From Candidatus Harrisonbacteria bacterium CG10_big_fil_rev_8_21_14_0_10_49_15 (GTDB taxonomy: Bacteria; Patescibacteriota; Minisyncoccia; UBA6257; 1-14-0-10-44-23): DNA of 53,245 bases. This document shows, piece by piece, positions 1 through 53,245 of this stretch (position 1 is its first letter; each line of letters opens with the position of its first letter). Made by a program: the position numbers and the translations under genes. The notes under the pieces are model-generated. The model did not search any database and had not been told where the DNA came from. It saw nothing but the letters and a program-made list of their open reading frames with translations. The DNA lies in assembly GCA_002773415.1 (NCBI GenBank), contig PFBD01000020.1:89667-142911 (forward strand), read 5' to 3'.

Positions 1-62
1 AACGTATTTTTTTGTTCCGCGGATTGCAAGGCAAAATTTGCCGAGGATCCGGAGTTGTATCT

Positions 63-1040
63 CTAGCGGATGCCGGTATCAATGGAGATGTTTAATTCCG
101 TAATACCATTGCCCGCGCCTGCCTGCCGGTAGGCCGGAATGGTGACCGGGTGCGTTTGGTGCGTGCCGCCGATGCCCAGTGGGCTATCAACAGAAACTAT
201 ATAATTGCCGGCGGGTAGCTCGGCGAAGTAAGTTCCGCCGAGGTTGGGGGTGATGGTTTTGGTGATTTTCCCGTCTATGCTTTTGGCGGTGATTTTGACC
301 TGCGCAAATAGCTCCGGGGTGGGTTTGCAGTTTTGTTGTGGTGGATCAGATTCCACAGGGCAGATTGGGCCAATGCTGACCGTGCCGGAAAGCTCGCCAT
401 ATTGAATATTTTTGCCGGAGTTAATTTGGCCGGAAAAAACAGCCTTGCCTGCAAAGGTGATACTAATGTTTGCCGAGTGGGCGATGTTACTCGCGGAAAA
501 GTGAATCTCTTGCGGCTCGCCAACAACTTGGATGCAGATGGCGTCCGGATTGGCGTTTTTTATCTCAACGTTGATATTTGATGTCGGGTAGTCCATTGTC
601 GCCATACCGGCTACCTGCCAGTCCACGCACGGCGTACCGCGGGCTAGGGTGCCGGTCAGGGTGAGTGTGCCGAACTGATTGGTCTCTGGTTCGTAGCGTA
701 GAGTTAATTCGCCAATACCGGTTTCAATCTGGCGTGTGATTTCGCCGTTGCTATTTTCAACAGGTGGCTTTGATGGCTCCCAGCCTTCCGGTTGCCAAAA
801 AATGCTTCCGTAGGGGCAGACTTCTTCATACGTTTTGTCTTCGGGGACAAGGTCGCACTGCCAAACCACGCAGGTTTGGTCTGTGGCTGACTCACATTCA
901 GACTTGGTTAGATATCCTGTTTCTGCTACAGGCGTAGCGGTTTTTTCTTGGGCGATGTAATAGGCTCCGCCACCTATAAACAAGGCTAAAATAATGAGTG
1001 CTACTGTGGAAATAGCACCTTTTTGCGATTGCGTGTTCAT
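63..1040 (-). CDS. Secreted/membrane-anchored hypothetical protein with N-terminal TM segment
   Basis: ORF 325 aa; N-terminus GAISTVALIILALFIGGGAYYIA is hydrophobic; contains repeat-derived PAYRQAGAG. Confidence 0.7.
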   Translation of the reverse strand: MNTQSQKGAISTVALIILALFIGGGAYYIAQEKTATPVAETGYLTKSECESATDQTCVVWQCDLVPEDKTYEEVCPYGSIFWQPEGWEPSKPPVENSNGEITRQIETGIGELTLRYEPETNQFGTLTLTGTLARGTPCVDWQVAGMATMDYPTSNINVEIKNANPDAICIQVVGEPQEIHFSASNIAHSANISITFAGKAVFSGQINSGKNIQYGELSGTVSIGPICPVESDPPQQNCKPTPELFAQVKITAKSIDGKITKTITPNLGGTYFAELPAGNYIVSVDSPLGIGGTHQTHPVTIPAYRQAGAGNGITELNISIDTGIR

Positions 1041-1080
1041 ATTACCAATAGATAACGAATGAGCCAGAAAATACTTACAG

Positions 1081-1165
1081 TGGTGCCCGGGGAGAGACTC
1101 GAACTCTCACGCCTTGCGGCACGGGGTTTTGAATCCCGGTTGTCTACCAGTTCCAACACCCGGGC
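1081..1165 (-). tRNA. tRNA-Leu (anticodon CAA)
   Basis: Reverse complement GCCCGGG...TTCAAAA...GAGAGTTCGAGTCTCTCCCCGGGCACCA; class II variable arm; CCA encoded. Confidence 0.93.
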
Positions 1166-1357
1166 GAGGGTTTGGAGATACGAGTATTTTATCCCTTTTC
1201 GGTGGCGAATTCAAGCGAATCGGGTTATAATTTTGAAGATATAAATTTTCCCACGAGATTCTTCGCGGCCCTCCTTCGCACGAGGCTACGGACGGGCGCG
1301 GCGCTCAGAATGACAGTGGGCGCGAATTTAGAATAATTAGAGTAATTAGAATAATTC

Positions 1358-2410
1358 ATGAATCCGCCCATTCAACAGCCGGTCTTTCTGATAGAGACGC
1401 ATAAAATTGGTGTTAACCCTTTCCAGCCTCGAAAATATTTTGACGAGGAAAAGCTGAAGGAGTTAGCCAGCTCTATCCGGGAGTATGGTATTTTACAGCC
1501 GCTCGTAGTCACTAAAGTAGAAGAGGTGACAGATACCGGTACGAATGTTCGGTATGAGCTTATCGCCGGAGAGCGACGTTGGCGGGCCAGTCAGTTGGTT
1601 GGACTAGAGCGCGTACCGGCCATTATCAAGAATGTTGGTTTGGATCGCGAGCGGTTGGAGATGGCGATTGTGGAAAACGTGCAAAGGGCGGATCTTAATC
1701 CGATAGAGTCCGCGCGCGCGTATAGCCGTCTGCAAGATGAGTTTCAACTGACTCAGCGAGAGATCGCGGCGCGCATTGGCAAGAGCCGGGAGTCGGTGGC
1801 GAACTGCATGCGTTTATTAAACCTCCCAACGGTTATTCAAGAAGCTGTCAGTATGGGCCAGGTGGGTGAGAGTCAGGCGCGGTTGCTGCTTTCTGTAGAC
1901 GACATCCAGCAACAGGAGTTGCTGTTTGCGGATATTTTGAAAAATAATTTGAGCGTGCGCGAGCTGAAGGGTAAGATTGATTATTTGAAATCTATTGGCC
2001 GTAAAAAAGAGCCGGGCGAGCAGCAGCGAATGGGGCCGCTTTTTGACCCGGAGACTGAGAGTATTAAAAAGCAGTTGGAGGAAACGCTTGGTACGCCCGT
2101 TAAGGTAGAGCGCGCCGGCGATCACGGCAAGATAACTATTGAGTACTCAACCATGGATGATCTTAAGGCTCTTTTGGGCCGCCTGGGCCATCAGGATGCT
2201 CAGTCCGAGTTTGCGCCACCTTCAGAGACAACTTTAGCTGAGGCAGAAGCGCAGAGTGAACCGGATACCTTTGACGAAAGAATTGAGGAAAGACACTACG
2301 GTCCGGAGCACTCGGATGATTCAGGCGGTGTGCCCCCGGTTGACCTGCCGACCGACCAAGCAGGTTTGCCAACGCAGTCAGAATCGGAGGAGCCGGAGTT
2401 TACGATTTAG
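1358..2410 (+). CDS. parB: ParB/RepB/Spo0J family partition protein
   Basis: Motifs NPFQPRKYFDEEKLKELASSIREYGILQPLVV, GERRWRAS, ENVQRADLNPIESARAY. Confidence 0.95.
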   Translation: MNPPIQQPVFLIETHKIGVNPFQPRKYFDEEKLKELASSIREYGILQPLVVTKVEEVTDTGTNVRYELIAGERRWRASQLVGLERVPAIIKNVGLDRERLEMAIVENVQRADLNPIESARAYSRLQDEFQLTQREIAARIGKSRESVANCMRLLNLPTVIQEAVSMGQVGESQARLLLSVDDIQQQELLFADILKNNLSVRELKGKIDYLKSIGRKKEPGEQQRMGPLFDPETESIKKQLEETLGTPVKVERAGDHGKITIEYSTMDDLKALLGRLGHQDAQSEFAPPSETTLAEAEAQSEPDTFDERIEERHYGPEHSDDSGGVPPVDLPTDQAGLPTQSESEEPEFTI

Positions 2411-2496
2411 ACATCAAACGAATTATGAATCCTTTACTAATTTACGAATCTGAATACAGCCTTCTTTCATACGTAAATTCGTAACTACATTCGTAA

Positions 2497-4689
2497 TTAG
2501 TCTGATTTTTTCTTCCAGCCGCGCTTCTTTTTTGGTTCTTTGAGTATTTCCAGGGCGCGTTCTAGGGTGATGGTGTAGACGTCGTCTTCCTTAAGAGAGC
2601 GGAAGTCTTTTTGATGCACGATATAGGGTCCGAAGCGGCCGATGCTGGCGCTTATCATCTCTCCCGTCTCCGGGTGCGGGCCCAGCTCGCGTGGCAGGGA
2701 TAGGTAGTGAAGAGCCTCGGCTAGGGTTACTTCGCTTGGGTCTTTTTCTTTGGGGATAGATGCGCGGCGAGGCTTTTTATTCTTACCTGCCCCGAGCTTG
2801 GTCGAGGGGTCTGGTTTTTCTCCCAGCTGAACATACGGCCCAAAGCGACCATCCAGCACATAGACTGCCAGGCCAGACTTCGGGTCTGTGCCGATTGGTT
2901 CGGGTTCGCCGATTTCTTTGCCGTCTATTGTGCGCATGCCTTTGCAGTCCGGGAACTGGTTGCAACTTAGAAATTTTCCGCCGCGGCCCAGTTTGATGAT
3001 CATGGGCGCTCCGCATTTTGGGCAGACGATGTCTTTATCTGCTTCACCAAGCGTGGTCAGCTTGGCGGTCTTTTCTTTGCTCTTTACTTCAGCCAAAAAC
3101 GGCTTATAAAACTGCCGCAAGGTTGGTTCGTACTGGCGTTTTCCTTCGGCGATTTCGTCCAGCTCGTTTTCCATCTCCGCGGTGAAAGTGTCGCTGATGT
3201 AGTTGCCAAAGTTTTCTTCCAAAAAACTGGAGACCACATCACCGGTGTCAGTCGGGATAAGAGTGCGTCCTTCTTTCTCTACGTAGCCCCGCTGAATTAT
3301 CGTGTCAATAATAGAGGCGTAGGTAGACGGCCGGCCAATACCGCGCTTTTCCAGCTCTTTGACCAGGCCCGCTTCGGAGTAACGGTTTGGCGGAGTGGTT
3401 TGCTTTTCTTCAGTTTCAAGGTTTAGTAGTTTGAGCGGGTCGGCCGGGGCGACTTTGGGCAGGAGAGTTTCTTTACCTTTTGCGTCTGGGTCGGCCACTA
3501 GCCAGCCCTCTTTAAGGATCCGAGAGCCGTTAGCGCTGAATGTTGGTATGTTTTCTTGACCAACACTTGTACTTATTTTGGTGCGCATCAGCAAGGCATC
3601 CACCATTTGCGAGGCAACGGCCCGGCGCCAGATAAGTTCGTAGAGCTTTTTTTGGTCTTCCGTTGTACCGGCGAGCTCCTTAGTGAAGTTGGTTGGGCGG
3701 ACGGCCTCGTGCGCTTCTTGAGCATTCTTAGCTTTTGTTTTGTATTCACGGCCTTCGTGCATATCCGCACCAAATTTTTTTGTGACCACGTCTTTTATCT
3801 GCGCAAGCGCTACAGCAGACATATTAAAGCTGTCGGTTCGCATGTAGGTGATGTGTCCGGCTTCGTAAAGTTTTTGGGCGGTCATCATGGTGCGCTTGGG
3901 CGAGAACCCGAGACGAGTGGAGGCGGTCTGTTGTAGGGTTGAGGTTGAAAAAGGTGGCAACGCAGCGCGTTTAGTTTCAGTCTCCGTTACTTTGGCAACG
4001 CTCCAGTCGCCGGCGCGCGCGGCCTGGGCGATTTTATCCGCAGATATGCCTGTCTTTGGTTCTTCGTCGCAGATAGCGGTGAAGGTTTTTTTGTCTTTTG
4101 TTTCAAGCTCGGCGGACAAAACAAAAAAAGTCTCGGGCACAAAGGCTCGGATCTCTCGCTCTCGCTCCATGATTATTCGCAGAGCCGGAGATTGTACCCG
4201 GCCGGCAGAAAGGCCGTACCTGACTTTTTTCCAGATAAGGCCGGAGAGGTCGTAGCCGACGAGCCGGTCTAAGACGCGGCGAGCTTCTTGAGCTTCTTTG
4301 AGTTTCATGTCTATCTCGCGCGGCTTAGTCAGCGCTTCAAGCACGGCGTCTTTAGTTATCTCGTTGAAAACAATTCGTTTTGCGTTTTTTACGCCTACGG
4401 CTTCGCTTACGTGCCAAGCGATCGCTTCACCTTCGCGGTCAGGGTCTGTTGCCAGCAAGACCTCGCTTGCGCTTTTAGCCAGCCGTTTTATTTCGGCCAC
4501 TACTTTTTCCTTGCCTTTGGATATCTCGTAGTGGGGGATGAAGCCGCCCTCAATATCAATGGCCTTTTTATTAGACTTTGGCAGGTCGCGAACGTGGCCA
4601 ACAGATGCGACCACGGTGAAGTCTTTGCCGACGTATTTACCAATGGTTTTTGCTTTGGCTGGCGATTCTACGATAAGTAATTTAGACAT
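2497..4689 (-). CDS. topA: DNA topoisomerase I
   Basis: Toprim KLLIVESPAKAKTIGKYVG, DPDREGEAIAWH, active site YMRTDS, C-terminal zinc ribbon CPKCGAPM. Confidence 0.97.
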   Translation of the reverse strand: MSKLLIVESPAKAKTIGKYVGKDFTVVASVGHVRDLPKSNKKAIDIEGGFIPHYEISKGKEKVVAEIKRLAKSASEVLLATDPDREGEAIAWHVSEAVGVKNAKRIVFNEITKDAVLEALTKPREIDMKLKEAQEARRVLDRLVGYDLSGLIWKKVRYGLSAGRVQSPALRIIMEREREIRAFVPETFFVLSAELETKDKKTFTAICDEEPKTGISADKIAQAARAGDWSVAKVTETETKRAALPPFSTSTLQQTASTRLGFSPKRTMMTAQKLYEAGHITYMRTDSFNMSAVALAQIKDVVTKKFGADMHEGREYKTKAKNAQEAHEAVRPTNFTKELAGTTEDQKKLYELIWRRAVASQMVDALLMRTKISTSVGQENIPTFSANGSRILKEGWLVADPDAKGKETLLPKVAPADPLKLLNLETEEKQTTPPNRYSEAGLVKELEKRGIGRPSTYASIIDTIIQRGYVEKEGRTLIPTDTGDVVSSFLEENFGNYISDTFTAEMENELDEIAEGKRQYEPTLRQFYKPFLAEVKSKEKTAKLTTLGEADKDIVCPKCGAPMIIKLGRGGKFLSCNQFPDCKGMRTIDGKEIGEPEPIGTDPKSGLAVYVLDGRFGPYVQLGEKPDPSTKLGAGKNKKPRRASIPKEKDPSEVTLAEALHYLSLPRELGPHPETGEMISASIGRFGPYIVHQKDFRSLKEDDVYTITLERALEILKEPKKKRGWKKKSD

Positions 4690-4782
4690 GATGATAGTAA
4701 TTTCTAATGCCTGCCGGCAGGCAGGGAAAATTGCTTAGACCTGCCTGCCGGCAGGCAGGAATTAGAAATTGAAAATTAGAAA

Positions 4783-5688
4783 TTATCTTGCAGAGTATCT
4801 CCCGTTATCTTCGGCAATGTATTCTTCCAAAGATAGCATAGTCAATTCTTGATTGATAACGATTGGGTCAAGTTTTGTTTGCTCACAAAGAGCGTCTATG
4901 TGCAGTGGATCAGAAGAAGACATAAGCACAGTTAAAATGATTTGTTGATTTTGCGCAAGTGAAGAAATATCTAACCGAAGTTTTTTAGTGTCTTGAGAAG
5001 GCGTTTTAATGCCGAGATGCTTTTGTATATCCTGCGCGCAGGTTATGAGGGTGGCACCTGATTTGAGCAGGGCATGAGATCCGGCGTAGTTGTGGTTATT
5101 GATGGCGCCGGGGACGACAAAAATGGGGCGGTTTTGCTGTTTTGCGAAGCGAGCAGTGACAAGGGCGCCAGAGCGATCTGGTGCTTCGATAACGATGACT
5201 GCTTTGGCTAACGCGCTGATAATCCGGTTGCGGGCTAGGAAAAATCTGGGTAGCGCCTCTGTACCTGGGGGATATTCGGATATAAGGCCGCCACCCGACT
5301 CAAGCATTTTATTTGCAAGTTGTTCGTGGCTTGCCGGGTAGACTTTATCTAGTCCGCGGGCCAGGACGGCGTATGTTTTGCCACCGCCTTCAAGCGCGCC
5401 GGCGTGAGCGGCTCCGTCAATGCCGAGAGCAAGGCCGCTGACGATGCCTACGCCCGCGCGGGCAAGGTCGCGGGCGATGTTAAAGGCTGAGTCTAAGCCC
5501 GTCTTGCCGGCTTTACGGGTGCCGACAATTGCGACTAAGATCTCGTCTTGCGTTGGTAAACAGCCTTTATAATACAGGCCACTAATTGGTGGCTTCCGCA
5601 CAGCGCTAATTTGGGTTGGAAATCGTGGATCGGAGGCAAGGATAAGAGGGATAGAGAGTCGTTGTTTGGGTAGGTCTGAGTGGGGCAC
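4783..5688 (-). CDS. dprA: DNA-processing protein DprA/Smf (GTG start)
   Basis: VAIVGTRKAG, SGLALGIDGAAHAGAL, PRFFLARNRIISALA. Confidence 0.95.
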   Translation of the reverse strand: MPHSDLPKQRLSIPLILASDPRFPTQISAVRKPPISGLYYKGCLPTQDEILVAIVGTRKAGKTGLDSAFNIARDLARAGVGIVSGLALGIDGAAHAGALEGGGKTYAVLARGLDKVYPASHEQLANKMLESGGGLISEYPPGTEALPRFFLARNRIISALAKAVIVIEAPDRSGALVTARFAKQQNRPIFVVPGAINNHNYAGSHALLKSGATLITCAQDIQKHLGIKTPSQDTKKLRLDISSLAQNQQIILTVLMSSSDPLHIDALCEQTKLDPIVINQELTMLSLEEYIAEDNGRYSAR

Positions 5689-5707
5689 GTTGTGGTATAA
5701 TTATTTT

Positions 5708-6247
5708 GTGAATGCGTTTAAGAAGAGGCTATTGATCCGGTTAGCGATCTTGGGTGGCGGTATGATACTGCTTGTTCTTTTTATTATTCTTCTAAATGTG
5801 GATATTAACAAGCGCATGGTGGCCATTGAAGAGTCAAAAGCCCTTTTGGCAAGCCGGGACGAGGCAGTTTCTTTGTTGACACATTCGCAGCTGGACTTGG
5901 AAAGAGTAGAGAATGGGATCAGTGTTTTGGGGCGGGTACTACCGAATAAAGACGAGCTGATTAATTTTCCGCGGGAGTTGGAGGGCATGGCGAATAAGTA
6001 TCTGCTGGATATTGGATTTAGTTTTGGTGTTGAGTCTGCGGGTGTTGAGTCGCGACCGAACTCAATTAGTTTTACGATGACGCTTAGTGGCGCGTATGAA
6101 GACATAACAGATTTTTTGGAAGAGCTGGAAGAGCATCGCTATATTATCTTAATTGATTCAGCAGAAGTTAGAAGAGGTAATGACGGGCGGTATTCGTTTT
6201 TAACGGGCGGTAGTATTTATACACGAGCGGAAAGTAATGAGGGGTAG
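5708..6247 (+). CDS. PilO-like type IV pilus assembly inner-membrane protein (GTG start 5708 preferred over track start 5666)
   Basis: Single N-terminal TM, coiled-coil, then ferredoxin-like PilO-type C-terminus (SFTMTLSGAYEDITDFLEELEEHRYIILIDSAEV). Confidence 0.6.
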   Translation: MNAFKKRLLIRLAILGGGMILLVLFIILLNVDINKRMVAIEESKALLASRDEAVSLLTHSQLDLERVENGISVLGRVLPNKDELINFPRELEGMANKYLLDIGFSFGVESAGVESRPNSISFTMTLSGAYEDITDFLEELEEHRYIILIDSAEVRRGNDGRYSFLTGGSIYTRAESNEG

Positions 6248-6269
6248 TTAATAGAGTTTTAAACATCTG

Positions 6270-6596
6270 ATGCAGGTAAAAATTTTAAGCGCGCGAAAAA
6301 AAGAGATCTTGTTTATCACGGGGAGTGTTTTGTTGCTTTTTATTCTTGGTCTTTGTGTATTCTTGTTGGTAAATCTTGTGGCTGATAAGGCGACTACGGT
6401 TTATACCACAACTCCTCAACAAGAGGTGAATCAAACGAAGCTTCTTATAGATAGGTATTATGAAGTCGCGGAAAAGTTATTTCCTGATGGGGCGCCGTCT
6501 ATAGAGCCGGACACTCCTGTCTTGCCGAGCCAGGCAGCGACAAGCACCCCTGCAACTACCACGCCGGCAGAGCCTTCATCGTCAACGCAGAATTGA
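6270..6596 (+). CDS. Small single-TM hypothetical protein with Ser/Thr/Pro-rich C-terminus
   Basis: ORF 108 aa, one TM, 22 nt downstream of the PilO-like gene. Confidence 0.55.
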   Translation: MQVKILSARKKEILFITGSVLLLFILGLCVFLLVNLVADKATTVYTTTPQQEVNQTKLLIDRYYEVAEKLFPDGAPSIEPDTPVLPSQAATSTPATTTPAEPSSSTQN

Positions 6597-6649
6597 CGAA
6601 TACTGGTAAAACCAGTAAAATGGCAATCACTGTTTCAGGTTTTCAATTT

Positions 6650-6721
6650 GGGCGCATAGTTCAGTGGTAGAACGCTGTCCTGATAAGACAGAGGTCGTAG
6701 GTCCGATTCCTACTGCGCCCA
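6650..6721 (+). tRNA. tRNA-Ile (anticodon GAT)
   Basis: GGGCGCA...CTGTCCTGATAAGACAG...GTAGGTCCGATTCCTACTGCGCCCA; CCA not encoded. Confidence 0.94.
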
Positions 6722-6779
6722 CTATGTTGTAAAAATGTTTAATTTCTAAAACATTAATTAGCAAATTAAGCATTTTACT

Positions 6780-8063
6780 ATGAGCAAAAAACTTTCAAAC
6801 CTAATAAAGGCCGAGACTAAGCGTCAGCAAGAGACGCTTGGTCTGATTCCGTCTGAAAACATTGCCAGCCCGGCCGTGCTCGCGGCCTTGGGTAGCCCGC
6901 TGACTAACAAGTATTCGGAAGGTTATCCCGGTAAACGTTACTATCAGGGAAACCAAATTGTGGACGAGATTGAACTTTACGCGCAAGAGCAGGGGCTGAA
7001 GGCGTTTGGCTTGCGTGGCGCGCTGAGTAGCGTCTTGCCTATGAGCGAGAGCAAGGTATCTGAGCTGAAAGGGCTTGGAAATTCTTGGTTTTTGAATGTG
7101 CAGGCACACTCTGGAAGCCCGGCAAACGCGGCCATTTATTTCGCGTTGGCGGAGCCGGGGGATACGGTAATGGGCCAGAGTCTGGCGCATGGCGGGCATC
7201 TTACTCACGGCGCGAACTTAAACTTTTCTAGTCGCTTTTATAACGCGGTTCAGTATGGCCTGGATCCGAAGAAGGATTTGATTGATTACGACCAGGTTGA
7301 GAGCTTGGCGAAGCGTCATAAGCCTCGGATAATCTACTCCGGAACAACGGCCTATCCGCAGATAATTGATTTTAAGCGGTTTGGTAAGATTGCTAAAAGT
7401 GTTGGTGCGTATCACGTGGCGGACGTAAGCCACATTGCCGGGCTGATTGCCGGGGGAGCACATCAAGCGCCGTTTCCATATGCAGATGTGGTTATGGCGA
7501 CGACGCATAAGACGATGCGTGGTCCGCGTGGCGCGGTTATCTTTAGTAAAGGTCCGGAGCTGGCGTACAAGATAAACAAGGCGATTATTCCGGGGCTTCA
7601 AGGTGGCCCGCATAACAATGTGACGGCGGCGATTGCTGTGATGTTTGAGGAGATGCAAAAGGTGGCCTTCAAGCGGTACGCCAAGCAGGTGGTTAAGAAC
7701 GCAGCCGTGCTCGCGGCGGAGCTGAAACGTTACGGCTTTGCGCTAGTCTCTGGTGGGACCAAGACCCACCTTATCCTGATTGATTTGAAGAGTAAGAATA
7801 TTACCGGGAAGGCCGCCGCTTTGCTTTTGGAAGAAGCGGGGATTGTGGCGAACAAGAATTCGGTGCCGGGAGATGAGAAACCGTTTAACCCTTCCGGATT
7901 GCGTATTGGCACACCGCTTCTTACCAGTCGCGGTATGAAGGAAAAGGAGATGAAGGAGGTGGCGATGTTCATGCATCACCTGGTTGACCTGAAGGAGCCG
8001 GCGGAGTTTGTCCGTAAGGAAGTGGTGAAGTTATGCAAGAAGTTTCCCCTGCCGTACAAGTAA
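6780..8063 (+). CDS. glyA: Serine hydroxymethyltransferase
   Basis: NKYSEGYPGKRYYQGNQIVDEIE, GDTVMGQSLAHGGHLTHG, PLP site TTHKTMRGPRGA. Confidence 0.97.
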   Translation: MSKKLSNLIKAETKRQQETLGLIPSENIASPAVLAALGSPLTNKYSEGYPGKRYYQGNQIVDEIELYAQEQGLKAFGLRGALSSVLPMSESKVSELKGLGNSWFLNVQAHSGSPANAAIYFALAEPGDTVMGQSLAHGGHLTHGANLNFSSRFYNAVQYGLDPKKDLIDYDQVESLAKRHKPRIIYSGTTAYPQIIDFKRFGKIAKSVGAYHVADVSHIAGLIAGGAHQAPFPYADVVMATTHKTMRGPRGAVIFSKGPELAYKINKAIIPGLQGGPHNNVTAAIAVMFEEMQKVAFKRYAKQVVKNAAVLAAELKRYGFALVSGGTKTHLILIDLKSKNITGKAAALLLEEAGIVANKNSVPGDEKPFNPSGLRIGTPLLTSRGMKEKEMKEVAMFMHHLVDLKEPAEFVRKEVVKLCKKFPLPYK

Positions 8064-8222
8064 AATTTTCAATTCTCAATTTCTAATTCCTGCCTGCCGG
8101 CAGGCAGGTCTAAACAATTTTCAATGATGCAATTTTTCAATGTTTAAAACATTAGGGAATTAGTTTATTGTTTGAACCTGCCTGCCGGCAGGCAGAAATT
8201 GAAAATTCGTAAATTGGAAATT
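8062..8222. repeat. Composite imperfect palindromic intergenic repeat carrying two 20-bp CCTGCCTGCCGGCAGGCAGG modules
   Basis: AATTTTCAATT..CCTGCCTGCCGGCAGGCAGG..TGTTTAAAACATT..TGTTTGAACCTGCCTGCCGGCAGGCAG..AATTGAAAATTCGTAAATT. Confidence 0.85.
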
Positions 8223-8229
8223 CACCCAT

Positions 8230-9015
8230 ATGCTCATAGATGGAAGCGCGGTTGCGCACAAAATATTGGCAGAGTTGAGCAAGCAACCAACTCCGACTAA
8301 AGAGCTGGCGGCTGTTTTAGTTGGTGACGACGCGGCTTCGCTGAGTTTTTTGAAACAGAAAAAGGCCGCCGCTGACTTGCTTGGAATAAAATTCAAGCTT
8401 TATAGGTTTTCCGACTCGCTCTCTCAGCACGATTTGATTGCTAAGGTAAGCGCTCTTTCCTCCGATCCAAGTATCGGTGCCATGATTGTTCAGTTGCCAT
8501 TGCCACCGCAGTTTGACCGAATAGCCGTACTTAACGCTATTGGAATTGCAAAAGACGTGGACGTTCTAAACGGAGAAACAGCCAAGGTGCTGGCGCCGGC
8601 GGCGGGCTCTCTGCAGAGACTACTCAAGGAGATTAAGTTTGATGTGCGAGATAAACAGGTGGTGGTGGTTGGTTCGGGAATGCTTATCGGCCGACCTATT
8701 ATCAGCTGGCTGATGGGACAGGTGCAACAGCTGACTGTGGTTAACAAAGGAGGCTATGATCCCAAGATAGTACGCACGGCTGATTTGGTGGTAACCGGAA
8801 CTGGCGTGCCTCGGCTTATACGCGGCGAACATATTAAAAAGGGAGCAATCGTCATTGACTATGGCTACGGCCGCGACGAAGAAGATCAGCTGACTGGAGA
8901 CGTTGATCTTAAATCTGTTCAGCGCGTTGCCAGCTATGTTACTCCCACTCCCGGTGGTACCGGGCCGGTTGTGGTGGCGATGCTTTTGGCGAACTTTTAT
9001 AAGCTTGCGTCTTGA
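8230..9015 (+). CDS. folD: Bifunctional methylenetetrahydrofolate dehydrogenase/cyclohydrolase
   Basis: VQLPLP, KDVDVLN, VVVGSGMLIGRPI, YVTPTPGGTGPV. Confidence 0.95.
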   Translation: MLIDGSAVAHKILAELSKQPTPTKELAAVLVGDDAASLSFLKQKKAAADLLGIKFKLYRFSDSLSQHDLIAKVSALSSDPSIGAMIVQLPLPPQFDRIAVLNAIGIAKDVDVLNGETAKVLAPAAGSLQRLLKEIKFDVRDKQVVVVGSGMLIGRPIISWLMGQVQQLTVVNKGGYDPKIVRTADLVVTGTGVPRLIRGEHIKKGAIVIDYGYGRDEEDQLTGDVDLKSVQRVASYVTPTPGGTGPVVVAMLLANFYKLAS

Positions 9016-9048
9016 TATTGAAGTAAGTTTTGCGTAGTATATGTGTAC

Positions 9049-9120
9049 GCGCGTTTAGCTCAGTGGTAGAGCGTTTCGTTGACATCGAAAAGGTCGGAAG
9101 TTCAATCCTTCCAACGCGCA
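9049..9120 (+). tRNA. tRNA-Val (anticodon GAC)
   Basis: GCGCGTT...TTTCGTTGACATCGAAA...GGAAGTTCAATCCTTCCAACGCGCA. Confidence 0.93.
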
Positions 9121-9154
9121 CACTTCGACAGGCTCAGTGCAAGATCAGCGAGAT

Positions 9155-9760
9155 ATGAATAAACAGCAAATACTTGTTATTGGTGGAGGAGATACCTTTG
9201 ATACCTACGAGCAGTATCTCGAGTTTTTAAGGACGTTTTCAATTGACCCGGAGCGCTTGAAGCCGTACGTTGGCTGGAAGCTTCGCTTACAGGAGGACCT
9301 AGGCGACCGGTATGAGGTGTTCGCGCCAAAGATGCCAAATGTTTCAAACGCAAAGTACGAAGAGTGGGATATCTGGATATCCCGGGTTTTGCCCCTTCTG
9401 CGCGATGATTTGTTGGTCATCGGTCACTCGCTGGGTGGGGTGTTTTTGGCAAAGTATCTTTCGGAAAAAACTTCGCCGAGGAAGATCCGCTCGGCTATCT
9501 TGCTGGCGGCGCCGGCGTATGATTTAGAGGGTGAGCCACTGGCGAGTTTTCGGCTTCAGCCTTTGCTAGATAATTTTCAGTCCCAGGTGGAGCAGATTTA
9601 TCTACTACACAGTAGGGATGATAAGGTAGTGCCGTTTGCGCACTTGGCGGAGTATAAAAAACTTTTGCCAGAGGCGAAGGTGGTGGAGTTTGCGGAGTAT
9701 GGGCATTTTAATATTGAGGATTTTCCGGAGTTGACGTCACTAATCACTAATATTCACTAA
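9155..9760 (+). CDS. RBBP9/YdeN-like alpha/beta hydrolase
   Basis: GHSLGG nucleophile elbow, HSRDDKVVPF, GHF catalytic His context. Confidence 0.8.
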   Translation: MNKQQILVIGGGDTFDTYEQYLEFLRTFSIDPERLKPYVGWKLRLQEDLGDRYEVFAPKMPNVSNAKYEEWDIWISRVLPLLRDDLLVIGHSLGGVFLAKYLSEKTSPRKIRSAILLAAPAYDLEGEPLASFRLQPLLDNFQSQVEQIYLLHSRDDKVVPFAHLAEYKKLLPEAKVVEFAEYGHFNIEDFPELTSLITNIH

Positions 9761-9828
9761 TCAAACGAATAATTACAGCGCATTAGGCGGTTTTGTGTTC
9801 ATTTGCGATTAGTGAAGTCCATGGGTCT

Positions 9829-10572
9829 ATGAAGCTAAATATTGTATTTGAAAACTCTGACCTGCTTGTTGTGAATAAACCAGCGAGCGTTTTGGTGCAC
9901 GGTATTTATGACAAGTACGGGCCGCGGCATACGGAAAAGACCTTAGCCGACTATGTGGTAGAGCAGTATCCGGAAGTCGCTGAGGTGGGTGACAAGCCGA
10001 GTGAGCGGCCGGGGGTGGTGCATCGCTTAGACCGAGAGACCTCGGGGGTGATCGTGTTCGCGCGTAACCAACAAACCTTTACCTATCTCAAGGGTTTGTT
10101 TTCCGCCGCCAGTCGGGGAGAGGAGTCGCAGATAACGAAGACCTACACTGCGCTGGTCTGGGGGCGGGTGAAGGAGCTGACCGGAGTTATAGATAAGCCG
10201 ATTAGTATTCGTAACGGCTCGGTCAAGCGGACGGTGCACGACGGGCGGATGACGCGCCCGGCTATAACTGAATATGCAGTGCAAAAATATTTTCAGGCAG
10301 GCAAAGATGAATTCACGCTCCTAAACGCCAGTCCAAAAACGGGGCGGACGCATCAGATTCGCGTGCACTTAAACGCCATTAATCACCCGGTCTATGGGGA
10401 TAAGTTGTATGGGAAAAAGGGCGATATCTTTGAGCTTGGCCGTCAGTTTCTTCACGCCTCTACCTTGGAGTTTCCACTAGCAAATGGTGAACGGATTGTA
10501 GTTGCTGCGGAGGTGCCAATAGAGCTTAAAAATCTTCTTGCGAATCTTTCACCAGTGTTAAATCTAGAATAA
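9829..10572 (+). CDS. RluA-family 23S rRNA pseudouridine synthase
   Basis: VVHRLDRETSGVIVFA active-site motif, GRTHQIRVHL. Confidence 0.93.
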   Translation: MKLNIVFENSDLLVVNKPASVLVHGIYDKYGPRHTEKTLADYVVEQYPEVAEVGDKPSERPGVVHRLDRETSGVIVFARNQQTFTYLKGLFSAASRGEESQITKTYTALVWGRVKELTGVIDKPISIRNGSVKRTVHDGRMTRPAITEYAVQKYFQAGKDEFTLLNASPKTGRTHQIRVHLNAINHPVYGDKLYGKKGDIFELGRQFLHASTLEFPLANGERIVVAAEVPIELKNLLANLSPVLNLE

Positions 10573-12574
10573 GGCGGCCGGGTGGGTCGTCGTTTTCATA
10601 TGTGAATGTTTGTTCTCCGGATTCTTGCCAGACATAACCTTCGGGTGCTTCGATGCTGTAGGAAAAGCTGGTGAGGACTCCGCTTTGGCGTTCAAAGATG
10701 AATTGGTAAGGAGTGTTGGCTTGCTGAATTGGAACAAGGGTGGCCGGGTCGTAATCAACGGAGAAAGTGCGTGTTTTGCCTACAGGTGTGTTTACCCAGG
10801 CGGCAAAGACGGTTTTGTTGTGGGCGGTGAACTGTTCCAGTCTACTCGCCGGTAGGAAGCTCATGGTGGCCGCTATTTGCGCGAGGTCGCCGTCGGTTTC
10901 GTAGTTGGTGTAGTCGCGCTTGATTGTTGTTGGCCAGGGGTTTTGGCCGGAGGCGCTGATGGCTCTGGCGCCGGTTGGTGCGTAGAGTTGGAGGTAGTTT
11001 TTGTTAGTGGCGTTGTACCACCATTCTGTTTGGCCGGTGCCGGTGTGGGTTCTGGTTATAGTTGCGGTGTTGCTGAGAGTGCCGTCGCTATTAATTTTAC
11101 TTTGAAGATTGATGGATTGGTCTATAAAGATGTCTGTTTTTTGGCCAGCGATATTCGCGTTAACAACGGCCAAGTAGTCAGCGGGAGCGGTTTCACTGAG
11201 AGAGGCGACTTCGCCACCAAGTCCGGATTCTTCTATGTACGCTTGAAGTGTTGGATTATTGATGTATGTCATGATGTTGCGTCGGTTGATGTGGGTTGCG
11301 AGGCGGTCGCGCAGTTCACTGCGCTCGGTGTCGTTAAGATTAACGAGCCGATCTAGCAAGATAGGAGTTAGGACCTTGAGGATTCGTTTTGGTTCGTTGC
11401 GGGCTTTGTCTGGGCCGGTTTCCACTTCGCGTTGGACCTCGGCTAAAAAGTTTTCCGCGTCTAAGGTTAGGTCGTACTCTTGTAGCTCAACCGGCCCAAT
11501 GAGGTCGATTATGTCTTCAATGACGTGCACGTTGATGGCGATGGCGCCGTCAAAGGAGAGGTTTTGTTCGCTGTAAATCTTAGAGCTGTTTAATAGGTCT
11601 ATAACTTGGCGAGCAGAGGTTGGGTAGTCAAAAAACCAGTTGGCGTCACGCGCCTCCCAGTCTTTTGTTATGCGCTGTAGGGGTTCGGGGGGGATGAGCT
11701 GAACATCAAGTTGACCGTCTGGTTCGTAAATGTCTATGACGGTGATGTTCGCAAGGCTGGCTTGACGCAAGACGATGTGGGCGTAACTGCCGATAAAACC
11801 GCCGCCGGGCCGGATCTCGGAGGCGTTTTGGAACAAGACGAGCAGGTCCCGGTCATACGGGGCGCTGAGATAGGTGACGAGCGACTGAACGGCTTGGTCT
11901 AGGCTTTGTAGTTTGTCTTCCAGAGCTAGGAGTTCGGTGATGGCAACAGGCCCAAGCTGTTCTTTGCGATTTTTTAGTTGGTGAACGTAGCCGGAGAGGG
12001 CGATTAGTTTTTCATCAAACAAAAGAAGGCGGTTAAGTAGTTCTTCTCCCTGTTGGCTAAGGACGAGTTGTAGGCCGTGCTGTTTTAGGAAAGAGATGTC
12101 GTCACTTATATCAATGGCGGTGTCGGATATGCCAATGAGTTCTTTGAAAACGTCCGGAATATCGGCAAACTGTTTGAAAAAGCGGCCGCCAACAGTGCTT
12201 AGCTGGCCGACGCCGTAGCGGTTTGTGGTGGAGGCGGCGTTTTTAAGTTCGCCGCTAATGGCAAGCAGGGACGAGCGAGCGGAGTCAACGTCCAGTTCTT
12301 TTAATGCGGCGCTGGCGAGAGTGAGTTGTTCGTAGATGCGGGCGGTGGACTGCTGGATATACTGCTCAAGAAAAACTGCACGGAATCCGTAAAAGCCCAG
12401 AGCCAGAATTATTATTGCCAGCGAGCCATAAAAAATGCCGCGATGATGGTGCCGCGGTTTATTTTCCGGTGGTGTCAGCTCGGACGACTCGACTATTGGG
12501 CGGATCGTTGTTGGCGCGGACGACTCGCGCGGGTGATAAATATCTTTGACTTTTTGATGGATGTGAAAGCTCAT
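10526..12574 (-). CDS. DUF4012-domain membrane protein
   Basis: RDLLVLFQNASEIRPGGGFIGSY motif; N-terminal TM. Confidence 0.85.
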   Translation of the reverse strand: MSFHIHQKVKDIYHPRESSAPTTIRPIVESSELTPPENKPRHHHRGIFYGSLAIIILALGFYGFRAVFLEQYIQQSTARIYEQLTLASAALKELDVDSARSSLLAISGELKNAASTTNRYGVGQLSTVGGRFFKQFADIPDVFKELIGISDTAIDISDDISFLKQHGLQLVLSQQGEELLNRLLLFDEKLIALSGYVHQLKNRKEQLGPVAITELLALEDKLQSLDQAVQSLVTYLSAPYDRDLLVLFQNASEIRPGGGFIGSYAHIVLRQASLANITVIDIYEPDGQLDVQLIPPEPLQRITKDWEARDANWFFDYPTSARQVIDLLNSSKIYSEQNLSFDGAIAINVHVIEDIIDLIGPVELQEYDLTLDAENFLAEVQREVETGPDKARNEPKRILKVLTPILLDRLVNLNDTERSELRDRLATHINRRNIMTYINNPTLQAYIEESGLGGEVASLSETAPADYLAVVNANIAGQKTDIFIDQSINLQSKINSDGTLSNTATITRTHTGTGQTEWWYNATNKNYLQLYAPTGARAISASGQNPWPTTIKRDYTNYETDGDLAQIAATMSFLPASRLEQFTAHNKTVFAAWVNTPVGKTRTFSVDYDPATLVPIQQANTPYQFIFERQSGVLTSFSYSIEAPEGYVWQESGEQTFTYENDDPPGRLILDLTLVKDSQEDF

Positions 12575-12586
12575 GATGTTTGTTGT

Positions 12587-13735
12587 TTAAGTCGCGACAT
12601 TTTTGAATATCGTTCGCATCTGAGTAGCGGTTTTTTCCCAACGAAAATTTTGCGCGTTTTTTGTGCCGGCTGTGATTATAGTATCTCGCACATGGCTGTT
12701 GCTTTCAATCGTTTGCAGGGCTTCGGCTAGGTCGCTAGTGCGCCATGGGTCTACTAAAAGTGCTGAGTCGCCGAGGATCTCCGGCAAAGAGGTGCGGTCC
12801 GCGGCAATTACGGGTGTGCCACAGGCTTGGGCTTCAAGCGGGGGAAAGCCAAAGCCTTCAAAAAAAGATGGGTAGACAAAGGCGCGGGCGGCGGCGTAAA
12901 GCGGTGCGCGCTGCTGGTCGCTTACGTTGTGGAGAAAGCGAATGTCTGCCGAACTGGTGGAGGCGCGGGCCGCCGCGAAGATCTCCTTGCTTCCGTAACC
13001 GGGCCGGCCGGCCAGGACAAGCTGGTAGTCGGCGAAATTCTTGTCAGTAGACTTTAGGAGAGTAAAGGCGTGAATAAGGGTGATGATGTTTTTTCTTTTT
13101 TCCAGCGCGCCCAGGTATAAAAAATACGGGCGATGCAGTTGGTAAGTGGTTTTGAGAAGGTCTAGCTCGTTTTTGTTGGTGGTGAAATTGGTAAATTCCG
13201 GAGCTAATCCGGAGTAGACGACTGATATTTTTTCGGGCGGGACTCCTAGGAACTCAACGAGGTCTGATTTTGTAAACTCGCTGACGGCGACTATGTGCGC
13301 CGCGTTTTGAGCCTGTTGTTGATAGCGTTGGAGCCAGTGCCAGAGTTGTTGCTTGGGTGAAAAGAATTTTGGGAAGCGCAAGAAGGAGAGGTCGTGGAAA
13401 GTGACTACGCGTGGGAGGCGCGAATTTGGTAGCAGATTAAAATGCGGACTGAATATCAGATTCGCGGTTGAGGCGAATCGTTCCGGCTTTGGGGCATTAA
13501 AAAATCGAAAGGAGGAATCCAGCAATCGATTAGGGACGTGCCGGTCGATTATGTGGATGCGAGGATGCATGCGCCAGTCATCCGGTAGAGGCTGCTTAAA
13601 AAAGCCGTTGTAGAAGAAGGTGTACTCGTCTTTTGGGTCTGTGCGTAGGAGGTGGGTCAGCAGTTCTCTGGTGTAGCCGGAGATCCCGCTGGTCCCACCA
13701 CGAGCCAAGAGCCGGATGTCCGTAAAGATATGCAT
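12587..13735 (-). CDS. Glycosyltransferase family 1/GT4
   Basis: FLYLGALEKRKNI, YPSFFEGFGFPPLEAQACGTPVIAA. Confidence 0.93.
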   Translation of the reverse strand: MHIFTDIRLLARGGTSGISGYTRELLTHLLRTDPKDEYTFFYNGFFKQPLPDDWRMHPRIHIIDRHVPNRLLDSSFRFFNAPKPERFASTANLIFSPHFNLLPNSRLPRVVTFHDLSFLRFPKFFSPKQQLWHWLQRYQQQAQNAAHIVAVSEFTKSDLVEFLGVPPEKISVVYSGLAPEFTNFTTNKNELDLLKTTYQLHRPYFLYLGALEKRKNIITLIHAFTLLKSTDKNFADYQLVLAGRPGYGSKEIFAAARASTSSADIRFLHNVSDQQRAPLYAAARAFVYPSFFEGFGFPPLEAQACGTPVIAADRTSLPEILGDSALLVDPWRTSDLAEALQTIESNSHVRDTIITAGTKNAQNFRWEKTATQMRTIFKNVAT

Positions 13736-13867
13736 AGGTTCAGTATAACGCAGGTAGCTGATAGCAAGTAGCTAAAGTTGACGAATCAGCATACATTCTG
13801 TATACTCTGTCCTATTGTTGCGAATGTACCTCTACGTATTAGGTACTAAGCACTAAGTACTAATTCT

Positions 13868-14470
13868 ATGATTCACGATCTAGTAAATCCAAAGATTCGA
13901 CCGGGTGCCACGGTGCGTGTTTTTGAGACCATCCAAGAGGGAGGTAAAGAGCGCGTGCGCCGATTTGAGGGCATGGTTTTGGCTCGTAAGCACGGTAACG
14001 AGCCGGGCGCGAGTTTTACGGTGCGTTCTACGGTTGCCGGAGTTGGCGTGGAAAAAGTTTTTCCGGTTCACTCTCAAACCATCAGTAAGGTGGAGGTGCT
14101 AAGCTCTCCAAAGAATGTACGTCGCTCTAAGCTTTATTATATTCGCGACATCTCTCGTAAGATGATCCGTAAGAAGACGGCGATTAAGGAGGACGTATCC
14201 GGCGAGGTGCGCGCTGAGCTAAAGGCAGAAGCGAAAGCAGAGGCCAAGGCGGTGGCGGAAGCCAAGGCGGCCGAGGAGGTTAAAGTAGCTGCCGAGGAGC
14301 AGGCGGTTGCAGAGGCTAAGGCAAAAGAAGAGGCTGATGCCAAAAAGGCAGAGGAGGCCAAGGTATCCGCAGAGGTGAATGAAAATACGGCCACCGCAGA
14401 AACTCAGAACACCGAAGAGACCGAAGAGACTGAAGAGGCACCGAAGCAAGAAGATTCAAAAACAGAGTAA
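13868..14470 (+). CDS. rplS: 50S ribosomal protein L19 with long Ala/Lys/Glu-rich C-terminal extension
   Basis: PKIRPGATVRVFE...RVRRFEGMVLARKH...VEKVFPVHSQTISKVEVL...RRSKLYYIRD. Confidence 0.94.
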   Translation: MIHDLVNPKIRPGATVRVFETIQEGGKERVRRFEGMVLARKHGNEPGASFTVRSTVAGVGVEKVFPVHSQTISKVEVLSSPKNVRRSKLYYIRDISRKMIRKKTAIKEDVSGEVRAELKAEAKAEAKAVAEAKAAEEVKVAAEEQAVAEAKAKEEADAKKAEEAKVSAEVNENTATAETQNTEETEETEEAPKQEDSKTE

Positions 14471-14473
14471 ATA

Positions 14474-14505
14474 AAAAACCCCGGACGTAACGACCCGGGG
14501 TTTTT
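14474..14505 (+). terminator. Rho-independent terminator after rplS
   Basis: AAAAACCCCGG-N10-CCGGGGTTTTT. Confidence 0.88.
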
Positions 14506-14508
14506 GTT

Positions 14509-14690
14509 ACCGGTCATAAAAAGAAACAGCCGTTTCTTTTTATGACCGGTTTCCATCTGCACCTGTTTTTATCGCGATCGCGACAAAAAGGGGTGCAGAA
14601 AATATCTGCCATCTATTTCGCAATTTCGCGAAATTGCGAAATAGATCATTTAATTAAAAAGTATGCGGTCGCATACTTTTTAATTAAATG
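14509..14690. repeat. Cluster of four near-perfect 36-44 bp palindromes
   Basis: 14509-14550, 14557-14598, 14611-14646, 14647-14690; arms compared by eye. Confidence 0.93.
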
Positions 14691-14745
14691 AGTATCTGTA
14701 GCTTTGGTTGAAAAAAGGATTCAGTTCAGGTAAAATCTGGCTATT

Positions 14746-14827
14746 GCCCGGGTGGCGAAACTGGTAACCGCGCCACCTTGAGGTGGTGGTGCTGAAAGGC
14801 TTGGAGGTTCGAGTCCTCTCCCGGGCA
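14746..14827 (+). tRNA. tRNA-Leu (anticodon GAG)
   Basis: GCCCGGGTGGCGAAACTGGTA..CCACCTTGAGGTGGTGG..GGAGGTTCGAGTCCTCTCCCGGGCA. Confidence 0.93.
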
Positions 14828-14836
14828 CAGAAAAAT

Positions 14837-14870
14837 AAACGGCTCAACGGGATTTCCCGTTGAGCCGTTT
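14837..14870 (+). terminator. Strong 15-bp-stem hairpin, probable terminator/processing hairpin after tRNA-Leu
   Basis: AAACGGCTCAACGGG ATTT CCCGTTGAGCCGTTT. Confidence 0.75.
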
Positions 14871-14959
14871 GGGGATGGTGGGTATATTTTCGGAGTTTTG
14901 TGATACTCTCAAGATATACGTTGAAATATTTTCAGAATCTTAAATGATATTTTTAGACT

Positions 14960-15484
14960 ATGAATGAAGAATTTGATCCGGCAAAAATAGAGCAGCCGGT
15001 TGATATTTTAGCGAAGATCAATTCTGCTCTAACGGGTTTGGGTAGCACGATGCAATGGCTTAGAGCGCCTGATGCTCGGTCGGAATATAAACCACTTGAG
15101 GGCAGGAGGATCGTCATGGTTGACGACGTTCAAATGGTTTTAGAGGGAATGTTGCCGGAGCTTATTGTAGCGACTAGTGGGAACGCGGAGCCGATTCATT
15201 TCACCGGACAACAAGTTGAAGATTTAATCGCGCAAATTCTAAGTGCTAACCCGGAGATTGTTCTTGTTGATTATCATTTGTCGGAGCAGCTAAAGGGATC
15301 TGAAGTAACCGCATTGCTTCGCAGGGCGGGTTTCACTGGTACAGTTATTGGTTTTTCGTCAGATCCGGATACGGTGCGAGCAATGGAGCGGGCGGGCGGA
15401 AATGGTTGTGTGAAAAAAGAGGCGGGATTCCCGGAAGACACTGTAATTGAATTGGCTAAATTTATTGAATCTAAAAATTTGTGA
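14960..15484 (+). CDS. Stand-alone response-regulator receiver-like protein
   Basis: RIVMVDD, IVLVDYHLSEQLKGSEV, VIGFSSD, GCVKK. Confidence 0.8.
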   Translation: MNEEFDPAKIEQPVDILAKINSALTGLGSTMQWLRAPDARSEYKPLEGRRIVMVDDVQMVLEGMLPELIVATSGNAEPIHFTGQQVEDLIAQILSANPEIVLVDYHLSEQLKGSEVTALLRRAGFTGTVIGFSSDPDTVRAMERAGGNGCVKKEAGFPEDTVIELAKFIESKNL

Positions 15485-15485
15485 A

Positions 15486-16076
15486 ATGGGGATGTACCGT
15501 GCTCTAAATGAGAGGGCGTACCAGGGGGCTCTTGTGTTCGCTTCTTCAGCCGTCGGCATGATCACGATCGCGCTGTGGAGTTTTTTAGAAGCTAGTTTCT
15601 GGTTTATTGCGCCTGATTTTATTCTGCTGTTGTTTCTTGTTCTTTTACCTTCTCAAAAGGGTAAATTATTTTGGACTGTTCTGATTGCTTCGCTCGTGGG
15701 CGGCGGTGCCTATTTTATCGCGAACCTGATTGATTTTGATGCGATGCGGCAGATCTTATACCAAACGCCGTTTGTGAATTCGGAAATGATCGCAAGAGTC
15801 CGGGAGTTTTATCTTGATTACGGCCTGCTGGGTGTTTTAATGCAATCTATTTCTTTTATCTCTTTTAAAATCTGGACGCACTTAGCAGTGGAGGTCGGAT
15901 TTCAACCAGTGTGGTATTTTTTATTGGTGTGTATATCGCGGGCGCTACGTATCTATGTAGTGGTCATGGTGGGAGTTTATCTTTCTAGATTCGCGACGCT
16001 AGCGCGGCGTCACTTCGTGCCGCTGGTAAGTTTATATGCCGTTGCTTCATTAACACTTCTTTTTATAGTGGAATGA
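15486..16076 (+). CDS. Multi-TM membrane protein, possibly VTT/DedA/YqaA-like
   Basis: Several TM segments; start 1 nt after REC stop; stop overlaps next ATG. Confidence 0.55.
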   Translation: MGMYRALNERAYQGALVFASSAVGMITIALWSFLEASFWFIAPDFILLLFLVLLPSQKGKLFWTVLIASLVGGGAYFIANLIDFDAMRQILYQTPFVNSEMIARVREFYLDYGLLGVLMQSISFISFKIWTHLAVEVGFQPVWYFLLVCISRALRIYVVVMVGVYLSRFATLARRHFVPLVSLYAVASLTLLFIVE

Positions 16077-18427
16077 AATCTAATTTGTACAATTTTTTCA
16101 CTGAGCTGTGCCAGCGGTATCCGTCTCGGATAGCGTTTATTGAAAGGGGCAAGTATCGCCGCCGAATCTGGACCTATGCGGAGGTGCACGAGCGGGTTGG
16201 GCAGCTTGGCCAGTTTCTTGATCAGCAAGGCTTTACTCGCGGCGACAAAGTTATTCTCTGCGCGCCTAATAGCGTGTGGTGGGCCGTAATTTTTTTGGCC
16301 TGTATGCGCAGGGGCATCACCCTAGTGCCGCTAGACGTTAACTCGTCGCCGGATTTTATTGAGCGAATCGTCTCGCTAACTAATGCCCGCGGGTTTATCT
16401 CTTCCAGGGCTGTGCCCACGGTTGGGGCAGTTCATGCTCCTGTTTTATTGATCGAAGATCTTCCGGGAGCGTTAGCAGATATACCTTTAATGCGGGCAGG
16501 AGAAGATGAGCCGCCACGCTTAACTGAAGAGCTAGAGATTGTCTTTAGCTCCGGTAGCACCGGTGAGCCTAAGGGGGTCGTGCTGACACATGAAAATGTT
16601 TATTCAAACATGCGAGAGCTTGTTGAATTAGCTGCCGCGTTGCCGCGTCGTTTTCTTTCAATTGTGCCGCTAAGTCATATGCTTGAACAAACGGGCGGGC
16701 TGTTCTTGCCGTTAGCGTTGGGGGCAACTGTTGTTTATAACTACAGTAATCGTCCTCGGGTGCTTGTTCGTGCTTCCTTGGAAGAGCGCGTTACTTCCAT
16801 TGTCTGTGTACCGGCATTTTTGCAGCTGCTGCGCCCCACTAAAGACTTGGGCAGGCTTAAGGAGTTTTACGTGGGTGGCGCTCCTCTAGACCCGGCCCTG
16901 GAGCAGTTTTGGCTTTCCCGTAATGTGGTGGTTTATCAGGGATATGGTCTTACTGAAGCTTCTCCGCTTATTTCTACTAACTCGCTAAATTTTCACCGTC
17001 CGCAATCGGTTGGGAAAGTACTGCCCGGGGTTTCCGTGCGTCTTGCTGAGGACAAAGAGATATTGGTTCAAGGACCAAATATCAGCTCGGGGTATTATAA
17101 AAATCCGGAAGCAACCACTCAGGCTTTTAAGGACGGTTGGTTCGCCACCGGAGATATTGGTGAAATTGATGACGATGGATTTTTATTCATTCGCGGTCGC
17201 AAGAAAAACATGATTGTTGGTCCGTCTGGCATGAAGATCTATCCAGAAGACATTGAAAAAGTATTGCTTGGGCAGGAGCTGGTTAAAGATGCGGTTGTCT
17301 GCGGCATAGGGGACAATTCGTCAGACATGCGGATCACAGCAGTAGTACTTGCAGAGCAGAAGCTTGACCTAGGTGAGTTAGCGGCTCGCGTTAACACTCA
17401 GCTGGCATCGCACCAGCAAGTGCAAGAAATAGTCATCTGGCCAAGTTCTGATTTTCCCCGTACGCCCACTAAAAAAGTCATTCGAAAGGATGTGTGCGAG
17501 TATTTGAGTGAAGCTGATCGTGACCTAGAGCCGGTCAATGCTCCGCCAGCCCAGTCAGCGGACCCTGTTCTGGCCATTGTCGCTGCAGTAGCGGCAGTAG
17601 CGACAGACAAGGTGCAAGAAAGCTCTAACTTGGTCTCTGATCTGCATATGGATTCCATTAAACGTTTGCAGCTTATTTCTCAGTTGGAAGATGATCTGGG
17701 AGCGGAACTGGATGATTCCCAAATTGATCATACCTCTACGGTGTCTGATATACGCCGGCTTGTTTTGAAGACGGCCGCGAACCGGAAACGAATCCTGATT
17801 CCGTATTGGCAGGGATCGGTAGTGGTGCGCTGGATCCGTTCGTTGTTACAGATTCTGATATCTATCTTTTTGAGATTATTTCAACGGCTAAGTATTAGCG
17901 GCGAGCCACCGCGTCTGAAAGTTGGACCGGTTATTTATGTTGCCAATCATGCCAGTCACTTGGATACGCCCACGGTGATTAGAGCGCTGTCGTCCTCGGG
18001 TAGCCGGCGTGTTGCCGTGGCGGCTGCAAAAGATTACTTCTTTAAAGGGGGCGGCAGGCGATTTTTTAGTCAGCTGGTATTTAATGCGTTTCCGCTAGAC
18101 CGCGATGGTAACTTGCCGGAAAGTTTAACTTTGATTGGCCGAATGTTGGATAAAGGTAACTCTGTGCTTATTTATCCAGAGGGTACGCGTTCGCAGACCG
18201 GAGCGATCAAGCCATTTAAAAACGGTATTGGTGTTATCGCGACGGAAATGGGTGTGCCGGTTATTCCGGTAAAAATTTCCGGTAACTTCGGTATTTTGCC
18301 AAAAGGGTCTATTGTGCCAAAGAGAGGCTCGGTCACTGTTCGATTTGGGGGAGCGCTGCGGTTGGAAGCGAAGGCTTCATACATCTCTATTACTAAAGCC
18401 TTAGAAGAAACGATCCAGAATCTATGA
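16073..18427 (+). CDS. Fused acyl-AMP ligase (ANL) - acyl carrier protein - PlsC acyltransferase
   Basis: ANL: FSSGSTGEPKGVVLTHENV, YQGYGLTEASPLIS, FATGDIGEIDDDGFLFIRGR, PRTPTKKVIRK; ACP: DLHMDSIKRLQLISQLEDDLGAEL (Ser codon 17654); PlsC: NHASHLD, FPLDRDGN, YPEGTRS. Confidence 0.9.
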   Translation: MKSNLYNFFTELCQRYPSRIAFIERGKYRRRIWTYAEVHERVGQLGQFLDQQGFTRGDKVILCAPNSVWWAVIFLACMRRGITLVPLDVNSSPDFIERIVSLTNARGFISSRAVPTVGAVHAPVLLIEDLPGALADIPLMRAGEDEPPRLTEELEIVFSSGSTGEPKGVVLTHENVYSNMRELVELAAALPRRFLSIVPLSHMLEQTGGLFLPLALGATVVYNYSNRPRVLVRASLEERVTSIVCVPAFLQLLRPTKDLGRLKEFYVGGAPLDPALEQFWLSRNVVVYQGYGLTEASPLISTNSLNFHRPQSVGKVLPGVSVRLAEDKEILVQGPNISSGYYKNPEATTQAFKDGWFATGDIGEIDDDGFLFIRGRKKNMIVGPSGMKIYPEDIEKVLLGQELVKDAVVCGIGDNSSDMRITAVVLAEQKLDLGELAARVNTQLASHQQVQEIVIWPSSDFPRTPTKKVIRKDVCEYLSEADRDLEPVNAPPAQSADPVLAIVAAVAAVATDKVQESSNLVSDLHMDSIKRLQLISQLEDDLGAELDDSQIDHTSTVSDIRRLVLKTAANRKRILIPYWQGSVVVRWIRSLLQILISIFLRLFQRLSISGEPPRLKVGPVIYVANHASHLDTPTVIRALSSSGSRRVAVAAAKDYFFKGGGRRFFSQLVFNAFPLDRDGNLPESLTLIGRMLDKGNSVLIYPEGTRSQTGAIKPFKNGIGVIATEMGVPVIPVKISGNFGILPKGSIVPKRGSVTVRFGGALRLEAKASYISITKALEETIQNL

Positions 18428-18762
18428 ACGTTAAAACCGGTTGTGACATTGTGGAAATTTCCCGCATTGAAGCCATGCTGAAGCAGTCGGAGTTGCTTGG
18501 GAAAATTTTTCATCCAAGTGAACTAGAGAGGTTCACGGCCGAGCATTTGGCTGGTATTTTTGCGGTTAAAGAGTCGGCCTTCAAAGCTCTGGGTCTTTCA
18601 CCAAACTCGTGGTTGAAGTTGGAAGTGAACTATACGCCGGAAGGCAAGCCAAAGATAATATTTTCCAATGATATTTCTCTTGTCGGTGTTATGTCGTGGG
18701 ATTGTAGCATTTCCCATGACGGCGGCTTTGCCTATGCAGTTGTAGTTGTTCTACAAGACTAA
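18424..18762 (+). CDS. acpS: Holo-ACP synthase (4'-phosphopantetheinyl transferase)
   Basis: TGCDIVEISRIE, FAVKESAFKALG, SISHDGGFAYAVVV; ATGA overlap with upstream gene. Confidence 0.88.
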   Translation: MNVKTGCDIVEISRIEAMLKQSELLGKIFHPSELERFTAEHLAGIFAVKESAFKALGLSPNSWLKLEVNYTPEGKPKIIFSNDISLVGVMSWDCSISHDGGFAYAVVVVLQD

Positions 18763-19704
18763 CAGGAAGTAGTAGTAGAGAATGACGATGACGCGGGACA
18801 TGCTGTCAATCCGGTCCAGCACGCCGCCGTGGCCGGGAATAAGCTGACTGCTGTCTTTGACCGCATAAAAACGTTTGAACAAAGAGTTAGTTAATCCGCC
18901 AACTAGTCCGAAGACCCCGATTAGTACTGATACGATCAGCCATTGATAGGGCGGCAGATACCCGCCAAGGATAAAGTATAGAAACCATACTCCAAGCAGT
19001 GCGCCGGCAACGTGGCCAACGATGCCAATGTAGGTTTTATTTGGGCTGATGTTAGAGGCAATCTTGTATTTGTCTAAAAAGCTGATCTTATGGAAAAATT
19101 TTCCGATAATATATGCCCCGATGTCGCTGAGAGAGGTGGCGAAGATTATTAATAGTAGCAAAGACTTGGAGTCATCCAGGGTATTATTTAAGTGGCCGAG
19201 CAAGACAGCGTGGCTTAATCCAAAAATTATCCAGATCGCGCTAAAAAGCGAAACAGCCGCTTGATTAAGGCCCTGCTTTGCGTCATTGATCCGGATCGCA
19301 ACCAATGTGACGCCGATGAAATAAAGTAGGGGTAGAGTGTAAAAGTACTGCGTGAAAAATCCGGCTACAATAACGCTCCAGGCGGATAGCAGTATCAGTA
19401 AGACCGTGTAGGCGCGAGGCAGTGATGCCATCCGGGCAATTTCCAGAATGGCCGCGGCCATGAAGAGAAAGAGTACGATCAGGGCGGGAATACCGCCAAG
19501 AAAAATACCGGCTAGGTAGATTGGGGTCAAGATGAGCCAGCCAAGATAGCGCTTGCCAAGATGGCTTTGGCTTAAAGCGGAAAATTTAAAGCGGGCGATC
19601 GCGAACAACACCAGAAAGCCGACCCCCAATAAAATCGCGGTCCGTATCAAAACGGGAGTTAAAATAGGGTTGAGCAGGGGATTTATAAAATTTGCGTCAG
19701 GCAT
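18751..19704 (-). CDS. cdsA: Phosphatidate cytidylyltransferase
   Basis: CdsA signature KRFYAVKDSSQLIPGHGGVLDRIDS; multiple TMs. Confidence 0.92.
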   Translation of the reverse strand: MPDANFINPLLNPILTPVLIRTAILLGVGFLVLFAIARFKFSALSQSHLGKRYLGWLILTPIYLAGIFLGGIPALIVLFLFMAAAILEIARMASLPRAYTVLLILLSAWSVIVAGFFTQYFYTLPLLYFIGVTLVAIRINDAKQGLNQAAVSLFSAIWIIFGLSHAVLLGHLNNTLDDSKSLLLLIIFATSLSDIGAYIIGKFFHKISFLDKYKIASNISPNKTYIGIVGHVAGALLGVWFLYFILGGYLPPYQWLIVSVLIGVFGLVGGLTNSLFKRFYAVKDSSQLIPGHGGVLDRIDSMSRVIVILYYYFLLVL

Positions 19705-19705
19705 T

Positions 19706-20305
19706 TTATTCCAGTTCCTTTTTAGTTTTGTTGAAGCGAGTAAGTAGAGTGATTAGTGTGCCGAGCAATATGATCCAAAGGAAGTAGTTCCAGAATTCGC
19801 CAGCGCTGGTTACGAACACAACTAGCGCGGCTAAGCCAAGGTAGATCATCCGGTCTGCTTTTCCCATGATGCCGCCGTATTGCCTGCTAGCACCGGCGGC
19901 CTTGCTGGCAATACTTAAGTAGCTGTTTAGTAGTATGGCGATTACGGTCACGCTACCCAGGATCAGATCTACAGTCGGTAGCAGGGCGATCGCGAAAAAA
20001 ATTGCGGCGTCTGAGACTCGGTCTAGGAATTCGTTCAGCACCTCGCCAAACGGTGAGGCGATCCCTAAACTTCGGGACACCTGCCCGTCTAGCGCATTGA
20101 GAGCGGTTCTGATGAAGACGGCAATCGGCACGATTACTAACAGCCACGGTGTTTGGGTGGAGTAATATAAACAAGCGGCCGTGACCAGTGAGAAAAGTAA
20201 GCCGGCGATGTTCAGGGCAGTTGGGTGTACGCGTTGACGAATTAAATAACTCGTCACCGGCGAAAGGAGCTGCTGGAACTTTGGTTTAATGGAGTAGATT
20301 CCCAT
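19706..20305 (-). CDS. CDP-alcohol phosphatidyltransferase family protein
   Basis: Variant CDP-OH-P motif NALDGQVSRSLGIASPFGEVLNEFLDRVSD. Confidence 0.87.
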   Translation of the reverse strand: MGIYSIKPKFQQLLSPVTSYLIRQRVHPTALNIAGLLFSLVTAACLYYSTQTPWLLVIVPIAVFIRTALNALDGQVSRSLGIASPFGEVLNEFLDRVSDAAIFFAIALLPTVDLILGSVTVIAILLNSYLSIASKAAGASRQYGGIMGKADRMIYLGLAALVVFVTSAGEFWNYFLWIILLGTLITLLTRFNKTKKELE

Positions 20306-20401
20306 GCCTTAGAATAGCTAGTGATGCATATTAAAGCAATGATGATGCACTGTATATGTATCGCCGACGGGTGAGCGGGTTTTGGTGTATAATAGAGGAA
20401 T

Positions 20402-20899
20402 ATGAAAAAAGCACTGGGGGCGGTTTATTTTCGGAATTTTATCTTTGGGGTTGAGGATAGCCTGGTCTCTACAGTGGGCCTGCTTTCGGGTGTGGCCATC
20501 GCGGATGTGCCAAGAGCGACTATATTTCTGACGGGTATGGTGCTTATTTTTGTGGAGGCGTTTTCTATGGGCGTGGGTAGCTTTTTGTCTGAGCATTCGG
20601 CATCAGATTTTGAGGGCGCGCCTGAGAAGGCGCGCCGGTCTATTGTCTGGCCGGCTTTAGTGATGTTTGTTTCTTACTTTGTTTCCGGCTTTATCCCACT
20701 ATTTCCATACATTGTTTTACCGGTGTCCGCGGCGCTGGCGGTCTCGGTTGTTGTGTCGCTGTTAGCACTTTTTGGGTTGGGTGCTGTTAGCGGCAAGATA
20801 ACAAAGAAGAGTGTTGTGCGGGAGGGGTTGAGGATGTTGATTATCGGCGGCGGCGCTGTGCTTTTGGGTGTGCTGGTTGGAAAGATGATTGGGGTGTAG
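20402..20899 (+). CDS. VIT1/CCC1 (DUF125)-family transporter
   Basis: YFRNFIFGVEDSLVSTVGLLSGVA..FVEAFSMGVGSFLSE. Confidence 0.87.
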   Translation: MKKALGAVYFRNFIFGVEDSLVSTVGLLSGVAIADVPRATIFLTGMVLIFVEAFSMGVGSFLSEHSASDFEGAPEKARRSIVWPALVMFVSYFVSGFIPLFPYIVLPVSAALAVSVVVSLLALFGLGAVSGKITKKSVVREGLRMLIIGGGAVLLGVLVGKMIGV

Positions 20900-20977
20900 G
20901 GAGGAGTTAAGAGATTCTTCACTCGGGCGCGGTGCTCAGAATTACAAAGGAAAAAATAATGACTTACGTCAGCCCTC

Positions 20978-21019
20978 TATTATCTTTTTAATTAGCGACC
21001 GCTAATTAAAAAGATAATA
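20978..21019. repeat. 42-bp perfect-arm palindrome
   Basis: TATTATCTTTTTAATTAGCG AC CGCTAATTAAAAAGATAATA. Confidence 0.95.
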
Positions 21020-21057
21020 TAGGGAGTCTAGAGGGAGCCGTTTGCTATACTTGGTTT

Positions 21058-21633
21058 ATGCAAGAGGTTTCAACAAGGGCGATTGTTTTGGGGAGTTATC
21101 CGGCCGGGGAGGCGGACTTGCGGGTGACTTTGTATACGGAAGAGGTGGGAAAAGTGCGGGCGCGGGTGCGGAGCGCCCGGAAGCTTGGGTCAAAGTTGGC
21201 GGCGCATGTCCAGCCGCTGATGCTGAGCCATGTTCGGTTGGTGCAGAAAAATACGGTCCAGGTGGTGGACGCGCTGAGTATTAAGAATTTTAAGCAAGAC
21301 TTGCTGGAGAGTGACTTGCCTAAGGATAGGCAGCATCGCCGCTTGCGTGAAATGTTGGCAGTCTTTCGGATGGTTGACGAGATGACGCTGGATGAGCAGC
21401 CGGACAAGGCTTTGTTCGCGCTTTTGGCCGGAGGAGCTGTTTTTGGGAAGGAGATATTGAGCGTACTTGGTTTTGATCCGCTGCATGCGAGTTGTAGTCG
21501 CTGTGGCTCGGCTCAAGCTAAGCATTTTAATATTGCGGATACGGAGTATTTGTGCGCGCGTTGCTTTAGAAAAGCAAGGGGAGGTGGGGAGCATTTTTCC
21601 ATCATAACCCCTCCCAACCTCCCCTTATCTTAA
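21058..21633 (+). CDS. recO: DNA repair protein RecO, C-terminus formed by a micro-repeat
   Basis: TRAIVLGSYPAGEADLRVTLYTEEVGKVRARVRSARKLGSKL; zinc-site CSRCG..CARC; ends SIITPPNLPLS. Confidence 0.9.
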   Translation: MQEVSTRAIVLGSYPAGEADLRVTLYTEEVGKVRARVRSARKLGSKLAAHVQPLMLSHVRLVQKNTVQVVDALSIKNFKQDLLESDLPKDRQHRRLREMLAVFRMVDEMTLDEQPDKALFALLAGGAVFGKEILSVLGFDPLHASCSRCGSAQAKHFNIADTEYLCARCFRKARGGGEHFSIITPPNLPLS

Positions 21634-21665
21634 GGGGAGGGGCTTACTTGTGGTAGAATTATCTC

Positions 21666-23525
21666 ATGCAAGAATTTTCAAATGGAGGACAGGCTCAGGG
21701 TGGACAGGAGCAAACACCTGCTCCAGCGCCGCAGCCTCAGCCAGCGCCACAGTTTCAGTCTCAACCTGGAATTCAGAATATGCCAAAAAAACCGTCCCGT
21801 TCTAAAAAATTGTTGTTGTGGGGGTCGGTGGTTGTTGGTTTGTTGATTGTTGTGGCCTTGGTATTTGCCTGGCTGCGTTTGAGTAGCACGGATAGTATTG
21901 CCATTGAGGTCATTTTGCCGGAGCGGGTGCAGGTGGGCGTGCCTTTTGCGGCTGAGGTGCAGGTTTCCAATGGGTCTAACACAGACTTGCGCGACGCGCG
22001 GCTGAGTGTTTCCCTGCCAAGTGATATTGCTTTTGTGGGTAGTGGTGCGAGCAAGGTTTTGGATAACAGGTCGCTGGAGTCTATCGCGAGTGGGGTGACT
22101 GCGAAGGAGCAGTGGCAGCTTATCGCGCTTAGCACTGAAGACGCTATCAAACAGTTGCGAGTGACAGTTTCGTATCTTCCGGGCCGGGTTAGCTCTCGGT
22201 TTGAGCAGGCGGTTACAAAAGACATTGTGCTTGGGTCTGCCGCTGTGGCGCTGGATATTACGACCGGGAACAAGGTTCTGGCCGGCGAGGCTTTTAACGC
22301 GATTATCACTTATGAAAATCGTTCGCAGACGCCGTATGAGAATGTGGTGGTCCGGTTTATCACTCCGACTGACTATGTGTTTGAGAGTAGCGAGCCGGAA
22401 GCGAGCCGTTCTATTGCCGGTGGTAAGTCTTGGGAGGTTGCTGAGTTGCCACTGCTGGCTCGGGGCGAGATAACCGCTCGGGGTAGTTATAGCGGCGCGA
22501 CTGGTTCTAATTTTGATTTGCGGGCTATTGTTTCGGCTAAGATAGGGGATGTGGAGTATGCTATCGCGGAAAAAGTGGCGACGATTACGGTTGCGGAGTC
22601 GCCACTGGCTCTTGAGATAAGCCTGGATGGCGGGAATGATCGCGTGGTTGAAGCGGGACAGGGGTTGAAGTATACACTGCGCTACCGAAATAATACCGAT
22701 GTTGGACTCCGAGACGCTATCATCAGCGCTCGCTTTGAAGGGGAGATGTTTGACTTGAAGCAGTTGCAGACTGATGGTGTGCTTCGGGGGAGTGACAACG
22801 CGGTTGTTTGGAACGCGAGTCGCGTATCTGAACTTGCGAATATCGCGCCCGGGGCTAGTGGTTCGGTTAGCTTTACGATTCGAACCAAAGACAATTACCC
22901 GATAACAACTACTAACTCCAAGAATTTTTTGGTCACGGTGCGCGGGGAGATGGAGTCGCCAACCGTGCCTCGTTTTGTGGACGCGGAGAGGACAGTTGGT
23001 TTTGTCGCGGTGACAAATAAAGTTCGTGGACAAGTCGCATTAGAGACTGTTGGTTTTCAAAAAGAGCCGACCGCGCAGATCGTTAATACCGGCCCGGTGC
23101 CGCCGAAAGTTGGCCAGGCCACTCAGTACACTATTCACTGGCGGGTCGCGAACTACAGTACAGACATAGCAAACGCAAAGGTTAAGGCTTTCCTTGGGCC
23201 GAATGTGCGGTTTACCGGTGTCGCGCAAAGCACGACCGGAGTCCTGCCGACTTACAATGAGCGAACACAAGAGATGAGCTGGGAGATTGCCAAGATCGCC
23301 GCGACCAGGGGAGTGTTGAGCGACCCGGTTGAGGCTGTGTTTCAAGTTGAGCTGATACCGTCTGTTGGTCAGGTTGGGAAGTCCCCGATGCTTATTCAAG
23401 AATCTTCAATCGTAGCCACGGACTCGTTTACCGGTGTTAGTTTGAGTGATACCGGTAAGGAAGTTGATATTAGCTTGCCGGCTGATTCAACGATAAGTGG
23501 TAGTGAGGGGAGGGTGGCGGAGTAG
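21666..23525 (+). CDS. Membrane-anchored surface protein with repeated Ig-like/DUF11-type domains
   Basis: Cytoplasmic P/Q-rich N-terminus, one TM (LLLWGSVVVGLLIVVALVFAWL), repeated beta-rich segments. Confidence 0.65.
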   Translation: MQEFSNGGQAQGGQEQTPAPAPQPQPAPQFQSQPGIQNMPKKPSRSKKLLLWGSVVVGLLIVVALVFAWLRLSSTDSIAIEVILPERVQVGVPFAAEVQVSNGSNTDLRDARLSVSLPSDIAFVGSGASKVLDNRSLESIASGVTAKEQWQLIALSTEDAIKQLRVTVSYLPGRVSSRFEQAVTKDIVLGSAAVALDITTGNKVLAGEAFNAIITYENRSQTPYENVVVRFITPTDYVFESSEPEASRSIAGGKSWEVAELPLLARGEITARGSYSGATGSNFDLRAIVSAKIGDVEYAIAEKVATITVAESPLALEISLDGGNDRVVEAGQGLKYTLRYRNNTDVGLRDAIISARFEGEMFDLKQLQTDGVLRGSDNAVVWNASRVSELANIAPGASGSVSFTIRTKDNYPITTTNSKNFLVTVRGEMESPTVPRFVDAERTVGFVAVTNKVRGQVALETVGFQKEPTAQIVNTGPVPPKVGQATQYTIHWRVANYSTDIANAKVKAFLGPNVRFTGVAQSTTGVLPTYNERTQEMSWEIAKIAATRGVLSDPVEAVFQVELIPSVGQVGKSPMLIQESSIVATDSFTGVSLSDTGKEVDISLPADSTISGSEGRVAE

Positions 23526-23604
23526 GGGTTGGGAAATGGGAAAATTAGGAAATTAGGAAATTAGGATTGGGAAATTAGGGGATTTTGTGATAGAAATAGG
23601 TGTT

Positions 23605-25005
23605 ATGGAACAAGATAAGATGCAGAAAATTGTTGCCTTGTGTAAGCGCCGGGGGTTTGTGTTCCCTTCGTCGGAACTTTATGGCGGCTTCGCGGCCGTT
23701 TATGATTACGGCCCGTATGGAGTGGAGCTGGCAAAGAATATCCGGAACACGTGGTGGAAGGCGATGGTACAGGATAATGAGAATATCGTTGGACTTGATT
23801 CCAGTATTTTTATGCACCCGAAGATATGGGAGGCGTCTGGTCACACTTCCGGATTTTCCGATCCGCTAACCGAGTGTAAAGAGTGTCATGCCCGTTCGCG
23901 CGTTGATCATTTATTGGAGTCTGTGGGTGTTGCGGCGGATGAGAAGATGAGTGCGGAAGAGATTGATGATCTGTTCGCGAAGAACGCGGATAAGCTAAAG
24001 TGTCCGAACTGCGGAAAGAATAATTTTACCGAGGTGAAGAAGTTTAATCAGCTGGTTCAGTCAAACCTTGGAAACTTCACAGATGACTGGGCAAAAGAAC
24101 CGACCTACTTGCGCGGCGAGACGGCGCAGGGAATTTATGTGAATTTTAAAAATGTTTTAGATAGCGCCCGGGTGCGGATCCCGTTTGGAATCGCGCAAAT
24201 AGGAAAGGCGTTTAGAAATGAGATAACGGCGCGACAGTTTATTTTCCGGAAGCGGGAGTTTGAGCAGATGGAGATGCAGTACTTTGTTAAGCCGGAAGAG
24301 ATGATGAGCGTCTATGACGAGTGGAAAGAAAAGCGCTGGCAGTATTACCTTGATCTTGGTTTTAAAGAAGAGAATCTGCGCTGGCATAAACACGAGAACT
24401 TGGTTTTTTACGCGAAAGAAGCTTACGACATCGAGTATAACTTCCCGTTTGGATTTAAGGAGTTAGAGGGGGTTCACGCGCGCGGGGATTACGATCTAAC
24501 GAGTCACAGTAAGGCTAGCGGTGTTGATTTGAGTTACATGGATCCAAACACGAACGAGAAGTATATGCCGAATATTGTGGAGACGTCGGTTGGTGTGGAC
24601 CGGACATTCCTGGCGGTACTTACGGAGAGTTATACGGAAGAGGGATCTGATGAGCAGGCGCGGGTTGTTTTGAAGTTGCCGTATCAGCTCGCGCCTATCA
24701 AGGTGGCGGTGTTTCCGCTGTTGCGGAACAAGCCGGCGCTGGTGGAGAAGGCGCACGAGGTTTTCACGGCACTAAAAAAGGAGTTTATGTGTGAGTTTGA
24801 CGACAACGGCAATGTTGGCAAGCGCTACCGCCGTCAGGACGAGATAGGTACACTGTTCTGTGTGACTATTGACTTTGATACTTTGGAGGGAGGGGAGGAT
24901 GGCGCGAAAGACACCGTGACTGTGCGAAACAGGGATACCATGAAGCAGGAGAGAGTGGCGATTGGTGAGCTCCAGGCCTATCTAAATGATAGGTTGACAA
25001 AATAG
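23605..25005 (+). CDS. glyS: Glycyl-tRNA synthetase (single-chain, archaeal/eukaryotic type)
   Basis: [29 protein letters not shown]-like start, [50 protein letters not shown]. Confidence 0.96.
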   Translation: [466 protein letters not shown]

Positions 25006-25023
25006 GTATAAGTGTGCTATAAT
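24994..25023 (+). promoter_or_regulatory. Consensus sigma70 promoter of GC-rich cassette 1
   Basis: TTGACA-N18-TATAAT (24994-24999 / 25018-25023), extended TGC before -10. Confidence 0.85.
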
Positions 25024-25100
25024 GGTAAGATACCAGGCGGTTTCAATGTGAGGCCGTTTTTGGTAGGGATCGATGTTCTTTTCGGGAAGGGAGGTGTCCA

Positions 25101-25703
25101 ATCCGACACCACAAGTTTTTCGTCGTGTTGATCGCCATGGTGGCGATCGTGTTCTCCGTTTTCTCCAACGACGCGGCGTTCGCCGGCAGAAAGGGCCGCG
25201 ACCGGCTCACGGGCGATGAGCTCGTGAGAATCGCCGGAGAGCGTCAGGCGGCGCGCGAGGCGGCGCGGATTCTGCGCCGGTCGGGCGAGGCAGTACCTCG
25301 CCGCGCCACGATCGCGTTCCACAATGCCGACACGGCGTGGAAGGTGATGGATGTCCAGATCTTCCGGGTCAACCGGAATGGCTGGGTCGCCAAGCGGCCG
25401 GTGCAGAGCTTCTCGGTGGAGCTCGCGCCCCGCGGCAGCTTCTCCTGGGACAGCGCCGACTTCGGCCGGCGCTACCTCGTGGTCGCGGCCTACGCCGAGA
25501 GCGGCGAGGAGATCCTCCGCCGCGCACACGTGCCCGTTCCAAACACAGGCGGGTACACCCTGGCTCTGCCGGGGGACGAGTGGGTGATGAGCATCCAAGC
25601 GATGCTCAACAACCTGCTGGTCCACCGAGCGACCAGCAAGGAGTCGGACCAGGACCTCGATCGCGAGATCGAGAACCTGAGGAGCCAGCTCCTCAAGGGC
25701 TGA
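25101..25703 (+). CDS. GC-rich cassette 1: secreted ORFan (track start GTG 25125; SD-matched start would be ATC 25101)
   Basis: Signal-peptide-like HHKFFVVLIAMVAIVFSVFSNDAAFA; GC-biased codons; GGGAGG upstream. Confidence 0.65.
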   Translation: MRHHKFFVVLIAMVAIVFSVFSNDAAFAGRKGRDRLTGDELVRIAGERQAAREAARILRRSGEAVPRRATIAFHNADTAWKVMDVQIFRVNRNGWVAKRPVQSFSVELAPRGSFSWDSADFGRRYLVVAAYAESGEEILRRAHVPVPNTGGYTLALPGDEWVMSIQAMLNNLLVHRATSKESDQDLDREIENLRSQLLKG

Positions 25704-25769
25704 CGCCCTTCCGAGAAGAAATCGCCGACAGTCGGGAAACCCCGACCAGTCTGGCGACACGCAAGGTGG

Positions 25770-25810
25770 CCCCGGTTCGCACACGCGAATCGGGGTCGCT
25801 TTCTTTTTCA
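25770..25810 (+). terminator. Terminator of GC-rich cassette 1
   Basis: CCCCGGTTCGC ACAC GCGAATCGGGG then TCGCTTTCTTTTTC. Confidence 0.85.
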
Positions 25811-25916
25811 AAAAGAGAAAACTCTGCTATTGTATCCCTATTCATTCGTTGTTATTTTTTTGACGCCATTAGCATTATTACCTTGCAGCCCATTAGCATT
25901 ATCCGCTAATACTCCC

Positions 25917-27194
25917 ATGAAACAATCTTACAAAAAAACGACTTTGGAAAATGGCTTGCGGATTATCACTGTGCCTCAGCCGGGGAATTTGGCGACCACG
26001 GTATTAGTGCTGGTGGAGACCGGGTCTAAATATGAAACCAAAAACATCAGCGGCGTGGCTCACTTTTTAGAGCACATGTGTTTTAAGGGTACTGTGAAGC
26101 GGCCGAGCGCGCGGGTGATTAGTAGCGAGTTGGATGGATTGGGCGCGAGTTACAATGCTTTTACCAGTCAGGAGTATACCGGCTACTATGCTAAGGTGGA
26201 GAATCATAAAAATGGCAAGGCTTTGGAGTTGATTGCTGACTTGTATTTAAACCCTATCTTTGATGAAAAGGAGATTGAGACGGAAAAGGGCGTGGTCATT
26301 GAAGAGTTGAATATGTACGAGGACATGCCTCAGCGCAAGATCTACGACTACTTCATGCACTTGCTTTACGGCGATCAGCCGGCCGGTTGGGACATTGGTG
26401 GTGATCGGGAGATCTTGAAGAAGATGAAGCGGGAAGACTTTTTGAAGTTCCGCGGTGAGCATTATTTGCCGGAGCACACGACGCTGATTATTGCCGGTGG
26501 TTTTGATGAAGAGGCGCTTTTGAATTCTGCCACTGAGCTTTTCAAGAGCATGCCATCTGGGGGGAAGGGGCAGAAGTTGGCGGTGACTGAAAGTCAGAGC
26601 GAGCCGGCGCTGATGCTTAAGCATAAGGAGTCGGACCAGACGCATCTGCGCATCGGTTTTCGGGCTTTTAGCATGTTTGATAAGCGGCGTTACGCCGCTG
26701 AGGTGCTAGCGGATTTGCTTGGTGGCGGCATGAGCTCGCGGCTTTTTCACAAAGTGCGGGAAGATCTTGGCGCGGCTTATTATGTGGGCGCGGAGGCGGA
26801 CTTGTACACAGACCACGGTTATGTCGCCGCGTACGCCGGTGTGGAGCACTCTAAGTTAAAGACGGTTATTAGTGCGATGCTCACGGAGTTCAAGCGACTG
26901 CAGACTGAGCTGGTCCCTGATGAGGAGCTAGTCAGAACGAAGAGTCATTTGTCTGGGAATTTATTACTTGGGCTGGAGACCTCAAGCTCGCTGGCTGTGT
27001 TTTACGGTACGCAGGAGGTGTTGAAGCGGGAGGTGACTTCGCCGGAGGAGCTTTTAATCGGTATCAACGCAGTGACCGCGGAGGAGATTCAGGCGGTGGC
27101 AAAAGAGTTGTTTAAGTCGGAGAGCCTGAATATGGTGCTGATTGGCCCGCAAAAAGAAGAGGGCGAGTTTAAGGAGCTACTACGGAGTTTTTAA
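25917..27194 (+). CDS. M16-family zinc peptidase
   Basis: HFLEHMCFKGT (HxxEH), ETEKGVVIEELNMYEDMP; ATG 25917 preferred over track start. Confidence 0.93.
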   Translation: MKQSYKKTTLENGLRIITVPQPGNLATTVLVLVETGSKYETKNISGVAHFLEHMCFKGTVKRPSARVISSELDGLGASYNAFTSQEYTGYYAKVENHKNGKALELIADLYLNPIFDEKEIETEKGVVIEELNMYEDMPQRKIYDYFMHLLYGDQPAGWDIGGDREILKKMKREDFLKFRGEHYLPEHTTLIIAGGFDEEALLNSATELFKSMPSGGKGQKLAVTESQSEPALMLKHKESDQTHLRIGFRAFSMFDKRRYAAEVLADLLGGGMSSRLFHKVREDLGAAYYVGAEADLYTDHGYVAAYAGVEHSKLKTVISAMLTEFKRLQTELVPDEELVRTKSHLSGNLLLGLETSSSLAVFYGTQEVLKREVTSPEELLIGINAVTAEEIQAVAKELFKSESLNMVLIGPQKEEGEFKELLRSF

Positions 27195-27251
27195 GGGAGC
27201 CGAGAATGAGAAGCGTTTACTTTATTCTCTGTAGCGCATAGAATAAAGCAA

Positions 27252-28298
27252 ATGCCGTCTAAAGAAGAGTTGCAGATAAATATTACCTGGGGGGTGCTTT
27301 GGAAGGTTTTGGCCATGGGCGCTTTTGTGGCCATTCTTTTTGGCGCGCGGGATATTTTAATTGCGACTTTACTGGCAATAATTTTGTCTTCGGCACTTGA
27401 CCCGTTTGTGACTTACTTGGAGCGGCGGCGGATCCCGCGACTGCTGGGAACGTTGATGATTTATTTGTTGACGCTGCTGGCGCTAACACTGCTTATTTAC
27501 ATTATCTTGCCGGTGTTTTTGGTGGAGCTGAACTCTTTCATTCACAGTAGCGTGGATCTTAGTGGTTCGCTTAGTCAGTCACTTGGAGTAAACTTGTCTA
27601 TTTTTGAAACATTTACCGCGACCATCAACCAGTTTATTGCTGATCTTTCCGGTGGGACAACGACCTTTGTAGCACTGATGAGCCAGGTCTTGGGCGGAAT
27701 CGTGACCATGATTGTGATCGCGGTCATTTCTTTTTACTTGACAGTCGGGCGTGATGGAGTGGAGAGGTTTTTATTCACCGTACTGCCGCCGGCGTACCAG
27801 GTACCTGTTTTGAGCGTGTATGAACGGGTGCGGGAGAAGATAAGCTCTTGGTTTGCGGGCCAGCTGTTTATTAGTTTGATGGTTGGAATAGCGGTCTATA
27901 TCGGTTTGGCGATGCTGGGTGTGAAGTACGCGTTTATTTTGGCGATTACGGCGGCGGTGCTGGAGTTGGTGCCGTTTGTAGGACCTATTTTCTCCGGAAC
28001 TGTGGCTATTTTAATCGCACTTTCTAGCTCTGGCGTTACGGCATTTTATACGTTTATTTTGTTCTTGGTTATCCAGCAGTTGGAACAGCACTTCTTAGTG
28101 CCGGCGGTGAATAAATACACGACGGATTTAAATCCGGTGATTGTTATCTTAGCGCTTTTAATAGGTGGGAAAGTCTTTGGTATTCTGGGAGTTATCTTGG
28201 CGGTACCGGTCGCGGTCGCGGTTCAGGAGGTGATGCGCTACTGGGCGAACTCCCGGCGGAGCGAAGGTGAGCAACAAACCGTCAGCGAAGCCGCCTAG
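27252..28298 (+). CDS. AI-2E family transporter
   Basis: PFVTYLERRRIPR, LELVPFVGPIFSGTVAILIALSS, LNPVIVILALLIGGKVFGILGVILAVPVAV. Confidence 0.88.
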   Translation: MPSKEELQINITWGVLWKVLAMGAFVAILFGARDILIATLLAIILSSALDPFVTYLERRRIPRLLGTLMIYLLTLLALTLLIYIILPVFLVELNSFIHSSVDLSGSLSQSLGVNLSIFETFTATINQFIADLSGGTTTFVALMSQVLGGIVTMIVIAVISFYLTVGRDGVERFLFTVLPPAYQVPVLSVYERVREKISSWFAGQLFISLMVGIAVYIGLAMLGVKYAFILAITAAVLELVPFVGPIFSGTVAILIALSSSGVTAFYTFILFLVIQQLEQHFLVPAVNKYTTDLNPVIVILALLIGGKVFGILGVILAVPVAVAVQEVMRYWANSRRSEGEQQTVSEAA

Positions 28299-28337
28299 TC
28301 TCTACGCACTACGAACTAAGTACTAAGCACTAACTAT

Positions 28338-29777
28338 ATGAAATTTTATCTAACAGCAGCTATTCCATACGTAAACGCAAGGCCGCATATTGGTCATGCG
28401 CTGGAGTTTTTACAAGGAGACGTTATTGCCCGGTATCATCGCGGTCAGGGTGATGATACTTTTTATATCTCCGGAGCGGATGAAAATTCGCTTAAGGTGG
28501 TGCGGGCGGCGGATAGTGCGGGTGTGCCGGTCGCGGAGTATGCGGATCAAAACGCGGAGCAGTTTTTAGAGCTGATGAAGGCGTACAACATTGAGCTTGA
28601 CTGGTTTCAGCGCAGCAGTGATCCAAAGCATTACGCGGTCGCGCAAGATATGTGGCGGCGGGCGGAGACAAGAGGTGATATTTACAAGAAACAGTATACG
28701 GGGCTGTACTGCGTGGGTTGTGAGGCTTTTTATGATTCCAAGGAGTTGAATGAAGCTGGGCAGTGTCCACATCACCCGGGAAAAGCGATTGAGGAGGTGA
28801 CAGAGGAGAACTACTTTTTCCGACTTTCTAAATATCAGGACGAGCTTGTTGAGCTGATTGAGAGCGATAAGTATCTTATCCGTCCGCAGGGTCGGAAGAA
28901 CGAGGCACTGGCGTTTATCAAACAGGGGCTGCAGGATTTTAGTATCTCGCGCTCAAAAGAGCGAGCGCGCGGTTGGGGCGTGCCGGTACCTGGAGATGAT
29001 AGCCAAATAATGTACGTTTGGTTTGATGCGTTGAATGTGTACCGAAGCGCGGCGCCGGACCGCTGGCCCGCGAACTTGCATATTATTGGTAAGGATATTT
29101 TGCGCTTTCACGCGGTTTATTGGCCGGCGATGCTTTTATCCGCCGAGTTGTCGTTACCAAAGGAGCTTTTTGTGCACGGTTTTATTACGGTGGACGGAGC
29201 GAAGATGAGTAAGTCTGTTGGTAATACTGTGGATCCGCTGGCACTAGTTGAGGAGTATGGTACGGATGCGGTTCGTTATTATCTACTGCGGGAGATTCCG
29301 TCTGACAGCGACGGGGACTTTAGTGAGGATAAGTTTAAGCTTCGGTATAATGCGGACTTAGCTAATGGAGTTGGAAACTACACCTCTCGGGTTTTAACTC
29401 TGGCGGAAAAGCTTCCAGGGTTGTTGCCGGCTCCGGAAGAAGAGCCGGCGCGGCTGATAGCGGCGGCGCGTGAGGCGGTGTTTGCTAAGATAGAGGAGCG
29501 GAAGTTTCACGAGGCGCTGGCAGAGCTGTGGCGGTTGGTTAGTTACGGCGACGGCTATATTAACGAGCACAAGCCATGGGAGTTGAAAGACGAGGACTCG
29601 CAGAAGATTTTGGTGCTTTCAAATTGTTTGTATGTATTAGCCGGTGTTGGTGAGTTACTAGAAATATTTTTGCCGGAGACAGCAGGGCGAATAGCGAAGC
29701 GCTTAAAACGAAATAAAAAAGGCGCTATCACTAGCGCGAGTAAGTCTTCTAAACCTTTGTTCGCAAGATTAGGCTAA
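28338..29777 (+). CDS. metG: Methionyl-tRNA synthetase
   Basis: AIPYVNARPHIGHALEFLQGDVIARY, KMSKSVGN. Confidence 0.97.
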   Translation: MKFYLTAAIPYVNARPHIGHALEFLQGDVIARYHRGQGDDTFYISGADENSLKVVRAADSAGVPVAEYADQNAEQFLELMKAYNIELDWFQRSSDPKHYAVAQDMWRRAETRGDIYKKQYTGLYCVGCEAFYDSKELNEAGQCPHHPGKAIEEVTEENYFFRLSKYQDELVELIESDKYLIRPQGRKNEALAFIKQGLQDFSISRSKERARGWGVPVPGDDSQIMYVWFDALNVYRSAAPDRWPANLHIIGKDILRFHAVYWPAMLLSAELSLPKELFVHGFITVDGAKMSKSVGNTVDPLALVEEYGTDAVRYYLLREIPSDSDGDFSEDKFKLRYNADLANGVGNYTSRVLTLAEKLPGLLPAPEEEPARLIAAAREAVFAKIEERKFHEALAELWRLVSYGDGYINEHKPWELKDEDSQKILVLSNCLYVLAGVGELLEIFLPETAGRIAKRLKRNKKGAITSASKSSKPLFARLG

Positions 29778-29800
29778 AGAGAAGAGTTCCTAGAAATGTT

Positions 29801-29945
29801 TGCGGGCCCCAAGCGCAAGCGCGAGGGGCCCGTGGATGCTGCAAGGGCAACATCCGGGAGGAGAGCGGGGAGTAGCCGGGGGAGCGACGCACTGGGAAGT
29901 GATGGGAAGGGAGGGGAGTGTGGCACTCGCAACCCCCGGCTTATT
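29801..29945 (+). ncRNA. Candidate structured RNA (two hairpins plus a three-way junction), identity unknown
   Basis: GGGCCCC/GGGGCCC; GGATG/CATCC; GCCGGGGG/CCCCCGGC enclosing CACT-GGGA-AGTG and GAGTG-TGG-CACTC. Confidence 0.5.
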
Positions 29946-30051
29946 CCATTTGTTTGTCTGGACTAAAATTAGCATATCTCTGGGGCGTAAGTCAAGGTTG
30001 GCAGGAATTACAAGGGTTGCTGAAATACCGAGAAACTCGTATTCTATTGCT

Positions 30052-30909
30052 ATGCGGTTTTTTGATGCTCATACACACATTCACTTTGCGGCCTTTGCAG
30101 AAGATTCGGCCGAGGTTATTCAGCGTGCCTTGGACGCCGGAGTTTGGATGCTGACTGTGGGTACGCAACGCGACACATCCAAAAGTGCGGTGGAGATTGC
30201 GAATCAGTATACAGAAGGGGTGTACGCGGCTATCGGGTTGCACCCGGTGCATACGACGGAGTCGTATCATGACGAAAAGGAGCTGGGCGGCGGCGAGGCG
30301 GCGAAGGCGTTTGTCAGCCGTGGGGAGGAGTTTGATTTTGAATATTACTTAGAGCTGGCACGTGACCCTAAAGTGGTGGCGATTGGGGAGTGTGGGCTGG
30401 ACTACTACAGACCCGCGAATTACGAATTTGATACGAAAGTACGAATAAGGCAAATTGAGGTTTTCAAAAAACATATTCAGATTGCTCAAGAAGCCGGCAA
30501 AGCCCTGATGGTGCACTGTCGGCCGACCAAGGGAACAGAGAATGCTTACGAAGATTTGCATGAGCTTTTGGAGGAGATGAAGCCGACGGTGCCGATTGTT
30601 ATCCACTTTTATGTGGGAGGTCCGGTGCTCACCAAGAAGTTTGTGGATGCCGGTTATCACTTCACTCTTGGCGGCGTGATCACGTTTGCCCGCGATTATG
30701 ATGAGTCTATCGCGCTAATACCGCTAGACCGGATCTTGAGCGAGACAGACGCGCCATACGTTGCGCCAGAGCCGTATCGGGGTAAGCGAAACGAGCCGCT
30801 GTATATTCCGGCGATCGTCAGGAAGTTGGCAGAGCTTAAGGGGGTGAGTTATGATGAGATGGCGCAGATAACCTTTGAAAATGCCACTCGCATTTTCAAA
30901 ATGAAATAA
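30052..30909 (+). CDS. tatD: TatD-family hydrolase
   Basis: DAHTHIHF, AIGLHPVH, IGECGLDYY, SETDAPY; ATG 30052 preferred over track start 29800. Confidence 0.93.
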   Translation: MRFFDAHTHIHFAAFAEDSAEVIQRALDAGVWMLTVGTQRDTSKSAVEIANQYTEGVYAAIGLHPVHTTESYHDEKELGGGEAAKAFVSRGEEFDFEYYLELARDPKVVAIGECGLDYYRPANYEFDTKVRIRQIEVFKKHIQIAQEAGKALMVHCRPTKGTENAYEDLHELLEEMKPTVPIVIHFYVGGPVLTKKFVDAGYHFTLGGVITFARDYDESIALIPLDRILSETDAPYVAPEPYRGKRNEPLYIPAIVRKLAELKGVSYDEMAQITFENATRIFKMK

Positions 30910-31038
30910 TTTCCAATTTCCAATTTCCAAACAATTTCCAATTTTTTAATTTTCAATGTTTAAAAAATTCTCTCATTAATCCATTGTTTGAACCTGCCTG
31001 CCGGCAGGCAGGAATTGAAAATTCGTAAATTGAAAATT
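30909..31038. repeat. Composite AT-rich intergenic repeat with one 20-bp GC palindrome module
   Basis: AATTTCCAATTTCC..ATGTTTAAA..TGTTTGAACCTGCCTGCCGGCAGGCAGGAATTGAAAATTCGTAAATTGAAAATT. Confidence 0.85.
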
Positions 31039-33528
31039 ATGACCAGATATAATCCCAAAGAAATAGAACCTAAATGGCAGGCCGCTTGGGAGCAGAGTGG
31101 CATCTATAAAGCTGAAGACCAAGGCGAGAAGCCGAAGTGGTATTCGCTAATAGAGTTTCCGTATCCTTCGGGTGCCGGCTTGCATACGGGGCACATTCGC
31201 AGCAACACAGCGCTGGATATTGTCAGTCGGAAGCGGCGGATGCAGGGCTTTAATGTGCTCTACCCGATTGGGTGGGATGCGTTTGGTTTGCCAACCGAGA
31301 ATTTTGCTATTAAGACTGGCCGGCCGCCGCAGGAGGTTACAAAGGAAAATACCGATACGTTTAGGCGGCAGCTGAAGTCGCTTGGTTACTCTTTTGACTG
31401 GAGCCGGGAGGTGGATACAACAGACCCGAACTATTACAAGTGGACGCAGTGGTTGTTTTTGCAGTTTTTTAAAGAAGGGTTGGCGTATAAAGACAAAATA
31501 AACATCAACTGGTGTCCGAAGTGCAAAATTGGTCTGGCGAACGAGGAGGTGGAGCAGGGGTCTTGTGAGCGTTGTGGGGGGCCGGTTGAGGCTCGGGAAA
31601 AAGAGCAGTGGATTTTGAAGATGACGGAGTACGCGGATAAGCTTTTGGATGGTCTTGATGGCGTTGATTTTTTGCCGGAGATAAAAACACAACAGCGTAA
31701 TTGGATAGGCCGTTCAGAGGGTGCGGAAATCAACTTTCCGCTTTCTCCCTTTTCTAAAGGGAGTACGCCGCAGGCGGGAGGGATTTCTTCCATCAAAGTC
31801 TTCACCACCCGCCCCGACACTATCTACGGCGCGACGTTTATTGCCCTAGCTCCGAATCACTCTGCAATTGGAAATTGGAAATTGGAAATTGGAAATTATC
31901 CCGAAGTAAAAGTATTTATTGAAAAAGCAAAAGAGGAAGCCGAAGGCCAGCGTAATGCCGATAAAGCGGGGATTTGTCTGCAAGGGATAACTGCTCTTAA
32001 TCCGGCTACGGGTGAAGAGATTCCTGTTTGGGTAGTTAATTATGTGTTGGGTGATGTTGGCACGGGCGCGATTATGGCTGTGCCTCAACATGACGAGCGG
32101 GATCGAGAGTTCGCGGAGAAATACAATCTGCCTATTCTTGATAAACCACTGGCATCGTGGGAAGAGGTGTTGGAGAAAACCGGGGGCAAAAAAGTTGTTC
32201 GCTACAAGCTGAGGGACTGGGTATTTAGTCGTCAGAGGTATTGGGGAGAACCGATCCCGCTGGTTTTTTGCGCAAATTGCGCCAAAGAACCAGGGGAAAA
32301 TTCTAAGCACGAAGCACGAAATTCTAAGCAAATTCAAAATTCCAAAGTCCAAACAGAAAACAAATATTCGGATTTAAATTATGGATGGGTGGCGGTGCCG
32401 GATGAGCAGTTGCCGGTGGAGCTGCCACGTGTTGAGAAGTATCAGCCAACAGATACCGGAGAGTCGCCGTTAGCCGGTATTACGGAGTGGGTGAACACAG
32501 CTTGCCCAAGTTGTGGCGGTCCGGCTACGCGCGAGACAGATGTGATGCCGAACTGGGCCGGTTCTAGCTGGTACTTTATCAGCTACTGCATAGCTGAAAA
32601 TCTCAAATCTCAAGCACCAAGCATCAAACAATTCACAAGTCCCGAATTCCAAAACAAGCTCAAGTATTGGCTGCCGATAGATTGGTACAACGGTGGCATG
32701 GAGCACTCAACCCGTCACTTGCTGTATGCGCGTTTTTGGATGCAGTTTTTGCATGACCAAGGGTTAGTGCCGGTGGCCGAGCCGTTTGCAAAACGAACCG
32801 CGCAAGGTATGGTCTTGGCGGCAGATGGTAAGAAGATGAGTAAGTCCTTGGGGAATGTGGTTAACCCGGACGAGCTGGTGAATGAGTTTGGCGCGGACGC
32901 GGTCCGACTGTACGAGATGTTTATGGGGCCGTTTGACCAAGCTATTGCCTGGGCGGAGCGTGGTATTTTAGGTCCGTGGCGGTTTTTAGAGAAGGTTTGG
33001 AATATAGGCAGTCGCGTGCATTTCTTAGAAGAGCGCGTGGAGACGCTTCCGGAGGTAAAGAGAAAGCTACACCAAACCATTAAGAAAGTATCTGAGGATA
33101 TTGAGGGGTTGAGTATGAATACGGCGGTGAGCACGATGATGGAGTTTGTGAATATGGCGCCGGGCAAAATTAGTAAAGCTGATTGGCAGTTGTTGCTGCG
33201 CATCTTGGCTCCGTTCGCGCCACACATCACCGAGGAGTTGTACCAACTCCTCGGAAATTCTAAGCACGAAGTACTAAATTCTAAAGGCCAGTCAATTCAT
33301 TCTCAGCCATGGCCGGAGTATGATGAGGCCCTACTAGTTGAAGAGAAGTTTGAGCTGGTTATTCAGGTAAATGGAAAAGTGCGGGCGACAGTGTCGGCAC
33401 AAAAAGGGATTAGTCAGGCACAGGCAGAGGAGATGGCAAAGCCAGCGGTGAGTAAGTGGCTAGAGGAGGGCGAGGTTAAGAAGATCGTATTTGTAGCTGA
33501 TCGACTGATTAACTTCATTGTCTCCTAA
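31039..33528 (+). CDS. leuS: Leucyl-tRNA synthetase with five repeat-like in-frame insertions
   Basis: FPYPSGAGLHTGHIRSN, FTTRPDTIYGATF, SSWYFISYC, KMSKSLGN; ATG 31039. Confidence 0.96.
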   Translation: MTRYNPKEIEPKWQAAWEQSGIYKAEDQGEKPKWYSLIEFPYPSGAGLHTGHIRSNTALDIVSRKRRMQGFNVLYPIGWDAFGLPTENFAIKTGRPPQEVTKENTDTFRRQLKSLGYSFDWSREVDTTDPNYYKWTQWLFLQFFKEGLAYKDKININWCPKCKIGLANEEVEQGSCERCGGPVEAREKEQWILKMTEYADKLLDGLDGVDFLPEIKTQQRNWIGRSEGAEINFPLSPFSKGSTPQAGGISSIKVFTTRPDTIYGATFIALAPNHSAIGNWKLEIGNYPEVKVFIEKAKEEAEGQRNADKAGICLQGITALNPATGEEIPVWVVNYVLGDVGTGAIMAVPQHDERDREFAEKYNLPILDKPLASWEEVLEKTGGKKVVRYKLRDWVFSRQRYWGEPIPLVFCANCAKEPGENSKHEARNSKQIQNSKVQTENKYSDLNYGWVAVPDEQLPVELPRVEKYQPTDTGESPLAGITEWVNTACPSCGGPATRETDVMPNWAGSSWYFISYCIAENLKSQAPSIKQFTSPEFQNKLKYWLPIDWYNGGMEHSTRHLLYARFWMQFLHDQGLVPVAEPFAKRTAQGMVLAADGKKMSKSLGNVVNPDELVNEFGADAVRLYEMFMGPFDQAIAWAERGILGPWRFLEKVWNIGSRVHFLEERVETLPEVKRKLHQTIKKVSEDIEGLSMNTAVSTMMEFVNMAPGKISKADWQLLLRILAPFAPHITEELYQLLGNSKHEVLNSKGQSIHSQPWPEYDEALLVEEKFELVIQVNGKVRATVSAQKGISQAQAEEMAKPAVSKWLEEGEVKKIVFVADRLINFIVS

Positions 33529-33577
33529 CCCTGAAATGAGTATATTTTAGGGTACTTTTGGTATAAAAAACATGTTC

Positions 33578-33607
33578 TTGACAGATATGGCAAGAACATG
33601 CTATAAT
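33578..33607 (+). promoter_or_regulatory. Consensus sigma70 promoter of GC-rich cassette 2 with overlapping inverted repeat
   Basis: TTGACA-N18-TATAAT; IR CATGTTCTTG-N10-CAAGAACATG (33571-33600). Confidence 0.85.
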
Positions 33608-33690
33608 AAAAGGTAGAACCGAGCTCTAGTCACTGTGACCAGAGCCGGAGACAGATGAGAGTTTCAGGCCGTTCCCAAGGAGGTGATGGC

Positions 33691-34521
33691 ATGAGGGCAT
33701 TCGTTCTGAGCGCGCTCGCGATCGTGGCGCTGGTGTTGACCGGGTGCGTGAGCACCTTGGTGAACACCGGCAACGGTGGTGTCCGCCTGTGCGCGAAGCA
33801 CAGACAGCAGTGCTCGGCGCCGGTGGTGCCGAGTGCCGATGGCGTCTGCGACGCCATCGGGTGCGATGCGCCCGACGCGCTGGTTCTCGATCAGATGCCG
33901 GCACCGAGCGCGACGTCGCCGGTAGCTCCGCCGGCACCGCCGCCCGTGGCTCCCGGGCCGCAAAAGGTGGACATCACGGTCAACGTGGTGGACCACCGGT
34001 CGTCGTCTCCCCAGGCGGCGACCCCGGCGGCACCGCAGCCGGTGGATGAGAATCTCCGGACGCTGACGCAGCAACGTCTGCATTACGACGGCGAGGGCAA
34101 CCTCCTCGGCGAGGAGATCCTGTTCGAGAAGGAGCGTCTGCCTCCGGGCCAGCGCTTCGATACGAACAAGGCTCCGGCTCCAGCCGACAGTGGTGTCGGC
34201 CCGGCGAGTCAGCAGACTCCTGCACAGCAGGGGTTTCTGCAGGGGGTCGCCACCCACCACGGTGGGGCGTGCTACCGCGACAACCGCTACGGCGTGTGGC
34301 GGAGCACCACTGACCCCGATGTTTGGTGGAACATCAGCATCGGGGCTTGGGATCGTGGATTCCGGGCGCGCTTCGCGGCCGGGAACTCTGATCGCGGACC
34401 TGATCCCGACGGCTACGCTCGTCGTGTCTACACCCGCCCTGTCGGGCCGATCACACGAGACGCACGGGAGGCAGTCAAGGAGGTAATTGGGGGTGGGCGT
34501 CGGCGGAGTCGACGGCGATGA
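33691..34521 (+). CDS. GC-rich cassette 2: putative lipoprotein ORFan
   Basis: SD AAGGAGG 7 nt upstream; lipobox-like ALVLTGCVST; Pro-rich linker; GC-biased codons. Confidence 0.7.
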   Translation: MRAFVLSALAIVALVLTGCVSTLVNTGNGGVRLCAKHRQQCSAPVVPSADGVCDAIGCDAPDALVLDQMPAPSATSPVAPPAPPPVAPGPQKVDITVNVVDHRSSSPQAATPAAPQPVDENLRTLTQQRLHYDGEGNLLGEEILFEKERLPPGQRFDTNKAPAPADSGVGPASQQTPAQQGFLQGVATHHGGACYRDNRYGVWRSTTDPDVWWNISIGAWDRGFRARFAAGNSDRGPDPDGYARRVYTRPVGPITRDAREAVKEVIGGGRRRSRRR

Positions 34522-34547
34522 GTCGCTCGCCCCGCCGCCGCAGCAGA

Positions 34548-34593
34548 GGACCGCCTTATGTGTTCAATTCACATTCGGCGGTCCTTCTCGTTT
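34548..34593 (+). terminator. Terminator of GC-rich cassette 2
   Basis: GGACCGCC-TT-ATGTG-N7-CACAT-TC-GGCGGTCC then TTCTCGTTT. Confidence 0.85.
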
Positions 34594-34600
34594 CAAGGGG

Positions 34601-34629
34601 TTGACAAACTGATGCTTTTGCTATATTAT
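34601..34629 (+). promoter_or_regulatory. Promoter of GC-rich cassette 3
   Basis: TTGACA-N17-TATTAT. Confidence 0.75.
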
Positions 34630-34652
34630 ACTCAGCAGTACTTATATAAATA

Positions 34653-34709
34653 GAGAACTCTTCGGATAAGCATATTTAGATACCTGGGGTGTTTATTCGA
34701 AGAGTTCTC
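34653..34709 (+). promoter_or_regulatory. 5'UTR hairpin of GC-rich cassette 3
   Basis: GAGAACTCTTCGGATAA ... TTATTCGAAGAGTTCTC (16 of 17 pairs). Confidence 0.75.
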
Positions 34710-34779
34710 GGTAGTGTAACTGCCGCTTTTCGACTGGTTGAGCTGGGACTCCCCTGGCTCACGTCCCAAGGAGGGGACC

Positions 34780-35664
34780 ATGAAGAAGTGGAAGTTCTGG
34801 GTCGCATGTATCGCGGCCATCGTCGCCGGCGGAGCGCTCGGTGCGTTCCTCGGCGTCTCGCTCACCGCGTGGTGGGCGATCACCCTGGTCGTGGTCGCTC
34901 TCGCGGCCATGATCACCGCCGCCGCGGTCTTGGTGCCGAAGCAGGTTGCAGGAGTGGCTCCCGCTGTGGCTGCGGGTGCTCCGGCACCTCCGGTGCCGCA
35001 GCTCAAGCTGCGGATGCCCTTGGTCTGGGGACTGTGCGCCGGGTTCGCCGTGGCGTTCGCCACGGTGGCACTGGTGATGTTCCTGACCGACGGCTACTCG
35101 GACAAGAAGCCGAGCGCGCCGCCGGCTCTGCCCGCGGCCTCGGCCAAGAGCGGTGAGTCCACCAAGGACACGTCGCCGCCGGTCATCGGTCAGAAAGATG
35201 GGCCGCCCGCGGCGAGTCCCAGGCCCGACGGCAACGCCGTGGTCTGGGGATTCGACAGGGAGGCGCACACGCGCCTGGACGACGTGGACGAGACGTTGAT
35301 CACCACGCTCGAGGCCGTCAAGGCTCAGGGCGGTCGGATCAACGGACTCAATCGCCGCGTCACGGATTTGGAGGAGGGAGCGATGGCGCCCCCGCCTCCG
35401 CCGCCCGCGGCGAACAGCGACCAGATTTCCGAGGCGACGTGGCAGGCCTTCCGGCGTCGCGTCCGGGCTGGCATCCGCCGGTTCGAGTCGCGCGCGGTGA
35501 TCATGTCCGGTCACCCGGACGCGGTCAGCCACAACACCGACGCGGCCGAGCCCTACAGGGCTCAGGACGCGGCGGCCGAGGCGGCGAATACCAACGCCGC
35601 CAGGGTGTACGTCATGACGGGGATGGGCCCCGTCTACTACCCGCTCACTCCGCCGACCCAGTAG
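34780..35664 (+). CDS. GC-rich cassette 3: membrane ORFan with ~3 TM segments and Pro-rich linkers
   Basis: SD AAGGAGG 5 nt upstream of ATG; hydrophobic N-terminal third; GC-biased codons. Confidence 0.7.
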   Translation: MKKWKFWVACIAAIVAGGALGAFLGVSLTAWWAITLVVVALAAMITAAAVLVPKQVAGVAPAVAAGAPAPPVPQLKLRMPLVWGLCAGFAVAFATVALVMFLTDGYSDKKPSAPPALPAASAKSGESTKDTSPPVIGQKDGPPAASPRPDGNAVVWGFDREAHTRLDDVDETLITTLEAVKAQGGRINGLNRRVTDLEEGAMAPPPPPPAANSDQISEATWQAFRRRVRAGIRRFESRAVIMSGHPDAVSHNTDAAEPYRAQDAAAEAANTNAARVYVMTGMGPVYYPLTPPTQ

Positions 35665-35690
35665 GGTCGGAAGGTGTGAGCACCGCGGAG

Positions 35691-35733
35691 TGCCGTCGGG
35701 ACGCGAAAGCGAACCGGCGGCATTCTTCATTTT
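35691..35733 (+). terminator. Terminator of GC-rich cassette 3
   Basis: TGCCGTCGG ... CCGGCGGCA then TTCTTCATTTT. Confidence 0.8.
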
Positions 35734-35762
35734 AGATTAAGTTTGGTATAATTGGTGGGAGT

Positions 35763-36122
35763 ATGAAGATCTTTCAGGAGTTTAAAGAATTTGCCATTAA
35801 GGGTAATGTCGTTGACCTTGGCGTCGGTGTGCTTATTGGTACGGCATTTGGAAAGGTGGTTAGCTCTTTTGCTAATGATATTATTCTTTCGCCACTAAGT
35901 ATTTTGCTAAAAAAGGCGAATTATGAGGATTATTTTTGGGTACTAACAGGTGGCGAGTACGCGACTTTGGCGGAGGCAAAAGCGGCCGGCGCGACCACGC
36001 TGAACTACGGCGCTTTTTTCACCAGCGTTTTTGATTTTTTAATAATCGCCGTGATTGTTTTTCTGTTTGTTAAACAGGTGAATCGTTTCCGCCGCAAGCA
36101 AGAAGTCGAGCAAAAAGCCTAA
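35763..36122 (+). CDS. mscL: Large-conductance mechanosensitive channel
   Basis: FKEFAIKGNVVDLGVGVLIGTAFGKVVSSFANDIILSP. Confidence 0.96.
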   Translation: MKIFQEFKEFAIKGNVVDLGVGVLIGTAFGKVVSSFANDIILSPLSILLKKANYEDYFWVLTGGEYATLAEAKAAGATTLNYGAFFTSVFDFLIIAVIVFLFVKQVNRFRRKQEVEQKA

Positions 36123-36130
36123 ACCTAAGC

Positions 36131-36174
36131 TACACAACATTATGACATTAGCAATAATGTCATAATGTTGTGTA
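36131..36174. repeat. 44-bp palindrome with GCAA loop between convergent mscL and folC
   Basis: TACACAACATTATGACATTA GCAA TAATGTCATAATGTTGTGTA. Confidence 0.95.
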
Positions 36175-36214
36175 CAAAGTTATGAGGCTGAACCTCATGG
36201 CTTCCGCAATTTTA

Positions 36215-37477
36215 CTAACGAGACCTGCGATTTTGTAGGACCCAATCTTCGGAGTACCAGCGCTGGCGTAGTTCGCCGGCTAAGAAGAAGGAGCCGGTTA
36301 TGAGGATGAGGTCTTTTTTCGTGGCTTGTTTAAGGGCCGCATCTAGGGCTTGCGATGCGTCTAAGAATTCGGAAACGGGAATATTTTTGATTTTCTGAAT
36401 TGCCTGGGCGAGTTCGTGTGGCTCTCGGCAGGGCCGGAGCGGATTAGAAAAACGCGTTGCAAAGATCTTGTCGGCTAAAGGAATGATGGGAGCGATTGTT
36501 TTGGGTAGGTTTTTGTTTTTGGCAAGGCCAAGGATGAGAAAAAGGCGGTTGTAGTCTAAGTCGGCAAGTTGGCTAGCGGTGTAAGCTATTTTAGCCGGGT
36601 TATGAGCGCCGTCTAAAATGACGACAGGGAGTTCCTGCATTTTTTCAAACCGGGCCGGAAGTTGGAGCTTGCTGGTGCCGGTGGCGATTAGGCTTTCCTT
36701 AACGCCAAGGTAGCGGCAGATTGCGCCGGCCAAGGCGCGGTTGGCGTCTAGACTTGGTTCAACAAAGTAGCACAAGGTTTTTTCCGCTTGGCAGCGGGCC
36801 TGGAAGAGTTTTCTTAGGTTGGGCCGGGTTTCGGTGGTAAAGAAGGGAACGCCGGGCCTGATGATGCCGGCTTTTTCGTGAGCTATTTTCGTGAGCGTTT
36901 TACCCAGTATTTCGGTGTGGTCCAGGGAGATGTTCGTAAGCGCGGTTGCCAGCTTGGTATTTGCCGGAACGGCGTTAGTGGCGTCGTAGGCGCCGCCGAG
37001 GCCGACTTCTAGTACAACCAAGTCGCATTTTTTTTGAGCAAAGTAAAGCAGAGAAAGAGCGAAGCAGATTTCAAAATAAGACGGCCCGCCATATGGGCTT
37101 TTGGCATAGGCCTTGTCGATATTTGGCTTGAGTTGATCTACCAGATCGGCAAACTCATCCGGAGCGATAAACAGGCCATCAATGGATGTCTTTTCAGCCG
37201 TGGTCGTTACAAACGGAGAGGTAAACAAGCCGGTTTTTTTGCCGGAAAGGGTCAGGGTGTTGGCGATCATGGTCGCGACCGTGCCTTTACCGGAGGTGCC
37301 GGCTACTTGAATAAAGCGAAGCTTGCGCTCTGGATTACCAAGAAGACCTAGAAAATATTGGGTTCGTTTGATATACCGCTCGTAAAGTTCGGGCGCGGTG
37401 CCGTCGTGTGGGTACCAGTTGGGAAGATTGGCAAGACCTTCTAAGTAACGGACTGCGTCGTGATATCGGGTAAACAT
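36215..37477 (-). CDS. folC: Folylpolyglutamate synthase/dihydrofolate synthase-like Mur ligase
   Basis: FIQVAGTSGKGTVATMIANTL, EVGLGGAYDATNAV, ISLDHTEILGKTL, ILDGAHNP. Confidence 0.93.
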   Translation of the reverse strand: MFTRYHDAVRYLEGLANLPNWYPHDGTAPELYERYIKRTQYFLGLLGNPERKLRFIQVAGTSGKGTVATMIANTLTLSGKKTGLFTSPFVTTTAEKTSIDGLFIAPDEFADLVDQLKPNIDKAYAKSPYGGPSYFEICFALSLLYFAQKKCDLVVLEVGLGGAYDATNAVPANTKLATALTNISLDHTEILGKTLTKIAHEKAGIIRPGVPFFTTETRPNLRKLFQARCQAEKTLCYFVEPSLDANRALAGAICRYLGVKESLIATGTSKLQLPARFEKMQELPVVILDGAHNPAKIAYTASQLADLDYNRLFLILGLAKNKNLPKTIAPIIPLADKIFATRFSNPLRPCREPHELAQAIQKIKNIPVSEFLDASQALDAALKQATKKDLILITGSFFLAGELRQRWYSEDWVLQNRRSR

Positions 37478-37521
37478 AATAAAAACGGCCAGGCAACTTT
37501 TGGGAATCGCTTTGGTAATTG

Positions 37522-38208
37522 TTAGGAGCGAAGTGGGCGGAGTACGTACTGTTCGTTGACTAAGGGACGGAGTTTTTCCCAGCCGCGGTTGACTACGAAC
37601 TGGAGCAGGTTGTTAAAGACAAGGTAGAGTACGGCGATGCCAACACCAAAAAGTAGGCGCTCGCGAGCGACTACCGGAACCAGGCCGGCCCAGAACTCGG
37701 CTGGTAGGGCTAGAGCATAGATCCAGACAGCGCCGCCAACCGCGTGAGCGGTAAAGGTTGCGCCAAGGCCGCGGAGTAGAAGCGAGTTGGGGGCGGTGAG
37801 TTTTGCGATGATTGGTACTAGCCAGAACATAGAGAAGTACCAGACTGTGCCGCCGATTGGGTGAATGACAAAGGCGATGATGGCGGCGATGGGGATAAGC
37901 AGGCTGGCGCGGCCGCGGTAGCTAAAGTAAAGGGCGCCGGCAAGTGGAGTGAGAAAGCGAACGATGCTGATTACAGATAGAGCAGCCTCGCCGCGAATAA
38001 TAAAGTCGGCCAGCTGAGTAAGAAAGACGGAGATGAGTCCGGGGACTATGCCGATAAAGGCGGTCGCGATTGGCGCGAAAAAGTCGTAAAGGGTAAAAGA
38101 GGCGCCTTCGCCGGCGACTAGCTTAGCGACCGGTACTTGCAAAGCGAGCAGGCCAAAGATGGCGAACAAAATGGTTGCGATTGTGTTTTGTTTCGTAAAG
38201 AATTTCAT
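37522..38208 (-). CDS. Multi-TM membrane protein, ECF S-component-like
   Basis: ~6 hydrophobic segments; overall resemblance only. Confidence 0.45.
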   Translation of the reverse strand: MKFFTKQNTIATILFAIFGLLALQVPVAKLVAGEGASFTLYDFFAPIATAFIGIVPGLISVFLTQLADFIIRGEAALSVISIVRFLTPLAGALYFSYRGRASLLIPIAAIIAFVIHPIGGTVWYFSMFWLVPIIAKLTAPNSLLLRGLGATFTAHAVGGAVWIYALALPAEFWAGLVPVVARERLLFGVGIAVLYLVFNNLLQFVVNRGWEKLRPLVNEQYVLRPLRS

Positions 38209-38286
38209 ACTAAAAAATAGCGTTAGTTTTAATTGGGATTAGCCTAGCGCAGCTCGGAAAACTTTACAATATGAGTGCGGGAGCTT

Positions 38287-38610
38287 TTAGACAACTATCT
38301 CTGCTATTCGCTTACTTTCCGACTTTATCGTACTGATGATGCGGTCTAGCCGTTTTACCTTTCTTTGGGCTTGGATAAAGATGCCAAGACCAACAGCGGC
38401 TATGACAAGCAGGGCGGCTATGACAAGCGCGCCTATCCAGAAGAGGTCAAAAATGCGGTGTTTGGGACCGGTTGCTACCAAAAAGACAATGACGGTTAGA
38501 GGAACGGAAAATACAGCTAAGCCCGTTCGAAGAAGGGAGTAGTAAGTTCTTTTTTCGGCAAGCAAGAGTTGGATCTCGCTTAACAGCAAATTTTCATCTG
38601 TTTTATTCAT
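38287..38610 (-). CDS. Small two-TM membrane protein
   Basis: Two TM segments and basic C-terminus. Confidence 0.6.
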   Translation of the reverse strand: MNKTDENLLLSEIQLLLAEKRTYYSLLRTGLAVFSVPLTVIVFLVATGPKHRIFDLFWIGALVIAALLVIAAVGLGIFIQAQRKVKRLDRIISTIKSESKRIAEIVV

Positions 38611-38678
38611 ATGCTCAGTATACTATATCACGCGTAAAAACCTGTACCGTGATTGCGGAGCGATCCCTGGTATCAGGG

Positions 38679-38749
38679 TCGGGGTAGGCGGAATCGGACC
38701 GCCGCCGCATGACCCCCAGCCATGCATACTGCCACTATACGATACCCCG
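38679..38749 (-). tRNA. tRNA-Pro (anticodon GGG)
   Basis: Reverse complement CGGGGTA-TC-GTATAGTGGCAGTAT-G-CATGG-CTGGGGG-TCATG-CGGC-GGCGGTCCGATTCCGCC-TACCCCG-A. Confidence 0.9.
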
Positions 38750-38972
38750 TTAGGATGCGTTCGCCTTGGTGCCGGGTTTAGCTTGGGCGTATTACCACAT
38801 AAAAAATAGCCCGCCCAGCCGCATTAAGATGCCTAATAATTTTAGCACAGTACAGTAGAGATGAGCAGGTGTGATTTGATAATTTGAGATGGAGGCCGGA
38901 ATGACAAACGAGGAGAAGATAAGTTGCGTCTCTCTAACCTTAATTTAAACTTATTACCTCAGTCTTATATTA

Positions 38973-39016
38973 ACCGGTCATAAAAAGAAACGGCCGTTTC
39001 TTTTTATGACCGGTTG
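38973..39016. repeat. 44-bp perfect palindrome, near-identical to 14509-14550
   Basis: AACCGGTCATAAAAAGAAACGGCCGTTTCTTTTTATGACCGGTT. Confidence 0.97.
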
Positions 39017-39154
39017 GGTGGTGTTGGTTTTGTAGTCGGGCCTTAAATTTTGGCGGAATGTGATGCTTGACAGTGACCAACCGGTTGGCTACTCTGAGAA
39101 AGTTATGTGTAAAGAGTAAGGTGGTATTATTACTCTGATTAGCATCAGCTTATT

Positions 39155-40066
39155 ATGGCAAACATGGAAAATAGTGAAATGTATCTTATTTCGTCGGCGC
39201 TCTATAGGGAAGGATCTTCGGTAAGGCAGGATGGAAATTCTAATACAATCAGATTTCGGAAATCAATTGGAATGTTGTTGCTAGATAAGCTTAGCCGAAA
39301 TTTGTTGTTTGTTAGTGATAAAGATAGGGTAAAAATTGTTTCGCCACAAGAAATTAGCCTGGTTCGGGTTCGGCCTATGTTTTGGGGTTTTTTCTTTGTG
39401 CTCCCAATTTTTATTTTTCTTTTTCTTGTGCCGGATATTTTCTCCATAATAGAAGGGGCTTGGTTTTATAGAGTTTTTTCTATTGTATTATTATTGCTGA
39501 CCGTATTTTTTCAATTGAGAAAGTCGGATTGGGTGAAGATAGTTTTTAAGGATGAGTTAAGCACCGAGTTAAAAACGGCCTATTTTGCTCCGTCAAAACA
39601 TCTTGGAGCGGAAAATGACGCTTTAGGCAATAAAGTTTTAAGTTTGGGTGGCGCTAGGAATTTGCTGGTAGCTAGTAGATTGTCAGAAGTCCTGAATGAT
39701 TATTATTTTAATGATAATCATTCCGGTATATATCAAATTGCCAACAAGATACCTGCATTTGATGAGGAAAAAATGGTTTTCCTGGGTAAGCAGTGGTGTT
39801 GGGCCGGGTTTTTAGGTTTTGTATATTACCTGGCTAATAGAAATAGCGCGGCGGCGATAGCGAATTTGTTTCCAGGATACAGTACGTGGTTACCTATGGT
39901 GGCGGTCAGTAATGGGCGTAGGGTGGTTTGGCAGTCCGGTGTGTGGAATGGCGATTGGCAAGCTTTTAAAAAACGTCAAAAAGTTTTGGAGGTCGTCGGA
40001 GTTATATATATGAGCCTCATTGCCCTCGCTCTTATTGTTTTCTTTTCTTTTGCAATTATGGCGTAA
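39155..40066 (+). CDS. Hypothetical membrane protein (possibly DUF2628-like C-terminus)
   Basis: AT-rich ORF 303 aa, TM pairs in the N-terminal half and near the C-terminus. Confidence 0.55.
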   Translation: MANMENSEMYLISSALYREGSSVRQDGNSNTIRFRKSIGMLLLDKLSRNLLFVSDKDRVKIVSPQEISLVRVRPMFWGFFFVLPIFIFLFLVPDIFSIIEGAWFYRVFSIVLLLLTVFFQLRKSDWVKIVFKDELSTELKTAYFAPSKHLGAENDALGNKVLSLGGARNLLVASRLSEVLNDYYFNDNHSGIYQIANKIPAFDEEKMVFLGKQWCWAGFLGFVYYLANRNSAAAIANLFPGYSTWLPMVAVSNGRRVVWQSGVWNGDWQAFKKRQKVLEVVGVIYMSLIALALIVFFSFAIMA

Positions 40067-40080
40067 AACAAAAAAGCGGC

Positions 40081-40452
40081 CTACTTGGTCGCTTTTTTGG
40101 ATTTCGTTTCTTTGCCGGTTACCTTGGCTTGCCCTGAGCTTGCCGAACGGGCTTTTTTTGCTTCGGCCGCCTTCTTTTGCTTTGCTCGGTTTATTTCTAC
40201 CGCTGACTGGCGTTTTTCATCGGCCATTCGCTTTGCCTCGGTTCTTTTAGCTTTGTTCTCGGCTACGCGGTCTGCCTTAGTAAAGGTTTTGATGCACTGA
40301 GTGCAGGCCAGAACCTTTTTTCCTTCCGGAGAAGTAGCCTTTTGCAGGTTTGGATATTTTCGGGTCCAGTTGGTTGGGTTGTAGTGTCCGCGCAAAAGAA
40401 TGCGGTTGCCAACCATTCGGGATCCTTTTTTACAGAGTTCACATGTCTTCAT
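40081..40452 (-). CDS. rpmB: 50S ribosomal protein L28 with Lys/Ala-rich C-terminal extension
   Basis: CELCKKGSRMVGNRILLRGHYNPTNWTRKYPNLQKA..ACTQCIK. Confidence 0.83.
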   Translation of the reverse strand: MKTCELCKKGSRMVGNRILLRGHYNPTNWTRKYPNLQKATSPEGKKVLACTQCIKTFTKADRVAENKAKRTEAKRMADEKRQSAVEINRAKQKKAAEAKKARSASSGQAKVTGKETKSKKATK

Positions 40453-40645
40453 AAGTAGAGCTTTTTAGCTTCTTAGCTGTTTAGCTTTTTAGAATAGATG
40501 TAATTATATCCGATATGGGAAAAATAGCAAGGGGATGCAGAAATCGTAACCCCAAAGAGATAAGCCCTGCTATCTCATGGGGTGCCACTATCGTGGCAAA
40601 AAGCGTATACTAGGAAGCGAAGCTAATCGTTAAACAGCTCGCAAC

Positions 40646-43615
40646 ATGTCCGACATTGAACTTATTAAAGAAAAACTAGATATTGTCGATGTTATAAAGG
40701 AGTACGTCGCTTTGACGCCCGCCGGTAAGAACTTGCGCGGTCTTTGTCCTTTTCACAAGGAAAAGTCGCCGTCGTTTATGGTTAGTCCGGATAGGCAGAT
40801 CTGGCACTGCTTCGGCTGCTTTCCACCAGGACAAAAAGTTAAAACACCATTCGGATATCATTCCATCGAAACAATAAACGAAGACCATTTTGTATACTCG
40901 GGTAACGGATCTATTCGGAAAGTTTTAGCTAAGCATGAACGACTATATGAGGGCGACCTTATTGATGTTGCCGTAAGAAAGCTCGGTGGCACAGTATCTA
41001 TGACTGCCGACCATAATCTAAAAGTCCTACGACCGAAAACTATTCATGCTCACAAAGCCAAGCAGTTTTATCGTCGTTGTCGTGATGTGGCAAAGCTAAA
41101 AGGAATCACTTTAAGTGAAGCCGCAAAAACACAGGCAGCTCTTATAGAAGTAAGCGCAGGAGAGCTACGGCTTGACGACTTTGTCCTTTACCCAATCCAG
41201 ACTAATATTGGTCGGCTTAAGAACATAGATTTGCGGGATTATTGGAATCGGCAGAAAAAGTTGGGTCCGCGGCCGCCAGCGTTAAAATACGTTCAGCCGC
41301 TAAGCGATGAATTTTTGAAACTCTTAGGCTATTACATTGCTGAAGGCAGTAATCACCGCGCGTACATCCGTTTCAGCCTAGGAAATCACGAAGAAGAATT
41401 TGCTCAAGAGATCGTTAAATTAATCGACAAAATTTTTGGCTTGAAGGCCGCAATACATCGCAGGCCTGCTGATAAGAAGCGGACCGGTTTGGAAATAACA
41501 GCGTGCCACGCAAACCTGGCAAACATTATCGAAAATCTATGCGGTAAAGGCGCGGCTAGCAAGCATATTCCTTTTATCCTGCAAGAAATTGAGCCGGAAA
41601 AACAGAAAATATTGGTTGAGGCGATTTTCAAGGGTGACGGACATGCTTATATTGCGAATAAATCCAAAAAGCAACACAAAAGCATTACAACTGTTTCCAT
41701 GGTCCTAGCAGAGCAGATTGTGGATATTTTGTTACGAAATAATATTCATCCATCGCTTAGAATACAGGCTGAAAAAACAGATAGTAAAGGCGTCCACCAT
41801 CGCGAAGCCTATACCGTTGTGTGGTCTGAAGAGGCAATGCCTCAACATAATTTTAGATACCAAGATGAAAGAGGGTTATACTGGCTTTTGCCGATCAAAA
41901 AATTGATACGCAAGCCTTATAAAGGACCCGTTCATAATCTAACTGTTGACAAAGAGCATTCATATATTGCTGGTAATTTTGCGGTCTCCAACTGCGGGAA
42001 GGGGGGCGATATCTTTGGGTTTGTGAAGGAGTATGAAAATGTGGAGTTTGTTGAGGCGCTCAAGCTTTTGGCGGACAAGGCCGGGGTGCAGTTGCAGAGA
42101 ACCGGCGCTGGTGACAGCCAGAAGTACGAGGCGTTGTACGAGATAAACCGAATCGCCAAAGATTTTTTTGCTCAGTCCCTGCGGGAAGACCTGGGTCGGC
42201 CGGCGCTACAGTATCTGCTGGAGCGCGGCTTGCGTCAGGAGACCATTGATGAGTTTGAAGTCGGCTTGGCGTTGCCAGACAGAGACGCATTATTGCGCCA
42301 TCTTACAAAGATGGGTTTTTCGTCTAGCCAGGTGGCGGCGGCCGGCCTTGCGTTCAAAACAGAGAGGGGGACGTACTGGGATCGGTTTCGCAGCCGGATA
42401 ATGTTTCCCATTCATAATCACTTTGGTAAGGTGGTTGGCTTTACCGGACGGGTTTTGCCCGGCGCGGAGAGCGCGGACGTGGGCAAGTATGTGAACAGCC
42501 CGGAGACGCCGCTTTTTAACAAGTCAAAACTACTGTTTGGGTTTTTTAAGACTAAGACGGAGATCCGAAACGCGAGCACGGCTGTTTTGGTTGAAGGACA
42601 GATGGACGCTATCATGGCGGCCCAGGATGGGGTCAAAAATGTTATTGCCACTTCGGGTACGGCACTAACCAGTGATCATTTGCTGGTGTTGCGGCGAATC
42701 GCGGAGAATCTGGTGTTGGCTTTTGATAATGATAGCGCCGGCCAGGCCGCGGCCGAGCGCTCTATTGAGTTGGCTGAAGCTGCGGATTTTAACGTAAGTG
42801 TGGTCCCTCTTACTTCCGAGGGGCTGAAGGACCCGGCGGATATTGTCAAAGCGCATCCGGGGCAGTTTGCGGAGATGGTTAAAGTTTCTATCCCGGCTAT
42901 GGAGTATTATCTGCGGCGGTATGATATAACCACTGCTGATATAGCCGTGAGAAAGAAAAATGTTCGTCAGGTGTTGGCTAAAATAAAGGCAATCGCGAGC
43001 CCGGTTGTTCGCGCGCACTGGTTAACGGTCGCCGGTCACCGCTCCGGAATAGACGAGGCGGTGCTCAGCGCTGAGATGAACGTGCTGAAAAGCGATGTTC
43101 GGCCGGTTACTGTCAAAAAGCCGGAGGAAAACTATGAAAGTGTTTTGAAAAAGTTAAGCAGAGTGGATCGAATTGTACAGCGGTTGCTGGCTCTGGTTGT
43201 GATTGACCCGGAGCGTTTTGGCGAAAAGCTTTCCGCTGTGTCTATGCCGGAGCGGTATAAACCGGTGTTGGCTTATATTTTAAGTCCAAAAGAAGATGAA
43301 CCGCCTGAGGCTATTCGAGGGTTGGTTAATTTGGTTTATTTGCAGGCGACCGAGGATCCCCACTCAGATGAGTCTGGGCGAGGCTCGGCCCCTTCGGGGG
43401 CGGCGGTTAAACCCACGAAGCGATATGGGGAGACCGCGGTTAAGGACAGGCTGGCGCCGGAGTTTGAGGCGCTTTTGTATGAGCTGAATGTTGAGCGGCA
43501 GTCCGGTAGGCGTAAGCATTTAAGGGCCGAGATCTCGGCAGCCGAGGCCGCAGGAGACACGGCTCGTCTAGCTGAGCTTTTGGCGAAGTATAGACAGCTT
43601 ACTAAGAGCGAGTAA
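40646..43615 (+). CDS. dnaG: DNA primase DnaG, intein-interrupted
   Basis: CPFHKEKSPSFMVSPDRQIWHCFG|intein|CGKGGDIFGFVKEYE; TOPRIM VLVEGQMDAIMAAQ, LAFDNDSAGQAAAERSIELA. Confidence 0.96.
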   Translation: MSDIELIKEKLDIVDVIKEYVALTPAGKNLRGLCPFHKEKSPSFMVSPDRQIWHCFGCFPPGQKVKTPFGYHSIETINEDHFVYSGNGSIRKVLAKHERLYEGDLIDVAVRKLGGTVSMTADHNLKVLRPKTIHAHKAKQFYRRCRDVAKLKGITLSEAAKTQAALIEVSAGELRLDDFVLYPIQTNIGRLKNIDLRDYWNRQKKLGPRPPALKYVQPLSDEFLKLLGYYIAEGSNHRAYIRFSLGNHEEEFAQEIVKLIDKIFGLKAAIHRRPADKKRTGLEITACHANLANIIENLCGKGAASKHIPFILQEIEPEKQKILVEAIFKGDGHAYIANKSKKQHKSITTVSMVLAEQIVDILLRNNIHPSLRIQAEKTDSKGVHHREAYTVVWSEEAMPQHNFRYQDERGLYWLLPIKKLIRKPYKGPVHNLTVDKEHSYIAGNFAVSNCGKGGDIFGFVKEYENVEFVEALKLLADKAGVQLQRTGAGDSQKYEALYEINRIAKDFFAQSLREDLGRPALQYLLERGLRQETIDEFEVGLALPDRDALLRHLTKMGFSSSQVAAAGLAFKTERGTYWDRFRSRIMFPIHNHFGKVVGFTGRVLPGAESADVGKYVNSPETPLFNKSKLLFGFFKTKTEIRNASTAVLVEGQMDAIMAAQDGVKNVIATSGTALTSDHLLVLRRIAENLVLAFDNDSAGQAAAERSIELAEAADFNVSVVPLTSEGLKDPADIVKAHPGQFAEMVKVSIPAMEYYLRRYDITTADIAVRKKNVRQVLAKIKAIASPVVRAHWLTVAGHRSGIDEAVLSAEMNVLKSDVRPVTVKKPEENYESVLKKLSRVDRIVQRLLALVVIDPERFGEKLSAVSMPERYKPVLAYILSPKEDEPPEAIRGLVNLVYLQATEDPHSDESGRGSAPSGAAVKPTKRYGETAVKDRLAPEFEALLYELNVERQSGRRKHLRAEISAAEAAGDTARLAELLAKYRQLTKSE
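40817..41992 (+). other. Intein (392 aa) with LAGLIDADG/DOD-type homing endonuclease
   Basis: N-terminal Cys CFPPGQKVKTPFGYHSIETI; block B TADHNLKVL; DOD motifs LLGYYIAEGSN and LVEAIFKGDGH; C-terminus VHNLTVDKEHSYIAGNFAVSN followed by Cys+1. Confidence 0.95.
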
Positions 43616-43659
43616 GGATTGTAATTTTAAGCAAAATCTGGTAACTTGTGTGGGTGGCT

Positions 43660-45003
43660 ATGGCCAAGAAAAAGACCGCAGTGAAAAAGCTGGCAAAAAA
43701 AGCAGCTTCTAAAAGCATTCGTAAGACGACAAAAGGTTCTCGCCCTTCTACCAAGAAGGCTTCTTCGGGTATTAAAGCAAAAAAGGTGGCTAAAAAAGCC
43801 GCTACCAAAGTAAAGGCGACAAAGAGAATTCCGGCAAAACGAAAGCCGGTTTTGAATAAGTCGGTTGCGGCGCAGGCGCCTGTTAAAAAGAAGTCTTCAA
43901 AGAAGAACACTGCGAAGCAACAGGGTAAGCTGAACGAGGCCGCCTTGAGCGATCTTATTGAGCGTGGGCGGCCGAGGGGTTATGTGACTGATTCTGAGGT
44001 TATCTCTGTTTTTCCTTCCATTGAAGAGGATATTGAATTTTTAGAGCAGGTCTACGCGAAGCTTGATGAGACGAATATTAAGGTGATTGAAACGAACCAG
44101 CTTATTGAAGTTGCTACAAAAGACGAGGTCACCGAACGAGAGCTGCGCCAGGCGACCGAAGGTTTTGACTCGGGTATGCCGGACTCGGTGCAGATGTATT
44201 TAAAAGAAATAGGTAAGGCGCCGCTTTTGACGGCTGCCCAAGAGAAAGAGTTGGCAAAAAAAATAGGAGTGGGCGACGAGGAGGCGCGGCAAAAGTTTAT
44301 CCAGTCTAACCTCCGGCTGGTGGTTTCCATTGCTAAGCGTTACGTGAACCGAAGTCCAAACCTAAGCATTTTAGATCTTATTCAGGAGGGAAATATTGGT
44401 CTTTCTAGGGCTGTTGATAAGTTTGATTATAAGCGCGGGTTTAAGTTTTCAACATACGCGACTTGGTGGATTCGCCAGGCGATTACCCGGGCATTGGCGG
44501 ACCAGAGCCGGACTATTCGGATACCGGTGCATATGGTGGAGACTATTTCTAAATACACGCAGGTGAAGCGCCGGCTGACGCAGGAATTAGGGCGGGACCC
44601 GCTTGTGGAGGAGATTGCCGCAGAGATGGATTTACCGGCGGAAAAAATCCATTACATTCAGAAAATAAGCCAAGACGTGGTTTCTTTAGAGGCGCCGGTG
44701 GGGGATTCTGAGGACGACTCTTCGTTATCTGACTTTATTAAGGATGAAAAGAGCTTGACTCCGGCACAGATAGCGAGCCAGACACTTTTAAGAGAGAAGA
44801 TTCGGGAGATTCTGGTAGACTTAACTGAGAGGGAGCGGAAGATTTTGGAGATGCGCTTTGGTTTGGCGGATGGAGTGACGCACACCTTGGAAGAGGTGGG
44901 CAAGGAGTTTGGCGTTACCCGCGAGCGAATTCGGCAGATAGAGGCCAAGGCCCTGATGCGTATTCGCGGGCATTTGAAGTCTGGGATGCTGGAAGGGTAC
45001 TAG
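43660..45003 (+). CDS. rpoD: Primary sigma factor with Lys-rich N-terminal tail
   Basis: [82 protein letters not shown]. Confidence 0.97.
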
Positions 45004-45125
45004 TTAATTTCCAATTATTAATTTCTAATTTCTAAACAATTTTCAATCTTTCAATTTTCTAATGTTTAAAACATTTGTTTCATTAGTTAATTGTTTGAAA
45101 ATTGAAAATTCGTAAATTGAAAATT
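45004..45125. repeat. Composite AT-rich intergenic repeat, no GC module
   Basis: AATTTCCAATT..TTCTAAACAATTTTCAAT..ATGTTTAAAACATTTG..TGTTTGAAAATTGAAAATTCGTAAATTGAAAATT. Confidence 0.85.
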
Positions 45126-45851
45126 ATGCAAAAGATTATTGTTTTAACTCTCACAATTCTGATTATGGCCAGCCCTGCTTTTGCTCAAGAGTCGGTGGTA
45201 AAGCCGATTAGTTTTGCGGAGTTGCAGGCAAGTGAGCCGGCTATTTTGAGTGGGAATCCGATGTATTTTTTGAAAGAGGTGCGCTGGAGTTTTCAGCGTT
45301 GGTTTATTAGTAGTGATTTGAAGGAGTTGTCGCTCAAGGCGAGTATTTTAGCGGAGAAGGCGGCTGAGCTGAAAAAGACGGATGAGATAGCTGGTTGGAA
45401 TAGTAAGGTTGTGACAGGGGCCATGGAACAGTATCAGCAGTCTTTGGTGCGGTACAAGGCGGCTTTGAAAAAAATAGCCACCACTGGCGATCGCCAGCTT
45501 ATTCAGCCGGCGATTGTGAATCAGCTTGTTTTGCACTTGCGCCTTACCTCTGGCTTGGCTTCTAACTTGGCTCTTGGGCAGCAGCGTTCTTCGGCTGAGC
45601 AAGTTGTTTTAATTGACATCATGGATCAGTTGGCTGAGAGCATCGTCGTTGTTGCCGAGGAGATAAGTAGCCCGGCTTTAGTGCGTGCGCAGATTCAAGA
45701 GAATGCGATGGCAGGCTCTACCGCGGTCGCGCGTCGGACTGCTGAGATATTGGCACGTGTGCAGGACAAAGCGGCCAGTTTAGAGAAGATAGAGCTGGCT
45801 AATGAGTTGCGTGATTTGATTCGAACGTTGCAGGCAATTGATAATCAATAA
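45126..45851 (+). CDS. Secreted helical protein, DUF5667-like
   Basis: Signal peptide MQKIIVLTLTILIMASPAFA; SGNPMYFLKEVRW motif. Confidence 0.6.
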   Translation: MQKIIVLTLTILIMASPAFAQESVVKPISFAELQASEPAILSGNPMYFLKEVRWSFQRWFISSDLKELSLKASILAEKAAELKKTDEIAGWNSKVVTGAMEQYQQSLVRYKAALKKIATTGDRQLIQPAIVNQLVLHLRLTSGLASNLALGQQRSSAEQVVLIDIMDQLAESIVVVAEEISSPALVRAQIQENAMAGSTAVARRTAEILARVQDKAASLEKIELANELRDLIRTLQAIDNQ

Positions 45852-45951
45852 GAAATAACTCCTCCCTAGCCTCAGTGCCAGAGCAGAGCACGGTATTGGG
45901 AGTTATGTTTTTTTGTTTTCAAATACCCTGAAAAATGGTATATTCGGGCGT

Positions 45952-47727
45952 ATGACATCAGAAGAAATTCGTTCAAAGTTTTTAGAGTATTTTAAGTCTC
46001 GCGGGCACGCTATTGTGCCGTCTTCCTCTCTGGTGCCGACTGACCCTTCGGTCTTGTTGACTACGGCCGGTATGCAGCAGTTTAAGCCGTATTTTACCGG
46101 CGAGCTGGACCCAGACAAGGATTTTAGTAGTTTGAGTACGGCGAGTATTCAGAAGTGTGTGCGGACTGATGATATTGACGAGGTGGGGGACAGTACGCAC
46201 CTGACATTTTTTGAGATGCTGGGTAACTTTTCTTTTGGGGGCTACTTCAAAAAAGAGGCGATCGCCTTTGCCCATGAGTTTATTACCAAAGAGCTGGATC
46301 TACCTATTTCTTATGTGACTATTTTTGAAGGCAGTCATGGCGTGCCTAAAGATACGGAGTCTAAGGAGATCTGGAAGTCGCTAGGGGTGACTGATATCCG
46401 GGAGGAGGGTATTGGGGATGTTTTCTGGGGGCCGACCGGCACATCCGGCCCATGCGGACCAACAACCGAGATTTATTGTAGAAACGCGGAAGGCGTTGAT
46501 GTGGAGATCTGGAACATTGTTTTTAATCAGTTCTTTTTTGAGGGATCGCGGGAGGAGTTGATTTCCGGAAAAAAGCCGGAAGCGCTTAAGCCTCTTGATA
46601 CTCCCGGTATAGACACTGGCGCCGGATTTGAGCGGTTGGTGACTATAAAGCAAGGAGTTGTAAGCCCGTATGAAACTGATATTTTTCGGGAAACTTTCGC
46701 TAAGATAGAAGAGTTCTCTCAAGGCATTAAACCGCAGGTTGCTCGGATATTCGCGGATCACTTCCGGGCCAGTGTTTTCCTGATAGCCGATGGAGTGCGT
46801 CCTTCCAATAAAGAAGCCGGTTACATTGTCCGGCGCTTAATTCGGAGGATGTTGGCGCATAAGGTGACGCATGACATTCATGGCGACATCTTTACCGCGC
46901 TATTTCCAATCATTAGCCAAAAGTTTGGAATGTACTACCCGGAAGTGAAGGATCCGGAAATTTTGCATGTTCTTCAAGAAGAGTCTGCAAAGTTTGAACT
47001 GGCGGTTGTAACCGGGATCGGGGAACTTAAGCGGCTATCTGCTACCAGTCACCAGCTATCAGCTAGTCAGGCCTTTATGATCAGCTCTACCTATGGCCTG
47101 AACTTTGAGCTGATGAGGGAGATTGCACCGGAGGCGACTAGAGGTGTTACCCAAGAGGCGTTTGAGGCGGAGTTTAAGCAACACCAAGAGATCTCGCGCG
47201 CGGGTATGGAAAAGAAGTTTGGTGGCCACGGACTACTACTAGACACCGGCGAGCTAAAGGCGAAAGACGAAGAGGAGTTGAAGATAGTAACTCGTTTGCA
47301 TACGGCCACGCACTTGATGCAGGCGGCACTGCGAAAGGTGTTGGGTGATGAGGTCCGGCAGGCCGGCTCGGATATTACGGCAGAGCGCACTCGCTTTGAT
47401 TTTCAGTTTGGGCGTAAGGTAACAGCCGATGAACTGGCAAAAGTTGAGGGACTGGTTAATGAGGTTGTCAGTCAAGACTTGCCAATGCAGTATCAGGAAA
47501 TGTCAAAACAGGAAGCTGTCCAAACAGGGGCACTCCACTTTTTCATTGATCGATATCCGGAGACAGTGAAGGTCTACTATGCCGGTCATTCTTTGGACAG
47601 TGCGTTTAGTAAAGAGTTTTGCGGCGGTCCGCATGTGACGCACACCGGGGAAATAGGGAAGTTCCGAATAAAAAAGGAAAGTTCTGTTGGCACCGGTGTT
47701 CGGCGTATTAAGGCGGTGGTGGAATAA
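45952..47727 (+). CDS. alaS: Alanyl-tRNA synthetase, short form lacking the C-terminal C-Ala/DHHA1 region
   Basis: MTSEEIRSKFLEYFKSRGHAIVPSSSLVP; editing motifs HTATHLMQAAL and CGGPHV; ends VGTGVRRIKAVVE. Confidence 0.96.
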   Translation: MTSEEIRSKFLEYFKSRGHAIVPSSSLVPTDPSVLLTTAGMQQFKPYFTGELDPDKDFSSLSTASIQKCVRTDDIDEVGDSTHLTFFEMLGNFSFGGYFKKEAIAFAHEFITKELDLPISYVTIFEGSHGVPKDTESKEIWKSLGVTDIREEGIGDVFWGPTGTSGPCGPTTEIYCRNAEGVDVEIWNIVFNQFFFEGSREELISGKKPEALKPLDTPGIDTGAGFERLVTIKQGVVSPYETDIFRETFAKIEEFSQGIKPQVARIFADHFRASVFLIADGVRPSNKEAGYIVRRLIRRMLAHKVTHDIHGDIFTALFPIISQKFGMYYPEVKDPEILHVLQEESAKFELAVVTGIGELKRLSATSHQLSASQAFMISSTYGLNFELMREIAPEATRGVTQEAFEAEFKQHQEISRAGMEKKFGGHGLLLDTGELKAKDEEELKIVTRLHTATHLMQAALRKVLGDEVRQAGSDITAERTRFDFQFGRKVTADELAKVEGLVNEVVSQDLPMQYQEMSKQEAVQTGALHFFIDRYPETVKVYYAGHSLDSAFSKEFCGGPHVTHTGEIGKFRIKKESSVGTGVRRIKAVVE

Positions 47728-47878
47728 GTATAGTTGGTTTGCGAATAACGAATAGGAAAACGAATCAACGAATTTCCATAAAACATTGGTTGCGATTCGC
47801 TGATTCGCCTGTGTGTATTCGTCATTCGCACACCCTATTTGACATATTTCCCGATATGCGCTATTATCTCCGTACTTT

Positions 47879-48547
47879 ATGGAGAATTTCCTTTTTCAGA
47901 AAACTCAAGAAATAAGCTTTGCCTTACTTAGGGTTTCCGCATATATCCGCCGTTTTGAGCTCCGGAAGAAAATGGAGACTCTGGGCTACCATTTACTGGA
48001 AAATGTCAGTTATGAGAACTATGATCTGGCGCTGACCACGGTTGCGACTATTCGGAACTTTATTGAACTAGCAAAGAATATCTACGAGATAGAGCCGGTT
48101 AACGCTAGGATATTGAATCAGGAGCTTAATACTCTTGCTGAGGAACTGCAAAGGAAAGCGGGGATTGAGGGCGAGTTAGATCTGGAAACAATGTTTTCCG
48201 GAAAAGAGGAAGACTCTTCCCGTAAAGGGGAAAGACCCCCTACTTTAACCAAGGTGTCTGTCCCCATGGAGAATGCGCAAAATAAGGGAAGTGACCCCCG
48301 CGAGCGGCAGGCGCGTATTTTAGAAATGTTGGGAAATCCGGAAACCGGAAGTCTTAGTCTGCGCGAGTTAAGCCGTAATTTTCCGGGCGTAACACCAAGG
48401 ACCATCCGGAACGACTTACGGGAGTTGGTTGAACGTGATCTTATCACCCGAGAAGGTAGTGGTCCGGCGAGCATGTATACCAAGAAGTCGGCGACGCCCG
48501 CTGACCCGACTACGCCACCTGCTCCTAGTGATGTAATAAACTTATAG
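47879..48547 (+). CDS. Four-helix-bundle-like N-terminus plus DeoR-type HTH protein
   Basis: ISFALLRVSAYIRRFELRKKMETLGYHLLE; HTH LRELSRNFPGVTPRTIRNDLRELVERDLI. Confidence 0.6.
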   Translation: MENFLFQKTQEISFALLRVSAYIRRFELRKKMETLGYHLLENVSYENYDLALTTVATIRNFIELAKNIYEIEPVNARILNQELNTLAEELQRKAGIEGELDLETMFSGKEEDSSRKGERPPTLTKVSVPMENAQNKGSDPRERQARILEMLGNPETGSLSLRELSRNFPGVTPRTIRNDLRELVERDLITREGSGPASMYTKKSATPADPTTPPAPSDVINL

Positions 48548-48622
48548 ACATATCGTTTTAAAAGAATAGCTGTTATCCTTTGTATTGTATTGGTATTGTA
48601 TTGTAATTGCGCCTGCCCTCTC

Positions 48623-50542
48623 ATGAAATCACTAAAGAAAATATTTGCGCTTAGCCTTTTGGGAATATCATTGGTTGTTTTTGTCCCTGCGGCCCACGCT
48701 CAGTCTGCTCCGGAGTTGAATGATCAGATTGATGGTCTTTTGGAAGAGATAACGGCCCTGAAGATTCGCTTGGCTGGAGTCAGCGCCACGAGCGACAGTG
48801 TTTCGCCGAGCTGTGAATTTAATCGCAACCTGGCCTTTGGAAGTGTGGGCGAGGATGTGCGTTGTTTACAGCGTTATCTGAATGAGCAGGGTTATCTGCT
48901 GGCCTCTTTCGGTCCGGGTAGTCTTGGCAACGAGACTGCATTCTTTGGTCCTCTGACTAAGGCGGCATTAGTGACGTATCAGACAGATAATGCTGGTACT
49001 ATTTTAGCCCCGCTCGGCTTATCTGTTGGTACGGGCTTTTTTGGTTCTTCTACACAGGCTCATTTGTTGGCGGTGCGTGGCTCATTGGGTGGCGCTACGG
49101 ACATTGAGGCTGTTTCTGATCAGGGCCTGGAGGTGCGTTTAGTTGCCAGACCTGATGGCACTAGCGTTGCCTTGGCAGGTGCCGGGCAAATAACAGCCGG
49201 ACAGTTTTCTTTTACAGCACCAACGTCAACAAACGTCAGCCTTAGCGGTTTGGCTTTTCGTAAGCTGGGCACGCTTTTTGATAGCCAGATTCGGAGTATG
49301 TATCTTGTGGATGTGGCCAGGGGCGAGGTGGTGGCTGAGTTTCAGTCTTTGGCAAGCGGTATAGCGACTTTTTCCAGCTTGAATTTTAATGTGACTGCCG
49401 GAGCGGTGCGAACGCTGGAGCTTCGGTTTGATTTGGCTGGCCAAGTGGTTGGCGGCGAAACTATTGGCTGGGAGCTTACTAGAGTTAATACCGGACTTGA
49501 AAAGAATGTTTCCGGACTCCCGCTTGCGACAGAGTTGCTAACCGTCTCAACTGCTTCTAGTTCTACGATTGCCTCTGTAAGCGTGGCGGCGAACGAAGTG
49601 GCCACTAATCTGGCTGCCGGTACGAATAACGCGCGGGTAGCGCAGTGGATAGCCACGGTTGCGGGTGGGCCGGTCAGTCTTAAGAATCTGACCTTGACCT
49701 TTAGTGGTGACGCTAATCCTTCAGATATTAGAAATTTACGCCTGCTTTTAAACGGTGTTGAAGTTTCCGGTAAGGCGCAGGCCTCTAGTAAAATAAGCTT
49801 TGTTGTTTCCGGTAGCGCGGTCTTAGCTGTGGGTGAAAATACGATTCAGGTGTTTGCGGATATTACCGGCAGTCCGAACAGAACCATGCAGGTAGAGCTT
49901 TCTCAGCCGTATGACGTATACGCATATGACATTACCAATAACTCCGGTGTCGCGGCGGTACTGGTTGGCGACTCTTCCTTAATAACCATTGACTCTGGTG
50001 CGACCCGCTTACAGCTTGCGACTGGCTCACCAACACAGTCTATTCCGGCTGGCGCCTCTGCGGTCACTATCGGGAAGTTTTCCTTGTATGCTGCCGGAGA
50101 GCCGATGCGCGTGAAGTTTTTAGATGCAATGCTAATTCAAGAGGGAAGCTTTGACTGGTCTATAAATACGAATGTAATTGATGACTTGAGTAATATCCGG
50201 TTGATAGATGATGCGGGTAATCAAATAGGAAGCACTATTAGCCGAGTTCTTTCCGGAAGTGGAAGCGGGAAGTGTAGTCTTTTATATGCTTCAATTACCT
50301 GTCACTTTGGTAGCGCGACCGCTCCGCTTGAATATGTGGTTCCGGTGAACACTACTAGAATCTTTTCTTTGCAAGCGGATATCGGGAAGAATACTGATCT
50401 GGAAACTCTTTCCGGAAGCCTTGTTTCCGGAAAGGAAAACCTAGAAGGGCAGGTTTCCTTCCAGATACTTAGTTCTGCCAATGCTGATGCCCCGGTCCGC
50501 TCTGTGAGCTCTGTGATAGAGGATGGTGTAATAAATCCGTAG
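48623..50542 (+). CDS. Secreted protein with peptidoglycan-binding-like domain and beta-rich repeats
   Basis: Signal peptide MKSLKKIFALSLLGISLVVFVPAAHAQ; CLQRYLNEQGYLLASFGPGSLGNETAFFGPLTKAALVTYQ. Confidence 0.75.
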   Translation: MKSLKKIFALSLLGISLVVFVPAAHAQSAPELNDQIDGLLEEITALKIRLAGVSATSDSVSPSCEFNRNLAFGSVGEDVRCLQRYLNEQGYLLASFGPGSLGNETAFFGPLTKAALVTYQTDNAGTILAPLGLSVGTGFFGSSTQAHLLAVRGSLGGATDIEAVSDQGLEVRLVARPDGTSVALAGAGQITAGQFSFTAPTSTNVSLSGLAFRKLGTLFDSQIRSMYLVDVARGEVVAEFQSLASGIATFSSLNFNVTAGAVRTLELRFDLAGQVVGGETIGWELTRVNTGLEKNVSGLPLATELLTVSTASSSTIASVSVAANEVATNLAAGTNNARVAQWIATVAGGPVSLKNLTLTFSGDANPSDIRNLRLLLNGVEVSGKAQASSKISFVVSGSAVLAVGENTIQVFADITGSPNRTMQVELSQPYDVYAYDITNNSGVAAVLVGDSSLITIDSGATRLQLATGSPTQSIPAGASAVTIGKFSLYAAGEPMRVKFLDAMLIQEGSFDWSINTNVIDDLSNIRLIDDAGNQIGSTISRVLSGSGSGKCSLLYASITCHFGSATAPLEYVVPVNTTRIFSLQADIGKNTDLETLSGSLVSGKENLEGQVSFQILSSANADAPVRSVSSVIEDGVINP

Positions 50543-50752
50543 CTGTATCGTTATAAATACCGTAACCAAGTAACTCTCTATGTAGCGTTCCCCCCGCAGC
50601 AAAACATCCTTTGTCATTCCCGCGCAGGCGGGAATCCAAAAAAAGTTTGAGTTATCAACAATAAGACAACTCAAAAGCTGATATACTGATAGCAACCAAG
50701 AACATTTCTGCAAGAACATTTCTGAATACTGCCGTAGTGAGGGCTCGGCACA

Positions 50753-50870
50753 ATCAGAAATACTAAACTCTGTATCTATTCTCCCTTTTCTAAAGGGAGT
50801 ACCCCGAAGGGGGGAGGGATTTCTTTCTGAGTTAGAAAGATCTCCATATACATAGTTTAGTGTTTCTGAT
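50753..50870. repeat. Long inverted repeat (23-bp arms, 2 mismatches) enclosing a CTCCCTTTTCTAAAGGGAG repeat
   Basis: ATCAGAAATACTAAACTCTGTAT (50753-50775) versus ATACATAGTTTAGTGTTTCTGAT (50848-50870). Confidence 0.85.
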
Positions 50871-50873
50871 CTA

Positions 50874-50898
50874 ACTGAGCCTAACCCGCTCAGTTTTT
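50874..50898 (+). terminator. Rho-independent terminator
   Basis: ACTGAGC-CTAACCC-GCTCAGT-TTTT. Confidence 0.75.
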
Positions 50899-51030
50899 AA
50901 TCCAAAAAGGCTTAGGAGGTGTCTCCTCCCGTAGGAGGTGAATCCTCATAAGACAAACAAACTCCAACTCCTAAATTCCCCCAAATATGTTACTAAATTT
51001 ATTCCCAAAACTAAGGTCGATCTTAAATAG

Positions 51031-51057
51031 CTCTTAGTTATTCTAAGAGGTTTTTTT
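51031..51057 (+). terminator. Rho-independent terminator upstream of S-layer-like gene
   Basis: CTCTTAG-TTATT-CTAAGAG-G-TTTTTTT. Confidence 0.8.
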
Positions 51058-51182
51058 GAGAATAAATTTTCTGAAAACGCAACGAGAATCATTTTTATTG
51101 TCATCCTCGGGTTTGACCCGGGGATCTACTAAAAATGAGTCTCAAATTACTAAAACAAACAAATTAAAAAACGAATTTATTT

Positions 51183-53245
51183 ATGAGTACATTAACTCGA
51201 AAAGTTGCCGCCGGTTTTATTACCGCGACAACAGTAATGTCTCTTTCCGGACTTAGCGCGGCTATCGTTCCTGTTGCTCACGCACAGACGAGCGCCGACT
51301 TGCAAGCTCAGATCACTCTTTTGTTGAGTCAGATCGCCACTTTGCAGGCTCAGCTGAACACTGGTGGTAGCTCTAGCGCTGCCTGCACCTTCACCCGCTC
51401 CCTCACAGTGGGTTCAACTGGTCAGGACGTTATGTGCCTCCAGCAGTACTTGAACGGCGCCGGCTTTACGGTTTCCGCTTCTGGTGCTGGTGCTCCGGGT
51501 ATGGAGACGACTTTCTTTGGTTCCCGAACTACAGCAGCTGTTGCCGCTTGGCAGGCCGCTAATGGTGTAGCCCCGGCTGTTGGTTACTTTGGTCCTATTT
51601 CTATGGCCAAGTACACCCAGCTAAACGCTACCGTTGTTGTCCCGCCGGTTGCCGGTGGTGACGATGATGACGACGATGATTCTTCTGACACCAGCCTTCA
51701 GGGCGGTGCCGGTTCTATCACCGACGCTGACTTCATCGCTTCCTTGAACAACGAGGAGGTTGGTGAAAATGAGGAAGATGTTCAGGTTGCCGGTCTTGAA
51801 ATTGAGGCTGGTGAGGACTCTGACATCGAGCTTATTGCCGTAACCTTGGACTTTGATAAGGCTGCGGATCAATCTTCCGGTAACGACGACGACCTCGACG
51901 ACTACGCTGACGAAGTGTCTGTGTGGTTTGATGGTGAAGAGGTTGCTCGTGTTGATGCTAGCGAGTTCAACGACAACAATGGTTATGGCCGAACAGTTTC
52001 CCTGAAGAGTGGTGCGATTATTCGCGCTGACAAGACAGGAGAATTGGTTGTGGCTGTTTCCGGTGTCAAGAACCTTGACTCCTCTAATGCCGCTCAGGCT
52101 TGGGACGTTGCCTTTGAAGCTGTTCGCTTCCGCGACGCTCAGGGCGCTGTGATCACAGAGAGTGACCAGGGCGACATCGACAGCGGTACAGCAGACACCA
52201 CTGCCGTCACGGCTGATGCTGAGCGGGCTTTCACCTTTGAGACCTTTGCTACGGCTTCAGACGTTGAGTTCAAGATTATGTCTGGTTCAGACAGCATCAA
52301 CGACTCTCGCGTGATTGACGTGGACGACACTAACGACACCGACAATGTTGATGTCTTCTCCTTCGTGGTTCGCATTGACGGCACGTCTGACGTTCAGCTT
52401 AAGGACCTGATGCTCAGCTCCACCCACACGGGTACTGCTAACACTTTGGACGACGTCTTCTCCAAGCTAGTCTTGGAAATGGATGGCGTTGTGGTTGGCT
52501 CGGAGAGCTCCTCCTTTGCCGGCGCCACGACTGTTGTCTTTGATGACATTGACACCTGGTTAGAGGCTGGCGAAGATTACAGCTTCACCCTGGTTGGTGA
52601 CATCAATGACACTCAGGCCAGTCAGTTAGTTGATGGTGACACTGTCTACTTCACCTTTGGTGAAACTGAGACCGACAGCACCTTGACTGACATTGAAGAC
52701 GAAAAAGGCGACAACCTCGCCGATGCGGACAAGACTGGCGAAGAGACCAGTGACGCTATCGCCTTCTATGACAATGGCATTGAGATAACGTCATTTAACA
52801 CCACCGGTTCCATCGCTGTTGCGACTGACGGTGTGAACAATGACCGCGTTGAGTTGGTTATGAACTTCACGGTTCACAACTTCGGCGACACGACCTTGTA
52901 CATCCCGAACACTGCTACCAACACCGGTAGTGTGATTTCTACGGGTGTGACAACGACTGCGCCGGGCGTCAGTGAGGGTATTGGTTATGTTGTGCAGAAC
53001 TCTGCTTCAACCAGTGCTGGATCTAACGATATCAGCGCGACGTTGACCGAGGAAGACACGGACCTAACCTTGGGCACCAATGCCTTTGAGTTGAAGGCTG
53101 GTAAGAGTGGTACGTTCACCTTGAAGGTGTCTGTCGCTAACGACGGTACACCGGACTTGACGAACACCACCTTCCGCGCGTTCTTGACTGGTGTCAACTG
53201 GGCGTCTGCAGATGCCGCCAATGGCGACTCTGTATACACCTTTGA
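51183..53245 (+). CDS. Partial S-layer-like protein with signal peptide and PG-binding-like domain (runs off window; absent from ORF track)
   Basis: Translation MSTLTRKVAAGFITATTVMSLSGLSAAIVPVAHAQTSADLQAQITLLLSQIATLQAQL..VMCLQQYLNGAGFTVSASGAGAPGMETTFFGSRTTAAVAAWQAANG; acidic GGDDDDDDDSSD; open to the window end. Confidence 0.85.
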   Translation, partial: MSTLTRKVAAGFITATTVMSLSGLSAAIVPVAHAQTSADLQAQITLLLSQIATLQAQLNTGGSSSAACTFTRSLTVGSTGQDVMCLQQYLNGAGFTVSASGAGAPGMETTFFGSRTTAAVAAWQAANGVAPAVGYFGPISMAKYTQLNATVVVPPVAGGDDDDDDDSSDTSLQGGAGSITDADFIASLNNEEVGENEEDVQVAGLEIEAGEDSDIELIAVTLDFDKAADQSSGNDDDLDDYADEVSVWFDGEEVARVDASEFNDNNGYGRTVSLKSGAIIRADKTGELVVAVSGVKNLDSSNAAQAWDVAFEAVRFRDAQGAVITESDQGDIDSGTADTTAVTADAERAFTFETFATASDVEFKIMSGSDSINDSRVIDVDDTNDTDNVDVFSFVVRIDGTSDVQLKDLMLSSTHTGTANTLDDVFSKLVLEMDGVVVGSESSSFAGATTVVFDDIDTWLEAGEDYSFTLVGDINDTQASQLVDGDTVYFTFGETETDSTLTDIEDEKGDNLADADKTGEETSDAIAFYDNGIEITSFNTTGSIAVATDGVNNDRVELVMNFTVHNFGDTTLYIPNTATNTGSVISTGVTTTAPGVSEGIGYVVQNSASTSAGSNDISATLTEEDTDLTLGTNAFELKAGKSGTFTLKVSVANDGTPDLTNTTFRAFLTGVNWASADAANGDSVYTF

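Follow-up and report, generated by a model that had tools for sequence, protein, structure and literature searches.

A perfect 20-bp palindrome present or absent as an exact unit in repeats, duplicated tRNA fragments and genes of Patescibacteria and other bacteria

An AT-rich inverted-repeat element occurs three times in the window (the whole stretch of 53,245 nucleotides that was analyzed), and its copies differ by the presence of two, one or no inserts of a perfect 20-base palindrome devoid of coding capacity, CCTGCCTGCCGGCAGGCAGG, referred to below as the 20-mer. Does this series reflect the gain of a mobile unit, and what could move it? The features of the window are listed below.

118 to 137, minus strand: degenerate 20-mer with 2 mismatches, inside the ORF at 63-1040 (PAYRQAG)
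4706 to 4725, no strand assigned: partial 20-mer with 2 mismatches (18/20 intact), TGCCTGCCGGCAGGCAGG retained
4740 to 4759, no strand assigned: exact 20-mer within a partial AT-rich element, between GCTTAGA and AATTAGAAATT
8062 to 8222, no strand assigned: AT-rich inverted-repeat element with two 20-mers, both arms filled
8089 to 8108, no strand assigned: exact 20-mer in the left arm of this element, between AATT and TCTAAACAAT
8177 to 8196, no strand assigned: 20-mer with 1 mismatch (last base) in the right arm, between TTTGAA and AATTG
30909 to 31038, no strand assigned: AT-rich element, right arm filled (G000:C20:120650) and left arm empty (G000:C20:120574)
30993 to 31012, no strand assigned: exact 20-mer
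31743 to 31789, plus strand: second host repeat (AAAGGGAG followed by TAC), empty here and filled elsewhere in the genome
45004 to 45125, no strand assigned: AT-rich element, both arms empty (G000:C20:134672 and 134757)
50779 to 50825, plus strand: second host repeat (AAAGGGAG followed by TAC), empty here

The 20-mer is a unit of discrete length, since the form (CCTG)2CCGG(CAGG)2 prevails and forms with one or three units are almost missing. It forms a strong hairpin with a stem of 8 bp and contains no stop codon in any frame. The host genome (884 kb in 34 contigs, Patescibacteria type) contains 22 exact sites and 37 sites with at most one mismatch, more than the first-pass annotation had reported when it called for a genome-wide catalogue. 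The same search with the reversed 20-mer as a control returned 0 sites in the host genome, and 100 shuffles of the window returned 0 chance matches with up to 3 mismatches allowed. The related copies pointed out in the window at the first pass were recovered at 4740-4759 and, for the second neighbor, at 4706-4725, as was the degenerate copy inside a coding sequence at 118-137, whose 325-residue product reads ...TIPAYRQAGAG... at this position, in keeping with the PAYRQAGA reading proposed earlier.

Each arm of the AT-rich inverted repeat has one insertion point, located between TTGTTTRRA and AATTNNAAATT. The element carries 0, 1 or 2 modules because it has two symmetrical insertion points, the number of modules being the number of filled arms. 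The host genome was scanned with a pattern permitting 0 to 24 bases at the insertion point. The spacer was either absent or exactly the 20-mer, with the exception of offset matches within heptamer arrays. By our count, approximately 11 arms are filled and approximately 25 are empty, all combinations (both arms, one or none filled) being present, and the junctions of the filled arms carry two left flanks, TTTGAA and TTTAGA. The 2/1/0 series initially described at 8062, 30909 and 45004 was confirmed at all coordinates, and the junction is exact as claimed, TTGTTTGAA being directly followed by AATTG in the empty copy at 45090 and separated from it by the module in the filled copy at 30984.

The AT-rich element is not the only repeat of the host genome to carry the 20-mer. 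A second, unrelated repeat, in which the insertion point separates AAAGGGAG from TAC...GGAGGG, exists as six filled copies (one with an insert of 21) and ten empty copies. Filled and empty copies also exist for a third repeat, with the junction between GCTGTTTAG and CTTATTAG. Some of the 20-mers located within one host repeat are of an identical variant in an identical orientation, indicating that part of the copy number results from hitch-hiking rather than from new insertion.

Empty counterparts were sought by joining the flanks of 220 20-mer sites and searching for a copy without the 20-mer. An exact counterpart, with no gap around the junction, was found for 45 of these sites, 21 in the host genome and 24 in other genomes belonging to the Omnitrophota, Nitrospirota, Bacteroidota, PVC and several Patescibacteria. 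These include an Omnitrophota site (L055) with an empty copy matching at 96% over 78 bp, sites with gap-free empty copies in the Nitrospirota (L083) and Bacteroidota (L101), and an ORF-internal site of a PVC bacterium (L027) with a 90% identical empty copy. The absence of gaps indicates that the gain is of exactly 20 bp, without target duplication and without deletion. A search for direct repeats flanking the 20-mer or for a target-site duplication gave no overall signal at the junction. Alignment of the flanks revealed no conserved sequence and only a weak, symmetrical target preference, with an A-T junction at 37/152 sites and, at position +1, T rising to 40% and A down to 9%. The idea, formed by eye, that palindrome centers or hairpin loops are targeted was abandoned, as loops accounted for 36% of the sites versus 32% of the control, a small tRNA subset excepted. 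Genomes of the same genus were absent from the comparison, and the evidence for orthologous gain or loss in intergenic DNA comes from paralogous copies, from duplicated tRNA sequences and from a single gene. At an intergenic site in genus g197, the alignment stops at the stop codon immediately ahead of the 20-mer.

The 20-mer is also found in frame within genes. The mnmA gene of the host (L130:2446-2475) contains a 27-nt in-frame insertion that includes the 20-mer (KYGRPSLPAGRQDYDIVGV); the 7 additional nucleotides, whose origin is unexplained, preserve the reading frame. This insertion is missing from all 11 of the 11 relatives aligned at this position, which read like K-D-Q-G-Y-N-V-V-G-V, and it also appears as a gap in the comparison with solved MnmA structures. 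In another lineage, the chorismate synthase gene of a Roizmanbacterium contains an in-frame copy.

Inspection of the flanks located approximately 12 of 200 unselected 20-mer sites within tRNA sequences, versus 0.6% for random positions. Where this is visible, none of these sequences is the sole intact gene: they are tRNA copies, duplicated or truncated, or genes that are redundant. The 20-mer occupies the D-, T- or anticodon loop or the edge of a loop. In the host genome (L151), the 5' part of a tRNA-Leu gene ending in GGTAGA is followed by the 20-mer, by CGCGC..., by a small GIY-YIG gene and by an intact tRNA-Leu gene. The same layout, i.e., a 5' tRNA fragment, the 20-mer, a GIY-YIG gene and an intact tRNA gene, was found at L019, L066, L226, which has an additional 3' tRNA fragment downstream with a 20-mer in its T-loop, and L294, which holds the sole 20-mer of genome G258. 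Two loci are variants of this layout. At L101, a tandem pair of 5' fragments, both carrying the 20-mer at the same position, lies upstream of an intact tRNA-Leu gene and a GIY-YIG gene. At L159, an intact tRNA-Lys gene and a GIY-YIG gene are flanked by a full tRNA-Lys gene and by a fragment of one, both of which contain a 20-mer in the D-loop. The tRNA-linked small GIY-YIG loci have the following coordinates.

L151:2150-2580
L226:900-1700
L294:870-1363
L159:1448-1980
L101:1700-2400

Small free-standing GIY-YIG genes located between a truncated and an intact tRNA gene of the same kind thus occur in both Patescibacteria and Bacteroidota. By analogy, they may be compared to homing endonucleases that restore the tRNA sequence they target. 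At L226:1132-1154, a different hairpin, CCTGCCAGAACGGCGTTGGCAGG, adjoins the 20-mer in the same D-loop and possibly represents a related palindrome family.

The occurrence of filled and empty sites in two unrelated repeat families, tRNA duplicates, the PVC gene and other phyla extends the initial proposal, namely that a minimal palindromic module without coding capacity gives rise to a filled/empty series. Gradual point change alone, which would have refuted that proposal, was not seen, the spacers being of 0 or 20 nucleotides (21 in one case). Such a series could also arise by loss, if the 20-mer were ancestral in the host repeats, the empty copies resulting from precise deletion and the spread from amplification of the repeats. 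This would account for the filled copies of the AAAGGGAG-TAC repeat, which are of one variant and one orientation, as if a single filled copy had multiplied, but not for the presence of the 20-mer in several unrelated repeats, mnmA, tRNA fragments and unique sites. Furthermore, no flanking direct repeat that could mediate precise loss was present. The direction of the change was inferred to be gain because intact tRNA genes and the mnmA genes of relatives lack the 20-mer, and we consider the ancestral scenario improbable.

The exact 20-mer was detected in 90 of 384 sampled Patescibacteria genomes, with 1 to 31 copies each, and the reversed control in none of the 384. The distribution is patchy, ranging from 0 to 16 copies even inside a single genus. 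Scanning GTDB with a single genome per species returned at least 120 stretches containing the 20-mer. By their titles, the matches listed include Patescibacteria, Omnitrophota, Bacteroidota, Nitrospirota, Elusimicrobia, Verrucomicrobia, Planctomycetes, Chloroflexi, WOR-1, Desulfobacteraceae and named isolates, and the 20-mer is letter-for-letter identical in distant phyla. Phage and plasmid collections gave only short, weak or chance-like matches. Many of the records are metagenome-assembled genomes, which might suggest an assembly or library artifact. However, the matches listed also include isolate genomes, among them the complete chromosome of Maribacter halichondriae, and come from many independent projects; Winogradskyella echinorum and Salegentibacter sp. 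R32 are further cultured carriers; in addition, two loci from separate assemblies (L016 and L210) hold orthologous copies at one site. An artifact is therefore scarcely credible. Identity across distant phyla and the strong hairpin would also be expected if the 20-mer were a signal under selection, arising convergently as a terminator, as a binding site for a protein, or as an uptake or nucleoid signal. Such a signal is difficult to reconcile with the patchiness within a genus, with the copies inside ORFs and tRNA fragments, and with a clean presence or absence of 20 bp rather than gradual change. The absence of any orientation bias between genes and of a T-run in the flanks shown argues against the terminator role that had been put forward for checking, and we give little credence to a selected signal in general.

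The 20-mer is thus gained as exactly 20 bp, enters repeats, duplicated tRNA fragments and genes, and has a patchy distribution. We interpret it as a non-autonomous mobile palindromic micro-element moved in trans, with a probability of approximately 0.78, no transposition having been observed; its size appears to place it among the smallest mobile DNA elements yet encountered. The identity of the 20 bp in the midst of unconserved flanks led us to infer that a trans-acting enzyme recognizing the palindrome is needed. This putative enzyme would recognize the palindrome as a hairpin or as a duplex and would insert it bluntly at a break. Further copies would then be made by host repeats in which the 20-mer resides, and small single-domain GIY-YIG nucleases may cut or mark the loops of tRNA genes.

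The number of GIY-YIG domains per genome, determined for the 384 genomes, has a median of 6 in 20-mer carriers versus 2 in non-carriers. The 20-mer is carried by 3% of the genomes with at most one domain, the number that UvrC alone would yield, versus 55% of those with at least 8 (Spearman coefficient, 0.45). When labels were shuffled within families, the link remained for presence (P = 0.0008) and for copy number (0 of 20,000 shuffles). General proximity was ruled out as support, as GIY-YIG genes lie within 500 bp of only 7 of 187 copies, and position favors GIY-YIG just for the tRNA-linked copies. Among 118 neighboring ORFs, no recurrent transposase or protein family was found beyond GIY-YIG (3/118) and generic domains. 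Small single-domain GIY-YIG nucleases, which are abundant in these bacteria, are thus no more than the leading candidate for the mover, at odds that we place clearly below even. It is more doubtful that the 20-mer represents a new minimal mobile class, in which the palindrome would be moved across phyla by free-standing GIY-YIG nucleases homing to tRNA-gene loops, the locus comprising the tRNA fragment, the 20-mer, the GIY-YIG gene and the tRNA gene acting as the autonomous unit and solo 20-mers being its non-autonomous offspring.

The first-pass annotation had suggested a link with a REP-associated (RAYT/Y1) transposase, and the 20-mer could indeed be a classical REP, i.e., an extragenic palindrome mobilized by an enzyme of this Y1/HUH type. 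Like REPs (PMC6006769), it is a dispersed bacterial hairpin of approximately 20 nt, within the range of 20 to 40 nt, with many dispersed copies (37 in the host) and no target duplication. The presence of Y1 genes does correlate with that of the 20-mer, Y1 genes being present in 60/90 carriers versus 122/294 non-carriers (odds ratio, 2.8; within-family P = 0.002). Position speaks against Y1: the 20-mer was found at 0 of 11 Y1 loci, and the single Y1 gene of the host (L146:12340-13190; G000:C22, approximately 38.0 to 38.9 kb) lies amid a palindrome of its own, GTTACGAGG(CCGAA/TTCGG)CCTCGTAAC, a further copy of which is found at L132:22. This gene and its palindrome are an ordinary REP/RAYT pair. 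Flank base frequencies revealed no GT[AG]G guide tetranucleotide at the foot of the hairpin, where REPs have a conserved 5' tetranucleotide. In addition, the 20-mer is often within ORFs and is a single cross-phylum sequence, whereas REPs are species specific. Genome G020 has 28 copies of the 20-mer and no Y1 match, and the effect of Y1 vanishes in the middle GIY-YIG stratum (odds ratio, 0.97). Overall, GIY-YIG tracks the presence of the 20-mer better than Y1. A classical REP is therefore unlikely. A role of Y1 in trans is not excluded, and a Y1/HUH (RAYT-like) enzyme ranks next to GIY-YIG nucleases as the mover, itself an unlikely one; most of the remaining probability goes to an unidentified enzyme. 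Because Y1 also correlates within families, the mover is unproven. Both correlations may reflect the overall load of mobile DNA, a real confounder; they were stratified by family only, with no tree correction beyond this.

Of the known systems, the mobile GC clusters in yeast mitochondria come closest to how the micro-element that we propose would work. Yeast mitochondrial DNA contains palindromic GC clusters, such as GC42 and GC18, flanked by AG or ACT repeats (PMC4478555), and GC-rich palindromes flank mitochondrial tRNA genes in Neurospora, according to the citation of Yin et al. (1981) in the same article. Similar to the 20-mer, the mitochondrial clusters are short, non-coding, GC-rich perfect palindromes without a known mover that are present or absent at homologous sites, merge with other repeats and occur near tRNA genes. 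In contrast to them, the 20-mer resides in bacterial chromosomes, has a length of 20 bp and a single sequence across phyla, generates no target duplication (AG or ACT for the yeast clusters) and is found in frame in genes. Rickettsia palindromic elements (rickettsial elements of approximately 150 bp that encode a peptide [PMC10969869]) are likewise palindromic and inserted in frame in metabolic genes, the inserted frame lacking stop codons. The 20-mer shares the in-frame insertion (mnmA and chorismate synthase) but not the size of approximately 100 to 150 bp with a conserved peptide. Prokaryotic MITEs (PMC10969869) are also non-autonomous inverted-repeat insertions. Unlike MITEs, the 20-mer is a palindrome over the whole insert, with no internal sequence between terminal inverted repeats, and has no target duplication at exact empty sites; no parent transposon was recognized among the 118 neighboring ORFs. 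The open-access papers searched contained no relevant description of the 20-mer, its halves or its peptides; the novelty of the 20-mer is provisional, since subscription papers were not covered.

If our interpretation is correct, few known mobile DNA units are as small as the 20-mer, which crosses phyla unchanged in bacteria with reduced genomes and in groups that include Bacteroidota and Omnitrophota. It would add peptide insertions to essential enzymes and mark duplicated tRNA genes. It would also offer a bacterial system for testing the mechanism of mobile GC palindromes, unsolved for decades in mitochondria. For annotation, LPAGRQ, YRQAG and similar inserted peptides would have to be regarded as insertion scars.

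Three additional arrangements of palindromes were observed. At L022:456-495, one 20-mer lies near the middle of a second copy, between CCTGCCTGCCG and GCAGGCAG. At L138:1339-1378, variant copies are in tandem, CCTACCTACCGGCAGGCAGG and CCTACCTACCGGCAGGTAGG, with a compensated base-pair change in the second. Finally, the window contains two near-perfect palindromes of 43 bp (14509-14551 and 38973-39015), ACCGGTCATAAAAAGAAAC(A/G)GCCGTTTCTTTTTATGACCGGTT, which are 98% identical and separated by 24 kb.
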